DNA of 64,000 nt from Paenibacillus alginolyticus DSM 5050 = NBRC 15375 (lineage in GTDB: Bacteria; Bacillota; Bacilli; Paenibacillales; NBRC-103111), in assembly GCF_000422905.1 (NCBI RefSeq), contig NZ_AUGY01000035.1, forward strand, positions 1-64,000. The letters run 5' to 3'. Made by a program: the position numbers and the translations under genes. Of this stretch, positions 1-64,000 are shown in pieces (positions within the stretch are counted from its first letter, which is position 1; every line of letters starts with the position of its first letter). The notes under the pieces were generated by a model that was not told the DNA's origin, made no database searches, and worked only from the letters and a program-made list of their open reading frames with translations.

Positions 1-1681
1 TTACGACTTCATCTGCTGTCAATTGTTTGCCGTCTGCATCATAAGCGTTAACCGGGATATACTGATCTTTCGTTTCACCAGCGGCTAGTGTTCCTCCGAA
101 AGAACCGAACTCCAATTTCGCTGGAACTGCGGATGCTTTCAAAGAGATTTTTGCCGTTGCAGATGCGCCACCTTCATAGTAAGTTACTGTGTATTCAGCG
201 GACTTCTCTACTTTTTTGTTAGCATCTACTGTTATTGTGAGTTTTTTGTTAGTAAGATCAAAATCTTTTTTCAAGATGCTCATGTCATTAGGTGTAATAA
301 CCGGAGCAGGCAGTGTGCTAGGAAGATCGGTTGTGATTACATCACCGTACTGGTCATATCTTGTAATTTCAAACTCAACTGAATCTCCATCTTTAGATAA
401 AGCTGTTTTACCTGCAGCATACTTAGGCGCGCCTAGCTCTACCTTCGATACCACTTGGGTGTAGCCTACTTTAAATGTTTTTTGTACATAAACTGAAGAT
501 TGGTTCAAGCTCACTGTGATTGGCAAAACGCCGATTTCAGTTGGGTATTTTGTGTTGTCGGATGTATCTACTTCGATTTCTAGCAAACCAGTATCCGCAT
601 TACGCTTAGGTGTCACTGCATCGCCTGCTACATTTGCCGAATATTCAGTTCCGTTTAGAGTAGCAACTTCACCATATTGGTTCTCTGCTTTTACTTTAAC
701 CGTAATTTTCTTACCAGCTTCGCTTTTTGCTACTTTATCGCCAGCGTTAACGAAGCTAAGCTTTGTTACTTTTTCATTTTCAGCTGTAAATGTTGCTGTT
801 GTTTTATCAACACCAGCTGCATCTAAACCAGAAATTGTTGCTGTGTAGCTGCCTTCGCTTACTTTAACATCAGTTAAAGTCAGTACAGCGGATTTTTTAT
901 CATCTGAGAATTTAACAGTAGTTGCAATATTAGCTGTTCCTTTTGTTAAAGCAACTGTAGCCTTAGTTGTATCTACTGGTTTGTTAAAGCTTACTGTTAC
1001 TTGTTGTACGCCAGTTGCTTTCGCGCCAGTGACAGATACTTTACCAGCTGGTACGTACTGTTGTTTTGCTTCGTATGCGCCGCTCACTAGAAGATCGCGA
1101 GTTGCGTTAGCCATACCGCCGAATGTACCGTCTGTGCCGTTAGAAAGAAGTTTCAATTCAAGTGCAAGTGCTACATAACCTTGTGCCCAATCAGAAACGG
1201 TTGTGTCTGTACCCGTTTTACCTTTTGCTGCTGCGTCTTGACCAAGAACACGAACCAAGAAAGTAGCCAGTTGTTCTTTTGTTACTTTACCAGCCGGGTT
1301 GTACTGACCTTCCGCATAGCCATCAGTAACGCCTGCAGTTTTCAAAGCTTCAATGTATGGAAGTGCATAACCATTCGCCGCGTCGGTCACACTAACATCA
1401 GAGAAAGTGGAAGTTTGCAAGTCTTTGTTGACATCAAGGCCCATGATCAATGCTGCTACTTTGGCGAATTGTGCGCGGTTCATTTCGTCTTTAAGACCGA
1501 AAGTTGTGTCAGTCACGCCGTCAAAAATACCAGCAGAGATCATCGCATCGAACTTTGCTTTTGTTGCTGCATCCAGGTCTTTCAAGTCTGTAAAGTCAGC
1601 AGACGTTTTAGCGAATGCTAGGGATGAGAACATGGAAAGAGCCATAGCGGATGTAAGAACTACGGATAATGTTTTCTTCAT
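1..1681 (-). CDS. S-layer-type surface protein with N-terminal SLH domains, C-terminus cut by window edge
   Basis: About 560 residues are visible; the 3' end lies beyond position 1. The start ATG at 1681 follows an AGGAGG ribosome-binding site. The N-terminus is a signal peptide (KK at residues 2-3, hydrophobic core, likely cleavage after LAFA near residue 28). Residues about 30-205 hold three SLH-like modules, with the usually conserved TRAE box reading NRAQ, TKEQ and TRDL. The remainder is Thr/Val/Lys-rich beta-type sequence resembling bacterial Ig-like repeats (for example VTVSFNKPVD). SLH domains bind pyruvylated secondary wall polymer, so the product is probably exported and anchored to the wall. 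Signal peptide, N-terminal SLH and long repetitive beta region fit a main S-layer protein, but abundance cannot be seen. The csaB/tagA/tagO genes upstream on the same strand support the anchoring role. Confidence 0.82.
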   Translation of the reverse strand, partial: MKKTLSVVLTSAMALSMFSSLAFAKTSADFTDLKDLDAATKAKFDAMISAGIFDGVTDTTFGLKDEMNRAQFAKVAALIMGLDVNKDLQTSTFSDVSVTDAANGYALPYIEALKTAGVTDGYAEGQYNPAGKVTKEQLATFLVRVLGQDAAAKGKTGTDTTVSDWAQGYVALALELKLLSNGTDGTFGGMANATRDLLVSGAYEAKQQYVPAGKVSVTGAKATGVQQVTVSFNKPVDTTKATVALTKGTANIATTVKFSDDKKSAVLTLTDVKVSEGSYTATISGLDAAGVDKTTATFTAENEKVTKLSFVNAGDKVAKSEAGKKITVKVKAENQYGEVATLNGTEYSANVAGDAVTPKRNADTGLLEIEVDTSDNTKYPTEIGVLPITVSLNQSSVYVQKTFKVGYTQVVSKVELGAPKYAAGKTALSKDGDSVEFEITRYDQYGDVITTDLPSTLPAPVITPNDMSILKKDFDLTNKKLTITVDANKKVEKSAEYTVTYYEGGASATAKISLKASAVPAKLEFGSFGGTLAAGETKDQYIPVNAYDADGKQLTADEVV

Positions 1682-1880
1682 AAAGGGTTGTTTCCTCCTA
1701 ATATTATGAAAGTTTTTTTGTTATAAAAACTTATAACCAACGGGACGACTAATAAATCATGACATGACTCTATGTAGCTTCGCTTCTATCACCTTGGCTA
1801 CATGAATTAGTATACGTGACTGTATGCATAATTTCATTGATAAGTATTTTCCAGTAAGATCGATAGCCACAGTAAAAACA
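1682..1880 (-). promoter_or_regulatory. Leader region of the S-layer-type gene
   Basis: About 200 bases separate the terminator of the upstream SLH gene from the S-layer-type start. They contain an AT-rich stretch, a TATACT-like hexamer near 1810-1815 with no convincing -35 partner, and a stem ATGTAGC (1772-1778) pairing with GCTACAT (1797-1803). A long structured leader would fit the stable mRNAs known for S-layer genes, but the promoter is not certain. Confidence 0.35.
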
Positions 1881-1914
1881 AAAGACTGCATCCGATAAAT
1901 CGGACACAGTCTTT
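1881..1914 (-). terminator. Intrinsic terminator after the 1300-residue SLH protein gene
   Basis: The stem AAAGACTG pairs with CAGTCTTT, with an inner TCCGAT/ATCGGA palindrome. On the minus strand it is followed by a T-rich run (TTTTGTTTTT). It lies 14 bases past the stop codon at 1928. Confidence 0.85.
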
Positions 1915-1927
1915 ATTTCCTTATTAA

Positions 1928-4900
1928 TTATTTAGGTATTTTCTTTTGCTGTTTAAGCACTCGAATCACAATTGCTGCAGCTTGAGCTCTAGTCAGATTA
2001 CCTTTCGGATCGAAGCTAAATGTAGGTTTCTTTTGCCCTTCTACAAGAGCGTTTTCGATACCGTCGATAAAACCTGCTTTCATGACTGCCTCTACAGAAG
2101 GTTGTGCATAAATGCTGATATTACCAGCATCTGTAAAATTTTTTTTCAACGTAAGCAAACTTTTTGCAGGGTCTGAATTAACTTTCATATTGGCTGCTCG
2201 CTCGATCATGACAGAAGCGTCTTCGCGGCTAATAGAGTTACCTGGAGCGAACAGTCCAGCCGAGTTACCTCTGACGATACCCGCTCTAGCTCCTGCCTCA
2301 ATATGCATAAAGTCATACAAACTGCTGCTGTTGGATAAGCCCAATCCTCTTCTAACATCTGCAAAGGTTCCTTGGAAGTTAGGGTCTGTTGGATCATTGG
2401 TATGATGCGTTGTATCTTCATTAATTAAAGGAATTTCAAAGATTTTTACTAGTAGGGTAACGAATTCACCACGAGTGATTGCATCATTCGGTAAAAATTG
2501 CCCAGCAGACTTATTATTCATAATGCCTTTGGAATAAAGGATATCGAGATAATCCCGCGCCCAATCATGTAGGGTAACATCGTTAAAGCTGTTATCCATG
2601 TACATGACTTGGAAATACCCAAAGGTATCTACAGGCACTTCAATAGTATGAGCCTTAGGATCTACAACTCCGCCGATGTTTTTCCAACCAACAAACTGGT
2701 TACCAGTTCCACTAGGATCAAGGAAAGTTCCGAATTGATAAACCGATAAGTATTTCCATGAGTCATTACGAATTTCTGCATCATATTTCATCGTTAGTGT
2801 CCCACGTTGAGTAGGAACAACCAAACTTTTAATATTACGTGTATAGAATGCCGTTTCTCCTGGTCCTAGCAAGGTTGGAGATGGTAGGTTACCACTTCCT
2901 TGTAATGCAGCTTTCAGAGAGTCTGGTGTACTCGCCGCGCTCATGTCTATCGTACCTGCATCTACCCAGAATCGTTTACTTGCTGGTCTGAAACGTCCAG
3001 TAGGCTCAATCAGGAATCTAGTTCCTGCAGGAGTTTCAGATGCCTTTTCTACACGACCATCATCTTGGTTCGCGATGCCGAATACGATTTTACGATCGAC
3101 TGTGATGAATTGTTCCGTCTGTGTTCGGTCATTCCTCATCAGTTTCGTATCTTTAGGAAAGTTTAATAGGAAGTCTCCATTAAAAATACTCATTTTCGAA
3201 GCAAGCGTCGTTTTATACTGTGCACCCTCTATTGGGGTATTAACGTTGAAAAGAACAAGAGATCCAGTCGATTTAGCCTTTCCACGATTGACCGTAAACG
3301 TAATTGCGTTCTTTCCAGCCTTAAGATTCGCAACTTCATAACGGAAAATTCCAGGAGCGGTTTGTGTAGCTTCACTTTTACCGAATAAAACACTATCTGC
3401 ACCATCTGCTTGAAGAACTATTGTCTCAGAGTTGGTATTCACATTAGCTTGGTCTACTTTATCGACATTCTTCACAAAGTTTGTGGGTTGAAGCAATACG
3501 TAAGAAACCGGTTGCTTAGTAATAGTAATCATTTTAGTTGTTGTACGACCGGATGTATTGGTAGCAACCAACTCGAAAATGTAATCACCGTACGCATCCA
3601 TATTAAGCACACTGCTTAAATTAAAAGTCGTTGTTGATCGTTTATTATCTAGTGGATCAATTGTTGCGCTGATTGGATTCAAAGTAAGCGGGCCTATTGG
3701 AACCGCCGAACCTACAGGAGGCTTTCTCAAGTAAAGAATAGCTTGTGTGTTTAAAGTCGCATTCAGTACTGTACCTGTAAGTTGTATCTTATTAGATGTT
3801 GTCTGATAAACACCCGGCAAAGTACCAACCGTATATGGTGTTACAGCAACATCTGGAATTAAGCTTTCAACTAGAGGCGCATAATCACTGAGCACGAATA
3901 CTTCATAGTTCGTTTGTGTTACGAGCACTTTCGGTTGCGCAGGGTCAGGTTTAATAAATAAAGAGAAGCGAATTGCTTTTTTACCATCCGTGTCAAAAAG
4001 TGTGCTGTAAGCAGTTCCCGAAGTTGCATTAACCGCATTAAGTGTATCGAGAGAGATTGTGAAATTCCCGGTATTCGGGTCAATCACAGATGTGTTTGGT
4101 GTTACCGTTGTATTTGAAAGTGGAACGTTATTATCATTAATCGATAATTCTACTAAGTTATAGTTTGCTTTTGGCAAGTTAATGATTTTACCTGTGATAC
4201 AAGGTGCAGTTACAGCTCCACAAGTAAATTGGGCTTTGTTCGTAACCACTTTACCATTGTACAAGTTAGTCACAATTACATATGGTGCACTTGATATATT
4301 CAAGTTATAAACCTTTTTGCCCGCAGGGTTTGAGGTTAATGGAGTACCACTTGCCGGTGTAACCGTTAAAGTTGTCGGTCCATCTGGGATATCGTGTAAG
4401 GAAATAGTTGCTTTGTTAAGTGTCGAGGTTCCCCCTACTGGTGTAGTAGCATAAGAACCATTCCCTGCAAAACCAGGAATGAGAACATCCACTGAAGTAG
4501 TCAAAGCATTCGTATAAATATCAATTGCCGCAGGGAAATCATTAATTTGATTAGACCCTTGCTCTGTTAAGACAATTGGAGAGCCTGATAAATCTTGCGC
4601 AACATGGTCTAAATAAGGCAAGGATGGATCTGTAAAGTTAAACGTATATTTAGTAGGCTGAGTAGGAGCCCCAAGTGAACTCGAAAGTGTGACATCAATT
4701 TCTTGCGCAGTTGTAGTAGCACTCAAAGGTAAGCTAGCGCTAATATGATGCGTCTCGTACTTCGTTCCTACTGTTGACGACGTAGCTCCAGTAGTAAGCG
4801 CTGGCGCCCCCCCTCCCCATAGTGTTCCAGTCACATTGCTGATTGCTTTGGTCGCGAAGGTATACCGGAAGCCTGCTCCACTACCTACTACTTTTATGTC

Positions 4901-5830
4901 TGCATATACATAGTCTGTAACACCAGGGGTGATGTTTCCGATACTATTTTTAATGTCAGTGGTGAAGATTACATCCTTAGAAGTACTGCTGGATAATGTC
5001 GGTACAGTAACGAGAGGATAAACAGGCGGTGTGCCGCTGGATTCTTTCATTGCAATGGTACCGTTGTAACCAAAACCTAAGCCGTTGTCGTACTTGAACG
5101 TTCTAGTGGTAGTGTAATAGTTCGTCGGATTCTTGGCGATAAACTGAATTTTATTATCCCCAGGATTCAAAACCATATCTGAGACCCGATTTGTGTTCGT
5201 CAAGAACGTAAAAACACCGTTAGCGAAGTTGGATGCTTCAAATGTAGTCCCATTCACAATAGCATCAACTTTCAATGCATTATTTGCAGAACCCGTGATC
5301 GTCGCATTCGTATAAGGACCTTGGGATGGCAGCATCGCGCCGTCAGCAAAGGCATCATCATTAAACTTTAAACCCGTAATATTCGAAACAGGTGTAAAGT
5401 AAGCCCAACCCGGTATGGAATCCACATTGGATGTACTGTTGAACTTAACAGTAAACCGATTAAGCCCTTCGGTTAATTGGACATTTTCAAAAGTAATTTG
5501 GTTCGTACTATTTGCTACTCTTGTTGGACGATTTGTTTTATTTGTAGAGGATAGTCCCGTATTAACATTATAAATCTCATAGTAAATATCCGATATTTGT
5601 TCTTCAGCAATACCACCGATATCTACGCTAACTGTAATCGGGTTTGCTGTAAAACGTTGAATGGATGCGTCAACTAATGGGTCTACAGCCGTAGGAATCG
5701 TATGTACATATAGATTAGTGATATTCAAAACAGGCGCAGCTGAAGCTGTCATTGGTGGCAGCAGAGCGAGCAGCATAGTGATCATGAGGCTTATGCTAAT
5801 CCACTTATTTCTTTTTTGCTTGGTTTTCAA
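1928..5830 (-). CDS. Large secreted SLH-domain surface protein (1300 aa)
   Basis: The start chosen is the TTG at 5830, which has AAGGAGG seven bases upstream and begins directly with a signal peptide (KTKQKRNK, a hydrophobic stretch, then TASAAP). An ATG 45 bases further upstream has no good ribosome-binding site and would put a charged tail before the signal. Most of the protein (about residues 35-1080) is Thr/Ser/Asn/Val-rich beta-type sequence suggesting repeated Ig-like modules; no enzyme motif was recognised. The last 215 or so residues are three SLH modules with TRAE-like boxes TRGE, SRED and TRAQ. The protein should be exported and held to the wall polymer through its C-terminus, the opposite arrangement to the neighbouring S-layer-type protein. 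It has its own terminator and lies just downstream of tagO on the same strand. The function of the large body is unknown; an adhesin or second surface-layer component is possible. Confidence 0.85.
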   Translation of the reverse strand: MKTKQKRNKWISISLMITMLLALLPPMTASAAPVLNITNLYVHTIPTAVDPLVDASIQRFTANPITVSVDIGGIAEEQISDIYYEIYNVNTGLSSTNKTNRPTRVANSTNQITFENVQLTEGLNRFTVKFNSTSNVDSIPGWAYFTPVSNITGLKFNDDAFADGAMLPSQGPYTNATITGSANNALKVDAIVNGTTFEASNFANGVFTFLTNTNRVSDMVLNPGDNKIQFIAKNPTNYYTTTRTFKYDNGLGFGYNGTIAMKESSGTPPVYPLVTVPTLSSSTSKDVIFTTDIKNSIGNITPGVTDYVYADIKVVGSGAGFRYTFATKAISNVTGTLWGGGAPALTTGATSSTVGTKYETHHISASLPLSATTTAQEIDVTLSSSLGAPTQPTKYTFNFTDPSLPYLDHVAQDLSGSPIVLTEQGSNQINDFPAAIDIYTNALTTSVDVLIPGFAGNGSYATTPVGGTSTLNKATISLHDIPDGPTTLTVTPASGTPLTSNPAGKKVYNLNISSAPYVIVTNLYNGKVVTNKAQFTCGAVTAPCITGKIINLPKANYNLVELSINDNNVPLSNTTVTPNTSVIDPNTGNFTISLDTLNAVNATSGTAYSTLFDTDGKKAIRFSLFIKPDPAQPKVLVTQTNYEVFVLSDYAPLVESLIPDVAVTPYTVGTLPGVYQTTSNKIQLTGTVLNATLNTQAILYLRKPPVGSAVPIGPLTLNPISATIDPLDNKRSTTTFNLSSVLNMDAYGDYIFELVATNTSGRTTTKMITITKQPVSYVLLQPTNFVKNVDKVDQANVNTNSETIVLQADGADSVLFGKSEATQTAPGIFRYEVANLKAGKNAITFTVNRGKAKSTGSLVLFNVNTPIEGAQYKTTLASKMSIFNGDFLLNFPKDTKLMRNDRTQTEQFITVDRKIVFGIANQDDGRVEKASETPAGTRFLIEPTGRFRPASKRFWVDAGTIDMSAASTPDSLKAALQGSGNLPSPTLLGPGETAFYTRNIKSLVVPTQRGTLTMKYDAEIRNDSWKYLSVYQFGTFLDPSGTGNQFVGWKNIGGVVDPKAHTIEVPVDTFGYFQVMYMDNSFNDVTLHDWARDYLDILYSKGIMNNKSAGQFLPNDAITRGEFVTLLVKIFEIPLINEDTTHHTNDPTDPNFQGTFADVRRGLGLSNSSSLYDFMHIEAGARAGIVRGNSAGLFAPGNSISREDASVMIERAANMKVNSDPAKSLLTLKKNFTDAGNISIYAQPSVEAVMKAGFIDGIENALVEGQKKPTFSFDPKGNLTRAQAAAIVIRVLKQQKKIPK

Positions 5831-6047
5831 AACTAGTTCCTCCTTATGTAATCTAAATGTTGTTAGTTTCGCCATGGTATAAGTATTATCTTCAATTTAC
5901 TTACTAGATTTCGACAATCCCTCCCATATTCTTCTATCATTCCACATGATTAGACGCTGCAAAGAGCCAAAAGTTCTTGTACTCTACTTATCGGTCATAA
6001 CGAAGGAAATGTTTAGAGAAAGAAAAAAATTCATAAAATGCAAAAAA

Positions 6048-6069
6048 AATCCAACCCGAAGGTTGGATT
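6048..6069 (-). terminator. Intrinsic terminator after tagO
   Basis: Perfect 9-bp stem AATCCAACC / GGTTGGATT around a CGAA tetraloop, followed on the minus strand by at least seven T residues. It sits 13 bases past the tagO stop. Confidence 0.93.
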
Positions 6070-6082
6070 CCGATTTTGTAGC

Positions 6083-7192
6083 TTATTTGCCCATACGATC
6101 ACTCTGAACTTGCTTGCCTACAAGCCTCTGCAGGAAGTTCAGGACCGGTTTCCGGCTCTTACTGATGATACCAATAGCTTCAGCTCCAACTAGCATAACT
6201 AGGAAGAGAGCCACGATGATCATGATAAGTCCCCAAGTGGAATCTTGGGAGATAAAGACTGAGCACACCACCGCGCTGCCGCCGAAGATGGAGGCAATTC
6301 CGTAGATGATCAGTACGCTTGTACGATGACTGAACCCAAGCTGCAGCAAGCAATGGTGCAAATGGCTTTTATCCGGTGCAGAGATCGGTAATTTATTGAC
6401 GTAGCGGCGCATGATCGCAAAGAAGGTATCGGATAATGGCACGCCTAGAATCATAATAGGGATTAATAGCGAAACAACGGCCGCTTGCTTAAAGCCGAGA
6501 ATCGATAGTGTTGCTAAGGCAAAGCCTAGGAACAAGGCGCCGGAGTCGCCCATGAAGATTTTGGCCGGATGGAAGTTATAGAACATGAAGCCTATGATAC
6601 TGCCTAGTAAAATAACGCAAAGTAAAATAACGGTAACATTGCCCATCATCAAGGCAAGAATTAGTATTGTAGTGGTAGCAATACCCGATACACCAGCTGA
6701 CAAGCCATCTAGGCCGTCAATTAAGTTAATCGCGTTGGAAACACCGACGATCCATAATATCGTAATCGGAATACTTAACCAACCAATTGGCAGGTTGGTC
6801 GTTCCGAAAGGAATGTTAACGAGGTCGATCTTAAGACCAAAGGAAACAACGATGCAAGCGGCAATCAGTTGCCCGAGCAGCTTCCATTTGGGAGATAGCT
6901 GAAAACGATCATCCAAGGCACCCGTGACGACAATCACAAAGCCTCCGATTAGCAACCCAAATGCAGCATTGGAGTTAACGGCATCAAGTGCTGGAGAGAC
7001 GACAAAATAAGCTCCGACGAATGCAAGGAATATCGCTAATCCTCCGAGACGCGGCATTATTCGGGTATGTACCTTACGATGGTTAGGGGCATCAACGGCT
7101 CCAACCCAGAAGGCAAATTTTTTGACTAGGGGTGTCAGCAGCAGCGCCATTAAGCAAGCAGCGATAAACCCAATCGCATATAATCCATACAT
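6083..7192 (-). CDS. tagO: Undecaprenyl-phosphate N-acetylglucosamine-1-phosphate transferase (TagO/WecA family)
   Basis: A 369-residue polytopic membrane protein of the MraY/WecA/TagO family, which moves GlcNAc-1-phosphate from UDP-GlcNAc to undecaprenyl phosphate and so starts teichoic-acid-like and secondary wall polymers. Visible family signatures are HRKVHTRIMPRLGG near the N-terminus, the Asp-rich NAINLIDGLDGLSAG loop, FMGDSGALFLGF, and the HLHH cluster of the cytoplasmic loop. The start at 7192 (MYGLYAIGF) follows GAGGAG by 12 bases; a longer frame reaching 7267 adds a non-membrane tail without a ribosome-binding site. Its place beside tagA and csaB points to synthesis of the polymer that binds SLH domains. 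It ends at its own terminator. Confidence 0.92.
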   Translation of the reverse strand: MYGLYAIGFIAACLMALLLTPLVKKFAFWVGAVDAPNHRKVHTRIMPRLGGLAIFLAFVGAYFVVSPALDAVNSNAAFGLLIGGFVIVVTGALDDRFQLSPKWKLLGQLIAACIVVSFGLKIDLVNIPFGTTNLPIGWLSIPITILWIVGVSNAINLIDGLDGLSAGVSGIATTTILILALMMGNVTVILLCVILLGSIIGFMFYNFHPAKIFMGDSGALFLGFALATLSILGFKQAAVVSLLIPIMILGVPLSDTFFAIMRRYVNKLPISAPDKSHLHHCLLQLGFSHRTSVLIIYGIASIFGGSAVVCSVFISQDSTWGLIMIIVALFLVMLVGAEAIGIISKSRKPVLNFLQRLVGKQVQSDRMGK

Positions 7193-7324
7193 GTCTTCTT
7201 CACAGCTCCTCTTGTCTTGGGTGGCAAGTAATCCGCCGAAATGAATTATACTCCCATTTGCCCACAAATACCACTGCTAAATTCATCTGAAATGACCGTT
7301 TTCAGCCAATTTTCATAAATATTT

Positions 7325-8113
7325 TCATGGTTTGGTGACTTTCTCTTTGTCCCGCATCACTTTCAATGCGAATTTTGGGAGTAGAAGCATTCGTTTGTAG
7401 CGCCAAGGCTCCTGCATTAGGCGGTAGAACCACTCAAGACGTAGTTTTTGAAATAATACGGGTGCTCTTTTTAGCTTGCCCGAAAGAACATCAAAACTTC
7501 CCCCAACACCCATCATAACAGGGACACCAATCTGTTGTTTGTATTTCCCAATCCACGGCTCTTGATTAGCAGCGGATCTTCCTACGAGAAGAATATCCGG
7601 AGCTGCATCTAAGATATCTTGAATCACTTCAGCATCCTGCTCGTCTTTAAAATATCCATCACGTACGCCAACAAGCTTTATCCCCGGATAAGTAGTACGA
7701 AGCTTCTCAGCTGCAGCTTGAATAACCTCATTGGAAGCACCAAGTAAATAAACTTTCCAACCTTTTGACTCTCCGACTTTCATCAGCTCATGGATCAAAT
7801 CATAGCCTGGAACCCGTTCTACAACAGGCTCGCCTACGTATTTAGCCGCCCAGACGACACCGGTTCCATCAGGAACGATGAGTTCAGCGCGCTGCATCAT
7901 GCTCAGATAAGCAGGATCCTCTTGCGCGGCCATGACCATAATGGGATTGGCGGTAATGACCTGATGGGGTTGTCTTTGTTCAATAACGTTCGTAAGGTAA
8001 GCTACGGTTTGGTCCATGCTCATTTTGGAGACGGGCACTCCGTAGATGCGAACTTTGGGTACAGCATTCGCAGATGCGACCTTAGATTGGATCGTTGTTG
8101 ATGTTGAACTCAT
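7325..8113 (-). CDS. tagA: WecG/TagA/CpsF-family glycosyltransferase (N-acetylmannosaminyltransferase)
   Basis: At 262 residues it is typical of the TagA family, which adds ManNAc from UDP-ManNAc to undecaprenyl-diphospho-GlcNAc, the second step of linkage-unit synthesis on the inner face of the membrane. Visible conserved blocks are VTANPIMVMAAQ, the VPDGTGVVWAA segment with the catalytic-region Asp, GVGGSFDVLSGK and the C-terminal RLEWFYRLMQEPWR. An AGGAAGAG ribosome-binding site precedes the ATG. It lies between csaB and tagO, so the TagO product is its expected acceptor. Its donor sugar could come from the epimerase encoded at 44.2-45.4 kb in this window. Confidence 0.9.
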   Translation of the reverse strand: MSSTSTTIQSKVASANAVPKVRIYGVPVSKMSMDQTVAYLTNVIEQRQPHQVITANPIMVMAAQEDPAYLSMMQRAELIVPDGTGVVWAAKYVGEPVVERVPGYDLIHELMKVGESKGWKVYLLGASNEVIQAAAEKLRTTYPGIKLVGVRDGYFKDEQDAEVIQDILDAAPDILLVGRSAANQEPWIGKYKQQIGVPVMMGVGGSFDVLSGKLKRAPVLFQKLRLEWFYRLMQEPWRYKRMLLLPKFALKVMRDKEKVTKP

Positions 8114-8167
8114 AGATATCTCTTCCTTTAATTGACGTTGGAAATCGGATTTCGGTTGATTTTTTTA

Positions 8168-9301
8168 TTATTTTTTGTTAGTTCTTTGTTTATAAAAAGA
8201 AATGATGCGCTGCGCAGGAAGCTGAGCCTGCGCTTTGAGCTCTTCGATGGCGGCGCGGCAGGACGCCGTCCAAGCCTCTCGGCCGGCCAGCAGGCGCTGC
8301 GCCTCGGCCGCGAAAGCATCCGCATCGAAGCGAGCTGTCGATGCGGCGGCTTTCATGCCAAGCCTATGGAGGAACTGGTCGATCTTCGGATCGTACGAGA
8401 TACCTACCATAGGCACGAACTGCGAGGCTGCATAAATCAAAGAATGCAGCCTCATCCCGATCAGCAGGTCGCATTCCGCGACCTGCGCGAGCATATCCTG
8501 CGGATGGGTGATGCCTCGCACCATCTCCACCCGGGACCCGTGATCGCCGAGCCGATCGATCACGAACTGCGACGCCACCTCGTCCGAAGGGAGGTGGAAG
8601 GGCAAGAACCGCAGCCGCACGTTCGCATCGGCTGCGAGCAGCACTTGCAGGGACCGCGAGAGAGCTTCCAGCTCTGAGCGGTCCTCATTCCAGAAGCGGA
8701 CGGACACGCCAACCGTCCTCACGAACGGCGCGTTGTCTGCCGCGCCGCCAACAGCCCCGGTCCCGCGCAGCGGTAAGCCCATGACCGGGTCAGGCACTAC
8801 CGTGATGCGCTCCCGCGGGAGCCGCATCTTCCCTAGTAAGTCCGCGGACTCCGTATCGCGGACCGACACGTACGCGCAGCGCTGGAATACGCTGCTGATC
8901 CAGCCATAAAACATAGGGCGACTAACCGGCCCGATGCCCTGCGAGTAAATAAAAGTGGGCTTGCCCAGCCACTGCGCTATTTTCAAGACAGCCAAGTAAT
9001 ACGGGATCGTCTTTGAGCTTGTAGCATCCTGCAATAAACTGCCACCGCCGCTTATCAAACCATCGGTTTCACGTAATGCACGAATCAGCGAACCAGGCTT
9101 CATGCGATGATAAGCTTTCACTCCGTACATCGCTGACGTTTTCTCAGGATTAGCAGAAAGGACGATAGGCTCTATCTGTATGCCTTGCTCTCGACTTTGC
9201 TCCTGCAAAGCAATCAAAATCGATTGCAGCACAGCCTCATCGCCGCTGTTATCGAAGCCATAGTAGCCAGATAGCGCTATTTTGACAACTGTGGCACCCA
9301 T
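8168..9301 (-). CDS. csaB: Polysaccharide pyruvyl transferase CsaB
   Basis: A 377-residue protein of the CsaB/pyruvyl transferase family, which transfers pyruvate from PEP onto ManNAc of the secondary wall polymer; this ketal is what SLH domains recognise. Family features seen are the N-terminal ALSGYYGFDNSGDEAVL segment, GLISGGGSLLQD, FIYSQGIGPV, and the C-terminal DLLIGMRLHSLIYAA with VGISYDPKI. The ATG at 9301 follows AAGGAG by about nine bases and overlaps the end of the upstream DUF5693 gene by 25 bases, implying translational coupling. The C-terminal two thirds (about 8220-8900) is notably GC-rich compared with the flanking genes. The final residues KQRTNKK form a basic tail. Confidence 0.93.
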   Translation of the reverse strand: MGATVVKIALSGYYGFDNSGDEAVLQSILIALQEQSREQGIQIEPIVLSANPEKTSAMYGVKAYHRMKPGSLIRALRETDGLISGGGSLLQDATSSKTIPYYLAVLKIAQWLGKPTFIYSQGIGPVSRPMFYGWISSVFQRCAYVSVRDTESADLLGKMRLPRERITVVPDPVMGLPLRGTGAVGGAADNAPFVRTVGVSVRFWNEDRSELEALSRSLQVLLAADANVRLRFLPFHLPSDEVASQFVIDRLGDHGSRVEMVRGITHPQDMLAQVAECDLLIGMRLHSLIYAASQFVPMVGISYDPKIDQFLHRLGMKAAASTARFDADAFAAEAQRLLAGREAWTASCRAAIEELKAQAQLPAQRIISFYKQRTNKK

Positions 9302-11337
9302 CGTTTCCAACTCCTTGTGATTATTTCCCAAGCTGCAATCAGAACGAGGCCAATCAATGTACCAAACATAAGACCGTAGGTTATACGGATCAAAGAGATA
9401 TGAAGCGGTGTATGCAAGTGAGCGAATGTATCTACAATAGAAAGCTGCCCAATAACACCTATGAAGATCAAATAGACGGCATGTCTATAACGAACTGACA
9501 AATATGCGCCTAGCAGGAACAACGGATGTGCGAACAAAAATTCTTTGGTTCGAGGGCGCACGCCCAATGTATTTTCCAAGAAGGAGCGGAATAATTTTTC
9601 AAGAGTAGAGGCCTGTCCTTCATTTCCTGTACGTGACAAGTAATAATAAACGGCGGCTAGAGCTACACCAGCGACTACAATCCATAGCACACTAATGTAG
9701 GAAGAAAGGATACTGCGAATATTCGCAAGCTTATCTCTGTACGTGTTATTTTCGCTAAAGAATAGTAAATACACACCTGCGATTGCAATTGGAAGCAAAT
9801 GCAGTACGCCAACGCCGCGGAACTGCTGCAGCACGAGTGAATACGTAATGTGATTGAGAAGTGCTACTTCGTAAACGACACCAATCAGCGAAATCGCAGA
9901 TGCTTTGATTAGTGTCCATAACGCGTAAGCAAGACCTGACTTCCATTTCGCAGCAGCTCCTGAACGAACGGAACGAATGGCCAGCATGATCGCTATGCTC
10001 GGTGCGCTAATGGCTGCACTTAAGGCAAGACCTTGCTCGTAAAGATTAGCGGAAAGTGTATGCAGAGCAATAAGTCCAAGTATACCTAAGACGAAGAGGA
10101 GCAGCATGGCTTCCGGTACGAAGAAGGACACCATCAGCACGATTAAACTAGCACCGCCAATCAGCATGAAGATGCGGGCGATCTTCTGCCAGCCTGTCGT
10201 TTTTACGTCAAATGGCTCAGCTGGTCCAAGCGTAAACCCGCCTTGTTGTATGCGAGGAATAGCGCCGTCTTTTCCTTGCAAACTTTCGTAGTAAGCTGCT
10301 AACGGATCGACGATTTTGCCTTTATCCAAGCTTTTGACTGGCCTTGCATTCAAGAACACCATGCGGATATTGCGGTCTTTCACTGCAAGGACAAAACGAT
10401 CCGCTACGCCTTGAATGCGATCCTGCAGTTCCGATTTTTTGAGCGGCTCTGTTAACTTTTCTCCGTCTTTCTCTGTGAACGAATGCAATCGAACGACGTT
10501 ATAATTCGTTTGCTTAGATAGCGTACTAAACCCTTTTTGCGGCTCTTTTAATAGCTCAATAGCAGCTAGGCCAATGCCGTTTTTATTAAGAAGATCTGCC
10601 ATTCTATTGAGATTAATTTCAGTATTTTCCTCCGTGTAGCCCGGAACTTCATTGCCATCGACAATGATGCGCTTCACGCCGAAATCATGCAGTTGTTTCA
10701 GCAGGCGATCCATTTCATTGGTTACAAATGGTCTGCGATTCGATAGGCGAACCACGATTTGGAACCCTTGATTTTTCAGCATTTGTAAGGTCATCGGGTC
10801 TGGGTCCATCCCCTTGATCGATGCATCGTCCATGCTCATTTGGATGATGAGTCCGTTTCTATTTTTGAAACTCCACGGCTTCGTAGCAACCTTCAGATCC
10901 GCGAACGTTTTCTGAATCAAAGGCTCCAGCTTCTGCTGTGTGGCACTGTCTGCGTAAAGCACGTAGGTAAAATTCTCGTTAGGATCACCCAAGGTCTGGG
11001 TAAGTGCAGCAGCGTCTCGTGAGTTATATACCTCGATGCGGCGGCTCTCTTTAAGCTCCGCTAGTGTACTCTCATACACAGCCATTGAGCCAATGCCCGC
11101 TGCTTTCATATTCTTCAACTGCTCAGCGACAAAAGCTTGCGGATTCGTCTGAATATCCGAAATATCCAGTAAATCGCGATAATCGAAAACAAACTCGACT
11201 TGGTTGGCCGAAGTTTCCGTTTGGTGACGCGTGTAGGCTAGTGGCAGGGAGACTACCATTCCAATAATGACGAGCCACCATAGGATTTTTTTGAGAGGTT
11301 TATTCCATGTTTGATACCGTTGTGCCAAGTTGTCCAC
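9277..11337 (-). CDS. DUF5693 family membrane protein
   Basis: A 686-residue protein with one N-terminal membrane segment (about residues 17-36), a large soluble region of about 340 residues, then from about residue 385 a hydrophobic C-terminal half with roughly eight to nine segments. I recognise it as a DUF5693-type protein, a family commonly found beside csaB in Paenibacillus and related genera; its biochemical role is not known to me. The soluble part contains VRLSNRRPFVTNEMDRLL and IIVDGNEVPGY, without a recognised catalytic motif. Its reading frame overlaps csaB, so the two are probably co-expressed. A role in assembling or exporting the wall polymer is inferred from position only. Confidence 0.75.
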   Translation of the reverse strand: MDNLAQRYQTWNKPLKKILWWLVIIGMVVSLPLAYTRHQTETSANQVEFVFDYRDLLDISDIQTNPQAFVAEQLKNMKAAGIGSMAVYESTLAELKESRRIEVYNSRDAAALTQTLGDPNENFTYVLYADSATQQKLEPLIQKTFADLKVATKPWSFKNRNGLIIQMSMDDASIKGMDPDPMTLQMLKNQGFQIVVRLSNRRPFVTNEMDRLLKQLHDFGVKRIIVDGNEVPGYTEENTEINLNRMADLLNKNGIGLAAIELLKEPQKGFSTLSKQTNYNVVRLHSFTEKDGEKLTEPLKKSELQDRIQGVADRFVLAVKDRNIRMVFLNARPVKSLDKGKIVDPLAAYYESLQGKDGAIPRIQQGGFTLGPAEPFDVKTTGWQKIARIFMLIGGASLIVLMVSFFVPEAMLLLFVLGILGLIALHTLSANLYEQGLALSAAISAPSIAIMLAIRSVRSGAAAKWKSGLAYALWTLIKASAISLIGVVYEVALLNHITYSLVLQQFRGVGVLHLLPIAIAGVYLLFFSENNTYRDKLANIRSILSSYISVLWIVVAGVALAAVYYYLSRTGNEGQASTLEKLFRSFLENTLGVRPRTKEFLFAHPLFLLGAYLSVRYRHAVYLIFIGVIGQLSIVDTFAHLHTPLHISLIRITYGLMFGTLIGLVLIAAWEIITRSWKRWVPQLSK

Positions 11338-11340
11338 TCC

Positions 11341-11379
11341 TTAGATCTTTCCGATAGAAAGCTAACTTCGTAAAGCATG
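11341..11379. repeat. Diverged copy of the hairpin + TTCGTAAGC intergenic repeat
   Basis: The sequence TTAGATCTTTCCGATAGAAAG followed by CTAACTTCGTAAAGCAT matches the better-kept copy at 51541 (hairpin, then ACTTCGTAAGCAT). It lies in the spacer upstream of the DUF5693 gene. Confidence 0.6.
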
Positions 11380-11512
11380 TACTTACATTCGAAAACCCCT
11401 TCAGTTCCTGCCCCGGGTAATAGGCCAAATGAATGCGGATTTAATTTCCATCTATTCATTAGACGACCTATCCCTGACTTAGGTTCTGAAGAGGTTCAGT
11501 TTTCCTATTTCA

Positions 11513-13207
11513 TTATCCGTCTACACGGTTAAGCACATATTGAATAATGCCATCCAGTTGCTGTGCGGCTGCTGGACCTGTAGATCCTTGTACCGCAAAA
11601 TAAAACTTAATTTTCGGTTCCGTTCCTGAAGGACGCAAGCAGAACCATGAACCATCATCCAGCTTAAATTTCAGCACATTTTCACGAGGAAGGCCATTTA
11701 TGCCCTCTGCGTAATCTTCCACTTGGCTTACACGAGTGCCACTGATCTCCGTTGGCGGATTCGTTCTCCAAGCTTCCATGATGCGCCCGATTTGTTCCAC
11801 GCCGTCTTTCCCTTTCAGCGTCCTTGATTCCAGTTTTTCCAAAAAGTAACCAAAGGATTCGTACAGCTCTTGAAGTACTTCATATAAAGTCTTGCCTTGC
11901 TTCTTATAATAAGCTGCCGCTTCAGCAATCAGCATCGCTGCGATAACAGCATCCTTATCCCGGGCATAGTCCCCGGCCAAGTAGCCATAACTTTCTTCGT
12001 ATCCGAATAAGAACGTATACTCACCATTTTGCTCGAACTGGGACATTTTCTCCCCAATATATTTAAAGCCAGTTAGCGTATTTAATGTAGGAATCCCATA
12101 ATGATTCGCGATAACTGCGCCCATTTCACTTGTAACGATCGTTTTGACGACGACGCCGTTCGCAGGCAGTGTTCCACGCTCTTTCAAGCTTGATAATAAA
12201 TAATTTACTATGATAGCACCAGACTGATTACCTGACAAAACGACATACTCGCCGTTCGGATCCTTCACAACAGCACCCATGCGATCAGCATCAGGGTCGG
12301 TTCCGATGATGATATCGGCGTCCCACTCTTTCGCTTGTGCAATAGCGAGTGTGAAAGCTTCCCGTTCCTCTGGATTCGGAGACTTAACCGTCGAGAATTG
12401 GGCATCCGGAAGTTCTTGCTCGGCTACAACACGTACTTGTCCGAAGCCAACTGCTTTCAGCACTTCGCGTACAGGCACATTGCCCGCTCCATGCAAAGGA
12501 GTGAAAATGATGCGGAAATCGCCTTCGATCTGCTTAATCACATCCGGGTTCTGGCTGATCGCCGTTACGGCTTGGATGTAAGCTTGGTCGACCTCTTCCC
12601 CTATCCAGGAAAGCAGCCCTTGCGCTTCCGCTTCTTGTTGCGTAACTTTCTTGACCTTGTCGAAGGAATCGATGCTCTGTACTTGTGCAATGACCTGCTC
12701 CGCAAACTCAGGAACGAGTTGTCCCCCGTCTGCTCCATATACTTTATACCCATTATATTCAGGTGGGTTGTGACTAGCTGTAACGACAACCCCTGCGGAC
12801 GCACCTAAGTATCTCACGGCAAAGGATAGCTGAGGTGTCGCGTGCAGTGTTTGAAAGAGATAAGCCTTAATGCCATTCCCTGCGAACACGAGAGCAGATT
12901 CTAAAGCGAACTCCGGCGACATATGACGTGAATCATAAGCTAGAACAATGGAAGGACTTGTAACGCCTGTCCCATTCACATATTGTGCCAAGCCTTGGCT
13001 TGCGCGTCCAACGGTATACACGTTGATTCGATTCGTTCCAGCGCCAATCACGCCGCGAAGTCCTCCTGTGCCAAATTCAAGGTCTTTATAAAAGCGATCC
13101 TCAATTTCTCTCTCATCTTCCCGAATAGCACGCAGTTCTTTCTTCGTTTCGGCATCCACTGCTGGATCCTCTAACCATAATTGATACTCTGTTTGTACAC
13201 GCGTCAT
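11513..13207 (-). CDS. pgcA: Phosphohexomutase (alpha-phosphoglucomutase type, PgcA-like)
   Basis: About 564 residues, the usual length for the Firmicute phospho-sugar mutase. All four family sites are visible: the catalytic serine loop VTASHNPPEYNGYKVY, the metal site GTDPDADRMG, the sugar-binding GYEESYGYLAGD, and the C-terminal phosphate-binding RPSGTEPKIKFY. It interconverts hexose-6- and hexose-1-phosphates, giving glucose-1-phosphate for UDP-glucose and wall or glycolipid precursors. The start is ambiguous: the ATG at 13222 lies inside the AAGGAGAT ribosome-binding sequence, so the ATG at 13207 is preferred although its spacing is long. It sits about 30 bases after fabZ on the same strand and probably shares its transcript. 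Confidence 0.87.
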   Translation of the reverse strand: MTRVQTEYQLWLEDPAVDAETKKELRAIREDEREIEDRFYKDLEFGTGGLRGVIGAGTNRINVYTVGRASQGLAQYVNGTGVTSPSIVLAYDSRHMSPEFALESALVFAGNGIKAYLFQTLHATPQLSFAVRYLGASAGVVVTASHNPPEYNGYKVYGADGGQLVPEFAEQVIAQVQSIDSFDKVKKVTQQEAEAQGLLSWIGEEVDQAYIQAVTAISQNPDVIKQIEGDFRIIFTPLHGAGNVPVREVLKAVGFGQVRVVAEQELPDAQFSTVKSPNPEEREAFTLAIAQAKEWDADIIIGTDPDADRMGAVVKDPNGEYVVLSGNQSGAIIVNYLLSSLKERGTLPANGVVVKTIVTSEMGAVIANHYGIPTLNTLTGFKYIGEKMSQFEQNGEYTFLFGYEESYGYLAGDYARDKDAVIAAMLIAEAAAYYKKQGKTLYEVLQELYESFGYFLEKLESRTLKGKDGVEQIGRIMEAWRTNPPTEISGTRVSQVEDYAEGINGLPRENVLKFKLDDGSWFCLRPSGTEPKIKFYFAVQGSTGPAAAQQLDGIIQYVLNRVDG

Positions 13208-13240
13208 AGTAGTCAGGTTCATCTCCTTTTTATCTATGGG

Positions 13241-13669
13241 TTATTTATTAGCAAGGGCGAACATAAGCTCGCCTTCGACTACCACTTTGTCGCCTACCTT
13301 AGCCACAGCTTGGCCTTTGACAATGGTTCCTTTTACACGTGTAATCGTCATTTCTAAAGTTAGTGTATCACCAGGTACGACCTGTTGTCGCCAGCGAATA
13401 CCATCTGCACCCGCAAATAAACCAATTTTACCTTTATATTCAGGCATCGACAGAACAGCCACAGCACCTACTTGTGCCAAAGCTTCAACAATCAGCACAC
13501 CGGGCATAACCGGATAGCCAGGAAAGTGTCCTGCGAAGAACGGTTCATTAATCGTAACATTCTTTATACCTACAGCTCTAACCCCTTCTTCGACCTCCAA
13601 AATACGGTCAACAAGCAGGAAGGGAGGGCGATGAGGAATGATCTCTTGAATCTGGTTAATATCTAGCAT
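13241..13669 (-). CDS. fabZ: 3-hydroxyacyl-[acyl-carrier-protein] dehydratase FabZ
   Basis: A 142-residue hot-dog-fold dehydratase that removes water from 3-hydroxyacyl-ACP in fatty-acid elongation. The active-site His lies in [12 protein letters not shown] and the Glu in LIVEALAQ; the N-terminal [13 protein letters not shown] block is also present. AAAGGAGT precedes the ATG. A sigma-A-like promoter lies just upstream. B. subtilis has its fabZ in the same mbl-flhOP neighbourhood, so placement supports the call. Confidence 0.95.
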
Positions 13670-13698
13670 AACGGTTTAAAAACTCCTTTCAAAATACT

Positions 13699-13727
13699 TG
13701 TATAAAATACAAGGTAATGACTTACAA
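13699..13727 (-). promoter_or_regulatory. Probable sigma-A promoter of fabZ-pgcA
   Basis: On the minus strand TTGTAA and TATACA are separated by exactly 17 bases, and the -10 lies about 30 bases before the fabZ ATG. Confidence 0.6.
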
Positions 13728-13834
13728 TAGGGGTGTCCCTTCATTAACTGCAGAAGTGAAGGTTCATATAGGGAGAGCTTATGTACAGGGCTGTGTAACA
13801 GACTTATGCATAGGCTCTTTTTTCGTAGCATACA

Positions 13835-14356
13835 TTAATTTTTCATTTTAGCTCTTCGATTTAATACAAGGAACTGAAGAATATAAATGAAGGAAGTTAA
13901 GAATGAGACCCCGATTACAAACCATAAATAGGTCATTGCAAAGGTTAAATGAAAAACGATGAAGAGAATAGCAAAATAATAGAGAACCGTCGTTAACTTT
14001 CCCATCACATTGGCGGGAACCGTTAATTTGCCCCTGAAATGAAAGAAGGCAGATCCCACAATCATACCTAAATCACGAATGAACATCGCCGCAGCTGCCT
14101 GCCAAGGAATCAAGCCCGATATGAGCAGGGATAGAACCACGGCAATCATCATGCTTTTATCAGCGAGTGGGTCCAGCATGACACCAACAGGTGTAATAAG
14201 TCCGCGAGTTCTTGCGATATAGCCATCGAGGATATCCGTAAGTCCGGCTGCCAGTAAAATAATAAAGGCAACTTGGATATGACCACTAAAAAAAATCACG
14301 AGGTACACAGGGATTAGAACAAACCTGCTGATAGTGAGCATGTTCGGTATATTCAA
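13835..14356 (-). CDS. pgsA: CDP-alcohol phosphotransferase, probable phosphatidylglycerophosphate synthase
   Basis: A 173-residue polytopic membrane enzyme. The CDP-alcohol phosphotransferase signature is complete: DGYIAR, then GVMLDP and LAD, giving the D-G-x2-A-R-x8-G-x3-D-x3-D pattern. The N-terminus NIPNMLTISRF is typical of PgsA. The start is the TTG at 14356, six bases after AGGAGGGG; the ATG 51 bases further upstream has no ribosome-binding site and would add a basic tail. It should make phosphatidylglycerophosphate from CDP-diacylglycerol and glycerol-3-phosphate. Whether it is the main PgsA or a paralogue cannot be judged from one window. Confidence 0.8.
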   Translation of the reverse strand: MNIPNMLTISRFVLIPVYLVIFFSGHIQVAFIILLAAGLTDILDGYIARTRGLITPVGVMLDPLADKSMMIAVVLSLLISGLIPWQAAAAMFIRDLGMIVGSAFFHFRGKLTVPANVMGKLTTVLYYFAILFIVFHLTFAMTYLWFVIGVSFLTSFIYILQFLVLNRRAKMKN

Positions 14357-14458
14357 AGTACCCCTCCTGCGCGTTAGTATCCGATATCTGGGACATTTAG
14401 CCTTCATTCATTATACCGCTGCTTAGACAAAAATAAAACTCCCACGAGGGAGTTAGAG

Positions 14459-14677
14459 TTAATTCGCAAATACCAGATCGTATAAATGCCGCCAAGTACT
14501 CATATGAAAAATTTCCCCAGCAGGCTGATGACCAAGCTTGGAGTAACCTACCCATAGGCCAATAAAAACGGCCAGCACGCATAGCACAGGAATACGAATG
14601 ATTTTGAAAATAAGCCATATAATATGGAGCCATTTCGGCCTTGGTTTCTTCTTCGGTGGAGCAGGCTTGTCTGACAT
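14459..14677 (-). CDS. EpuA-like small membrane protein (DNA-directed RNA polymerase subunit beta family)
   Basis: A 72-residue protein with a Pro/Lys-rich N-terminus (PAPPKKKPRPKW), one long hydrophobic segment (about residues 18-47) and the short GHQPAGEIF block. These features fit the EpuA family, often misleadingly named RNA polymerase subunit beta in databases; it is a membrane peptide, not polymerase. It follows flhP by 26 bases and probably belongs to that transcript. AGGGAGGG lies before the ATG. No biochemical role is known to me. Confidence 0.7.
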   Translation of the reverse strand: MSDKPAPPKKKPRPKWLHIIWLIFKIIRIPVLCVLAVFIGLWVGYSKLGHQPAGEIFHMSTWRHLYDLVFAN

Positions 14678-14703
14678 CGAGCCCTATCCCTCCCTTTCTA
14701 AGA

Positions 14704-15579
14704 TCAGGCGCGCAAATTATTCGCGATATTCATCATCTGATCCGAAGATGTAATAGCTCGGGAATTGAGTTGAAGCGCTCTTTGCACGATAACCAGATCT
14801 GTCATTTCATCCGAAAGCGTAACGTTAGATTGCTCCAGAAAACCCTGCATGAGACTAACACGGTTAGCCGGGTTATCAACCAAAGGGTTCACATCTTGTA
14901 AGATATTTGCCTTCTCAGCAGCCGTTATGCCATTAGGAATAGCATAAAGGTTGTCTCCAACGTCTTGGAGCAGTTGTGGACGTACAACGCGAACTAGCTT
15001 GATCCGGCCCAAATTGATTGGCGCAGCACTAGGATCCTGTTCGCTGTAGCCATTAATCGTCCCATTTTTTTCAACGACTGGACGAATGCCCGCGGGTATG
15101 AGGATCGGGCTAACATCAGCGCCTGTACCATCCACACCCGTAACAAAGTGACCGTCTTTCGTTGTCAGCACGCTTCCGCCATTAGCATTAGGACTTAAAC
15201 TGAATGCCCCGTTGCGAGTCCAAGCCGTTTGCCTTTGACCGTTAGCATCCAGTTCGCCTGTCTGTACTTCAAATAGTCCGTCTCCCTGAATCGCAAAGTC
15301 CGTCACATTCCCCGTAGACTGAATGGGTCCTTGGGACAAATTTGTCTGGATTTGCACAAGCTTCGAGCCCCACCCTTGGTTAAAACCAAGCGGCGAGAAC
15401 CGGCCTAACTGACGGAATCCTTCTGGCTGCGACTTGACGTTAGTCAGAACGTCCTCGAAGGAGGCTTCCTTCTTCTTAAACCCGTTCGTATTCACATTCG
15501 CGATATTATTGGAGAGAATATCCAGCTTTTGCTGTAAGCTATGCATGGATACCGATGAGTTAATCATGGAATTGTTCAT
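14704..15579 (-). CDS. flhP: Flagellar rod/hook-basal-body protein FlhP (FlgG family)
   Basis: A 291-residue axial flagellar protein. The N-terminal block LDILSNNIANVNTNGFKK and the C-terminal coiled region ending in ITSSDQMMNIANNLRA are the family's conserved ends that pack in the flagellar core. The middle carries the usual GDGLFEVQTG segment. In B. subtilis, FlhO and FlhP are distal-rod proteins encoded beside mbl, exactly as here. It starts 24 bases after flhO and is probably co-transcribed. Confidence 0.9.
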   Translation of the reverse strand: MNNSMINSSVSMHSLQQKLDILSNNIANVNTNGFKKKEASFEDVLTNVKSQPEGFRQLGRFSPLGFNQGWGSKLVQIQTNLSQGPIQSTGNVTDFAIQGDGLFEVQTGELDANGQRQTAWTRNGAFSLSPNANGGSVLTTKDGHFVTGVDGTGADVSPILIPAGIRPVVEKNGTINGYSEQDPSAAPINLGRIKLVRVVRPQLLQDVGDNLYAIPNGITAAEKANILQDVNPLVDNPANRVSLMQGFLEQSNVTLSDEMTDLVIVQRALQLNSRAITSSDQMMNIANNLRA

Positions 15580-15603
15580 GGTCCTGCCCCTTCGCCAGCT
15601 AGA

Positions 15604-16497
15604 TTAGACGCGCCCAACTTCATTCGCGGCTTTTTCCATACTTTTATCATAAGATTGGATCACTTTTTGGTTTGCTTCATAAGCGCGAAGCGCTGACATC
15701 ATATCGACCATCGATTGCGCGGAATCAACATTAGAGCGTTCTATGAAGCCTTGACGAACTTGTACTTGGTCACCTGCAGCAACCTGCGTTACAGTTGCTT
15801 CATCGCCAGGATTAATGCGCAGCAGCCCGTTACCTTCACGCAGCAATAGATTCGGATTCTCAGCTCGCGAGAGCATCAATCCTACGGGTTGGCCCGTCGG
15901 CCCCAGAAGCGGAAGACCATTCGCATCAATGAACTCACCCTTGTCTGTCACCTTGAAGGAGTGAATCGGCTGACCCGCTCCATCAATCAGCAGCAGGGGT
16001 TGTCCATCTCTGCCTAGCACAAGGTTCCCGTTGGCATTAACTAGCTGGCCTGCCGTATCAACGGTGAACTTCCCGTTCAAGGAATAACGCTGCTCACCAT
16101 TCGCGTTCAACACCGTAAACAGTGCCTGCGGCTGAAACGTGCGTTGTCCGTTCGCGTCCACGAACTTACCTGAAGCATCAAAGGACATACCAGGCACTTG
16201 TATTTTGGAAACAAGGGCAAAATCGAAAGGGTTTTGCGTTTCTTGCAAATCACCCTGTGCATGGAGGGAGATGCTCTCCTCGGAAAATACACCTAGACTC
16301 ATCTTCCCAATGGGAGCTGTCGAGGCACCTTGTCCACCGCGAATCGTCGATATCAGCATCTCCGGGAACGATCGAGACAAAGCATTGCCTTGTTTAAAAC
16401 CCGGGGAATTAATGTTGGCAATATTATTCGTAATGGTATCGTGTCTGCGCTGTTCGGAGATCATGCCTGCCGCCGCGGTATACAGTCCTCTTAACAT
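15604..16497 (-). CDS. flhO: Flagellar rod/hook-basal-body protein FlhO (FlgF/FlgG family)
   Basis: A 297-residue protein with MLRGLYTAAAGMISEQRRHD at the N-terminus, then ITNNIANINSPGFK, and a C-terminal VRQGFIERSNVDSAQSMVDM, all standard for flagellar rod proteins. The centre contains several DANGQ/NANG-type Gly/Asn-rich turns. It lies between mbl and flhP, 29 bases after mbl. Its product should extend the flagellar rod outside the membrane. Confidence 0.9.
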   Translation of the reverse strand: MLRGLYTAAAGMISEQRRHDTITNNIANINSPGFKQGNALSRSFPEMLISTIRGGQGASTAPIGKMSLGVFSEESISLHAQGDLQETQNPFDFALVSKIQVPGMSFDASGKFVDANGQRTFQPQALFTVLNANGEQRYSLNGKFTVDTAGQLVNANGNLVLGRDGQPLLLIDGAGQPIHSFKVTDKGEFIDANGLPLLGPTGQPVGLMLSRAENPNLLLREGNGLLRINPGDEATVTQVAAGDQVQVRQGFIERSNVDSAQSMVDMMSALRAYEANQKVIQSYDKSMEKAANEVGRV

Positions 16498-16525
16498 CTC
16501 TTCACCTCTTGGGTAGTATGTCTAA

Positions 16526-17524
16526 TTAAAATTTACGTTTGGTAACCTTATCTAAGTTATCGAGCATAATGCCTGTTCCTTTAACGACACAGGACATCGG
16601 ATCTTCGGCAATTAATACAGGTACTTTCAGCTCGTCCGCCAGCAGTTGATCAAGCCCGTGAAGCAATGCTCCGCCGCCTGTCAGAATAACACCACGGTCA
16701 ATAATGTCTGCCGATAGCTCTGGAGGTGTTCGCTCCAATACACTTTTGGCCGCCGTCACGATGGAGGAAACCGGATCCCACAGCGCTTCTTGTACTTCAC
16801 TGGAGTGAATCGTGATCGTCAGTGGCAAACCGGATACCATATCTCTACCGCGAATATCCATCTCTTGATCTCTACCGTGTGGATATACCGTTCCGATTTT
16901 CAGCTTGATATCTTCGCTCGTCCGTTCACCAATCAGCAGCTTGTACTTATTTTTGATATATTTCGTGATCGCAATATCGAACTTGTCGCCTGCAATCTTA
17001 ATGGAGGAGGAGGTGACGATGTCACCCATGGATAACACGGCCACATCCGTCGTCCCTCCGCCGATATCTACAACCATATTGCCGCTAGGCTGGAAGATGT
17101 CCATACCGGCACCAATTGCTGCTGCCTTCGGTTCTTCTTCCATGAATACCTCTCGGGCACCGCTGCGCTCAGCCGCTTCGCGGATCGCCTTCTGCTCAAC
17201 CGAGGTGATGTTGGTAGGGGCGCAGATCAGTATTCTCGGATGAGAATACCAATTCTTGCCCCCTACTTTCGCGATAAAATGCTTCAACATCATTTCCGTA
17301 ATATCAAAGTCCGCAATAACGCCATCTTTCAATGGACGAATCGCGATAATGTTGCCGGGAGTTCTTCCCACCATGCGGAAAGCTTCTTCTCCTACAGCCA
17401 GCACGCGTTTCGTATCGCTTTCAATCGCTACAACGGAAGGCTCATCGAGCACAACACCGCGTCCTTTTACATGAATAAGCACATTCGCCGTGCCGAGATC
17501 TATTCCAATATCCTTGCTTAACAT
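16526..17524 (-). CDS. mbl: MreB-family actin-like cell-shape protein Mbl
   Basis: A 332-residue bacterial actin that polymerises under the membrane and guides elongation-mode wall synthesis. Visible motifs are the phosphate-1 block DIGIDLGTANVLIHVKGRG, the phosphate-2 block VVDIGGGTTDVAVLS, and the adenosine loop GVILTGGGALLHGLD. Its position between spoIIID and flhO matches B. subtilis mbl rather than mreB. An AGGGAGGA site lies before the ATG. Confidence 0.93.
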   Translation of the reverse strand: MLSKDIGIDLGTANVLIHVKGRGVVLDEPSVVAIESDTKRVLAVGEEAFRMVGRTPGNIIAIRPLKDGVIADFDITEMMLKHFIAKVGGKNWYSHPRILICAPTNITSVEQKAIREAAERSGAREVFMEEEPKAAAIGAGMDIFQPSGNMVVDIGGGTTDVAVLSMGDIVTSSSIKIAGDKFDIAITKYIKNKYKLLIGERTSEDIKLKIGTVYPHGRDQEMDIRGRDMVSGLPLTITIHSSEVQEALWDPVSSIVTAAKSVLERTPPELSADIIDRGVILTGGGALLHGLDQLLADELKVPVLIAEDPMSCVVKGTGIMLDNLDKVTKRKF

Positions 17525-17689
17525 TTCTAATTAATCCTCCCTAAACCTACCGTCCATCCCGTGAAGAATCGGCGCTCTTGTATATAATTCTAATTATAAG
17601 CTAAATTCGTTATAAATGCATTAATTCCTCTTTTGCGTGAAATTTCGACAAGTCCAGTTATAGGAAACCTATCGGGATGAAGGGTACTT

Positions 17690-17980
17690 TTAGGACTTGA
17701 CCGTGACCAGGTTTTCGGAATGCTTCGGATTTCGAGTTTTTCGGTACTTAATTTTCGTCGCTTCTCCTCCTCTTAGGTGCCTGATGGACTTGTGATACTC
17801 CAGAATGTGCTTCACCTGGTTGGCCAGGTCCGGGTTGATTTCCGGTAGTCTTTCCGTCAAATCCTTGTGCACCGTGCTTTTGGAAACGCCGAATTCCTTA
17901 GCAATGGTGCGAACCGTATTCTTGGTCTCGACGATACAGGTACCAATCTTAATGGTTCGCTCTTTGATGTAATCGTGCAC
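17690..17980 (-). CDS. spoIIID: Sporulation transcription factor SpoIIID
   Basis: A 96-residue DNA-binding protein; B. subtilis SpoIIID is 93 residues. The GTG at 17980 was chosen because GGGAGG lies eight bases before it and the product then begins VHDYIKERTIKIG as in the family. The helix-turn-helix is TVRTIAKEFGVSKSTVHKDL, followed by a basic tail (RGGEATKIKYRKTRNPK). It acts in the mother cell with sigma-E, activating and repressing sporulation genes. An open frame extends 200 bases upstream but has no family similarity there. Confidence 0.95.
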   Translation of the reverse strand: MHDYIKERTIKIGTCIVETKNTVRTIAKEFGVSKSTVHKDLTERLPEINPDLANQVKHILEYHKSIRHLRGGEATKIKYRKTRNPKHSENLVTVKS

Positions 17981-18110
17981 TCCCCTCGCCTCCCTACTCG
18001 AGATAGTTTGGTAAAGTATATGAGGGGCATGACTAGATATTCTACGTAGCCAAGCCTGACAAGCCCATTTCCCATATTTATTTTCAAAATAATCAGGAAT
18101 AATCGATTCT

Positions 18111-18160
18111 GGCGTCCTTCGGACAAGCGTTTTTGGCAAAATGGATGCGAAGCAAAGTAA
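18111..18160. repeat. Intergenic repeat ending GGATGCGAAGCAAAGTA, copy 1
   Basis: The stretch GTCCTTCGGAC followed by GCGTTTTTGGCAAAATGG and ATGCGAAGCAAAGTA matches the sequence at 46168-46220 nearly throughout, with a small gap near its 5' end. It lies between spoIIQ and spoIIID. Confidence 0.65.
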
Positions 18161-18188
18161 AAACGAATCCATATCTTCATGCAAAAAA

Positions 18189-18209
18189 GCAGCAGGATAT
18201 ACCCGCTGC
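18189..18209 (-). terminator. Intrinsic terminator after spoIIQ
   Basis: GCAGCAGG and CCCGCTGC form a near-perfect stem, and six T residues follow on the minus strand. It lies 40 bases beyond the spoIIQ stop. Confidence 0.88.
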
Positions 18210-18248
18210 CTTAATTTATGTAGGCTGTCGCCTATGCGTCGAACCGAA

Positions 18249-18983
18249 TTACTGCTTAGCGTTTAAAAGCGTTTCTGGATTAACCGCTGCATTATCACTA
18301 ACTTGGCGGACTTCAAAGTGCAGATGCACGCCGTCCTCTTTCTCGAACTCGTTGCGTCCTGCTTTCGCGATGATATCGCCTTTTTTCACTTCAGCGCCTT
18401 TGACTACTTTCACATCGGACAAACTTTGGTAAATGCTGGTCAAACCGTTGCTGTGTGTAATTTCAACGAGACTGCCAACAACCGGATTCTGCTCAACCGC
18501 AGTCACCTTGCCGCTCAGAGCAGCTAATACATCAAATGCTGCACCATCTTTGGCTTTCAAGTCAATTGCAGTATGCGGCGTCAATTGATCGTTATATTGA
18601 ATCATTGCCGCCTGCTTTACTTCATTCGTTGCATTCGTGTCATAGAAGGGGATGGAGACTTCGACTAGTGTTCTGTCTTTAACAGGCCACTGTATCGTTT
18701 CGGTTTGTGCGTTGACCGCGACGGCCCCGTCCGGTGCTTTGGAAGTGTCTGTCGCTTTGTCGCTGCTAACCTTAATGCCCAGATCTTCTTGGCTGACTGT
18801 CTTCTTCCCGGCGTCCTGGTACACCCACATTAAGGTTAAGATAATTGCTGCTGCTGCCATATACGTTGCTGGGAATACCCACTTCTTAGCAAGCAACCTC
18901 TTCCATGTGGATGTCGTACTTTGTGCTCCTTGTGCAGTTTTAGGAGCTTCTTCTTTTTGAAAACCTTTGTTTTGATCATTCAT
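18249..18983 (-). CDS. spoIIQ: Forespore engulfment protein SpoIIQ with intact LytM/M23 motifs
   Basis: A 244-residue protein with a cytoplasmic tail, one membrane segment (about residues 37-55) and a LytM/M23 domain facing the intermembrane space. In B. subtilis SpoIIQ pairs with mother-cell SpoIIIAH to form the feeding-tube channel during engulfment. The ATG at 18983 follows GAGGTG by seven bases and is preferred to one 30 bases upstream. Both metal-site motifs are present here: HTAID (H137, D141) and HLHF (H220, H222). Possible sigma-F/G-like elements, CTATA and GTATAAAAC spaced 17 bases, lie at 19022-19052, but this is weak. It follows spoIID. Confidence 0.88.
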   Translation of the reverse strand: MNDQNKGFQKEEAPKTAQGAQSTTSTWKRLLAKKWVFPATYMAAAAIILTLMWVYQDAGKKTVSQEDLGIKVSSDKATDTSKAPDGAVAVNAQTETIQWPVKDRTLVEVSIPFYDTNATNEVKQAAMIQYNDQLTPHTAIDLKAKDGAAFDVLAALSGKVTAVEQNPVVGSLVEITHSNGLTSIYQSLSDVKVVKGAEVKKGDIIAKAGRNEFEKEDGVHLHFEVRQVSDNAAVNPETLLNAKQ

Positions 18984-19065
18984 GGTTATCACCTCATCAA
19001 CCATTCTTGACACATTTAAAGGTTTTATACTTGAAGAAAGATATTTTTATAGAAACGGTAAAGGA

Positions 19066-20118
19066 TTACGATTTTGGGATAAAAGGTGTCGCTTTTTCGA
19101 TAGAGATGCCTGTGTAATAGTAGGTTACAATTTGCTCCGCGGTTTTACCTTCCTTCGCCATACCATTGGCGCCCCATTGACTTAGGCCAACACCGTGGCC
19201 ATATCCGTAGGTGGTAAACGTGATTTTGGAGCCTGACCATGTCCACGTAAATTGAGAGGATGCTAGTCCTAGCTTCTCTCGTACTTCACGGCCTGAGAAT
19301 ATTTTACCGCCTATCGTTATAGCTTTAATCCGGTGGCCGGCCGACCACGCTAGTACTTTCATATTTTTGGTGCTTGTACCTGTTGTTGCAATACTCGTAA
19401 CGCCTAGCTTCTGAAGCATACTCTTGTAACTGAAATCAACCGTTTCCTGATAGCGAGAAGATAGCTTAATATCCCAAGGGCTTGGTACACTGCGCAGGTA
19501 AGGACTCTTGAACGGCCAGTAATCTTCCGAGTTTTCAGTATATCCATTACTAGTCGAGAAAAAGGTGGCGTTGATAGGTTTATGCTCATAAGTGAGGATT
19601 AGATCTTTGGTTTCATTCACGGCTCTATCGATTTTGGCCATATTCGTCTCGTAATGCTTGTCCCATCTGTCTCTTAGCTCTTGATCCGTGATATAAGCTT
19701 GATGCGCAGTTGTGTCTGTCACAAGTGCATCGTTAACCGGCATATTGCTGTAATCCTTCTCTAGCACTCTACGCACAACATAAGTCCTGGCTGCCATAGC
19801 CTGCGCTTTGAGCGCCTCTAGCTCGAATTCAACCGGCATTTCGGCGGCGAGCACACCTTTCACATACTGTTCCAGCGGTACCGTCTCAATCGTCGCTTTC
19901 TTGGTCAGATACACGGGAATCATTAGGCCTTGTTCAGTGATTGTTTCCTTGAGCAGTCCGTCTTTCGCAATTTGGATAGGAGGTTGCCCGCCGCCATCCG
20001 GAATCTTCTTAACTAGCAATCCTGGAACGATAATAGTTACACATAGCATGGAAGATAAGCAAACAGCCATCCATAGGATGACCCTGTGGTTAATCACGCG
20101 TTTCTTCTTCAACTTCAT
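19066..20118 (-). CDS. spoIID: Stage II sporulation protein D, lytic transglycosylase
   Basis: A 350-residue protein with an N-terminal membrane anchor (about residues 13-33) and an extracellular SpoIID domain. Conserved blocks include VPLEQYVKGVLAAEMPVEF, ALKAQAMAARTYVVRR and the C-terminal GYGHGVGLSQWGANGMA. SpoIID cleaves septal peptidoglycan glycan strands during engulfment, with SpoIIP and SpoIIM in other bacilli. Encoded between murA and spoIIQ, as in B. subtilis. Expected to be sigma-E controlled; I could not define a convincing promoter. Confidence 0.93.
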   Translation of the reverse strand: MKLKKKRVINHRVILWMAVCLSSMLCVTIIVPGLLVKKIPDGGGQPPIQIAKDGLLKETITEQGLMIPVYLTKKATIETVPLEQYVKGVLAAEMPVEFELEALKAQAMAARTYVVRRVLEKDYSNMPVNDALVTDTTAHQAYITDQELRDRWDKHYETNMAKIDRAVNETKDLILTYEHKPINATFFSTSNGYTENSEDYWPFKSPYLRSVPSPWDIKLSSRYQETVDFSYKSMLQKLGVTSIATTGTSTKNMKVLAWSAGHRIKAITIGGKIFSGREVREKLGLASSQFTWTWSGSKITFTTYGYGHGVGLSQWGANGMAKEGKTAEQIVTYYYTGISIEKATPFIPKS

Positions 20119-20631
20119 CTAAGCAGCCTCCATAAGCGCGTTTACGAGCAGGTAGTTGATATGACTTAGCTTATGAGAGGGATTGCTAGAATAGAACAAT
20201 GGACTATCTTGTAAAATGCGTGAGAATGTGGATTCTAGAGCATCCGGGGAACCTCAACTGTTGCTTGTAATTGTGCAGCTACTGCTTATCCAATACTTAC
20301 GAGATGCTTAAAAGCAGTATTATACTTCGTCTCATTAATGCAGAAGCTTCCATGACAGATCATCTAACCGCAGAACTCATAAGGCACTGTTCAAGTTACA
20401 TTAGTTGTAAAACATGCAGTTAAATTAGACTCAGCAACCCTATTTTTATGAATTACCTGCATTTCCTACATCAAATTCACCCGATATGCTCCGATTGAAC
20501 CTTTGAGGTACTATTTGCTGCACATTTTGCAGGTAATTACCTCCATACAAGAATATTTTTGATGCACTAAATGCATCTTTGTTTCGCACTTACTCTCACA
20601 AAACGAGGGGGCATAAGGGCACACAACAAAA
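20119..20631. other. 513-base gene-free spacer between spoIID and murA
   Basis: No credible coding region was seen. It contains three dispersed TGCAG-type motifs (20415-20426, the inverted form 20451-20462, and 20528-20538) that resemble those at 25.4 kb, and the murA terminator follows at 20632. The spoIID promoter must lie near its left end. Confidence 0.6.
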
Positions 20632-20663
20632 AAGAGCCATTGGAGTTACCCCCAAAGGCTCTT
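20632..20663 (-). terminator. Intrinsic terminator after murA
   Basis: AAGAGCC pairs with GGCTCTT around an inner TTGG/CCAA stem, and at least five T residues follow on the minus strand. It is immediately beside the murA stop codon. Confidence 0.88.
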
Positions 20664-20667
20664 CAAA

Positions 20668-21987
20668 CTAGGCAAGCGTCGGCTGAATGTTGAAAAAACC
20701 CAACTCCGCAACTTCTTGCTCCACTTCTTGCGGCACGGATCTTTGAATATCGGCACCTAGCTCACGCAGAACGTCAGTAATATCGACATACCCGCGATCT
20801 ATATGGTGAACGCCTGTAATCTCGGTTTCACCTTCTGCAGCTAGCGCCGCTAGAATAAGGGCTGCTCCTGCCCGAAGGTCTGTTGCGCATACCTTCGCAC
20901 CCTGCAGCTTGGCATTGCCGCTCACGATAGCTGTGCGGCCATCGACTTTGATATGAGCGTTCATGTTCGAGAACTCCTCGACATGCATGAAGCGATTCTC
21001 GAACACAGTCTCGGTCACGAGACTCGTGCCGTCCGCCACCATTAGCAGCGCCATCATTTGCGACTGCATATCGGTTGGAAAGCCCGGATACGGCAGCGTC
21101 TTCACGTCAACGGCGCGAAGCGGCCCCGAAGCGCAGACACGAATACCGTTCTCATCTTCTTCGATGATAACGCCCATTTCTTGCATTTTAGAAATAACAG
21201 GTCGGAGATGGTCACCAATAGCACCCTCCATATACAGTTCACTACCAGTAATAGCTGCGGCAATCATATATGTACCCGCTTCTACGCGATCCGGAATAAC
21301 CGTATGTACAACCCCACGAAGTTTCTCTACGCCTTCTATGCGAATAACACCTGTTCCTGCCCCGCGAATCGTCGCGCCCATGGCATTCAAGTAATTCGCC
21401 AAATCGACAATTTCCGGCTCTTTAGCAGCATTCTCAATGATGGTTGTGCCCTCAGCGAGCGTAGCAGCCATCATGATGTTCTCGGTTGCGCCTACACTGG
21501 CTACATCGAGATAAATTTTGGCACCCTTCAGGCGCCCTTTCACTTTAGCTTCGATATACCCTTGACCCAGTTCAATATCGGCACCCATCGCTTCAAAGCC
21601 TTTGAGATGCTGATCAATTGGCCTTGTGCCAATCGCACAGCCGCCTGGAAGCGAAATTCTCGCTTGACCCAGCCTTGCTAACAAAGGACCCATCACGAGG
21701 AAAGAGGCTCTCATTTTACGGACTAGATCATAAGATGCTTCACATGTGGTAATGTTGTGAGCACGAACACGAATAACCTGACGGTTATATTCAACTTCAA
21801 TACCCAAGCTTTGTAATACTTTATTAATGACTAGTACATCGTCAAGGGGAGGCGCATCATGGATGACGCTTTCACCTTCCGAACCCAGAATGGAAGCTGC
21901 AATAATCGGTAGAACCGCATTCTTTGCTCCGTTGATTTTCACATTGCCAGCTAACTTTCGGCCACCGCGGACGATAATTTTGCTCAT
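20668..21987 (-). CDS. murA: UDP-N-acetylglucosamine 1-carboxyvinyltransferase MurA
   Basis: About 439 residues; it transfers enolpyruvate from PEP to UDP-GlcNAc, the first committed step of peptidoglycan synthesis. The fosfomycin-target cysteine is present in [14 protein letters not shown], and the N-terminal [13 protein letters not shown] block holds the catalytic Lys/Asn pair. GGAGGG lies close upstream of two adjacent ATGs (21990 and 21987); the second has the better spacing. Its place before spoIID matches murAA of B. subtilis. A second MurA paralogue is usual in Firmicutes and would lie elsewhere. Confidence 0.94.
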
Positions 21988-22185
21988 CATGGTCCCTCCG
22001 CGCACTTATTTTAAATTACAAGGTTTTGCACATTTCCTAAGTTTATCATTTCAACCCATACAGTTACAACTGTGTTCTTTTGGTATTCCAACTGCCCTAA
22101 ATAGAGTTCGGAGAAGGTTTCGTTTTTCGCTCCGTTCTATTATCCATTGTTGACAACAAACTTGTTCATTATTCGAAAAATGTGA

Positions 22186-22446
22186 TTAAAACATCTTTCC
22201 GAAGCCCATGGAGAGGCCTAAATACTGAATAAAAAAACTCGCAACCAAGTGTCCGAGGGCAATAGAAAGCAAAATTTGCAGCATAATCGCTTGAGCAGCC
22301 TTAGGCCTTTTGAGCAGGACATCGAAGCGGAACGCTTGCAGCGCCCACCACGATAGGCCAATACACATGATGTAGACAGCAATATCCACCATATTCATCA
22401 TCGAAGCATATTTCGCCGCTTCATTCCATTTACCTGTATCTGCCAT
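22186..22446 (-). CDS. ywzB: DUF1146 family membrane protein (YwzB-like)
   Basis: An 86-residue protein with two hydrophobic segments (about residues 20-42 and 50-75) separated by a basic FDVLLKRPKAAQA loop, the DUF1146 pattern. B. subtilis ywzB lies between the atp operon and murAA; here it lies upstream of murA, with a protease gene and the nuo operon intervening before atp. The function is unknown. It begins 20 bases after the protease gene. Confidence 0.8.
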   Translation of the reverse strand: MADTGKWNEAAKYASMMNMVDIAVYIMCIGLSWWALQAFRFDVLLKRPKAAQAIMLQILLSIALGHLVASFFIQYLGLSMGFGKMF

Positions 22447-22465
22447 AAGTCACTCCTCTTCGGTT

Positions 22466-24994
22466 TTACCGATTGATTACTTTTGCGAGCAGTGTTACGA
22501 ACTCAGCTCGTGTGGCTTGCTCATCAGGCCGGAAGGTGCCGTCCGAATAGCCGCTAATCCAACCATCCGCCGACATTTGTTTCAGGATCCCTACACCCCA
22601 ATACGAATCATTTACATCGCTAAAAGGAGAGTTGCCCCGTCGTTTCCCTGTCATATTCATGCTGCGGGCAAGCATCTGTGTCATCTCCATACGTGTAAGT
22701 GTACGATCTGGCCCGAATGTTCGGTCCGGGTAGCCGTCCACAATATTCGCTTGAACCGCTTTGGCTACGTAATCGTATGCCCAATGCGAAGCATCCATAT
22801 CGCTGAAACGCAGCTCCTGACGCTTAGACAGCTTCAAAGCTCGCGTCAATACCGTTGCTGCCTCCGCACGAGTAATGGGCTGATTTGGAGCAAAACGGTA
22901 GTTTCCATATCCGCTAATCACACCTTGTTCCGTAAGCTGGCTAATGGCATCCTTTGCCCAGTGCCCCTCAATATCAGCAAATCCGCTCACCAGCGCATAA
23001 CTGCCTATTTTTAACCGATACATTTGACTCATAAACCATTGGTTGGCTTGAAGCTTGATATAATAGGTGCCTGCAGGCAAGGTTTTCTCAATAAAGAATT
23101 GATCCGACCCATAATCATTTCGATAAAAGCCTTGTTCCTTCAAAGAACTATCATATAGTGTTGCATATAAAATGCGTGATGTCGGTATGTTCGTTAAACG
23201 CACTTGGGCGAGGCCGTCTTTGCTCATGCGGAATTCGAACCAATCCACATCATCATTATTGTTAAATACACCCTCATACACGGAATTCATCGCTGCAAAA
23301 GTAGCTTGATACGATTTATCATTCGGCTCATTCGGATCGATTAACTTCGGCGTGTACTCAATATCTAACGTGTACTCACCCGTAATAGGCTCGGAGTAGT
23401 CCTTCACATTGCTGACACGAATGTAATACTGACCAGGGAGCAGATCCATTAGATTGCTGACCTCGGTACCTCCATCTCCAGCTTGGTCGATCGTAATCGC
23501 CTTCTCCCCTTCCTTCTGAAAAAGGATCATGGGGTCTATACGCCCTGTATCTACGGATAGTCTGATACGCATTGTACCTGAGTTTTCTAGGGGTATGGCA
23601 AACCAATCCAGATCTCCTTTTTGATGAAAAGTGCCTCGTATCGTTTGACTCCGAGCAGGTAATACGAAAGCTTTATACTGCTTATCATTATCCTCAAATG
23701 GATCCTTATAAATAATAAAATCCGTTCGCATCGAATAATTTAAGGCTGTCTTTCGGGAACGATCCACCGTCTGAAGCTGCACGTACGTGCGCCCTTTGGT
23801 CACAGGGACCGTGAAAGGCTGACTTCCATCTGAGGTACTGTTCGCGATAAACGTTTCTCCGGAATCGAATCGCACTCGGATACCCGAGCTATCTGCGTTA
23901 GTCAGCCATAATTTAATAAAACCATCATAGGGCGCATCAATGGCGTACCAATCTTGGTCTTGTGCCGAGCTAAGATCAGCTCTAGTAGTTGTATGAATCG
24001 ACAATACGGCAGCCTGATTCTTAGTATCGTTAGGCTCAAAGCGATCCTCTTTGTACGGCTTCGTCAGTGCCATATCCACTCTTAACAAGCCATAGCCCGT
24101 TTTGGGATCCCATCCCCCTGGCGTCAAGTCTTCTGCCGTCTGCTCGAGCTGCGCACGAACTTGATACACGTTCATACTCGGGTATTTGCCCCATACCAAA
24201 GCAGCGGCTGCGGCAACCTGGGGTGCAGACATGGAGCTTCCATCTTGGTACTGATAACCGCCACCCAGTGCTGTTGTATATACATCCCAAGGCGCTACAA
24301 GATCCAATTCCGGTCCAAAATTCGAACGAGGGTCAGCAAGCTTTTCCGAATTAACGCCCCCTACAGCTAGAACAGTTGGATAGGCCGCAGGGTATTTCAC
24401 ACTCGTACTTTCATTGCCAACAGCGGCAACGAGAAGAACATTGTGATCCTCTGCGTACTGCACAATGCCTTCCATATACTCGGAATATTTGTTCAACCCT
24501 AGGGAAAGCACGACTATTTTCGCACCGTGATCCACGGCGTATTTAATGCCTTCGCCAAGCTTGGCTTCGCCGCCTGTTCCGTCGGCCTCCAATGCTTTGA
24601 TTGGCATAATCTTCGCATTAGGGGCAATGCCTGCAATACCTTTATCGTTATTGATCGAAGCAGCAATGACACCTGCTACGTTCGTGCCATGTCCATTATC
24701 ATCTTGAGGCTTTTTCGAAGACTGAAGCAGGTTCACACCCTCGACCAAATTGCCAACTAAATCAGGATGTACAAGATCAACGCCCGTATCGACGACCGCT
24801 ACGACTATAGGCGTCCGGGAATCTCCTGCCGCAGCCCATGCTTGATCGATGTGGATCATGTCCAGATAGGTTTGTTTCACCCTCATAGGATCCGTCGACA
24901 CCGGGTAGGCTGCTTCTACTTTCGTTATCATCCCTGTAAGTCCCACAACAAGCATCATTAGTACAATGAGCCAAAGGTGTCGAGTATATTTCAT
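22466..24994 (-). CDS. Secreted SLH-anchored subtilisin-like (S8) serine protease
   Basis: An 842-residue protein with a signal peptide ending near KVEAAYP. The subtilase triad is complete: D69 in VAVVDTGVD, H102 in DDNGHGTNVAG, S254 in DGSSMSAPQ, plus the oxyanion Asn in AVGNES. About residues 310-650 contain three segments resembling bacterial pre-peptidase C-terminal domains (repeated DWYAIDAP, DWFAIPLE, DWFEFRMS). The last 180 or so residues are three SLH modules with TRAE, TRME and TRAE boxes. It should be exported, cleave itself free of a short propeptide if any, and attach to the wall polymer. A surface-protein or nutrient-processing role is plausible; the substrate is unknown. AAGGAC lies upstream of the ATG. 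Confidence 0.9.
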   Translation of the reverse strand: MKYTRHLWLIVLMMLVVGLTGMITKVEAAYPVSTDPMRVKQTYLDMIHIDQAWAAAGDSRTPIVVAVVDTGVDLVHPDLVGNLVEGVNLLQSSKKPQDDNGHGTNVAGVIAASINNDKGIAGIAPNAKIMPIKALEADGTGGEAKLGEGIKYAVDHGAKIVVLSLGLNKYSEYMEGIVQYAEDHNVLLVAAVGNESTSVKYPAAYPTVLAVGGVNSEKLADPRSNFGPELDLVAPWDVYTTALGGGYQYQDGSSMSAPQVAAAAALVWGKYPSMNVYQVRAQLEQTAEDLTPGGWDPKTGYGLLRVDMALTKPYKEDRFEPNDTKNQAAVLSIHTTTRADLSSAQDQDWYAIDAPYDGFIKLWLTNADSSGIRVRFDSGETFIANSTSDGSQPFTVPVTKGRTYVQLQTVDRSRKTALNYSMRTDFIIYKDPFEDNDKQYKAFVLPARSQTIRGTFHQKGDLDWFAIPLENSGTMRIRLSVDTGRIDPMILFQKEGEKAITIDQAGDGGTEVSNLMDLLPGQYYIRVSNVKDYSEPITGEYTLDIEYTPKLIDPNEPNDKSYQATFAAMNSVYEGVFNNNDDVDWFEFRMSKDGLAQVRLTNIPTSRILYATLYDSSLKEQGFYRNDYGSDQFFIEKTLPAGTYYIKLQANQWFMSQMYRLKIGSYALVSGFADIEGHWAKDAISQLTEQGVISGYGNYRFAPNQPITRAEAATVLTRALKLSKRQELRFSDMDASHWAYDYVAKAVQANIVDGYPDRTFGPDRTLTRMEMTQMLARSMNMTGKRRGNSPFSDVNDSYWGVGILKQMSADGWISGYSDGTFRPDEQATRAEFVTLLAKVINR

Positions 24995-25680
24995 GACATC
25001 ACAAGTCCTTTTTGTTGGTTGATCTTTTTTCCTTCTCTATCTATACCACATTACCCGTCTTCTCGATACATATAACGGTTTTTCGTCGCAAAAAGTTCAG
25101 AACTTGAGCAAAAATATTTGTGCGTGTATGTATGGGATGGCGGCGGTTTATCATTCTCATGTATATTGTACATCGAAATGACAAGCCGTGAAGCCTTTGG
25201 AATAATTTGCTGCAAAAGCGCTTAAACCATAATAAGAAAAGCCTCAGGCTGTGCCTTTGGTCTTCGTATAAACGCCTATTTTTGTGCATAAGGAGAAATG
25301 GATGTTGGGTATAAAAGGACAACTTACTGTTCGTCAGTGTAGTATGAGCTTTTAGCGTTTTACAGCTGAATCCCTATAGCTTCACCAATGTTCAAGGAGA
25401 ACTATTACCAACAGCCTAAAATAACTGCGAAAGTGCAGGTATTTTGCTAAAATCATTTTTAGAAGTGGAAAAGCCTGCTAATATGCAGGAATTTTTAGTT
25501 TTTCCATTTCGAAATTAAAAAAAGACCGAAAAGGCCTGCACGATTGCAGGAATTTACGAATATGCGCTATTTAAAGAAAAAAAGAATGTACAATTGCAGG
25601 TTTACCAAACCCACAGTCGCGCCTTCTCGTTAAAGTTCCCTCCAGCCCAAAACACTGATTCTTTTTTATATGTTAAAAAA
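24995..25680. other. 686-base gene-free spacer with a TGCAGG-hairpin array
   Basis: No credible coding region was seen upstream of the protease gene. The left part must hold the protease promoter, which I could not define. The right part (25424-25605) holds four TGCAGG motifs, listed separately. The nuo terminator follows at 25681. Confidence 0.6.
25424..25605. repeat. Array of four TGCAGG-centred short hairpins
   Basis: TGCAGG occurs at 25434, 25484, 25545 and 25595, so the steps are 50, 61 and 50 bases. Two copies are clear inverted repeats (CCTGCTAATATGCAGG and CCTGCACGATTGCAGG); each copy is followed by AT-rich sequence, usually ATTT. Three related motifs lie at 20415-20538. Confidence 0.7.
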
Positions 25681-25711
25681 GCCTTCCCCCACATCATAAG
25701 CGGGGAAAGGC
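25681..25711 (-). terminator. Intrinsic terminator of the nuo operon
   Basis: GCCTTCCCC pairs with GGGGAAAGGC, and six T residues follow on the minus strand. It begins 13 bases after the nuoN stop. Confidence 0.92.
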
Positions 25712-25723
25712 TCATTCATTAAG

Positions 25724-27235
25724 TTACATAATCAGAAAATCTTTCGTCAAGGTGAAAATGGCCTCAATGCCTTTCAGTACAAGGTGTGGGACAACGCCCA
25801 ACGCCACGCTGATGAGGGCACATAACCAAACCGTTATCCCTAACGGAATTGATACCTTAATCTCGGCAGGCTCGTAATCGCTGCGCATAAACATTTGGCG
25901 TACGATGCCGAAGTAGTAATAAAAGGATACTACGCTAGTAGCGATCATCAGTGACCCTAGCCAATAATGCTGGGTCTGCATCGTTCCTAGGATGATGTAA
26001 AGCTTCCCGAAAAACCCGCCAGATAAAGGAATACCAGCCAATGAAAGCACGATGAGCACCATAGCTACGGCTGTAATTGGGGCCCTGTAATAGAGACCGC
26101 CGAAACCTTTTGCCTCGGTATGTCCTTCTGCTTGCTCAATAATCATCAGCACAGCGAAAGCCCCGATGTTCATAAACAAGTACGCGATCAGATAGAAAAT
26201 AAATTCAGAGAAGTTCGCGTAGTGAGTACCGGAAAAGTAAGTTCCGATCGGAATGAGTAGGTAACCTGCATTGGCAATTCCTGAGTAGGCCAAAAGCCTT
26301 TTCATATTCGTTTGCTTCAGCGCAATGAAATTACCGGTTACCATCGCAATGGCAGCCATCACGGATATGGCAAGGAACACGTCCGATTGAAAGCTGCTGT
26401 TTTCGAAGCTGCTAAATCCAAACAACACGTAGAATACGCGGAATAGGATGGCGAAGCCGGCGCCTTTGGATACGACAGCCAAAAATGCCGTCACTGGCGT
26501 CGGTGCGCCTTGGTACACATCCGGTGCCCAGCTATGGAACGGGGCAGCGGCGATTTTGAAGCCGAAGCCAGCCAGCAGCATGAAGAATGCTACATAAAGC
26601 AGCGGTTCGTAAGCCGTTACGAGCGTTGGAAGAGCAGCACCAATTTGTGATAAATTGCTGGAACCGACCATTCCGTATAAGAAGGACATGCCGTACAAGA
26701 TGATCGCAGATGAGATACCGCCCATGACCAAATACTTGAAGGCACCCTCGTTCGATTTGTTATCTTTCTTCTTCATAGCTACGAGCAAGTACGAAGTAAT
26801 GCTCAATAGCTCCAACCCAACGTACAGCGTGATAAGGTCACCCGAGGATGACATAATCATGGCACCGAGTGCGGCTGGCAGATAGAAGTAGTAATACTCC
26901 CCGACATGTGGGATGGCATCTTCTTTGATGAAGCCTACGCTCATCAAGACAACGAAGCCCGTACCTATTAAAGTGAACAATTTGAGCAGGTTCGAGAAAT
27001 CATCCACTCTGTAGCTATTGTTGAGCAGCCCAATAGCCTCTTCCGGATTCAACTGCAGAACAACGAATATCGCGGAAATAGCGATGCCAACCAACGTCAG
27101 CCATCCAATGATCGAGCGACTAAGTCTGTTTGGGAGGACTAAATCCAAGAGAGATAGGATGATCGCGGTGGCAACCAGCGAAAGCTCAGGGAGCAGATGC
27201 ACTAAATCAGCAACATGGAGTCTTATCTGTTCCAC
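25724..27235 (-). CDS. nuoN: NADH-quinone oxidoreductase subunit N
   Basis: A 503-residue antiporter-like membrane subunit, normally 14 helices, forming a proton channel of complex I. The conserved Lys-bearing helix HSWAPDVYQGAPTPVTAFLA and the discontinuous-helix region LLAYSGIANAGYLL are visible. Start is a GTG at 27235 with GGAGG eight bases before it; the protein begins MEQIRLHVADLV. It is the last gene of the operon, four bases after nuoM, and is followed by the terminator. Confidence 0.93.
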   Translation of the reverse strand: MEQIRLHVADLVHLLPELSLVATAIILSLLDLVLPNRLSRSIIGWLTLVGIAISAIFVVLQLNPEEAIGLLNNSYRVDDFSNLLKLFTLIGTGFVVLMSVGFIKEDAIPHVGEYYYFYLPAALGAMIMSSSGDLITLYVGLELLSITSYLLVAMKKKDNKSNEGAFKYLVMGGISSAIILYGMSFLYGMVGSSNLSQIGAALPTLVTAYEPLLYVAFFMLLAGFGFKIAAAPFHSWAPDVYQGAPTPVTAFLAVVSKGAGFAILFRVFYVLFGFSSFENSSFQSDVFLAISVMAAIAMVTGNFIALKQTNMKRLLAYSGIANAGYLLIPIGTYFSGTHYANFSEFIFYLIAYLFMNIGAFAVLMIIEQAEGHTEAKGFGGLYYRAPITAVAMVLIVLSLAGIPLSGGFFGKLYIILGTMQTQHYWLGSLMIATSVVSFYYYFGIVRQMFMRSDYEPAEIKVSIPLGITVWLCALISVALGVVPHLVLKGIEAIFTLTKDFLIM

Positions 27236-27239
27236 CGGT

Positions 27240-28862
27240 CTAACCTCCTATCTTCCCGGCTACGCTGTGGATCAATTGATCCAAGCTGCCTATCGTTTGC
27301 TGTAGCGGCTGACTCAGCACGTCTGGGTAAACACCGAGCAAGAGAATGAACGCCACCAATGTAATCATCGGCACCGCCTCGATTAATCTGGCGTCGCGCA
27401 TGCCTTGCAGCTGCAGGTTCGGCTGTTTAGGGCCGAACGTGATGTTCAGAACCCCGCGCAGCACGTAAACCGCGGTAAAAATGATCCCCAGCGTACCGAC
27501 GATCGCGTACAATCTGTGCGTTTCAAAGAGTCCGAGAAATGCGAGGAACTCACTGATGAAGCCGGATAAGCCTGGCAATCCGAGCGATGCCATACCAGCG
27601 ACCAGCAGAATGCCGCTGATGAAAGGTACCGAGCTGGCTAGACCGCCTAACTGGTCGAGCTGCGTCGTTTGGGTCCGCTCGTAGATGCTGCCTACGAGCA
27701 AGAACATCAGGGCCGAGATGAGGCCGTGTGAGATTAGTTGGAACACGGCGCCCTGCAGGCCCGACACGTTGAACGCAGCGAGACCGAGCAGGACGATGCC
27801 CATGTGGCTAATACTCGAGTAGGCCAGCACGAGCTTGAAGTCCTTTTGGACCATGGCGAGAATCGCGCCGTACACGATGTTGATGACGCCGAGGAGCGCC
27901 AGCATCCAGGCCCACTGCTTGGCTTCCCCCGGGAAGAACAGGATGCCGAATCGGATGAGGCCGTAGGCCCCCATTTTCAGCAAAATCCCGGAGTGAATCA
28001 TAACAACAGCAGGCGGAGCCTCCGTATGTACTTTGAGCATCCATGTATGGAACGGGAAGATCGGCAGCTTAATGCCAAAGGCGACCAGCAGCATAATGAA
28101 CACAGTCCACTTCATAGTCGGACTAAGGTAGAACGGTGAACCTTCCTGATTTACATAATCGGAGGGATCTTGCAGCAAATTATGTGCAATTGTATGAATG
28201 TCACCGCTGTAGTAAATAACAGCTTCTGTCTGCGAAGGCACCTGGTTGAATCCAGCCGTGCTAACGAGAATTAAGAACGCGATCAACATGATCGCCGAGC
28301 CAAGTCCATTGTAAAGCAGGAAGCGGTTGGCAGCTTGCTCCCGGTTCATATACCCCCAAATACCAATCAAGAAGAACATCGGTACGAGCGTAATTTCGAA
28401 GAACAAGAAGAACAAGAACAGATCCTGTGCCATGAAGACACCGAACATACCGGTTTCCAGCAGCAAGAACAGAATGAAGTACGTTTTCCAGCGTTTCTTG
28501 ATATACACCGAAGCTAAAGCAGCCATTGACGAGACCAGTGCGGTTAGAAACACGAGAGGCAAGGAAATGCCGTCTACCGCGAGCGAATACTTAAACTCGA
28601 AGAAATACGAAGTAATTTGCTGAATTCCCTCATGATTAAGCGGAACTTTGATCCAATCCAGCTGTTCTTTATACTGAATCGGATCACCCTGATAGTTGTA
28701 ATCACTATACAACCACGCTGCCAAAATAAGCGGGATCAGTGTCGTGACAATCCCTATTGTTTTAATCAAACGGCCTCGATCACCACGAATGAAGAGCAAG
28801 ACCAGGACGCCAAGCAGCGGCGAGAAGGCGATCATACTTAGGATGGGTATACTAGCCAGCAT
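27240..28862 (-). CDS. nuoM: NADH-quinone oxidoreductase subunit M
   Basis: A 540-residue antiporter-like membrane subunit. Family blocks seen are FPFHTWMLKVHTEAPPAVVM with the conserved Lys and Glu, KDFKLVLAYSSISHMG, and GLPGLSGFISEF. It forms one of the proton-pumping units of the membrane arm. Its start overlaps the end of nuoL by 11 bases, suggesting coupled translation. Confidence 0.94.
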   Translation of the reverse strand: MLASIPILSMIAFSPLLGVLVLLFIRGDRGRLIKTIGIVTTLIPLILAAWLYSDYNYQGDPIQYKEQLDWIKVPLNHEGIQQITSYFFEFKYSLAVDGISLPLVFLTALVSSMAALASVYIKKRWKTYFILFLLLETGMFGVFMAQDLFLFFLFFEITLVPMFFLIGIWGYMNREQAANRFLLYNGLGSAIMLIAFLILVSTAGFNQVPSQTEAVIYYSGDIHTIAHNLLQDPSDYVNQEGSPFYLSPTMKWTVFIMLLVAFGIKLPIFPFHTWMLKVHTEAPPAVVMIHSGILLKMGAYGLIRFGILFFPGEAKQWAWMLALLGVINIVYGAILAMVQKDFKLVLAYSSISHMGIVLLGLAAFNVSGLQGAVFQLISHGLISALMFLLVGSIYERTQTTQLDQLGGLASSVPFISGILLVAGMASLGLPGLSGFISEFLAFLGLFETHRLYAIVGTLGIIFTAVYVLRGVLNITFGPKQPNLQLQGMRDARLIEAVPMITLVAFILLLGVYPDVLSQPLQQTIGSLDQLIHSVAGKIGG

Positions 28863-30771
28863 GGATGAACCTCCTTCCTGCGATGGCGAGTACCAAAATC
28901 AGCATCCCCAAAATCATGATGACACCATAGGTTTGTAGTTGACCATTTTGGAGGCGTGAGCCTAATCGCCCTAGTCCGACCACAGTAAAGGCGACCAAAC
29001 GCACAATACCGTCAACGATATACACATCAAACAGTTCGAGTATCCAGCCTAAACCGCGAAGCGGTTTTACAATGACACCGTCATAAATTTCATCAATAAA
29101 ATATTTACGATTCAACAGCGTATACAGCCACGGCATTTTACTGGAAATCACATCGCGCGGAATCGTACGTTTGAGGTAGATCAAGTAACCGAGTCCAATT
29201 CCAAGCACACCAGCCAGTGTGGACAAAATAATAACAGTCCAATTGGCTTTTTCATCATGATCATGCCCTGTCAGCCATTGACTGAGCCATTCGTTAAACG
29301 GCGTATTCACAAAGCCCGCAACAACAGCAAGCACAGCAAGAATAATCAATGGTGTGGTCATTGTAGCCGGAGATTCATGGGGTTCATGAGCGGTATGCGC
29401 TGCATGACCATGATCATCATCTGTCTTTGCTTTGCCTCTAGGAGATCCCATAAACACGAGGAAGAACAAACGCGACATATAGAACGCTGTGAAGAAGGCA
29501 GCAATGACACCGACCCAGAACAAGAGTTGGTTATGCTCGTATGCTTCCGTCAGGATCATATCTTTCGACCAGAACCCTGCGAAAGGGAAAATACCTGACA
29601 GTGCCAGCGTGCCTATCGCGAATGTCCAGGTCGTGATTTTCATTTTGCGGGATAAACCGCCCATTTCGTTAATGTCTTGCGTATGTACAGCGTGAATCAC
29701 ACTGCCTGCGCCCAAGAAGAGCAGCGCTTTGAAGAAGGCGTGCGTGAATAAATGGAACATACCTGACGTGTAGGAGACACCTATCCCTAGCGCCATCATC
29801 ATATAACCGAGTTGACTCACGGTCGAGTAGGCGAGAATGCGTTTGATATCGTTCTGAGCGATACCAATTGTGGCCGCAAAGATTGCCGTGAAACCACCCA
29901 CATAAGCGACAACAAGCAAAGCATCCGGCGATGCGTGGAAAATATCAAAGGTTCGCGAAACGAGATACACCCCAGCGGCAACCATCGTTGCAGCGTGGAT
30001 TAGCGCACTTATCGGCGTTGGACCTTCCATTGCATCTGGCAACCATGTATGCAGCGGAAATTGACCAGACTTACCCATCGCCCCGATGAAGATTAGTATA
30101 GCAATCCATGTAATGATCGTTGGGTCGATTTTGCCCGTAGTAAAAGCATTATGAATAGATGTGAAATCAAGCGCATGCCCTGGCATATACCAGAACAGCA
30201 GCAGAATGGCAATAAACAGGCCCACGTCCCCGATGCGGGTAACGATGAATGCCTTTTTCGCAGCAGCCTTTGCCTCGGGTTTGAAGTACCAGAATCCGAC
30301 GAGCAGGAAGGAACATACCCCTACAAGCTCCCAGAAAATGTACAGCTCCAGCATATTTTCCGAGATGACAAGGCCAAGCATGGAGAAGGAGAACAAAGCG
30401 ATGTAGCCAAAAAACACATGAATTCGCTCGTCGCCTTTCATATAGCCTTTAGAATAAATATTCACCAGCAAAGACACCAATGTTACAATCACGAGCATCA
30501 AGGCGTTCAGATTGTTAACCTCGAAGCCCATATTCAGCGTGAAATCGCCCACTTGCAGCCAGTGCAGCTTATTCCACGTGTAATCCTCCACTTTACCGCC
30601 AATTCGTTCAACGAAAATCAGCAAAGCCACGATAAATGAGGCCAGCATCGCGAAAATGCTGATGTAAATACCTAGATCTTTTAATTGACGTCCCATAGCC
30701 GTAAGCGCTAGAAAAGCAAGCAGCGGAAACAACGGAATGAGCCAGGCGTACTGTGAATAGTCCGATACCAT
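28852..30771 (-). CDS. nuoL: NADH-quinone oxidoreductase subunit L
   Basis: A 639-residue subunit, the largest antiporter-like part of the membrane arm with the lateral helix at its C-terminus. The conserved segment FPLHTWLPDAMEGPTPISAL and DIKRILAYSTVSQLGYMM are present. A His-rich loop (DDDHGHAAHTAHEPHESP) sits near residue 455, probably outside the core fold. It lies 15 bases after nuoK. Confidence 0.94.
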   Translation of the reverse strand: MVSDYSQYAWLIPLFPLLAFLALTAMGRQLKDLGIYISIFAMLASFIVALLIFVERIGGKVEDYTWNKLHWLQVGDFTLNMGFEVNNLNALMLVIVTLVSLLVNIYSKGYMKGDERIHVFFGYIALFSFSMLGLVISENMLELYIFWELVGVCSFLLVGFWYFKPEAKAAAKKAFIVTRIGDVGLFIAILLLFWYMPGHALDFTSIHNAFTTGKIDPTIITWIAILIFIGAMGKSGQFPLHTWLPDAMEGPTPISALIHAATMVAAGVYLVSRTFDIFHASPDALLVVAYVGGFTAIFAATIGIAQNDIKRILAYSTVSQLGYMMMALGIGVSYTSGMFHLFTHAFFKALLFLGAGSVIHAVHTQDINEMGGLSRKMKITTWTFAIGTLALSGIFPFAGFWSKDMILTEAYEHNQLLFWVGVIAAFFTAFYMSRLFFLVFMGSPRGKAKTDDDHGHAAHTAHEPHESPATMTTPLIILAVLAVVAGFVNTPFNEWLSQWLTGHDHDEKANWTVIILSTLAGVLGIGLGYLIYLKRTIPRDVISSKMPWLYTLLNRKYFIDEIYDGVIVKPLRGLGWILELFDVYIVDGIVRLVAFTVVGLGRLGSRLQNGQLQTYGVIMILGMLILVLAIAGRRFIHAG

Positions 30772-30786
30772 ATCCTTGTTAGCCTC

Positions 30787-31098
30787 CTAGCGCTTCATAG
30801 AATCCAAATCCGTAACTTCTACTGTCCCTTTATTTCTGTAAATGGTAATTAGAATCGCGATCCCTACAGCCGCCTCAGCAGCTGCAATGGTGATGTTGAA
30901 AAGCGAGAAAATCTGTCCGGTAAGAGCCGGATGGTCACCAAGCTTCGAAAAAGCAATCAAATTCAAGTTCACCGCATTCAGCATAAGCTCAATCGAAAGC
31001 AGGACGATAACCCCGTTCTTCTTCGTTAACGCACCGTATAAACCGATGCAGAACAGGATTGCCGCCAGCGTAAGATAGGGAGTAATAATATTGCCCAC
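30787..31098 (-). CDS. nuoK: NADH-quinone oxidoreductase subunit K
   Basis: A 103-residue protein of three hydrophobic segments, the family length. The conserved glutamates of the second and third helices lie in [18 protein letters not shown] and [13 protein letters not shown], and take part in proton transfer in the membrane arm. It is two bases from nuoJ. Confidence 0.93.
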
Positions 31099-31100
31099 AG

Positions 31101-31631
31101 CTAATCCTCCTCTCTCTTCGCGACCACGATGGCACCGATGAAGGCTACCGTCAGAAGCACCGACATGATTTCGAAAGGAATAACGTGCTCGTTATAGAGC
31201 AGCTTTCCGATCTCTAATGTGTTATCCTTACCTGCATCCAGGGTACCCGAAGCGACGAAGGTCGTTTTTTGTATGGCATAAAATAACACCCCGAACAGTC
31301 CCAAAGCACCAATAATCGCCAGGCCTTCATGCCAAGGGCGCTTAGGCTCCTCTTCTTCCCCTTGCCTGTGCCTCGTCATCATAATGCCGAAAATCATCAG
31401 AATCGAGATTGCACCTGCGTAGATCAACACTTGCACGAAAGCTACAAACTCAGCCTCCAGAATGACATACAGCCCAGCCAAACTAATGAATGTAAGGGCA
31501 ACAGCAACGACCATATGAACGACTTTGGTAAAAGAAATCATAAAGATGGCTCCGCCAATAGCAAGAAGAGCGAAGACGAAGAAAGCCCAGCTTGAACCGT
31601 TGGATAAAAAATCGCCAATTCCGCTAAACAT
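31101..31631 (-). CDS. nuoJ: NADH-quinone oxidoreductase subunit J
   Basis: A 176-residue membrane subunit with five predicted hydrophobic segments and the characteristic [20 protein letters not shown] helix. The C-terminus [20 protein letters not shown] is also typical. It overlaps nuoI by eight bases and is followed two bases later by nuoK. Confidence 0.92.
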
Positions 31632-32076
31632 CTTTCTTGGCCCCCCCTTTTGGCAAGGCTGAATTGTTCTCTTGACGGATATTTTGCGTGTTCTCGCTTA
31701 ACCACTGCATATTTTTGAACAGATCATCACGACTGTAGGTACTCAGCTCAAAATTGTTCGTCATGACGATTGCTTCTGTCGGACATACCTCCGTGCAGAG
31801 ATCGCACAGAATACAAATTTCGAAGTTGATATCGTAGGTATCGATAACCTTGCCCTTTTTCTCTGGGTCGGGGTTCGCTTTACCGGTTAGCGTAATACAC
31901 TCCGTCGGACAAACGCGTGCACATTGATTACACACAATGCATTTCTCTGGATCAAAATATTGAATACCGCGAAAGCGGTCCGGCATTTTAATCGGGACGT
32001 CAGGATACGCGTACGTTATTTTTTTCTGTGTCATACTTTTAAACGTTACGCCTAAACCTTTCATTATGCCCTTCAT
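31624..32076 (-). CDS. nuoI: NADH-quinone oxidoreductase subunit I (2x[4Fe-4S] ferredoxin-type)
   Basis: A 150-residue peripheral subunit with two ferredoxin motifs: CIVCNQCARVCPTEC and CILCDLCTEVCPTEA. These hold the two [4Fe-4S] clusters that pass electrons towards NuoB. The start has GGAGGG upstream. It is separated from nuoH by a 126-base spacer filled with hairpin repeats, the only large gap in this otherwise tight operon. As nuoEFG are missing, electrons must enter near this subunit from an unidentified donor. Confidence 0.94.
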   Translation of the reverse strand: MKGIMKGLGVTFKSMTQKKITYAYPDVPIKMPDRFRGIQYFDPEKCIVCNQCARVCPTECITLTGKANPDPEKKGKVIDTYDINFEICILCDLCTEVCPTEAIVMTNNFELSTYSRDDLFKNMQWLSENTQNIRQENNSALPKGGAKKDV

Positions 32077-32088
32077 TCGTTTCCCTCC

Positions 32089-32204
32089 TTAGAGTTTCCG
32101 TAGGAAACTTGCATCGTAAGCTTAATCTTAGAGTTTTGCTTTAGCAAAACTGACTTCGAAAGCATGGGCCTTAGAGTTTCCGTAGGAAACTTGATTCGTA
32201 AGCT
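32089..32204. repeat. Triple hairpin repeat between nuoI and nuoH
   Basis: Two near-identical units, 32089-32123 and 32171-32204, read TTAGAGTTTCCGTAGGAAAC then TTG(C)ATTCGTAAGC-like sequence; the hairpin stem is AGTTTCC/GGAAACT with a GTA loop. Between them is a related unit with stem AGTTTTGCT (32132-32140) and AGCAAAACT (32143-32151), followed by GACTTCGAAAGCAT. The last copy runs into the nuoH stop codon. Confidence 0.85.
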
Positions 32205-33207
32205 ATGTGATGGTCATTATGATCGCCGTAATCAGCATATTAGCCAGTGCCAGTGGAAGCAGCACTTTCCAGCCGAATCCCATGAGTTGGTCTACCCGTA
32301 CCCGAGGCAGCGTCGCGCGCAGCCAGAATAGGAAGAACACAACCGAAGAGAATTTCAGCAGGAACCAGATAATACCCGGAATGAAATCAAGGAATGGGAA
32401 CGGCGAATGCCATCCACCCAGGAAAATCAAGCTCGTAAGGGAAGCAATGACGAACACGTAAACATACTCTGATAGCATGAAAAAAGCGAAGCGGAAACCG
32501 CTGTATTCCACATGATAACCAGCAACTAGCTCAGACTCCGCTTCCGGTAGGTCAAACGGCGTTCGATTGAGCTCCGAGACCCCGGCTATAACGAAAATGA
32601 TAAAGCCTAGAATCTGGGGAATGAAATTCCAATGCCAGAAACCGCCTGTTTGATGATCAACAATGGTATGTAGATTTAAACTACCCGTCATCATGATGAC
32701 ACCAATAACAGAGATAACGAGCGGTACCTCGTAACTAATCATTTGTGCCGCAGAACGCATACCGCCTAGCAGCGCATATTTGTTATTAGATGCCCATCCG
32801 CCGAGGATAATACCAATCGTAGAAATCCCCGTTAAGGCTACATAAAAGAGCAGTCCGACATTCAAATTGGCATTAAACATCCGATCCGAAAATGGAATCG
32901 TCGCAATGATTGTGAACGAAGGGATAAACGTAATGATAGGTGCCAGAATGAAAAGCTCGCGCTCCGCTTTTTTAGGAATCGTATCCTCTTTGATTAGAAG
33001 CTTGAAGACGTCCGCAACACTTTGCAGAAGCCCAAAAGGTCCTGTTCGGTTCGGTCCGATCCGCATCTGCATCCAGCCGATAACCTTGCGCTCGAAATAG
33101 ATCGCATAGGTTACGAAGCCTAGAACCAACATCAGCATAACGATGCCCCAGAATAGGAAAACGAAGAAGTTCGTCCACGTTAGACTCTCCTCCAATAAAT
33201 TCACCAT
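32203..33207 (-). CDS. nuoH: NADH-quinone oxidoreductase subunit H
   Basis: A 334-residue membrane subunit at the junction of the two arms, where quinone binds. Visible family blocks are ERKVIGWMQMRIGPNRTGPF, GVSELNRTPFDLPEAESEL and LRATLPRVRVDQLMGFGWK. Its start codon overlaps the nuoD stop (TAATG), so translation is probably coupled. Confidence 0.95.
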   Translation of the reverse strand: MVNLLEESLTWTNFFVFLFWGIVMLMLVLGFVTYAIYFERKVIGWMQMRIGPNRTGPFGLLQSVADVFKLLIKEDTIPKKAERELFILAPIITFIPSFTIIATIPFSDRMFNANLNVGLLFYVALTGISTIGIILGGWASNNKYALLGGMRSAAQMISYEVPLVISVIGVIMMTGSLNLHTIVDHQTGGFWHWNFIPQILGFIIFVIAGVSELNRTPFDLPEAESELVAGYHVEYSGFRFAFFMLSEYVYVFVIASLTSLIFLGGWHSPFPFLDFIPGIIWFLLKFSSVVFFLFWLRATLPRVRVDQLMGFGWKVLLPLALANMLITAIIMTIT

Positions 33208-34307
33208 TAGGCATCCACCTCCCCAACGACAATATCGATGCCGCCTAGAATCGTAATCAAGTTCGTCATCGACTCACCGACCAGCAGCTTGGGCAAAATT
33301 TGCAAATTCACGAAGGAAGGTCTGCGGAATTTCAGACGGAAAGGCTCTTGTTTGCCTCTGGAAATAATATAGCAGCCAATTTCCCCGCGCGGAGATTCAA
33401 TAGCTGAATACACTTCCCCTTCTGGAGGACGAATGACTCTAGGCACCTTGCCCATGGTTTCGCCTTGCTCAGGAAACTGCTCCACAGCTTGCTCCAAGAT
33501 ACGAAGCGATTGCTTGACTTCCTCCATACGAAGCAAGTAACGATCATAACAATCACCGCCGCTGCGAACAGGCACGTCGAACTGAAAGCGGCTGTACAGG
33601 CTGTACGGCTGCGTTTTGCGGATATCCCAGTCTACACCCGTACATCTTAAGTTAGCGCCGCTAAGGCCATACGCAATGGCTGTCTCTGCATCATACTTAC
33701 CTACTCCCTTGATACGGGATAGGAAGATTTCATTTCCCGTTACTAACGTGTGATACTCTTCCAATTTCCCGTACATATAAGGAATAAATTTCTTAACCTT
33801 ATCGATCCAACCCTCTGGAGCGTCCCACTTCACCCCACCTACACGCATATAGTTGTAGGTTAGACGAGCGCCGCATAATTCGTTAAACAGATCGATAATA
33901 ATTTCCCGGTCGCGGAAAGCGTATAAGAACGGGCTCATAGCGCCAATGTCTAGCAAGTAGGTTCCCCACCACACCATGTGAGAGGCAATGCGTTGAAGCT
34001 CCATCACGATTAAGCGAAGGAACTCCGCTCGCTCTGGTACTTCCAGCTGCATCATTTTCTCCACGGCATTCACAAGCACGTAATTGGTCGTCATCGCCGA
34101 TACGTAATCCATACGGTCCGTGTAAGGAATAATTTGTGTATAGCTAAGGTTCTCAGCTAGTTTCTCAGTTCCTCTATGTAGATAGCCCATCACGGGTATT
34201 GCTTCTTTAATAACTTCCCCATCCAGCTTGACGATCACGCGGAAAACCCCGTGCGTACTAGGATGCTGAGGACCAACGTTTAACAGGAGTTCTTCTGTCC
34301 GTAACAC
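33207..34307 (-). CDS. nuoD: NADH-quinone oxidoreductase subunit D
   Basis: A 366-residue 49-kDa-type subunit that lines the quinone pocket with NuoB. The conserved LNVGPQHPSTHGVFR with the quinone-binding His, YLHRGTEKLAE, GAMSPFLYAFRDRE and RPPEGEVYSAIESPRGEIG blocks are all present. It is a stand-alone nuoD, not fused to nuoC. It starts three bases after nuoC. Confidence 0.95.
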   Translation of the reverse strand: MLRTEELLLNVGPQHPSTHGVFRVIVKLDGEVIKEAIPVMGYLHRGTEKLAENLSYTQIIPYTDRMDYVSAMTTNYVLVNAVEKMMQLEVPERAEFLRLIVMELQRIASHMVWWGTYLLDIGAMSPFLYAFRDREIIIDLFNELCGARLTYNYMRVGGVKWDAPEGWIDKVKKFIPYMYGKLEEYHTLVTGNEIFLSRIKGVGKYDAETAIAYGLSGANLRCTGVDWDIRKTQPYSLYSRFQFDVPVRSGGDCYDRYLLRMEEVKQSLRILEQAVEQFPEQGETMGKVPRVIRPPEGEVYSAIESPRGEIGCYIISRGKQEPFRLKFRRPSFVNLQILPKLLVGESMTNLITILGGIDIVVGEVDA

Positions 34308-34310
34308 GAG

Positions 34311-35354
34311 CTACACCTCCGGGTCAAGCGGTTCGTAATCTTTGCGCAGTGGATGGCCGACCCAATCGTCAGGCATCATAATTCTTACTAAGTTAGGGTG
34401 ACCTGGGAAATCGATACCCAGTAGGTCATACACTTCCCGCTCATTCCAATTCGCGGTAGCCCATACTGGAGTCACAGAAGGAATGCTTGGCAGCTCTCGA
34501 TCTGTTTTCACTTTCACGCAATACTCATTCTTATGTGTGAGGGAAAGCAGATGATACGCCACCTCTAGGTGCGTCTCTTGGTCCACGCCCGAGAGATTGC
34601 GCAAGTAATCGCAGCGCAGCTCTTCATGATCCCTAAACGTTAGCGCGGCTTGCTCCCAGCGTGAGCTGTGAATAACTACGTAAGGGCGATGCGCGTCCCT
34701 TTCGTTGATGAATGCGTCGACGACGGCGTCTTCGCCTACGTCGGCTTTAAGGATGCTAACCAGCCGATCAAGCAGCGGCTGGTTCGGTGAAGGCTCCTTC
34801 GGCGCTTCAGGCTCCGCCGACTCGGGCTTCGCCCCGCGCGCGCTAGCTCGCGCAGCGCGTGCTTCAGCGGCGGCTTGGGCTTTGGCCGCCTTCTCTTCGT
34901 CCCCAGCGTCCGCAGACGCTGGGGCTTCGGCTCCAGCCGACGCGGGCTCGCCCGCCGGCTCAGCGGCCGCCCGCGCAGCGAGGCGGGCGGCTCTCGCCGC
35001 GGCGCGCTCCGCTGCCGCGTCACTCGCTGCTGGCGCGCTTGCGCTCACACCCGCGTCACTGCCCTTCGCTGCGCTAGCGTCGCCGCTGCTTGCAGCACGC
35101 TCCGCAAGCTCAGCCGCAGGCACGTCGCTCGGCTCGCTCGTCGTCTGCGCAGCCGGATCAGCCGCTTGTATCTCCGCTGCGCGATCTACCGCAGCCTGCA
35201 CGTCAGCGCTAAGCGGCGTCTTGCTCGCGCGCGCCTCCGGCGTAAGCTCGCCCACTTCAGCGATCGCTTCCTCTAACGGCGACTCATTCACTTTCTTACT
35301 ATCAGCAGTCGGAGACGGGGCTACCTTCTCCTCCGGCTTCTTCTCATCACTCAT
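34311..35354 (-). CDS. nuoC: NADH-quinone oxidoreductase subunit C with a long Ala/Glu-rich N-terminal extension
   Basis: Of 347 residues only about the last 155 (from [10 protein letters not shown]) are the normal 30-kDa-type NuoC fold, including [27 protein letters not shown] and [10 protein letters not shown]. The first 190 or so are low-complexity: Ala, Glu, Pro, Ser, Arg and Lys with runs such as [19 protein letters not shown], with no predicted fold or localisation signal. The DNA coding for it (about 34700-35230) is markedly more GC-rich than the rest of the operon. The ATG overlaps the nuoB stop by four bases, so the extended start is supported by context, and the frame stays open throughout. 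Confidence 0.93.
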
Positions 35355-35869
35355 CGATTGGTCACCTGCTTCCCAGTCTTCGCTTCATAGCGAATCTTCT
35401 CCTGAAGCTTGTTTATCCCATAAATGAGTGCAGCCGGGTTCGGTGGACAACCCGGAATATAAACATCAACCGGAACAATTTGGTCAACTCCCTTAACAAC
35501 GGAGTACGACTTCACATAAGGTCCACCTGCCGTAGCGCAGGACCCCATCGCAATGACCCATTTCGGTTCAGGCATTTGTTCGTAAAGACGGCGCAGCAAA
35601 GGAGCCATTTTCTTCGTCACTGTCCCGGCCACAATCATGACATCAGATTGTCTAGGAGACGTACGGAAGATGACTCCGAAACGGTCTAAATCATAGTGAG
35701 ATCCGCCAGTACCCATCATTTCGATGGCACAACAGGCCAGACCAAACGTTAACGGCCAAAGCGAATTACTGCGAGCCCAAGCTTTCACTTGCTCCAGTGT
35801 CGTCATAAAGACATTACGGTTTAACTCTTCCCGCTCTTCGGGAGATATCGACTCTAGACTGAAGTCCAT
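35351..35869 (-). CDS. nuoB: NADH-quinone oxidoreductase subunit B (N2 [4Fe-4S] cluster)
   Basis: A 172-residue subunit that carries the terminal [4Fe-4S] cluster, N2. Cluster ligands are visible in [12 protein letters not shown] (adjacent cysteines), GSCATAGG and [11 protein letters not shown]. The start at 35869 ([12 protein letters not shown]) was chosen since the longer frame overlaps nuoA by more than 70 bases; the ribosome-binding site (GAAGGTG) is weak, consistent with coupling to nuoA, whose end overlaps by 16 bases. Confidence 0.94.
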
Positions 35870-36222
35870 TGCAGCACCTTCTTCTTCCAAGCGTATATTA
35901 ATCCAATGGCAAGCAAGGCTACAAAAATACACATTTCCACTAAGGCAAAAAGTCCGAGCTGATTAAAAGCAACAGCCCACGGATACAGGAACACGGTTTC
36001 CACATCAAAGATGACAAACATCAAAGCAAATAAATAATAACGAATGTTAAAACGGATTTGTCCCTCACCTACAGGCTCATTACCACTCTCATACGTCGTA
36101 TACTTCTCATCGACGGGTTTACTCGGTCTTAACCATTTGCCAGCCGTTAGCGCTACAATAGGGAGAAGAATACCTAACCCTAGAAAAATCGCTACGATTA
36201 CATAGTTATTTGTATACATCAT
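35854..36222 (-). CDS. nuoA: NADH-quinone oxidoreductase subunit A
   Basis: A 122-residue membrane subunit with three hydrophobic segments. The conserved loop [19 protein letters not shown], normally containing a quinone-site Cys, has Ser in ESG here, and [20 protein letters not shown] is standard. It is the first gene of the operon, with GGAGGCGG before its ATG and a good promoter about 75 bases upstream. Confidence 0.93.
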
Positions 36223-36296
36223 GTGAATGTAACCGCCTCCATTCGTATTTGCTTTTCTTATGCGTGCTACTAGTTTTGGTAATATTCACCTTCAAT

Positions 36297-36325
36297 ATTA
36301 TAACAAAAAGCCTTTTGGGCGTCGA
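36297..36325 (-). promoter_or_regulatory. Probable sigma-A promoter of the nuo operon
   Basis: On the minus strand TCGACG (four of six matches to the -35 consensus) is followed after 17 bases by a perfect TATAAT. It lies about 75 bases before nuoA. Confidence 0.65.
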
Positions 36326-36726
36326 TGACTAATTCCAAGCCCCACTTTTCATCAGTCCTAGTGAGTAGATTTCCCAAATGTATCCTAATCTAATCATGCA
36401 ATTAATATAGTGAATAGTCATTTATCGATTGGGGTAATAAGTGAGGAAGGCACGTATATTTGCGCGGCAGGAAAATCGGTTTAGCACTTCCTGTCCGAAA
36501 TCGGGACAATCTACAGCTTGGCATCACGTTCTTAGCTAAGCAAAACACCGTCCTTGGAGCAAATAAGAGTCTCTAGAAGCTTCTATTTACCGAGAATTTA
36601 GCTGATATCGCGAAATAGGAGTCTCCACCAGAGACTCTTATTTTCTGAGATACAGCACAAACACCACTTTTGGAGCAAATAATCTGGACTGTGTAGACAG
36701 CCTCAACTTTCTATTCGAAAAAAAAA
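36326..36726. other. Gene-free spacer between the atp and nuo operons, with repeats
   Basis: No credible coding region was seen. The right part of the atp-nuo gap holds the nuo promoter. A perfect 14-base inverted repeat AAATAAGAGTCTCT (36561-36574) / AGAGACTCTTATTT (36630-36643), and a direct repeat of about 22 bases ending TTGGAGCAAATAA (36545-36566 and 36661-36682; 18 of 22 identical), fill the middle. Confidence 0.6.
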
Positions 36727-36750
36727 GCGGAGGAACCAAAGTTCCCCCGC
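36727..36750 (-). terminator. Intrinsic terminator of the atp operon
   Basis: GCGGAGGAAC pairs with GTTCCCCCGC around CAAA, followed on the minus strand by a run of at least ten T residues. It begins 17 bases after the atpC stop. Confidence 0.93.
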
Positions 36751-36767
36751 TTTTCACCAAACATCTA

Positions 36768-37172
36768 TTATTTCCCGGACACACTGATACGATTTAATGC
36801 TCTTTGAAGAGCCGCTTCCGCACGTTTGAAGTCAACGTTGTCTTGCTTTGTTTCAACAAGTCGCTTCTCCGCACGTTCTTTCGCTGCTTTCGCACGATCG
36901 ATATCAATTTGTTCTGGTAGCTCGGCGCTTTCCGCCAATATAACCACCTTATCCTTGCGCACTTCCATGAAACCGCCGTTTACCGCGATGATTTCGTCTT
37001 TAGAGCCCTGTTTCTTCACAGAAATAGGCGCAATTTTCAATGGAGTGACCAACGGAATGTGATTCGGCAGAATTCCAAGCTCCCCTCCGACACCCTTTAC
37101 ACTAACCATGTTCACTTGTTCAGCGTACACTTTGCGCTCAGGGGTAACAATTTCCAGTAGGAATGTACTCAC
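36768..37172 (-). CDS. atpC: ATP synthase F1 epsilon subunit
   Basis: A 134-residue epsilon subunit that couples the c-ring to gamma and can inhibit ATP hydrolysis. The N-terminal beta-sandwich is seen in [20 protein letters not shown] and [16 protein letters not shown], and the C-terminal helical pair in [20 protein letters not shown]. It is the last atp gene, separated from atpD by a 115-base spacer with hairpin repeats. Confidence 0.95.
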
Positions 37173-37192
37173 TTGGATTCTCCTTCCTAAAC

Positions 37193-37265
37193 TTTACCGT
37201 AGGTAAACTATCTTCGTAAGCATTACTTTAGCGTTCTGCCAGGCAAAACTGGCTGCTCAGCATGA
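37193..37265. repeat. Hairpin + TTCGTAAGCAT repeat between atpD and atpC
   Basis: TTTACC (37193-37198), GTA and GGTAAA (37202-37207) form a small hairpin, followed by ACTATCTTCGTAAGCATTA. A second, imperfect GTTCTGCC/GGCAAAAC hairpin and AGCAT follow. The layout matches the repeats at 32089 and 51541. Confidence 0.75.
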
Positions 37266-37287
37266 TCTGCGCTGGGTTAGACCCAAC

Positions 37288-38727
<1,440 letters not shown>

Positions 38728-38733
38728 TTATCG

Positions 38734-39591
38734 TTATGCGTTTGCGTTCGCTCCAGCGACGATTTCCGAAATTTCTTGCGTAATCGAAGCTTGACGCGCA
38801 CGGTTGTACGCTAATGTGTAGCTGCTGATCATCTTCGTTGCATTCTTCGTTGCTGAGTTCATCGCTGTCATTCTCGCGCCAAACTCACTTGCTTTACCTT
38901 CCAGAACAGCACTGTAAATAAGCGTCTCAGCATATTTAGGGAGCAGTACTTCCAGAACGCCTTCCGGTGATGGTTCATACTCATAGCTAGCTGCAGCTAC
39001 GCCGGATACATCTTCCATAGGAAGCAGACGAATCATGGTTGGAATTTGGGTAATCGCGTTTTGGAACTTATTGTAAATCAAGAACAGTTGGTCATACGTA
39101 CCGTTAACGAAATTAGCGACCGCTGCAGTTGCAACAGGCTTAATATCCGAGAACTTCGGCGTATCCGGAACTCCGGTTACTTCCTCAACAATCGGAATAT
39201 TGCGTTTCGAGAAGAAATTGCTTCCCTTACGTCCAATTACGAAGACGGAGTATTCAGCTGTTGATTTATGATTCTCACGAATCTCAGTCATTGCTTTACG
39301 CAACACGTTAGCGTTGTAACCGCCAGCGAGACCACGATCGGAAGTAATAACCAAATATGCTGTTTTCTTCACTTCACGTGATTGTAGCATAGGGTGCTTC
39401 ACGCCTTTAGTGCCAGCTGCAATGCTTGCAACCACTTCCTTCAATTTCTCGGAGTACGGACGTGCCGCTTCCGCTGATTGCTGCGCTCTACGTAAGTTCG
39501 CTGCTGCAACCATTTCCATTGCTCTTGTGATTTGCTTCGTGCTTTGTGTGGATTTGATTTGGCGCTTAATCTCGCGCATTCCTTTTGCCAT
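38734..39591 (-). CDS. atpG: ATP synthase F1 gamma subunit
   Basis: A 285-residue central-stalk subunit. N-terminal MREIKRQIKSTQSTKQITRAMEMVA and C-terminal YNRARQASITQEISEIVAGA helices are the conserved coiled-coil shaft; the GLAGGYNANV block is also typical. Small hairpins lie in the spacers on both sides. Confidence 0.97.
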   Translation of the reverse strand: MAKGMREIKRQIKSTQSTKQITRAMEMVAAANLRRAQQSAEAARPYSEKLKEVVASIAAGTKGVKHPMLQSREVKKTAYLVITSDRGLAGGYNANVLRKAMTEIRENHKSTAEYSVFVIGRKGSNFFSKRNIPIVEEVTGVPDTPKFSDIKPVATAAVANFVNGTYDQLFLIYNKFQNAITQIPTMIRLLPMEDVSGVAAASYEYEPSPEGVLEVLLPKYAETLIYSAVLEGKASEFGARMTAMNSATKNATKMISSYTLAYNRARQASITQEISEIVAGANANA

Positions 39592-39611
39592 ACCTGCTCA
39601 CCTCTCTTTTG

Positions 39612-39706
39612 AGGCTTAGAAAAGCCTTCATTCGAAGACCTGAATTCAGGCGTCCGCCTGCCCAGGAGTCACATGGTAGCGAGAGCTTCATTTAACATGA
39701 AGCTCT
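39612..39706. repeat. Two small hairpins between atpG and atpA
   Basis: AGGCTT (39612-39617) / AAGCCT (39622-39627) is followed by TCATTCGAAG, resembling the hairpin + TTCG repeat family. A second, perfect 10-bp stem AGAGCTTCAT (39682-39691) / ATGAAGCTCT (39697-39706) follows. Neither has a T-run on the minus strand typical of a terminator. Confidence 0.6.
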
Positions 39707-39717
39707 GCCCTCATGAT

Positions 39718-41238
<1,521 letters not shown>

Positions 41239-41264
41239 TCACCCCTATTCTTACAGTGCTTATA

Positions 41265-41798
41265 TTAAACTAACGCTTTGGCCAAACGATCAAGTTTGCC
41301 TGCCAAGCTTCCATCATATAAACGATCACCGATACGCACTTGAATGCCGCCGAGCAGCTTAGGCTCAACCACAGACGAAACACGGATCGTTTTACCTGTT
41401 ACTTTACTGAAATGTGAAGCAATCTCAGCTTGCTGTGCATCCGAAAGTACGAATGCCGAGTATACCGTGGCACTCGCTTGACCGAGCGCTTCATTCGCAA
41501 CCTTAGCATAGTCACTCGCCAAAGCGGAAAGAATCGACTGTCTACCTTTATCAATCAAGACAAGCAGTGTGTTCCACACCGGTTCGGAAACTTTGCCTTC
41601 GAAAATCTGCTTCAGCAGGTCCGTCTTAGCGGAATTCCCGATGTTCGGATGGTTCAGGAACTTCTGCAAGTCTGCATTGTCCCTAATCGCACTAGCTACA
41701 GATTTAAGCTCTTCTTCAACTAGGGAAATGATATTCTTTTCCTTCGCTACTTCGAATAAAGCTTTGGCATAACGCTTCGCTACGACGATGTCACTCAT
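41265..41798 (-). CDS. atpH: ATP synthase F1 delta subunit
   Basis: A 177-residue peripheral-stalk subunit that ties F1 to the b subunit. The N-terminal KRYAKALFEVAKEKN and the C-terminal PKLLGGIQVRIGDRLYDGSL are the conserved family ends. It overlaps atpF by four bases. Confidence 0.95.
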   Translation of the reverse strand: MSDIVVAKRYAKALFEVAKEKNIISLVEEELKSVASAIRDNADLQKFLNHPNIGNSAKTDLLKQIFEGKVSEPVWNTLLVLIDKGRQSILSALASDYAKVANEALGQASATVYSAFVLSDAQQAEIASHFSKVTGKTIRVSSVVEPKLLGGIQVRIGDRLYDGSLAGKLDRLAKALV

Positions 41799-42280
41799 AC
41801 GTTGCCTCCTACCTCTTTGAGGTAATGCTCAACAAGTTCTTCTTGTGACTTTTCATCGATTTGTTTCTCGATAATTTTGGATGCGATCAGAACGGACATC
41901 GCGCCTACTTGGCTGCGAAGAGCGGCAACCGCTTTATTCTTCTCATTTTCGATATCTTTCAGTGCTTCTTCTTTCAGGCGTGTTGCTTCTGCACTAGCTG
42001 CATGAATAATATCATCTGCTTGCTTGGAACCAGTATGCTTTGCTTGCTCAATAATATCGTAAGCTTCCTTACGAGTTTGTTGCAGCGCTTGCTTTTGTTC
42101 CTCTAACAGTTGTTCAGCTTGCTTACGGCTTGCTTCAGCTGTTTGTATTTGATCTTTAACCAATTGTCTGCGTTTTTCCATCATGCCAAACAGAGGACCG
42201 AACGCAAATTTGGAAAGCAACACATACAGAATCAAAAACGCGATAAGTTGTATAAAAAATGTGGACCATTCAATATGCAA
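41795..42280 (-). CDS. atpF: ATP synthase Fo b subunit
   Basis: A 161-residue protein with an N-terminal membrane segment (about residues 6-28) followed by a long charged helix rich in Ala, Glu, Lys and Gln, the usual b-subunit stator. The KQALQQTRKEAYDIIEQAKH stretch is typical. It overlaps atpH by four bases. Confidence 0.95.
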   Translation of the reverse strand: MHIEWSTFFIQLIAFLILYVLLSKFAFGPLFGMMEKRRQLVKDQIQTAEASRKQAEQLLEEQKQALQQTRKEAYDIIEQAKHTGSKQADDIIHAASAEATRLKEEALKDIENEKNKAVAALRSQVGAMSVLIASKIIEKQIDEKSQEELVEHYLKEVGGNV

Positions 42281-42358
42281 GTAACGTCACTCCCTTCTGA
42301 TAACGTGGGCAAAACGAAGGCGTGGTGGCGACTAAGGCCATCAACGCCAAACGATTTC

Positions 42359-42598
<240 letters not shown>

Positions 42599-42661
42599 TT
42601 AAACTCTTAAGTTTGTTGTTTTTTATAAGTGACTCGAGACTTCCCGAGGTAAGTCTTACTC

Positions 42662-43369
42662 TTAATGCTGTTCTTCGTGAATTAACGTTTGCGAGATGTA
42701 AACCATTGTTAGCATTGTGAATACGAAGGCTTGAATTGCACCTACGAACACACTGAAGCCCTGCCATACGAAGAGAGGCGCAATTCCAAACCAACCAGCT
42801 CCTACAATGACAGATATCATAATTTCACCTGCATAAATATTACCGTAAAGACGGAAAGCGAGCGTAAGCGGCTTTGATACAACTTCAATCAAATGAAGGA
42901 TCAACATTGCCCCTTTGAACTCAAAATAATGCGCGAAGTAATGCTTCGTATTACGTGTTATACCTAAGTAGTGACTCAGTACGATAACAATAACCGTAAG
43001 TGCTCCTGTTACAGCGATATCAGCGGTCGGTGATTTCCACCATGATACATGATCTTCAGTCACGATCGAGAACGGAAGGCCAAGCATGTTGCCGATAAAG
43101 ATGTACATAATGAGCGTAAGACCAAGCGCGATAAAGCCTTTGCCATGCTTAGAACCAATCGTGCTTCCAATAATGCCTTCTACAAACTCAATCGTCCATT
43201 CCATAAAGTTTTGCAATTTCGAAGGATTCGTTACAGATGCTCGGCTGGCCCCTGCGATTGCAAGGATAAGCACGATTATGGTGGTAATTCCGATCATCAT
43301 GAGTGCAGATGCGTCGAAGTGAATACCTAACCACTCAAATTCTGGTGCGTGATGTTCCATGTTTTCCAT
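42662..43369 (-). CDS. atpB: ATP synthase Fo a subunit
   Basis: A 235-residue membrane subunit forming the proton half-channels. The stator Arg is in PLTLAFRLYGNIYAGE, and the last helix contains QAFVFTMLTMVYISQTL. The ATG at 43369 follows GGGGTG closely; an ATG five codons earlier has no ribosome-binding site. Confidence 0.95.
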   Translation of the reverse strand: MENMEHHAPEFEWLGIHFDASALMMIGITTIIVLILAIAGASRASVTNPSKLQNFMEWTIEFVEGIIGSTIGSKHGKGFIALGLTLIMYIFIGNMLGLPFSIVTEDHVSWWKSPTADIAVTGALTVIVIVLSHYLGITRNTKHYFAHYFEFKGAMLILHLIEVVSKPLTLAFRLYGNIYAGEIMISVIVGAGWFGIAPLFVWQGFSVFVGAIQAFVFTMLTMVYISQTLIHEEQH

Positions 43370-43393
43370 TTTCACCCCTTTCATCGAATGGAA

Positions 43394-43774
43394 TTACTTC
43401 TTAGACTTCCTAATAGAAAGAATACCCAGTACGAGTGTTGCCAATTGAGCAAAAAAGTATCCAACGATCGTCGTGGGTAGCGCGATGTGTTCTGGATACC
43501 GGACGGCAACCAATCCTGCGAAACCAGCGATTGCTGCTCTTGTCAGAAAACCAAGGGTCACTTTGCGGCCCTTCTGCTCTATCGCAGCTGCTGCCAACTT
43601 GTTAATCTTCCAAGCTAGAAACCTTGCGTTCACCATACTCGCTAAAGAACCAAGCATGATCCCGGCAATGTAAACTCGGTAATCGACAAGTAGCGCCCAT
43701 GCAGCCAAACAAAAGGATAAGAAAAAAAGAAACACATTTTGAACCGTTTTCAGAGTGGCTGAAAAGTCATCCAT
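43394..43774 (-). CDS. atpI: ATP synthase subunit I (AtpI)
   Basis: A 126-residue membrane protein with four hydrophobic segments, of the ATP synthase I family thought to help c-ring assembly. The AGIMLGSLASMVNARFLAWK helix fits the family. It lies directly after the AtpZ-like gene and before atpB. Confidence 0.85.
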   Translation of the reverse strand: MDDFSATLKTVQNVFLFFLSFCLAAWALLVDYRVYIAGIMLGSLASMVNARFLAWKINKLAAAAIEQKGRKVTLGFLTRAAIAGFAGLVAVRYPEHIALPTTIVGYFFAQLATLVLGILSIRKSKK

Positions 43775-43995
43775 CAGAGCCCTCCGTACTGCTTTATCAT
43801 GAAGTAAATGCTAATGATTCCGGTTACAAGCCCAAGCAAGAACCCGCCTAACAACCAGAACTGTCCTCCTAGTGTGTGACTCAACCAGTCGCCGAAGAAA
43901 TAACCGGCTCCTAAACAAATTACGAGGTCAATACCAATTGCACTAGTTAGCGCTACTGCCCGCCAAGGATTATCATTGGGATTTGGCCGTTTCAT
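43774..43995 (-). CDS. atpZ: AtpZ/AtpI-type small membrane protein
   Basis: A 73-residue protein with two hydrophobic segments and the FFGDWLSHTLGGQFWLLGGF region typical of the AtpZ family, encoded first in many atp operons. The ATG at 43995 has AGGAGG five bases upstream; an ATG 66 bases earlier lacks one. AtpZ has been linked to divalent-cation transport or Fo assembly in other species; the role here is inferred only. Confidence 0.8.
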   Translation of the reverse strand: MKRPNPNDNPWRAVALTSAIGIDLVICLGAGYFFGDWLSHTLGGQFWLLGGFLLGLVTGIISIYFMIKQYGGL

Positions 43996-44008
43996 CGCAT
44001 CCTCCTGA

Positions 44009-44050
44009 GAGTTTTCCACATGGGAAAACCCGTCTCGCAGCATAGTGCTA
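44009..44050. repeat. Possible diverged hairpin repeat upstream of atpZ
   Basis: GTTTTCC and GGAAAAC flank CACATG, followed by CCCGTCTCGCAGCAT, a loose match to the hairpin + TTCGTAAGCAT repeat. It lies in the atp leader. Confidence 0.4.
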
Positions 44051-44063
44051 CGAATCCTCATTC

Positions 44064-44093
44064 ATTGTATCGAAGCCATGCAAGGTTTGTCAA
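44064..44093 (-). promoter_or_regulatory. Probable sigma-A promoter of the atp operon
   Basis: On the minus strand a perfect TTGACA is followed after 18 bases by TACAAT. The start of transcription would lie about 60 bases before atpZ. Confidence 0.72.
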
Positions 44094-44119
44094 TTGACAT
44101 AACTTCACATGTCCCTTCG

Positions 44120-44158
44120 CGCAAAACCTGTCAGAGCCTTGCGGCTCTAAGGTTTGCG
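44120..44158 (-). terminator. Strong stem-loop after the epimerase gene, probable terminator
   Basis: The sequence CGCAAAACC...AGAGCC-TTGC-GGCTCT...GGTTTGCG folds into a long stem. It lies between the epimerase stop and the atp promoter. Only four T residues follow on the minus strand, so termination efficiency is uncertain. Confidence 0.6.
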
Positions 44159-44217
44159 AGTTTCCAAACCGAACAGTGGAACTGTACGCTGTAGCGTTTG
44201 TCATGATTTTGTCACGG

Positions 44218-45354
44218 TTAGAAAGCTTCCGGACGCTCAGAGGTCCTGCCGAAGTGATAAAGTATCGCTTGCACGATGCGTTCAGACGATTTTCCATCCC
44301 CATAAGGGTTGGCGGCTTGACTCATTTTGTTGTATAAATCTGGATCGGTTAGAAGCGCGCGAGCACGCTCATAGACCACTTCTTCATCCGTTCCAACGAG
44401 TTCAAGCGTACCTGCCTGGATACCCTCAGGACGTTCTGTCGTATCGCGTAGAACTAGAACCGGCACACCAAATGAAGGCGCTTCTTCCTGAAGACCACCA
44501 GAGTCTGTCAGGATCATATGGGCATGCGGATAGAAGTTGTGGAACTCGAATACGTCAAAGGGGTCTACCAGCTTGATGCGTGGATGATTGCCCAGGATCT
44601 CATGTGCAGGTTCCTTGACTGCAGGACTTAGATGCACGGGATAAACGATCGCAATATCTTCAAACTCATCAGCAATACGTTTCACAGCACGGAAGATTTG
44701 ACGGTGAGGCTCGCCTTGCGATTCACGGCGATGCGCCGTCATCAAGATCAGCTTACGGCCCGCTGCCCATTCCAATACAGGGTGTTCAAATTTCTCTTGT
44801 ACCGTGTACTTAAACACATCCGTAACCGTATTCCCCGTCACATAAATCTGGGATTCAGATTTATTTTCTTTGCGCAGATTGTCGGCCGATTGCTGCGTTG
44901 GCGCAAAGTGTAAATCCGCTAGCACGCCCGTTAATTGACGGTTCATTTCCTCCGGGTAAGGAGACATTTTGTTCCACGTACGAAGACCTGCCTCGACATG
45001 TCCCACTTGAATTTGCTGCATGAATGCCGCATAGCTTGCAAGGAATGTTGTCAACGTATCGCCGTGCACGAGAATCAGGTCAGGCTTAGCTTCTTGGAAG
45101 ACAGGCTCCAAGCCTTGCAGTACACGCATTGTAATCTCATTCAGCGTTTGACGGTCTTTCATGACATTTAAATCGAAATCCGGTTTAATTTTGAAAATGT
45201 CGAGCACCTGATCCAGCATTTGTCGATGCTGAGCTGTCACACAGACAAGGGACTCAATATGTTCAGGATGTTTCTCCAGCTCCAAAATAAGCGGAGCCAT
45301 CTTAATCGCTTCGGGTCTTGTTCCGAAGATCGTAATGACTTTTAAACGTTTCAT
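44218..45354 (-). CDS. mnaA: UDP-N-acetylglucosamine 2-epimerase (WecB/MnaA)
   Basis: A 378-residue non-hydrolysing epimerase that converts UDP-GlcNAc to UDP-ManNAc, the TagA donor. The N-terminal IFGTRPEAIKMAPLIL, HVEAGLRTW, MTAHRRESQGEPHRQIF and the C-terminal DSGGLQEEAPSFGVPVLVLR are conserved. It lies 26 bases after upp. This is the only mannosamine-supply gene in the window and can be connected functionally to the wall-polymer genes at the left end. Confidence 0.93.
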   Translation of the reverse strand: MKRLKVITIFGTRPEAIKMAPLILELEKHPEHIESLVCVTAQHRQMLDQVLDIFKIKPDFDLNVMKDRQTLNEITMRVLQGLEPVFQEAKPDLILVHGDTLTTFLASYAAFMQQIQVGHVEAGLRTWNKMSPYPEEMNRQLTGVLADLHFAPTQQSADNLRKENKSESQIYVTGNTVTDVFKYTVQEKFEHPVLEWAAGRKLILMTAHRRESQGEPHRQIFRAVKRIADEFEDIAIVYPVHLSPAVKEPAHEILGNHPRIKLVDPFDVFEFHNFYPHAHMILTDSGGLQEEAPSFGVPVLVLRDTTERPEGIQAGTLELVGTDEEVVYERARALLTDPDLYNKMSQAANPYGDGKSSERIVQAILYHFGRTSERPEAF

Positions 45355-45379
45355 CGGTTTCTTCTCCCTTTAGAGCCAA

Positions 45380-46009
45380 TTATTTAGTGCCGAACAGACG
45401 ATCTCCCGCGTCACCAAGTCCCGGAACGATATAGCCGTGATCGTTCAGGTAGTCGTCAACGGCAGCTACGTAAATATCAACATCAGGATGCTCTTGTTGA
45501 ACAGCTTTGATCCCTTCTGGCGCTGCAATTAAACACATCAGTTTCATTTGCGTACAGCCTCTGCGTTTCAGTACTTCAATCGCCATATTCGCGGATCCGC
45601 CTGTGGCCAGCATCGGGTCAATAACAATTAACTCCCGCTCCAGAACATCTGTAGGCAGCTTTACATAGTACTCGACAGGCTGAAGCGTGTCAGGATCACG
45701 GTAGAGACCAACATGTCCAACTTTGGCAGCCGGAATCAGCTTAAGAATCCCATCTACCATACCCAGACCAGCACGCAGGATTGGAATGAGTCCCAGCATT
45801 CTGCCCGAAATAATACGGCAATCTGCCGTAGTCACAGGCGTTTTCACCTGAACATGCTCAAGCGGAATATCTCGCGTAATCTCGTAGGCCATTAATGTCG
45901 CAACCTCGTCCACGAGATCTCGAAAATCCTTCGTTTTCGTATTCTCGTCCCGAATATAAGTTAGCTTATGTTGAATTAGCGGATGATCACAAATAAATAA
46001 CTTCCCCAT
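45380..46009 (-). CDS. upp: Uracil phosphoribosyltransferase
   Basis: A 209-residue salvage enzyme that makes UMP from uracil and PRPP. The PRPP site is [19 protein letters not shown], and the uracil-site [18 protein letters not shown]-terminus is standard. AGGAGG lies before the ATG. Gene order atp-upp-glyA resembles B. subtilis. Confidence 0.96.
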
Positions 46010-46083
46010 AATTTCCTCCTAAAAAGCTGCATTTTATATGTATTTCACAAAAAAATATCGTCATGGTACGACAAACCTCGTCC

Positions 46084-46089
46084 ATTATA
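46084..46089 (-). promoter_or_regulatory. Possible -10 element of the upp promoter
   Basis: On the minus strand TGATATAAT gives a perfect TATAAT with an extended -10 TG, about 75 bases before upp. No good -35 is seen. Confidence 0.45.
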
Positions 46090-46167
46090 TCATATGTTAT
46101 CCAACTTATCCTCTGTAAAACCAAAGCTTCCGTGAAATTCCATTTCACACAAGGATAAACGACTTCG

Positions 46168-46220
46168 TCGTCCTTCAGGGACGAACGCGTTTGTCAAGGT
46201 AGATGCGAAGCAAAAGTATA
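46168..46220. repeat. Intergenic repeat ending AGATGCGAAGCAAAAGTA, copy 2
   Basis: GTCCTTCAGGGAC, CGCGTTTGTCAAGGTA, then GATGCGAAGCAAAAGTA. It matches 18111-18160 apart from a few changes. The copy runs into a perfect 8-bp inverted repeat AAGTATAA / TTATACTT (46214-46232). Confidence 0.65.
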
Positions 46221-46249
46221 AAACTTATACTTTCTTATCTACAGAAAAA

Positions 46250-46276
46250 ACCACTAGGATTTTTCATCCGAGCGGT
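46250..46276 (-). terminator. Intrinsic terminator after the SgrR-like gene
   Basis: ACCACTAGGAT and ATCCGAGCGGT form a stem with two mismatches, and six T residues follow on the minus strand. It lies 23 bases after the stop at 46299. Confidence 0.75.
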
Positions 46277-46298
46277 TTTCACCGTACATGATATCAGC

Positions 46299-48122
46299 TC
46301 AATCTACGATTTCGGGGCAGTACCAGATGCTCTTGAAATCAAACCAACCAATCGTGTTGAAAGAAATACCTTGAAGGTGCGGGCTGTAAACTAATTGTTG
46401 GGTTGTATGAACAAGAAATAAGACCGATTGGTTTTGCGATAATAATCCTTGCATGGAGCGGATTCGTTGTAAACGTATCTGACTGTCAGGCTCATCTTCG
46501 ATTGAGGCAATTGTTTCATCGAACGTTCTGCGCTGCTCATCGGTCGCGTATACGCGCAGCGGCAAGTTGCCTATTTTGTACATCTCTATCAGACAACGGG
46601 CTTCATCGTCATCTGCGACAACCCCGCCGATAATGATATCTGCACACTGCATCCTATGCACCTTGGACATTTCTTCAAATGAATATTCCTGAAAAGCAAC
46701 CTGAATTCCGATGTCTAGGCAGCGAGCATGAACCCATTCAGCTAAGGCACGGTTTTTTGGGGTGAAAATCATCGTTATCGGCTGGCCTTCATATCCGCAT
46801 TGCCTTAATAATTCTCTAGCTCGTTCAGGCTGGTCATCTTCCGGCTGTTCGACTGGCGAATCGGACGGCAAGAAATCCGCGGCAGGTATTGCATTATATA
46901 GCCCCAGTTCCTTAATCATGCCGCTGCGGTTAAGAACTAATTGAAGCGCTTGGCGGAAATGGAGATCCTGCTGAGGCCCTTCCTTTCGTAAATTAAAGAC
47001 CAGCATGTTTGAACCTAGCATCATGACTTCTTTTTTACACCAATGCGCCGGTGCCGGCTGTTTAGAGTGACTCAGCTTGCCCATTTGGAAATTCAGCTGC
47101 TGCCACCTTCGCTCACTCACCATTTCCGGAACGCAAAGCAGTTCAATACGATCCAGGTGGGCGGACTCCCGGTAATAATCCTCGAACGCTTCGAAAGTTA
47201 CGCCTCCTTCATCATACCTCGTAATCCGGAACGGCCCCGTCCCGACAGGCAGCATGCCTGGATCGCTCACTTTCTGAGCGCTGTACACATCTGCCGGTAC
47301 GATCGCGGCCTGATAGGAACTTACGTAATGTGGAAACATATAATTCGGCGCATTCAACTCGACTCTAACGGTCAGCCGATCCACTGCGCGAATTTCTTTT
47401 ACGGATTCCAACAGCCATCGGTTTGGAGAATCTTCCGTGCCCAGCGTACGCACCCGATTAAGCGAAAAGACCGCATCTGCCGATGTCATCTCACGACCAT
47501 GATGGAACCGCACACGCTTACGCAAATAAAACGTCCAGACCGTTGCATTCTCGTTGCATTCCCAGTCATGCGCTAAACCTGGCTCTAGGCAGCCGCATTC
47601 AGGACTAAAATACAGCAGCGTATCGAAAGCCTGTTTCACGAAATGTAGATCGCCAGAGAAGAGCACATCCACAGGGTCTAGGGTCAGAACTCTCATCTGC
47701 ATCGGCAGTCGAAGAGTTTCAGGATCGCCGGACTCAAGGGTTCCTTTATACCCAAAATAACTCCCAAGCCAAGCTAAGAATCGATCCATGACTCCTGAAT
47801 CCAATCCTTCTATTTGAAACAAACTCATCGCACTGTTCAAATTCCCCTGTTCAACAAGCATTTTCGCTTCCGTAAACAAAAGATCTTCGACGGAGGCTAG
47901 AAACCGGATTGTAGATCGATTTCCGCGCCCGCGACCCGGTGTCCAGGAAATCCACACCATCTCAATCATCTTGCGAATCAATATTTTCACATTGCGTTCC
48001 GTACAATACAGGTAACCGGCTATTTCTTCAACGGACACGGGCACATCCATATCGGTTTGTTGAAAATTGTGTACTCGCATGATTGCTGATTTCAACTGCA
48101 CGTACTGTAAAACAAGCTGCAT
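46299..48122 (-). CDS. SgrR-like regulator: winged-helix plus peptide/sugar-binding (SBP family 5) domain
   Basis: A 607-residue cytoplasmic protein without a signal peptide. Residues about 1-110 look like the SgrR-type DNA-binding domain (VSVEEIAGYLYCTERNVKIL, then WISWTPGRGRGNRS). From about residue 160 it is a family-5 solute-binding domain (LYFSPECGCLEPGLAHDWE, FHHGREMTSADAVFSLNRVR, VGTGPFRI). E. coli SgrR has the same architecture and answers to sugar-phosphate stress; the ligand here is unknown. It lies downstream of glyA's strand-mate operon but has its own terminator, so it appears independent. Confidence 0.85.
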   Translation of the reverse strand: MQLVLQYVQLKSAIMRVHNFQQTDMDVPVSVEEIAGYLYCTERNVKILIRKMIEMVWISWTPGRGRGNRSTIRFLASVEDLLFTEAKMLVEQGNLNSAMSLFQIEGLDSGVMDRFLAWLGSYFGYKGTLESGDPETLRLPMQMRVLTLDPVDVLFSGDLHFVKQAFDTLLYFSPECGCLEPGLAHDWECNENATVWTFYLRKRVRFHHGREMTSADAVFSLNRVRTLGTEDSPNRWLLESVKEIRAVDRLTVRVELNAPNYMFPHYVSSYQAAIVPADVYSAQKVSDPGMLPVGTGPFRITRYDEGGVTFEAFEDYYRESAHLDRIELLCVPEMVSERRWQQLNFQMGKLSHSKQPAPAHWCKKEVMMLGSNMLVFNLRKEGPQQDLHFRQALQLVLNRSGMIKELGLYNAIPAADFLPSDSPVEQPEDDQPERARELLRQCGYEGQPITMIFTPKNRALAEWVHARCLDIGIQVAFQEYSFEEMSKVHRMQCADIIIGGVVADDDEARCLIEMYKIGNLPLRVYATDEQRRTFDETIASIEDEPDSQIRLQRIRSMQGLLSQNQSVLFLVHTTQQLVYSPHLQGISFNTIGWFDFKSIWYCPEIVD

Positions 48123-48217
48123 GGATGCAACCTCCTTTTACACGAATTACCAAGAAGTATAGGTCTGCCTCCCTGCTTTCGTCAACAGCCTTTAGACGGA
48201 TAAAAGGGTAAAAAAAA

Positions 48218-48237
48218 GCCGACTCCAGAGAGCCGGC
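48218..48237 (-). terminator. Intrinsic terminator after glyA
   Basis: GCCGACTC pairs with GAGCCGGC, and seven T residues follow on the minus strand. It lies 25 bases after the glyA stop. Confidence 0.9.
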
Positions 48238-48261
48238 CTGAACTTTTATTTGAACAAGAAA

Positions 48262-49512
48262 TTAATAAGTTAAACCAGGGTAAAGCGGATACTGCGCTGT
48301 CAGGTCTTTCACTAAACCGCGTGCTTTCTCAAGAACAGCTTCGTCTTTCGGATTTTTCAAGGTAAGCCCAATCACTTTCGCGATTGTTTTCATCGCTTCT
48401 TCATTCATACCACGGGATGTTACAGCCGGTGTACCTAGACGGATACCGCTAGTAATGAACGGACTTGTTGGGTCAAAAGGAATCGCGTTTTTGTTTGCTG
48501 TGATACCAATTTCGTCTAGAACGTGTTCAGCGTCTTTACCCGAAATGTTCAAGTTACGCAAATCGATCAGCATCAAGTGGTTATCTGTACCGCCGGAAAC
48601 TAGGTTAATTCCTTCAGCTGTTAAAGCAGTCGCCAATGCTTGTGCATTGTTGATCACGTTTTGTCCGTATGTTTTGAAATCTGGTTGCAGAGCTTCACCG
48701 AAGGAAACCGCTTTTGCTGCGATCGTGTGCATCAAAGGACCGCCTTGGGTACCAGGGAAAACGGCTTTATCGATTGCTGCTGCCCAAGATTTGCGTGTAA
48801 GAATCATACCGCCGCGAGGACCGCGAAGCGTTTTGTGCGTTGTTGTCGTTACGAAATGTGCGTGCGGCACTGGGTTCGGATGCAGACCAGCAGCAACAAG
48901 ACCTGCGATATGAGCCATATCAACGAAGAACAACGCGCCTACATCATTAGCTATGGAAGCCAATGCTTCGAAATCAATCGTGCGCGGGTAAGCACTTGCG
49001 CCAGCTACGAGCATGCGAGGCTTGTGTTTGAATGCAGCTTTACGAACATCGTCGTAATCAATGCGGAAATCTTTCTCGCTTACACCGTAAGCTACGAAGT
49101 TGTAGAGAATACCGGACGCATTCACGGGGCTACCGTGCGTTAAGTGACCACCATGTGCCAGGTTCATACCCAGTACCGTATCACCAGGGTTTAGAGCTGC
49201 CAAATACACTGCCATGTTGGCTTGTGCGCCGGAATGCGGTTGAACGTTCGCGTGCTCAGCACCGAAAAGTTCATTTGCACGATCCCGAGCGATATCTTCT
49301 ACGATGTCTACGTGCTCGCAGCCGCCATAGTATCTTTTGCCTGGGTAGCCTTCTGCATATTTGTTCGTTAACACTGTACCCATAGCTTCAAGAACAGCTT
49401 GGCTAACGATGTTTTCAGATGCGATAAGCTCAATTTTGTCGCGTTGACGGGCAAGCTCAAGGTTCATAGCTGCTACAATTTTAGGATCTTGTTTACTCAA
49501 AAAGTTTGTCAT
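48262..49512 (-). CDS. glyA: Serine hydroxymethyltransferase
   Basis: A 416-residue PLP enzyme interconverting serine/THF and glycine/methylene-THF, the main one-carbon source for purine and thymidylate synthesis. The PLP Lys is in [18 protein letters not shown], and [18 protein letters not shown] and [14 protein letters not shown] are typical. It is the last gene of rpiB-ywlG-glyA. A ZTP riboswitch upstream of rpiB fits control by folate/purine state. Confidence 0.97.
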
Positions 49513-49571
49513 ATTAAAATTCCTCCTACAGGGTAGTCTTATCTGTTAAGTCTTATTCATTGAGGTAATGG

Positions 49572-50177
49572 CTAGCAATCCGCATCAGGTGCGGCTGTTT
49601 GATAGAGTTGTTCCGCTTCATCAGGCAGGTATACAGCTCTTGTACCGCCAATCAGCTTAGGCCGGGTAAAAGCCATCGTTACATAGGCATGGCCAATGTT
49701 ACGTACTGGCGGCCTTGCTGGTACAGCAACTGGGCGCAAATGCATCCCAATGAGCGTGCTGCCAATATCGATTCCGGCATGTGCCTGAATCTTCTCGACA
49801 ACGACCGGCTTCGCGAAATGGCGATACGCATAGGAGGCCATCGAGCCTCCGGCTCTTGGCACCGGAATGACAGAGACAGGCTCAAGCTGAGGCATACTCG
49901 CTAGCAGCTCTTCCTCAATAACGATCGCACGGTTCAAATGCTCGCAGCATTGAAAGGCTAAATGCAGTCCGAACTCGCGGCTTATTCCTTGCGCCGTTTC
50001 AAAAATCGGCTTGGCCGCATCCAGCGTCCCCGATGTACCGATCCTATGCCCGAGAATTTCACTCGTGCTCGTTCCGATAATCAGAATGTGACCTGATCTG
50101 AGATTGCCGACTTTGACCAATTCCCGAAGATTCGTTTCCATAGCCTCGGCAACATTAGATAGAATGGAATCTGTCAT
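49572..50177 (-). CDS. ywlG: TIGR01440/UPF0340 family protein (YwlG-like)
   Basis: A 201-residue protein of the UPF0340 family, commonly encoded between rpiB and glyA. The conserved GTSTSEILGHRIGTSGTLDA and PRAGGSMASYAYRHF blocks are seen. The ATG at 50177 follows GAGGGATC; a longer frame overlaps rpiB by 68 bases and has no ribosome-binding site. Function is unknown; its riboswitch context only suggests a one-carbon or nucleotide link. Confidence 0.85.
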   Translation of the reverse strand: MTDSILSNVAEAMETNLRELVKVGNLRSGHILIIGTSTSEILGHRIGTSGTLDAAKPIFETAQGISREFGLHLAFQCCEHLNRAIVIEEELLASMPQLEPVSVIPVPRAGGSMASYAYRHFAKPVVVEKIQAHAGIDIGSTLIGMHLRPVAVPARPPVRNIGHAYVTMAFTRPKLIGGTRAVYLPDEAEQLYQTAAPDADC

Positions 50178-50217
50178 CGTGATCCCTCGTTTCTGGAATT
50201 TTCCGTTAGGAAATATT

Positions 50218-50676
50218 CTATGGGTGCAGTGTGAAACGATCTTCGATACTTTGCACTTTGTTAATGCGATTTTGGTGTCGAACACCTTGAGAAAATTCAG
50301 TTTCGAGCCAGATTTTCACGATTTCCTCAGCTACACCCGGTCCAATAACACGTTCCCCTAAGGCAAGTACGTTCGTATCATTGTGCTCACGCGTCGCTTT
50401 CGCTGAAAAAAGATCATGTACGAGTGCACAGCGGATGCCCGGAACCTTATTCGCGGCAATCGACATTCCGATACCCGTTCCGCAAATCAAAATACCTTTG
50501 TCCGCATCGCCGGATACCACTTGCTCACAAACTTGAAGCGCATAGTCGGGATAATCAACCGAATCTGCACAGCTGCAGCCATAATCGACGACTTGGTGAC
50601 CTAATGACTCAATAAAAGGAATGATAACATCTTTCAAACGATAGCCTGCATGATCTGCACCTAAGGCAATTTTCAT
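50218..50676 (-). CDS. rpiB: Ribose-5-phosphate isomerase B
   Basis: A 152-residue isomerase of the RpiB/LacAB family. Active-site blocks GADHAGYRLK, ILICGTGIGMSIAANK with the Cys base region, and the AKATREHNDTNVLALG segment are present. It supplies ribose-5-phosphate for PRPP. It is the first gene downstream of the riboswitch-terminator. Confidence 0.95.
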   Translation of the reverse strand: MKIALGADHAGYRLKDVIIPFIESLGHQVVDYGCSCADSVDYPDYALQVCEQVVSGDADKGILICGTGIGMSIAANKVPGIRCALVHDLFSAKATREHNDTNVLALGERVIGPGVAEEIVKIWLETEFSQGVRHQNRINKVQSIEDRFTLHP

Positions 50677-50743
50677 GAATAGAACGCTCCTTTGCTTGTT
50701 CGAATTCGACCATCCTATTATATCCCAAAGCTCACCAGAAAAC

Positions 50744-50786
50744 GAAAAAAAGAGCGGACACGCTAGAAAACGCGCGTTGCTCTTTT
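50744..50786 (-). terminator. Riboswitch expression platform: intrinsic terminator
   Basis: AAAGAGC pairs with GCTCTTT around an inner ACGCG/CGTGT stem, and seven T residues follow on the minus strand. It directly follows the ZTP aptamer and precedes rpiB by about 70 bases. Confidence 0.85.
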
Positions 50787-50861
50787 GCCCAGGCGACCGG
50801 CCGTATAGCTCAATGCTCCACTGTGGTTACTCCCACTCGTCGCCAGTTACATTGAGTCTTG
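50787..50861 (-). promoter_or_regulatory. ZTP (pfl) riboswitch aptamer
   Basis: On the minus strand the RNA has P1 strands CUCAAUG (50850-50856) and CAUUGAG (50809-50815), the conserved UAACUGGCGA, a GUGGGAGUAACCAC hairpin, GUGGAGC, and the terminal CGGCCGGUCGCCUGGGC that forms the pseudoknot region. These are the conserved elements of the pfl motif that senses ZTP/ZMP, intermediates that build up when 10-formyl-THF is low. The terminator downstream should be relieved by ligand, turning on rpiB-ywlG-glyA. Confidence 0.9.
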
Positions 50862-50873
50862 ATTAGTACCTCT

Positions 50874-50902
50874 ATTTTATCGCATTCTACCCCATGTGTA
50901 AA
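50874..50902 (-). promoter_or_regulatory. Sigma-A promoter of the rpiB-ywlG-glyA operon
   Basis: On the minus strand TTTACA is followed after 17 bases by TAAAAT, placing the start of transcription just before the ZTP aptamer. Confidence 0.72.
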
Positions 50903-50936
50903 GATGTATCCGCAATTCGTAAATCTCGTACCTGAG

Positions 50937-51530
50937 TTATTTGGAGCCTTCGTTTCGTGCACGTATTTTCTGAATCAATTTATCTAAACTCCCGCTGATC
51001 TCCTCAGCCGTTTGTCGGTAAATCTCTATAGAGCCTCCGAACGGGTCCGAAATGTCAAAGTCAGGAATCGCATGTTCAAGTTTATAAATGCGGCTTCTTT
51101 CTTCTACAGATACTGCTTGCGAAAGAGCCTGTTTGAGCTGAAGCTCCGTAACGAGCTGCTCCCTTTCCTCAATCGCCTGTAAAATATGAGCGTCGTCCAT
51201 GGCGTACTCTTTGAGCGTAAACGTCTTCTCAATCGCCGCCGGAAAACGCTGGATGACCGTACGCTTATGCCCCATCGTCATCGTCAAAATAAGATCAGCC
51301 CAATTCACTTCAGACTCTTGGATCGCCAAAGAACTTATGGGCTCCTTGAAACCCGCTTCCTGTAAAAGTGATGCACTATTTCTGGAGATTGGACCGCCCG
51401 TCACCGCGGAAACGCCTGCTGAACGAACCTCCGCCGCAAGCCCTTCTTGGTGCACCCTGATACGCAGCAAACCTTCTGCTAATGGACTGCGGCACGTATT
51501 TCCTGTACAAACAAATAGAATTCGCAACAT
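50937..51530 (-). CDS. ywlE: Low-molecular-weight phosphatase, YwlE-type protein-arginine phosphatase, with an insertion
   Basis: The active-site loop VCTGNTCRS (Cys8, Arg14) and the general-acid region SDPFGGS (about residue 161) are complete. The Thr at residue 12 in the loop matches the phospho-arginine-selective YwlE/McsB partner rather than tyrosine phosphatases, which have Ile or similar. At 197 residues it is about 40-45 longer than B. subtilis YwlE; the extra length (about residues 112-155) is charged and looks alpha-helical (AIEEREQLVTELQLKQALSQ). The gene sits between mntP and the riboswitch-led operon. Confidence 0.85.
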   Translation of the reverse strand: MLRILFVCTGNTCRSPLAEGLLRIRVHQEGLAAEVRSAGVSAVTGGPISRNSASLLQEAGFKEPISSLAIQESEVNWADLILTMTMGHKRTVIQRFPAAIEKTFTLKEYAMDDAHILQAIEEREQLVTELQLKQALSQAVSVEERSRIYKLEHAIPDFDISDPFGGSIEIYRQTAEEISGSLDKLIQKIRARNEGSK

Positions 51531-51540
51531 GATTCCCTCC

Positions 51541-51627
51541 TAAGAGCTTTCCGTAGGAAAGCTAACTTCGTAAGCATAAGCTGAGTTTTGCATAGCAAAA
51601 CTCTAATCATAAGCATAAGCTAAGACG
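51541..51627. repeat. Best-preserved hairpin + TTCGTAAGCAT repeat, upstream of ywlE
   Basis: AGCTTTCC (51545-51552), GTA, GGAAAGCT (51556-51563) is a perfect hairpin, followed by AACTTCGTAAGCATAAGCT. A second perfect hairpin GAGTTTTGC (51583-51591) / GCAAAACTC (51595-51603) is followed by TAATCATAAGCATAAGCT. It lies in the spacer upstream of ywlE. Confidence 0.85.
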
Positions 51628-51650
51628 AAAACTTTTACACCCCTATTGTA

Positions 51651-52211
51651 TCATAGTAAAAACTTGATCCCAAAAGTGAGTAAAATAAGCCCGCCAAACG
51701 CCTCGCCATACTCACCTACCCAGCCGCTTACCCGCCTGCCAACCAACAAACCGGCAATGGATAACAAACCCCCAAACAGACCAAATATCAGCACGGTCAA
51801 CACAATATCCGTAGCAAACATACCAAGGGATACACCAACAGAGAATGAATCAATACTGACACTAAGTGAAAAGATCGTCAGGCCCCAAGCTGACCGATGA
51901 TCAAAAGAAGTCGCTTCTTCTCCACGAATCGAACTATACACCATATGCGATCCCAAAAGTATGAGCAAACATCCCCCAGCCGCTGTAGCGACATTCCCGA
52001 GCAGCAATGACACATATTGCCCCATAAACATCCCCATCAAAGGCATGAGAACGTGAAATATACCAATCACGAAGCTAATTTTCATAATATCAATCAAACG
52101 AATACCCTTCATCCCTATGCCAATCCCTAAGGAAAAAGCATCCAGGCCCAAAGCAATCGCCATAATAATAATTGTTACCAGCTGCCCAAATTCTACCCCA
52201 GATGCGAGCAT
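51651..52211 (-). CDS. mntP: Putative manganese efflux pump MntP
   Basis: A 187-residue membrane protein of six helices arranged as two related halves. The signature Asp motifs are visible in IALGLDAFSLGIGIGMKG and SVSIDSFSVGVSLG. The ATG at 52211 follows AGGGGG; an upstream GTG (52232) has no useful spacing. It exports Mn(II) in E. coli. No yybP-ykoY manganese riboswitch was seen in the short spacer upstream. Confidence 0.9.
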   Translation of the reverse strand: MLASGVEFGQLVTIIIMAIALGLDAFSLGIGIGMKGIRLIDIMKISFVIGIFHVLMPLMGMFMGQYVSLLLGNVATAAGGCLLILLGSHMVYSSIRGEEATSFDHRSAWGLTIFSLSVSIDSFSVGVSLGMFATDIVLTVLIFGLFGGLLSIAGLLVGRRVSGWVGEYGEAFGGLILLTFGIKFLL

Positions 52212-52275
52212 AGCGCTATCCCCCTTGTCCACGTTTCTCTCTCAAGATATGCGGACAAACAGGGAATCATGCTAG

Positions 52276-53349
52276 CTAAACACGTACAAGCCGATGACCG
52301 GCTGCTTTACGAAGTCGATTCATAATCGCAAGGCCAATCCCCGTTTCTGGACAACCCTCTGCAGCAATATATTGAATGCCTTCTTGATCAAACTGCCTTA
52401 ACGCAGCGTAAAGATCTTGAGCAATTGTTTCCGGTTGTGATAACAATCCGCAGGCAATTACCAAATCAGCATGGTAACGTGAGGCTCTCTCCTCAAAAGT
52501 AAGAATACCCGTTGACTCACCTCGTGTTTTGGCGGCATCAATATCGTGTTGGATCCATTCAGCAACAGCTTCTGCATCTTCGCCTTGAACGATATGCATA
52601 AATCCTTTTGGTGCGTAATGTGTATATTTCATCCCAGGAGCACGCGGTGTTTCGGCACCCTGTACCTCTCCCCGCTCTGGCTCATGAATCCGAATAGCAG
52701 GCAGTGCCGATTGCAGCTGCTCCGCCGTAACACCGCCAGGACGCAGAATGTAAAGCTCACCGCCAACTAGCTCAATAACGGTCGACTCGACCCCAACCCC
52801 AGTTGCACCACCATCCACGATCCCGCCAATCCGGCCATCTAAATCATCTCTGACATGAGAGGCGAGTGTTGGACTAGGTCTGCCTGAGCTATTGGCACTC
52901 GGCGCGGCTATGGGTAGCCCCGCTTCACGAAGAAGCTGCAAAGCCACGGGATGATCCGGTATTCGCACACCCACAGTTTTAAGACCAGCGGTTACTAACG
53001 GCGAAATGCCACCTGTTTTCACAGGCAGCACTATCGTAAGAGGACCCGGCCAGAAAACCTCCATAAGCTGGCGATGATCTGCCGAAACACGATCCGACAG
53101 AATTAAACTTGATAGCTGCTCAACATTCGCAATGTGGACAATAAGCGGGTTATCCGAAGGCCGACCTTTCGCTGTGAAAATCCCTTCAACCGCTGCCGTA
53201 TTCGTCGCGTCTGCCCCAAGTCCATACACCGTCTCTGTTGGAAAGGCGACTGTTTCACCGCTTCGTAGAAGCTGGGCAGCTTCAGCTAATTCCATGCCTA
53301 TTTCGGTGCCAATTCCCTGATCCACTTTCCAGTATTTTGTCACGATCAT
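52276..53349 (-). CDS. ywlC: Threonylcarbamoyl-AMP synthase (Sua5/YwlC)
   Basis: A 357-residue Sua5-type enzyme: an N-terminal YrdC domain (about residues 18-210) with FPTETVYGLGADATN, KGRPSDNPLIVHI, SANSSGRPSPT and the GGVESTV-like GVGVESTVIELV, followed by the C-terminal Sua5 domain. It makes threonylcarbamoyl-AMP for tRNA t6A37. It is encoded 58 bases after spoIIR. Confidence 0.93.
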   Translation of the reverse strand: MIVTKYWKVDQGIGTEIGMELAEAAQLLRSGETVAFPTETVYGLGADATNTAAVEGIFTAKGRPSDNPLIVHIANVEQLSSLILSDRVSADHRQLMEVFWPGPLTIVLPVKTGGISPLVTAGLKTVGVRIPDHPVALQLLREAGLPIAAPSANSSGRPSPTLASHVRDDLDGRIGGIVDGGATGVGVESTVIELVGGELYILRPGGVTAEQLQSALPAIRIHEPERGEVQGAETPRAPGMKYTHYAPKGFMHIVQGEDAEAVAEWIQHDIDAAKTRGESTGILTFEERASRYHADLVIACGLLSQPETIAQDLYAALRQFDQEGIQYIAAEGCPETGIGLAIMNRLRKAAGHRLVRV

Positions 53350-53406
53350 CTATCATCCTAACTTCAAATATAATTCTGATCCTTACATGGGAATGGGCAA
53401 CTTTCC

Positions 53407-54129
53407 TTAGCTGAACCACGATACGATCTTCTTTACCATTTCCCAGATAAAAAACTTAACTTGTGGCTGCTTAGCATCACTGTCTTTAACGACAGGGTTA
53501 GACTTGTCGGGTTTAACTATTGAAGCAGCTTTACTGACTTTCGTTGCAGGTGTAGGAGAGGATTGCACCTTCCCATCACCCTCTGTTTTCGCTACAACAG
53601 CAGCCGATGCTACCGCTTCTCCGGATAAGGAATCCACGAAACATAATGGCGGAAACAACACACACCACCAGTTCTGACCTTCCCCCGTTCCAATTGTCAC
53701 GCGCAGCGCTTCATATTCTCCCGCCGGGTACACTTCATTTCCGTACATTTTTGTTGGAAAAGGGACTTTACCTAGCTCAACTGTATGTGAATAGCTATAG
53801 CCACGTGCTTCAATCATTTGTCCAACAAGAACATCAAACTCGGACAAATGGGCTCTAACCACGGCTCTTGCGTCATCCAACGTTTGCGGCCCAACGACCC
53901 ACTCCTGCATACGAGCAATAATAGCATCACGAATCTCGCGTTTCAACGCCTGATCCTGCGGCGAATCCGAGTTTGCTAGAATACGTAAGCGAATAGATTC
54001 TTCCGGTATCGTAGGCGAAATAACCGCCGCATTCGTACGATTCGATTCCCAACAAGTTATCATAACAATAAGTGCAAAAGCTACTAATAATAAAGATTTA
54101 TAAGAATGACGATTAGTTCTCTTAACCAT
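53407..54129 (-). CDS. spoIIR: Stage II sporulation protein R
   Basis: A 240-residue secreted signal that, in B. subtilis, is released from the forespore to activate SpoIIGA processing of pro-sigma-E. An N-terminal membrane/signal segment (about residues 11-30) is followed by the conserved ESIRLRILANSDSPQDQALK, FPTKMYGNEVYPAGEYEALR and GQNWWCVLFPPLCFVD. The last 70 or so residues are a Lys/Ser/Val-rich tail not part of the core. Expected sigma-F control; no convincing site was found. Confidence 0.93.
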   Translation of the reverse strand: MVKRTNRHSYKSLLLVAFALIVMITCWESNRTNAAVISPTIPEESIRLRILANSDSPQDQALKREIRDAIIARMQEWVVGPQTLDDARAVVRAHLSEFDVLVGQMIEARGYSYSHTVELGKVPFPTKMYGNEVYPAGEYEALRVTIGTGEGQNWWCVLFPPLCFVDSLSGEAVASAAVVAKTEGDGKVQSSPTPATKVSKAASIVKPDKSNPVVKDSDAKQPQVKFFIWEMVKKIVSWFS

Positions 54130-54445
54130 GAGGAAAAGCCCCTTTCCCTTCGCTTCTACTAGCCAGTATGGGCAATAAGAGGAGGAGCTAAACCTAGTAA
54201 TCTATTTAATTTTGTGAAAAATGATAGAGTTGGGTGAGATGGGATCGTTGGGTGGCGTTCAGGCTGAGGAAGGTGGGTTTAGCAGTGAAAAATGCCATGA
54301 TAGCTCGTCTGTAAGAGTGAAAAACATCGTTAAAGTGACTCTCTTGCTCATATAAGCGACTTTAGCGATGAAAAACACTCTTAGCAGATACCAATACCTA
54401 GCTACCATCTAAAATATCACGTTCTTTCCAAAGCTACGAACCCCT
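54130..54445. other. 316-base gene-free spacer with an inverted repeat, upstream of spoIIR
   Basis: No credible coding region was seen. It contains an imperfect 25-base inverted repeat at 54312-54336 and 54359-54383 (listed separately) and the upstream region of spoIIR. Confidence 0.6.
54312..54383. repeat. Imperfect 25-base inverted repeat
   Basis: TAAGAGTGAAAAACATCGTT-AAAGT (54312-54336) and ACTTTAGCGATGAAAAACAC-TCTTA (54359-54383) are reverse complements except for the AAAAA/TTTTT tract and one base. The loop is 22 bases. Confidence 0.65.
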
Positions 54446-55330
54446 CTAGTCTTGCGAACGGATCGCGATCACGTGGCGATCAATGCCCTGCAGATCCGGC
54501 ACGAATCGGATCTCGTCCCAGTCTGCGGCGGCGCGCAGCATCGCCGCCACAGCCTCCGCCTGCCGAATGCCCACCTCGAACCCGACCACGGTCGGAATTC
54601 GCGGGAGCTGCGGCAGCTGCGAGATCATCCGGCGGTACAGGTCGAGTCCCTCGACACCGCCGAACAGAGCCGTGTGCGGCTCGAACAGCCGCACCTCGGG
54701 CATCAGCGCCGGAAGGTCGCCATCAGGGATATACGGTGGGTTAGACACCAGTATATCCGGCGCGATCCGGCGCGCAATGAAGGGCTCGAGAAGATCGCCC
54801 TCGAGCCACTCCACCCGCGCAGCCACGCCGTGGCGCTGCGCATTCAAGCGAGCCATCTCCAGCGCTGCCGCGGAGATGTCGCTGGCCGCCACGCGCCACG
54901 CAGGGCGCGCGTGCGCCACAGTCACCGGGATCGCTCCGCTCCCGGTGCCCACATCCGCAAGCAGCGGAGTGCCTTGCGGGAACAAACGCGAACCCTCGTG
55001 GAGCAAAGCTTCCACGAGCAGCTCCGTCTCCGGCCGCGGAATCAGCACGGCCGGGCTAACCGCAAAAGGAAGGCCGAAGAAATCCTGCTCACCGGTAATA
55101 TACTGCACCGGCTCACCCGCGGCCTTCCGTTCCACGAGCTGGCTCCATTTCTCCGCCAGCTCCACAGGAAACTGTTCCGGAAAACGGAACAGCAGCTCCG
55201 TCCGACTGCAGCTGAGCAGGTGCTGCAGCAGCAGTTCCACACAGGAAGCAGCCTCGGCCACACCGAGCTTCCCTAAAAAAGAAGAAGCCTCAACAAAGGC
55301 TTCTCTTATACTCTTAGCAGCAGTCGACAT
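54446..55330 (-). CDS. prmC: Peptide chain release factor N5-glutamine methyltransferase PrmC
   Basis: A 294-residue enzyme that methylates the GGQ glutamine of release factors, next to its substrate gene prfA. The SAM motif LADVGTGSGAIPVTVAHARP and the catalytic NPPY (ILVSNPPYIPDGDLPALMP) are present, as is an N-terminal five-helix domain. The start is most likely the ATG at 55330, sharing TGATG with the prfA stop. Base composition is much more GC-rich than flanking genes. Confidence 0.93.
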   Translation of the reverse strand: MSTAAKSIREAFVEASSFLGKLGVAEAASCVELLLQHLLSCSRTELLFRFPEQFPVELAEKWSQLVERKAAGEPVQYITGEQDFFGLPFAVSPAVLIPRPETELLVEALLHEGSRLFPQGTPLLADVGTGSGAIPVTVAHARPAWRVAASDISAAALEMARLNAQRHGVAARVEWLEGDLLEPFIARRIAPDILVSNPPYIPDGDLPALMPEVRLFEPHTALFGGVEGLDLYRRMISQLPQLPRIPTVVGFEVGIRQAEAVAAMLRAAADWDEIRFVPDLQGIDRHVIAIRSQD

Positions 55331-56406
55331 CACATTGCCTGCTCCCCGTTATCTAAAGCATCGGACTGCGCTGCAATCGTGAGCGCCGAAACGATCTCTG
55401 CCATGTCACCATTAAGCACAGTTTCTAAGCGATGCAAAGTCAAGCCAATACGGTGATCGGTAATGCGGCTTTGCGGGAAGTTATACGTACGAATCCGTTC
55501 GGAACGGTCACCCGTACCCACTTTGCTTTTACGCTCGCCCGCATATTTCGCTTCCTCTTCCTCACGCATTTTATCGGAAATACGTGTACGAAGCACGCGC
55601 AGTGCTGACTCTTTATTCGAGTTCTGCGATTTACCATCCTGACAAGTCGCTACGATACCCGTAGGTACGTGCGTCACACGCACAGCGGATTTCGTCGTAT
55701 TAACCGACTGACCGCCCGCTCCACTGGAACAGAATGTATCCACTCGAATATCCGCGTCATGGATGACAATCTCAACATCTTCCGCTTCCGGCATAACCAC
55801 TACCGTCGACGTTGAGGTATGGATACGTCCGCCTGATTCCGTAACAGGAATTCGTTGTACACGATGCGCGCCACTCTCATACTTCAACTTACTATAAGCG
55901 CCTTTACCGGTGATCATGAAAATAATCTCTTTAAACCCGCCCAAATCGTTCACAGAAGCATCGAGAATCTCCGTTCTCCATCCTTGCGCGTCCGCATAGC
56001 GTGTATACATACGATACAAATCGCCCGCGAACAAAGCAGCTTCGTCGCCGCCTGCCGCACCGCGAATTTCGACGATTACGTTCTTATCATCATTAGGGTC
56101 TTTAGGCATCATGAGCATTCTAAGTTGTTCTTCCAACTTGGCGGACTGCTCGCTAAGCTCTTCAATCTCCATTTTGACCATTTCACGCATTTCATCATCC
56201 AGCTTTTCGTTCTGCATCACTTTAGCATCGGCCAGCTGTTCGCTCACACTCTTATATTCGTTATAAGCATCATATGCTTCTTGAAGATCAGATTGCTCTT
56301 TCGAGTATTCTCTAAGCTTTTTCGTATCACTCGTAACATCCGGGTCACACAACAGTTCGCTTAATTTATCATAGCGGTCCACAATGGACTGAAGTCGATC
56401 CAACAT
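55330..56406 (-). CDS. prfA: Peptide chain release factor 1
   Basis: A 358-residue RF-1 that reads UAA and UAG. The GGQ motif is in [17 protein letters not shown], the codon-recognition segment is [18 protein letters not shown], and the [14 protein letters not shown] tail is typical. The gene overlaps prmC, its modifying enzyme. Confidence 0.97.
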
Positions 56407-56440
56407 ATAGGATCACTCCTTTCTTTACTTTTTTTATGAA

Positions 56441-57541
56441 TTACACATTAAATCTGAAATGCATGACGTCCCCGTCATTCACCACATACTCTTTACCTTC
56501 GAGACGCACTTGGCCTTTTTCTTTCGCACCATTCATCGACCCTGCAGTTGCCAAATCATTATAAGAGACGACTTCAGCACGAATAAAACCACGTTCGAAA
56601 TCGGTATGAATAACTCCAGCCGCCTGAGGAGCTTTCGTTCCTTTGCGGATTGTCCATGCTCTTACTTCCTGCACCCCAGCTGTGAAATACGTGTACAAGC
56701 CAAGTTTTCTATACGCTGCTTTAATCAATCTATTCAAGCCGGACTCTTGAAGTCCCAACTCTTCGAGGAACATCGCTTTTTCTTCGTCTTCCAGCTCGGC
56801 GATTTCGGATTCAACCTTCGCACTGATCGACACCACTTCGTTGTTTTCGCCCTCAGCAAACTCTTTCACAATTTTCACAAAAGGATTTTCGTCTGCTGTT
56901 GCTACTTCATCTTCACTCACGTTTGCCGCATAAAGCACCGGTTTCATGGTCAATAAATGAAGGTCGCGCACGAGAAGCTTCTCATCTTCGCTGAGATCCA
57001 GACTGCGTGCCGGTTTATCTGCATAAAGCGCTTCTTTAATACGCTCTAAACACTCCACTTCAGCAACAACCTTCTTGTCGCCGCCTTTGAGGTTTTTGCG
57101 CGAACGCTCGATCTTCTTCTCAACCGACTCAATATCGGCCAAAATTAATTCAAGATTAATCGTTTCGATATCGCCGATCGGATCCACTTTACCGGAAACG
57201 TGGGTAATATTATCATCTTCAAAACAACGAACAACATGCACAATGGCATCCACTTCACGAATGTGTGCCAAAAATTTATTTCCAAGCCCTTCGCCTTTGC
57301 TCGCGCCCTTTACCAAACCCGCAATATCAACGAATTCAAAGGCTGTCGGGACAATGCTCTTAGGCACAACAATCTCTACCAGCTTCTGCAATCTCTCGTC
57401 TGGTACTTCAACTACCCCAACATTCGGATCGATCGTACAAAACGGATAATTCGCAGATTCTGCCCCCGCCTGTGTAATTGCATTAAACAATGTCGATTTT
57501 CCTACGTTCGGTAGACCGACGATACCTGCTTTCAAAGCCAT
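56441..57541 (-). CDS. ychF: Redox-regulated ATPase YchF (OLA1-type)
   Basis: A 366-residue Obg-related P-loop protein binding ATP in preference to GTP. G1 is [14 protein letters not shown]; the usual NKxD is replaced by NVSE ([10 protein letters not shown]), the family's ATP-specific change. A C-terminal TGS domain ([16 protein letters not shown]) follows. It binds ribosomes and helps under stress in other species. AAGGAG lies upstream of the ATG. Confidence 0.96.
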
Positions 57542-57609
57542 TGTAGTTACAACTCCTTAATTTTCGAAAATCATCCTTCTTATTATATAGCACTTGGACC
57601 TCAAAAAAA

Positions 57610-57621
57610 AGCCTGAAGGCT
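57610..57621 (-). terminator. Short intrinsic terminator after the PilZ gene
   Basis: The stem AGCCT/AGGCT is followed on the minus strand by eight T residues. It overlaps the end of the coding region. Confidence 0.65.
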
Positions 57622-58354
57622 ATTGATTCGCCGCAGACTTTTTTTCCGTTGCTTTTTTAAATTGCGCTTCCCGCTTCTGTACGAAGTAAGTTTCGATCTG
57701 ATTGGTAAGGATAAACCCCCTTAAAGCATTGGTTTTTCCCTGCGGTATGTCGATATAACTGGCCCCATAATAAAAACCATTATCAACCTTTTCTTTTCTT
57801 ACAATTTCCATCGAACAAGGCATCGTAAAGCCCAAATCCAGCTCGACTTCAAGTTGCGAATGCTTTTGAACGATTTTATCAATCATAGCATTATCATTTA
57901 TGGTAAATCCTAAGCCGTTAATGGATATATTTTTAATTGAGATGCCAAGCGGGTTTTCAAATTGATGTTTATTCCTTTTGTTCATATCCTGAAGCCCGAA
58001 TAAGAGACCTGTATGTTTCACATCCACACGTGGGAATTCCCGTTTTTCTGCGAATTTCTTCCGATTTTCAGGTGGATTAATGACAATGACGGAGCCGAAT
58101 TCTTTGGCAACAACGGTTGTATTCATCACAAACAAGCCGGATTTGGTGTAAACCGTCATTTTCGCTTTATCACCAAGTTGAAAAACATCGTATTCCGGTA
58201 GTTCCACCTCAATAATGTCTCCGAGTGCATAGGTTAGCACGCCCGTGGCTACGAAATCGTCCTTTCCCAACACAGCCTTACTATCGATCAGCACATCAGC
58301 GTCATATCCCTCCTTGCTTCCGTAATATTTCATGACGTTATACCCTTTGGCCAT
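57620..58354 (-). CDS. PilZ-domain c-di-GMP effector (YcgR/flagellar-brake type)
   Basis: About 244 residues: an N-terminal YcgR-like beta domain (residues 1-95) and a C-terminal PilZ domain. The c-di-GMP contacts are intact: an RxxxR motif in KREFPRVDVKH and the (D/N)xSxxG motif in IKNISINGLGF. It should slow the flagellar motor or act on another c-di-GMP output. The ATG at 58354 follows GAGGTG by nine bases. Its own leader carries a c-di-GMP-I riboswitch, so c-di-GMP is sensed both in the mRNA leader and by the protein. Confidence 0.88.
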   Translation of the reverse strand: MAKGYNVMKYYGSKEGYDADVLIDSKAVLGKDDFVATGVLTYALGDIIEVELPEYDVFQLGDKAKMTVYTKSGLFVMNTTVVAKEFGSVIVINPPENRKKFAEKREFPRVDVKHTGLLFGLQDMNKRNKHQFENPLGISIKNISINGLGFTINDNAMIDKIVQKHSQLEVELDLGFTMPCSMEIVRKEKVDNGFYYGASYIDIPQGKTNALRGFILTNQIETYFVQKREAQFKKATEKKSAANQ

Positions 58355-58400
58355 TATAATTAACACCTCTCCCTTTACCCAAGTTGTTCCCTATATAAAA

Positions 58401-58430
58401 ATAGACTGCCCCTTATGTAGGAGCAGCCTA
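58401..58430 (-). terminator. Riboswitch expression platform: intrinsic terminator
   Basis: On the minus strand GGCTGCTCC pairs with GGGGCAGTC, followed by TATTTTTA. It lies between the c-di-GMP-I aptamer and the PilZ start codon. Confidence 0.8.
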
Positions 58431-58454
58431 TTACCTTAATCAATAAAGTATCGA

Positions 58455-58543
58455 TTTTCGGTAACCAGGCTGCCATAGTTCCAATGGAACCGTAGACCCT
58501 CAGCTTTGCGTCCTTGCTTTTCAACAAGTTTGCCATTTTCGAA
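58455..58543 (-). promoter_or_regulatory. Cyclic di-GMP-I (GEMM) riboswitch aptamer
   Basis: On the minus strand the RNA contains the conserved GGCAAAC, GAAAAGCAAGGACGCAAAGC, GGGUCUACGG, AUGGCAGCCUGGUUACCG order of the GEMM-I motif. A terminator follows directly, suggesting ligand-controlled transcription of the PilZ gene downstream. Direction of control cannot be told from sequence alone. Confidence 0.93.
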
Positions 58544-58606
58544 CCTTGCTATCTTATTTCTACCTATCACGTTCTATATGGTCTAAAAGACCTACTAATA
58601 TCTATC

Positions 58607-58635
58607 ATTATACCTAGCCCAGATGCTATTATCAA
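58607..58635 (-). promoter_or_regulatory. Sigma-A promoter of the PilZ gene
   Basis: On the minus strand TTGATA and a perfect TATAAT are exactly 17 bases apart. The transcript would begin about 55 bases before the aptamer. Confidence 0.78.
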
Positions 58636-58688
58636 CAAAATTCCTTGCATCACTGTTCTTTTTGTTGTATGTAATGTAGAAAGATTAA

Positions 58689-59261
<573 letters not shown>

Positions 59262-59273
59262 AAGTTCCTGTAT

Positions 59274-59816
59274 CTAATTTTCCATCGCCGCTGCCAACTC
59301 AGCAAGTTTATTCATCGTATTCCAATTGCGTGTTGTCGCCGTATCCCCGAGCTTCTGGATATTGCTCGCAAGTTTAGAATCCAGAACACTTTGGCGAAAG
59401 AGGAAATAGATCTCGCGCCCATTGATCTGAAATTCATCCACATCACTTTTCCCTTTGGACAAGATGTCAGAGGTTTGCTGCGGGGGATCTTCCGATAGCA
59501 CAGAGATTTGGATCGTTTCGCCTTCTAATAAAGCATCCGCTTCATATGGACAAGTCGCAAGAATCTGCGCCAGCTCCTCTATCGTACGCAAAATGACCGA
59601 AGGTGAGACGCCTATGGCTTTGCTGATCTCCTGCTCGATACGCTGGCGCAGCGGTTCTACCGCCTCCTCCGACATGAACAAGACATTGCCGCTCTGCAAA
59701 TACGTTTGCACCTTAGCAAGTCCCGCAGCTTCCAGTGTCTTTTTCAAATCCGCCATCTTGATCTTGTTCTTTCCTCCTACGTTAATACCACGCAGAAAAC
59801 CAATGTAAACTGTCAT
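59274..59816 (-). CDS. DUF1697 family protein
   Basis: A 180-residue protein starting MTVYIGFLRGINVGGKNKIK, followed by LQSGNVLFMS, the conserved start of DUF1697. No catalytic function is known to me. It converges with tadA, with 12 bases between their stop codons. Confidence 0.85.
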   Translation of the reverse strand: MTVYIGFLRGINVGGKNKIKMADLKKTLEAAGLAKVQTYLQSGNVLFMSEEAVEPLRQRIEQEISKAIGVSPSVILRTIEELAQILATCPYEADALLEGETIQISVLSEDPPQQTSDILSKGKSDVDEFQINGREIYFLFRQSVLDSKLASNIQKLGDTATTRNWNTMNKLAELAAAMEN

Positions 59817-59866
59817 TTCGGCATCCTCTTCCCTTGATCAAATATGAGGTATTCATTGAATTAGAT

Positions 59867-60363
59867 TTACTTGAGTTTTATGGATCGGATGACGAAGAAA
59901 ATAATCGTACCCAGAATGAAAAGCAGTACAATGCTAAATATCCATATATTTAAAGCACCACTATTTCCCCACGCAATTTGGATAAGAGTCCATTCGACAA
60001 ACCCAAACATCACAACGATCAGCATCTTTAGACAGTGCATAAATAAGCGTGCATTTACATATTGCCGGTTGGCATTTTCATCAGTAATTTTGTAAGGATA
60101 ATTAAACGTATGGGGGTATTTGCTTAAGACTGTTAAACCTATATATAGGATCAGCGTCATCACTGGCAGCAGAATAAGACTATATTGTTTCCCCAACCAT
60201 CTTCTTTCCCTTGACCATCAATATGTGTTGGTATTCTTTCTGGTATCAAGGGCCAGACATAGGCTAAATATGCGAAAGTACACAAAATGACTAGGATGGA
60301 CACTACATCCAGAATGTTTTCCGACATTGTTTTTGAAAGTAGGAGTACAGGTCGTTTTTCCAA
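59867..60363 (-). pseudogene. DUF1648 membrane protein broken by a one-base frameshift
   Basis: The upstream segment (60160-60363) encodes the DUF1648 start, LIPERIPTHIDGQGKEDGWG. In the adjacent frame (59867-60196) the protein continues KQYSLILLPVMTLILYIGLT with three more membrane segments. Joining the two requires one extra base in the GGGGAAA run near 60185-60192, so the gene has a one-base deletion or there is a sequencing error. The intact product would be about 165 residues. TTG at 60363 has GAGGAAG before it. Function unknown; DUF1648 occurs in SdpI-type immunity/signal proteins among others. Confidence 0.75.
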
Positions 60364-60473
60364 AATGACACTTCCTCTCTAATCAAATTAAAGGAAATAA
60401 AAGTTAATCCCTAACCTATTCTTCACTTTAAATGAACATTCCTTGTCCTGAAGAAAAACCACTGCCCAAAAGG

Positions 60474-60502
60474 TTGCACCACGAAATCCTTCGTGCTATT
60501 AT
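60474..60502 (+). promoter_or_regulatory. Probable promoter of the tRNA-Arg gene
   Basis: TTGCAC and TATTAT are 17 bases apart, just upstream of the tRNA. Confidence 0.6.
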
Positions 60503-60514
60503 AATTCTTGCCAT

Positions 60515-60588
60515 GCGCCCGTAGCTCAGCAGGATAGAGCAACAGTTTCCTAAACTGTAGGCCGGATGTTCGAATCATCTCGGGCGCG
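60515..60588 (+). tRNA. tRNA-Arg(CCU)
   Basis: The seven-base acceptor stem GCGCCCG/CGGGCGC, the D-arm AGCTCAGCAGGATAGAGC, the anticodon arm ACAGT-TTCCTAA-ACTGT with CCT at the anticodon, and the T-loop TTCGAAT are all visible. The discriminator is G and CCA is not encoded. It reads AGG. Confidence 0.95.
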
Positions 60589-60603
60589 TATACATTCAAA
60601 ATT

Positions 60604-60640
60604 TAAACGCCAGTAACGGTTAATAGCCGCTCTGGCGTTT
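60604..60640 (+). terminator. Intrinsic terminator after tRNA-Arg
   Basis: AAACGCCAG pairs with CTGGCGTTT around an inner GG/CC pair, followed by ATTGTTTTT. Confidence 0.88.
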
Positions 60641-60780
60641 ATTGTTTTTAGTAGTATCCTACCTCTAATTTTCCTCTATTGTTCAGGCAATGATTACTTT
60701 TTAAGGCTGCATTCATACTATCTTTAAATTTGTTGATATATTGCTTAGATATCCCTATTCATAATTTTTAAAACGCTAAA

Positions 60781-60814
60781 GAACCTACCGCTTTCATGAA
60801 GGCAGGCTCTTTTT
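60781..60814. terminator. Stem-loop with T-run between tRNA and AraC gene, possibly bidirectional
   Basis: GAACCTACC and GGCAGGCTC form a stem with two mismatches around TTTCATGAA; a T-run follows on the plus strand and a weaker one (TTCTTTAGCGTTTT) on the minus. It lies just after the AraC-type gene stop. Confidence 0.65.
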
Positions 60815-60822
60815 TACATAAG

Positions 60823-63168
60823 CTACTTTAATTTATCCCTATACTGACCCGGCGTCATATCCTCATACTTTCGGAACAGTCGAATAAAATAAGAAGGCTG
60901 ATAACCGATTTGCTCTGCGATCTCGTTAACCTTCAAATCCGTGCCGATAAGCAGCTTCTTGGCCTTTTCCATACGCAGCGAAATCAAGTAATCGATAAAG
61001 TTCATGCCATTGATTTGCTTGAAAGCTTTACTAAGCGCGTAGGACGTTGTATGGAACGCATCCGCACATTCCTCCAAGGATATATCGCTGTTCATAAATC
61101 GCTCCTGTATCCGCTCCGTTACGCGTTCAACTAGTCGCTTCATATGAATGTCTTGATATTCATTAAGCCTCTCGATATAAGGTGAAATCACCTTCTGCCG
61201 GAAGAAACGTACCATCTGTTCCGGTTCCCGAAGCTGATTCAACTGCTCGTATAAGTTGTATCCTTCGAATAAATGATGCGGATTAAAGCCCGTTTCGAGC
61301 ATCGTATGCAGCATACTGCCCAGTACCTGCATGACACCTTCCTGCAGCTGCTTTTCCTTGTTCGATTGACGAACCAATTCCTGAACAAAGCTCTCTATCA
61401 GACTTAGCGACTGCTCGCTTTGTCCCATACGAATCGCCTGCATGAGCTCCTTTTCCAATGCAAACGGATAGTTCAAATCCTCATTGGCATTTGGCAGCAT
61501 TTCCTCCAAATCAAGCACTTGATGATCTGCTTTTAGATCGCGATATCGGATAGCACTCCGTAATAACGACAATAGCTGCGGCAGATCAAGCACTTGAGGA
61601 GTCAATCGCCCCATGCCAACGGCTGTCTGCATTTTAAGCAGTGCGCTAATCGTATGCCCCAAATCATCGGCCAGCAAGTAAAGCTCATCTTTGGCCTGTT
61701 GTTTCGTCCTATCCATGGGATAGGAGAGAAGAATACCCACTGTCATATCCTGAAAGTTGATAACCTCAGCAGATTGATTTCGTGTCCGAACCATTTCTTG
61801 GGCAATATTTGCTGCTGCAAAGGTAACCAACTGCTCCTCACTTTCTAGGAATCTGCCATCCTCCTTCGCAAAACCGGTAATCTGCACCAGCAGCAGAGCG
61901 AACCACTTTGATTCCGTTTGCCAGTCGAAGTTTTCCATCCGCCCTCTCAACTCAGACTCGCTTAAGGAATAAAAATGGCCTTGAACCAATTGCAAGAGGA
62001 ACGCTGATCTTAGTGCAGGGTATGCCTGGTCGAGTTTCAATTCTAGCGCTCTGCTCTCCTGACTTAAATGCTTCCACTCTCTCTCGATAAATGCTAGTTC
62101 ATCCTCTTGGCTCTCTTGCGTTGTCTTGTGATCTTTAATGACATTCGCCAGCCGCACAATCGGTCGATAAATCCGTTTGGATGCCACCCAAGAGAGCAGA
62201 ATGGCGATAAGCAGCCCTAGTCCTCCAATGCTGAGCATGCTACTCGACATAAATTCCACGGGTGCTGTAAGTTGAGATAAAGAGGTTGCAGTTACATACT
62301 TCCACAAAGTTCCTGTGCGGGTGAATTGACCGTATGCAACAGAGTAAGACTGTCCTTTACGTTCCAGTATGTAAGAGTCGGATTCTGCCGTCCTGCCAAT
62401 TACACTCTCATGAATGGCTGCCTCTAATTGGGCTTGCTCCTCGTTGACGGTTTTCTGGGAGACGATAATATGTCCATCCTTTGCCATTAGGAAGGAAGCC
62501 CCATTGTTATCAGTGGTCATTTCCTCGACCATCTGCACCAGTTTTTCTTTATTCAAATATAAAATAAGCGCACCGTATGGCTCTCCCACATTAGGAAGCT
62601 TTTGAACTAAGGCAACCGTATTGGAATATGTCTTCGCATTTGCTTTAGGCAGCGAATCCCACCAAAATACGCCTCGCTTTTGATTCATTAATGTGTGAAA
62701 AGTGACCCGCTCCTGCTCATTTTTAATGGGAACGATGCCCTCGTTATCTGAGATGATAATCGGCTCCTGCCGATCCAAGTAGAGCTGCGCCTGATCAATT
62801 AACGGGTAGGCTCCCTTCATCACGCCAAGAAAACGATATAAATTTTGCGTCGTGTTGTATTCATCGTTTAAATTCATGTCCCTAAGACGTGCATCCATTC
62901 TACTATCCAGTGACCACTGTGTAGCAGCCAATTCCAGCTGGGCCAGATTATCGTTCATGCGGTCCATCGTTTTCTTAAGAAGTGCATCATGATTGCGCAT
63001 AATTTCCTTCTCGATGTGGGCACGTCCTGTAATATAAGAAGTGTATCCGATGATCGCTGTAGGCAAGCTGGTAATGCATAACACTAAGATCAAGCTTTTA
63101 CGATAAAAATTGCCCCGGCCGGAACGCTGCGTCCACCAACACCAAACTTGCCTCCATCGAAGCCACAT
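60823..63168 (-). CDS. AraC-family transcriptional regulator with membrane sensor domain
   Basis: About 781 residues. An N-terminal membrane segment (about 26-48), an extracellular region of about 230 residues likely of the CACHE type, and a second membrane segment (about 285-310) precede a long linker and a C-terminal AraC helix-turn-helix pair (LEECADAFHTTSYALSKAFK and VNEIAEQIGYQPSYFIRLFR). The ATG at 63168 follows GAGGGATTG; an upstream ATG lacks a ribosome-binding site. Paenibacillus genomes have many such genes beside sugar ABC transporters; the solute-binding gene just upstream supports that role. The inducer is unknown. Confidence 0.88.
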   Translation of the reverse strand: MWLRWRQVWCWWTQRSGRGNFYRKSLILVLCITSLPTAIIGYTSYITGRAHIEKEIMRNHDALLKKTMDRMNDNLAQLELAATQWSLDSRMDARLRDMNLNDEYNTTQNLYRFLGVMKGAYPLIDQAQLYLDRQEPIIISDNEGIVPIKNEQERVTFHTLMNQKRGVFWWDSLPKANAKTYSNTVALVQKLPNVGEPYGALILYLNKEKLVQMVEEMTTDNNGASFLMAKDGHIIVSQKTVNEEQAQLEAAIHESVIGRTAESDSYILERKGQSYSVAYGQFTRTGTLWKYVTATSLSQLTAPVEFMSSSMLSIGGLGLLIAILLSWVASKRIYRPIVRLANVIKDHKTTQESQEDELAFIEREWKHLSQESRALELKLDQAYPALRSAFLLQLVQGHFYSLSESELRGRMENFDWQTESKWFALLLVQITGFAKEDGRFLESEEQLVTFAAANIAQEMVRTRNQSAEVINFQDMTVGILLSYPMDRTKQQAKDELYLLADDLGHTISALLKMQTAVGMGRLTPQVLDLPQLLSLLRSAIRYRDLKADHQVLDLEEMLPNANEDLNYPFALEKELMQAIRMGQSEQSLSLIESFVQELVRQSNKEKQLQEGVMQVLGSMLHTMLETGFNPHHLFEGYNLYEQLNQLREPEQMVRFFRQKVISPYIERLNEYQDIHMKRLVERVTERIQERFMNSDISLEECADAFHTTSYALSKAFKQINGMNFIDYLISLRMEKAKKLLIGTDLKVNEIAEQIGYQPSYFIRLFRKYEDMTPGQYRDKLK

Positions 63169-63198
63169 AACCAATCCCTCTCTAACCAAATACCGAAA

Positions 63199-63237
63199 TC
63201 CCCCTCGACTGCGCAAAAATTTTGGCGTCGGGGGGGA
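63199..63237 (-). terminator. GC-rich stem-loop between the solute-binding-protein gene and araC-type gene
   Basis: TCCCCCTCGAC (63199-63209) and GTCGGGGGGGA (63227-63237) form an 11-base stem with one G-U pair and a 17-base loop. Only three T residues follow on the minus strand, so it more likely limits readthrough or stabilises the upstream mRNA than terminates fully. Confidence 0.55.
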
Positions 63238-63247
63238 CGGTACTTAT

Positions 63248-64000
63248 TTATTTAGCACTATTTCGTTTCTGGTAAGCGTCATTTAATTCTTGCGTGATTT
63301 TCACCATATCCGGGTCTGTTTTCAGCTTGGTTACATAAGCGTCCCATGCGCTCAACGATTCTTTACCCATAATAACCTTGGTCTTCATGTCTTGAATTTT
63401 CTTTCTCAGTTCCGTACCTACCTTGGAGTTCGTGTCGGAGTTTAGACCCAGAGCAGGATCTCCAACGCTGATTTTGGCTTTCTCATCAATGATCTTCTTA
63501 TTGCGCTCTAGGAAGTCATTCGGCATACCTGTCCGATAGGCTCGCAAATATTGATCATATTTCAAGAAAATCTGACCCAAAGCCTGTTGGGCTACGATAT
63601 CTTTCTTAGCCTGCTCGGTTGGGGTTTTGAAACCATCCTTCTCTGTGTAGTGAACATCCTTCAAGCCAAAGCTAGCCAGATCATAACCTTCTTGTGTAGC
63701 GCCGTAATCCATAAATTTCATCAGTTGTTTCACTTTAGCCTCAGGTACAGATTTCGGTATGGCATACATCCCGAAAAATCCGCTGTCTTTATTGGAGTAT
63801 CCGTTTAGCGATACCAGTGGTATAAAATCAGCTTTCGGGTTTGTTTTACGTAATTCTTCAGTAGGTTCCCAAGCTGCCTCCGCTGTATCCTGAAAGCCAC
63901 CGCCACGGTTCGCCTTCAATAAGTCCTTAGCCTGTGTATTTTTAAGGACAGCGATATCCTCAGGAATCAACTTTTCTTGATAGGCACGATTCATCCATGT
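63248..64000 (-). CDS. Extracellular solute-binding protein (sugar ABC transporter), N-terminus cut by window edge
   Basis: About 250 residues of the C-terminal part are visible; the frame is open to position 64000. Sequence such as NKDSGFFGMYAIPKSVPEAK, VKQLMKFMDYGATQEGYDLA and GLKDVHYTEKDGFKTPTEQA resembles the LplA-type lipoprotein family of Paenibacillus and Bacillus, which bind oligosaccharides outside the membrane. The signal peptide and lipobox lie beyond the window. An AraC-type regulator follows. Confidence 0.82.
   Translation of the reverse strand, partial: TWMNRAYQEKLIPEDIAVLKNTQAKDLLKANRGGGFQDTAEAAWEPTEELRKTNPKADFIPLVSLNGYSNKDSGFFGMYAIPKSVPEAKVKQLMKFMDYGATQEGYDLASFGLKDVHYTEKDGFKTPTEQAKKDIVAQQALGQIFLKYDQYLRAYRTGMPNDFLERNKKIIDEKAKISVGDPALGLNSDTNSKVGTELRKKIQDMKTKVIMGKESLSAWDAYVTKLKTDPDMVKITQELNDAYQKRNSAK

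Follow-up and report, generated by a model that had tools for sequence, protein, structure and literature searches.

The window analysed here (64,000 nucleotides of contig NZ_AUGY01000035.1 of Paenibacillus alginolyticus DSM 5050) carries on its minus strand what is probably a c-di-GMP-I riboswitch of the OFF type placed on the gene for a YcgR-like PilZ receptor, the two forming an incoherent, self-limiting feed-forward circuit. Specifically, at low c-di-GMP the freshly made 3′ strand of the aptamer would pair with the upstream half of the terminator, and the resulting antiterminator would permit read-through and synthesis of the receptor; at high c-di-GMP the closed aptamer would retain its own 3′ strand, the terminator would form and synthesis would stop. 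The PilZ protein probably binds c-di-GMP as well and is presumably activated by it, such that the messenger would lower the amount of the receptor and probably raise its activity. Cells would be primed with receptor while the messenger is scarce, and their response would be limited or timed once it rises. A sequence-only reading of this DNA had proposed that one messenger would set how much effector is present as well as how active it is, in a feed-forward or buffering arrangement. The double sensing in that proposal is well supported; with the sign now read as OFF, the arrangement would be incoherent and limiting rather than reinforcing, provided that c-di-GMP activates the protein.

On the minus strand the order of elements is promoter, c-di-GMP-I aptamer, terminator and PilZ gene (Table 1). 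All of the elements that the sequence-only reading had placed before the gene are present, with positions 58401–58635 running from promoter to terminator. The neighbouring genes, assigned by reading, are a divergent tadA and, on the strand of the PilZ gene, ychF and prfA. Scans of the window for promoters and terminators return numbers near chance (4 promoter-like sites vs 3.0 in shuffled sequences, and 3 terminator-like sites vs 1.9), but the promoter and terminator at the PilZ locus are both conserved in relatives. All 29 same-genus rows of the leader alignment have a promoter of the same form 5′ of the aptamer, as does L082, and it is absent in L083; by the same loose pattern it is found at 56 of all 64 aptamer–PilZ loci.

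Table 1. Elements of the PilZ locus, in window coordinates
Feature	Position	Strand	Basis or remark
Sigma-70/A-type promoter, TTGATA-17-TATAAT	58607..58635	−	pattern scan, 11/12 positions
Short inverted repeat GGTCTTTTAGACC, just 3′ of the putative transcription start	58580..58592	−	possible 5′ stem-loop or operator
c-di-GMP-I (GEMM-I) riboswitch aptamer	58457..58544	−	RF01051, 83.8 bits, E 4.9e-15
Antiterminator arm 1 GGCAGCCTGGTTACC, P3 3′ strand plus ligand-contact CC	58460..58474	−	
Spacer hairpin separating the two antiterminator arms	58438..58456	−	fold
Antiterminator arm 2 GGTAATAGGCTGCTCC, common to the terminator 5′ arm	58420..58435	−	
Intrinsic terminator stem-loop: 14 pairs, 5-base loop, then T-rich run	58400..58432	−	scan
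Likely ribosome-binding site GGGAGAGGTG	58364..58373	−	by reading
Gene for the PilZ-domain receptor, 244 aa, with an ATG start chosen by reading	57620..58354	−	

The short inverted repeat, a few bases after the inferred start of transcription, may be a 5′ stem-loop or a gene-specific operator. A GGTCTT-like element lies at a near-fixed distance from the promoter at 27 of 29 same-genus loci and at L082, and in the loci of this comparison the distance from start to aptamer varies from 37 to 97 bases. At L080 both arms of the repeat have changed and pairing is kept, and the first 35 bases of the transcript fold slightly better than shuffled sequences (mean z −1.6, 30 loci). A shared operator was considered and rejected: genome-wide, the window copy is the only exact match and one further site has a single mismatch, vs six matches for the reversed control.

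The assignment of the aptamer is firm. When the whole window was searched with cmscan, the match to the GEMM-I model covered positions 1–87 of 87 and lay well above the gathering score of 35, bearing out this element of the sequence-only reading. The position that distinguishes c-di-GMP from cGAMP, G20 in Vc2 numbering, is a G in the window aptamer, at 58534, and the CC within arm 1 of the antiterminator presumably contacts the ligand, as in the Vc2 structures. A GAAA tetraloop is present, with a receptor strand of CUACGG (consensus CUAAgg). The RNA presumably binds c-di-GMP. Among the 64 PilZ-linked aptamers of the family, 61 have GGCAAA at the specificity site, two (L096 and L105) have A at the specificity position, and one is off pattern; separately, the aptamers of L089 and L121 are called as the GGC variant, RF03167.

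The protein downstream likewise has the features of a c-di-GMP receptor. Its PilZ domain (PF07238) scores 29 bits against a Pfam cut-off of 22.5, and the RxxxR and NxSxxG motifs, which the sequence-only reading had described as intact, are both in place as REFPR (residues 105–109) and NISING (residues 142–147); 33 aligned members show no variation at R105, R109, S144 or G147, and conservation of N142 is 90% or more. The protein probably binds c-di-GMP through this domain. The structural model (pLDDT 84.7, pTM 0.75) predicts a two-domain YcgR-like fold, with an N-terminal barrel and a PilZ barrel, followed by a long C-terminal helix (residues 205–243). The PilZ domain resembles c-di-GMP-bound PilZ structures, matching Alg44, MrkH, YcgR and others at Z 12.8 to 13.5 and 1.9 to 2.6 Å, and MapZ at Z 12 to 13 and 4.4 to 4.6 Å; the N-terminal part matches YcgR-N at a Z of only 6.8. 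The best overall fold match is MotI/DgrA of B. subtilis (Z 14.5 over 184 residues, rmsd 15.2), a match in which the individual domains of the model agree and their arrangement differs.

That likeness does not extend to orthology. Neither the protein nor its family profile has a sequence match in the PDB at E values up to 1, and no match to PF12945 was found in the protein, leading us to reject it as the MotI/DgrA/YpfA orthologue; the evident relative is encoded elsewhere in the genome, at C1:85109, which matches YpfA/MotI at E 1.4e-14 and also PF12945, and which has no class I aptamer adjoining it. The sequence-only reading had set the circuit on motility, a claim that finds no support here, as it is C1:85109 and not the window gene that carries these matches. 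Because the protein is not an evident YpfA orthologue, any role in motility is a guess.

Were the protein active in its apo form, an OFF switch would create a coherent double lock confining its action to low c-di-GMP, an arrangement that accords with an expression platform that reads OFF. However, the well studied YcgR-like receptors are active in their c-di-GMP-bound form, and we consider a double lock unlikely.

The sign of the switch is read from the relationship between the aptamer and its expression platform. The two arms listed in Table 1 are complementary and would form a 14-pair antiterminator that takes up the 3′ strand of the aptamer on one side and the 5′ arm of the terminator on the other. 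In predicted structures and pair counts, aptamer and terminator occupy separate stretches and can form together, and the antiterminator excludes both. As the 3′ strand of the aptamer is itself an antiterminator arm, c-di-GMP should favour the terminator, and the leader should be a transcriptional OFF switch in which the messenger causes termination, a sign in vivo that is deduced from structure. The possibility of an ON switch, a coherent feed-forward in which c-di-GMP would increase the PilZ protein in amount and in activity alike, is allowed by the wording of the sequence-only reading and has a precedent in Vc2, described as a class I “gene-on” switch (PMC12564702), but the compatibility of aptamer and terminator, together with the use of the aptamer 3′ strand as an antiterminator arm, makes it very improbable.

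An alignment of leaders argues that the antiterminator is a conserved structure. The alignment contains 31 rows, 30 of them distinct, of which 29 (the window included) are from the genus and two, L082 and L083, are from other genera. In the 30 distinct rows, 97.6% of the 420 cells of the antiterminator are standard pairs, vs 26 to 51% for versions of the helix that were slid along the sequence; the terminator stem is 95.7% paired in the same leaders. Variation confined to one side is seen at four of the 14 antiterminator pairs, and three have changed on both sides (shuffled mean 0.7, with 2 of 500 shuffles as high), and at L070 both strands are altered at two pairs with pairing kept; the seven that never vary carry no covariation information. 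Hence the OFF reading is well supported within the genus, and it is consistent with what is seen elsewhere. An automatic helix test was applied to all loci, and in only 27 of 62 it found a helix at p 0.05 that overlaps the terminator 5′ arm; the best helix falls on that arm in 56 of 62, with the terminator visibly mis-chosen in some loci and none found at L086, L097 or L125. The duplex energy between the 3′ end of the aptamer and the platform was rejected as a means of discriminating own from swapped pairs: own and swapped pairs have −25.4 and −25.3 in other genera and −24.9 and −24.4 in the same genus, and z lies below −2 in 22 of 64 own pairs. Since any G-rich arm will pair, we judged this measure too coarse and used the pair count from the alignment instead.

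Calculated energies describe how such a switch might operate. In a transcript extending 38 bases past the aptamer, the antiterminator state is predicted at −41.7 kcal/mol, vs −27.9 kcal/mol without pairing between aptamer and platform. Once the complete terminator has been transcribed, the terminator state is best, at −50.8 kcal/mol, with aptamer and platform folded apart at −47.5 kcal/mol, such that with the full terminator present the equilibrium fold in the model is the terminator even without ligand. This suggests that the switch could be leaky or mostly off; ligand that holds the aptamer together would free the terminator, which points to an OFF switch under kinetic control. The same calculation could describe a constitutive attenuator or a poorly responsive switch, with an aptamer that binds c-di-GMP and expression that hardly changes, and such behaviour is reported for Bc1, a class I switch of B. 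thuringiensis, which binds c-di-GMP and hardly responds in vivo (PMC11218506). We regard this as quite unlikely for the window leader, since the aptamer, antiterminator and terminator are jointly conserved across the genus, with some pairs changed on both sides, and a plain attenuator does not need such joint conservation.

It is informative to ask how closely the RNA and the protein have travelled together. The PilZ protein was found in 77 of 104 family genomes searched, and 64 of these 77 have an aptamer immediately upstream that reaches the gathering score; all 64 share the strand of the gene and lie 86 to 240 bases from the start codon as chosen (median 104). One of the 64, at L091, is weak at 39.5 bits. 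The surroundings are shared, with a divergent tadA at 73 and ychF in the orientation of the PilZ gene at 62 of the 77 loci, and named relatives of the PilZ gene at 84 to 98% identity are from Paenibacillus. No aptamer was found, even by a permissive scan, at 12 loci (L058, L084, L093, L094, L100, L102, L104, L122, L123 and L126–L128), of which L126–L128 are distant homologues. Eight family genomes (L084, L093, L094, L100, L102, L104, L122 and L123) have the syntenic gene with both motifs and no detectable aptamer, which counts against the proposed circuit; L084 and L104, by reading, keep an apparent terminator. L058 is the same sequence as the named locus L050, from the close relative Paenibacillus sp. 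Soil787; it lacks about 290 bases, a gap that opens within the −35 box and closes shortly after the start codon, and the gene has stops. A further locus, L125:1879-1938 (−), has a 60-base remnant of an aptamer running straight into a shortened PilZ gene and appears as a decaying copy of the locus; it scores 40.4 bits, above the gathering score, and as a remnant was left out of the riboswitch count.

The phylogeny of the proteins (76 sequences, with L058 and L125 omitted and that of G189 added) fits a single old association of aptamer and gene followed by several losses. The presence of the riboswitch requires five changes on the tree, vs a mean of 10.5 when labels are shuffled (0 of 500 as low), and well supported branches force three of them. 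L122 and L123, which lack the aptamer, fall outside the clade whose members carry it, and its gain may therefore postdate the gene. Outside the family, G189 has a PilZ member that is 36% identical with an 87-bit aptamer upstream, and no match to tadA or ychF on the stretch examined. When the family profile was run against 398 genomes of the class at E 1e-20, nine matched: that of the window, G189 at 1.7e-74 and a further seven, none of them better than 1e-31, with no aptamer at the loci of those seven (L134–L140). Pairing of class I aptamers with PilZ genes as a general rule was rejected: in 17 riboswitch-rich genomes of the class, where 150 aptamer and 54 PilZ matches were compared by eye, the only adjacent same-strand pair is that of G189, a member of the same PilZ family. 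At G241:C3 an aptamer points away from one PilZ gene, and on the strand of the aptamer an 875-aa frame with a PilZ match follows some 1.3 kb on, with two short frames between; an operon joining these is possible. Taken together, double sensing by RNA and by protein, as first proposed from the sequence, is well supported by sequence and conservation, with both partners expected to bind c-di-GMP.

The locus sits within a wider c-di-GMP network. In the genome, which measures 8.33 Mb with an estimated contamination of 6.19%, there are 24 c-di-GMP-I aptamers and six PilZ matches, all above cut-offs, and 39 GGDEF matches, 38 of them above; the window aptamer is the only one of the 24 that lies directly before a PilZ gene. 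Five precede GGDEF-EAL genes (C72:26291, C53:5917, C94:25372, C7:142609 and C9:43801), and C2:136572 lies some 4 kb before a GGDEF-EAL-PilZ gene on the same strand, with two genes between; the product of that downstream gene (L018, G000:C2:130126-131769) has its PilZ match at the C-terminus. Other targets, the list covering part of the 24, are response regulators (one followed by FapA and one by an HD gene), GTP cyclohydrolase I, a transglutaminase-like gene, a subtilase 444 bases on, a pair of sigma-like (below cut-off) and RsgI-like genes, and a YjfB-like motility gene. The aptamers at C7:134796 and C94:25372 have A at the specificity position and that at C129:14025 has C, and these could recognize other ligands such as cGAMP. 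Among the PilZ proteins, L014:1399-2679 (−) on G000:C4 joins a 3-hydroxyisobutyrate-dehydrogenase-like NAD-binding protein to a C-terminal PilZ domain and may be a c-di-GMP-controlled metabolic enzyme. The window itself holds a second riboswitch, of the ZTP class (50780-50860 (−), 56.2 bits), upstream by reading of rpiB, a ywlG-like gene and glyA.

If the OFF switch and an activated receptor operate together, the amount of loaded receptor follows from multiplying one curve that falls by another that rises; in a simple illustration (assumed constants, no leak, single-site binding) the maximum lies at the geometric mean of the two binding constants. This invites the tentative speculation that, if the affinity of the aptamer for c-di-GMP is far higher than that of the PilZ domain, the locus is a dedicated band-pass, or pulse, device: the effector would respond to the beginning of a messenger rise and not to the level reached, and the family would have kept RNA and protein as a unit. 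Loaded receptor would then peak at intermediate or rising messenger and drop when the messenger is high and sustained. Constants of 1 nM (Vc2) and 840 nM (a PilZ domain from E. coli) are quoted in PMC12564702; were such values to apply here, the response would be transient or band-limited.

The RNA and the protein receptors for c-di-GMP are commonly viewed as separate, parallel routes; at this locus the two act in series on a single gene, with a sign that can be read, and most of the family genomes examined that carry the gene retain the arrangement. This makes the locus a compact, testable case of a second messenger that limits or times its own effector, and it marks an uncharacterised PilZ protein as worth study in Paenibacillus and its relatives. 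Both components, class I switches of the OFF type and PilZ receptors, are already known, and what we rate as new is the circuit that joins them. A search of the open-licence PMC literature, a scope that leaves aside the founding GEMM gene tables (Sudarsan 2008; Weinberg 2007), found no case of a PilZ receptor under a conserved OFF switch of class I; class I switches before genes for c-di-GMP synthesis, breakdown and signalling are reported generally (PMC7266159).

Comparison with known systems is instructive on both the RNA and the protein side. In Clostridioides difficile, Cd1, a class I switch 5′ of the flgB operon, terminates transcription in response to c-di-GMP (PMC6366702); the window switch has an aptamer of the same class and the same sign, reported for Cd1 and predicted here, but Cd1 controls flagellar genes, whereas the target here is a probable c-di-GMP receptor protein. 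The protein shares with MotI/DgrA (YpfA, 5VX6) a predicted two-domain fold and the RxxxR and NxSxxG motifs, and differs from it in having neither a YpfA sequence match nor PF12945 and in its predicted C-terminal helix. Within the same genome, the aptamers before GGDEF-EAL genes likewise have c-di-GMP acting on its own network; those targets make or break the messenger, whereas the PilZ target of the window is a receptor for it.
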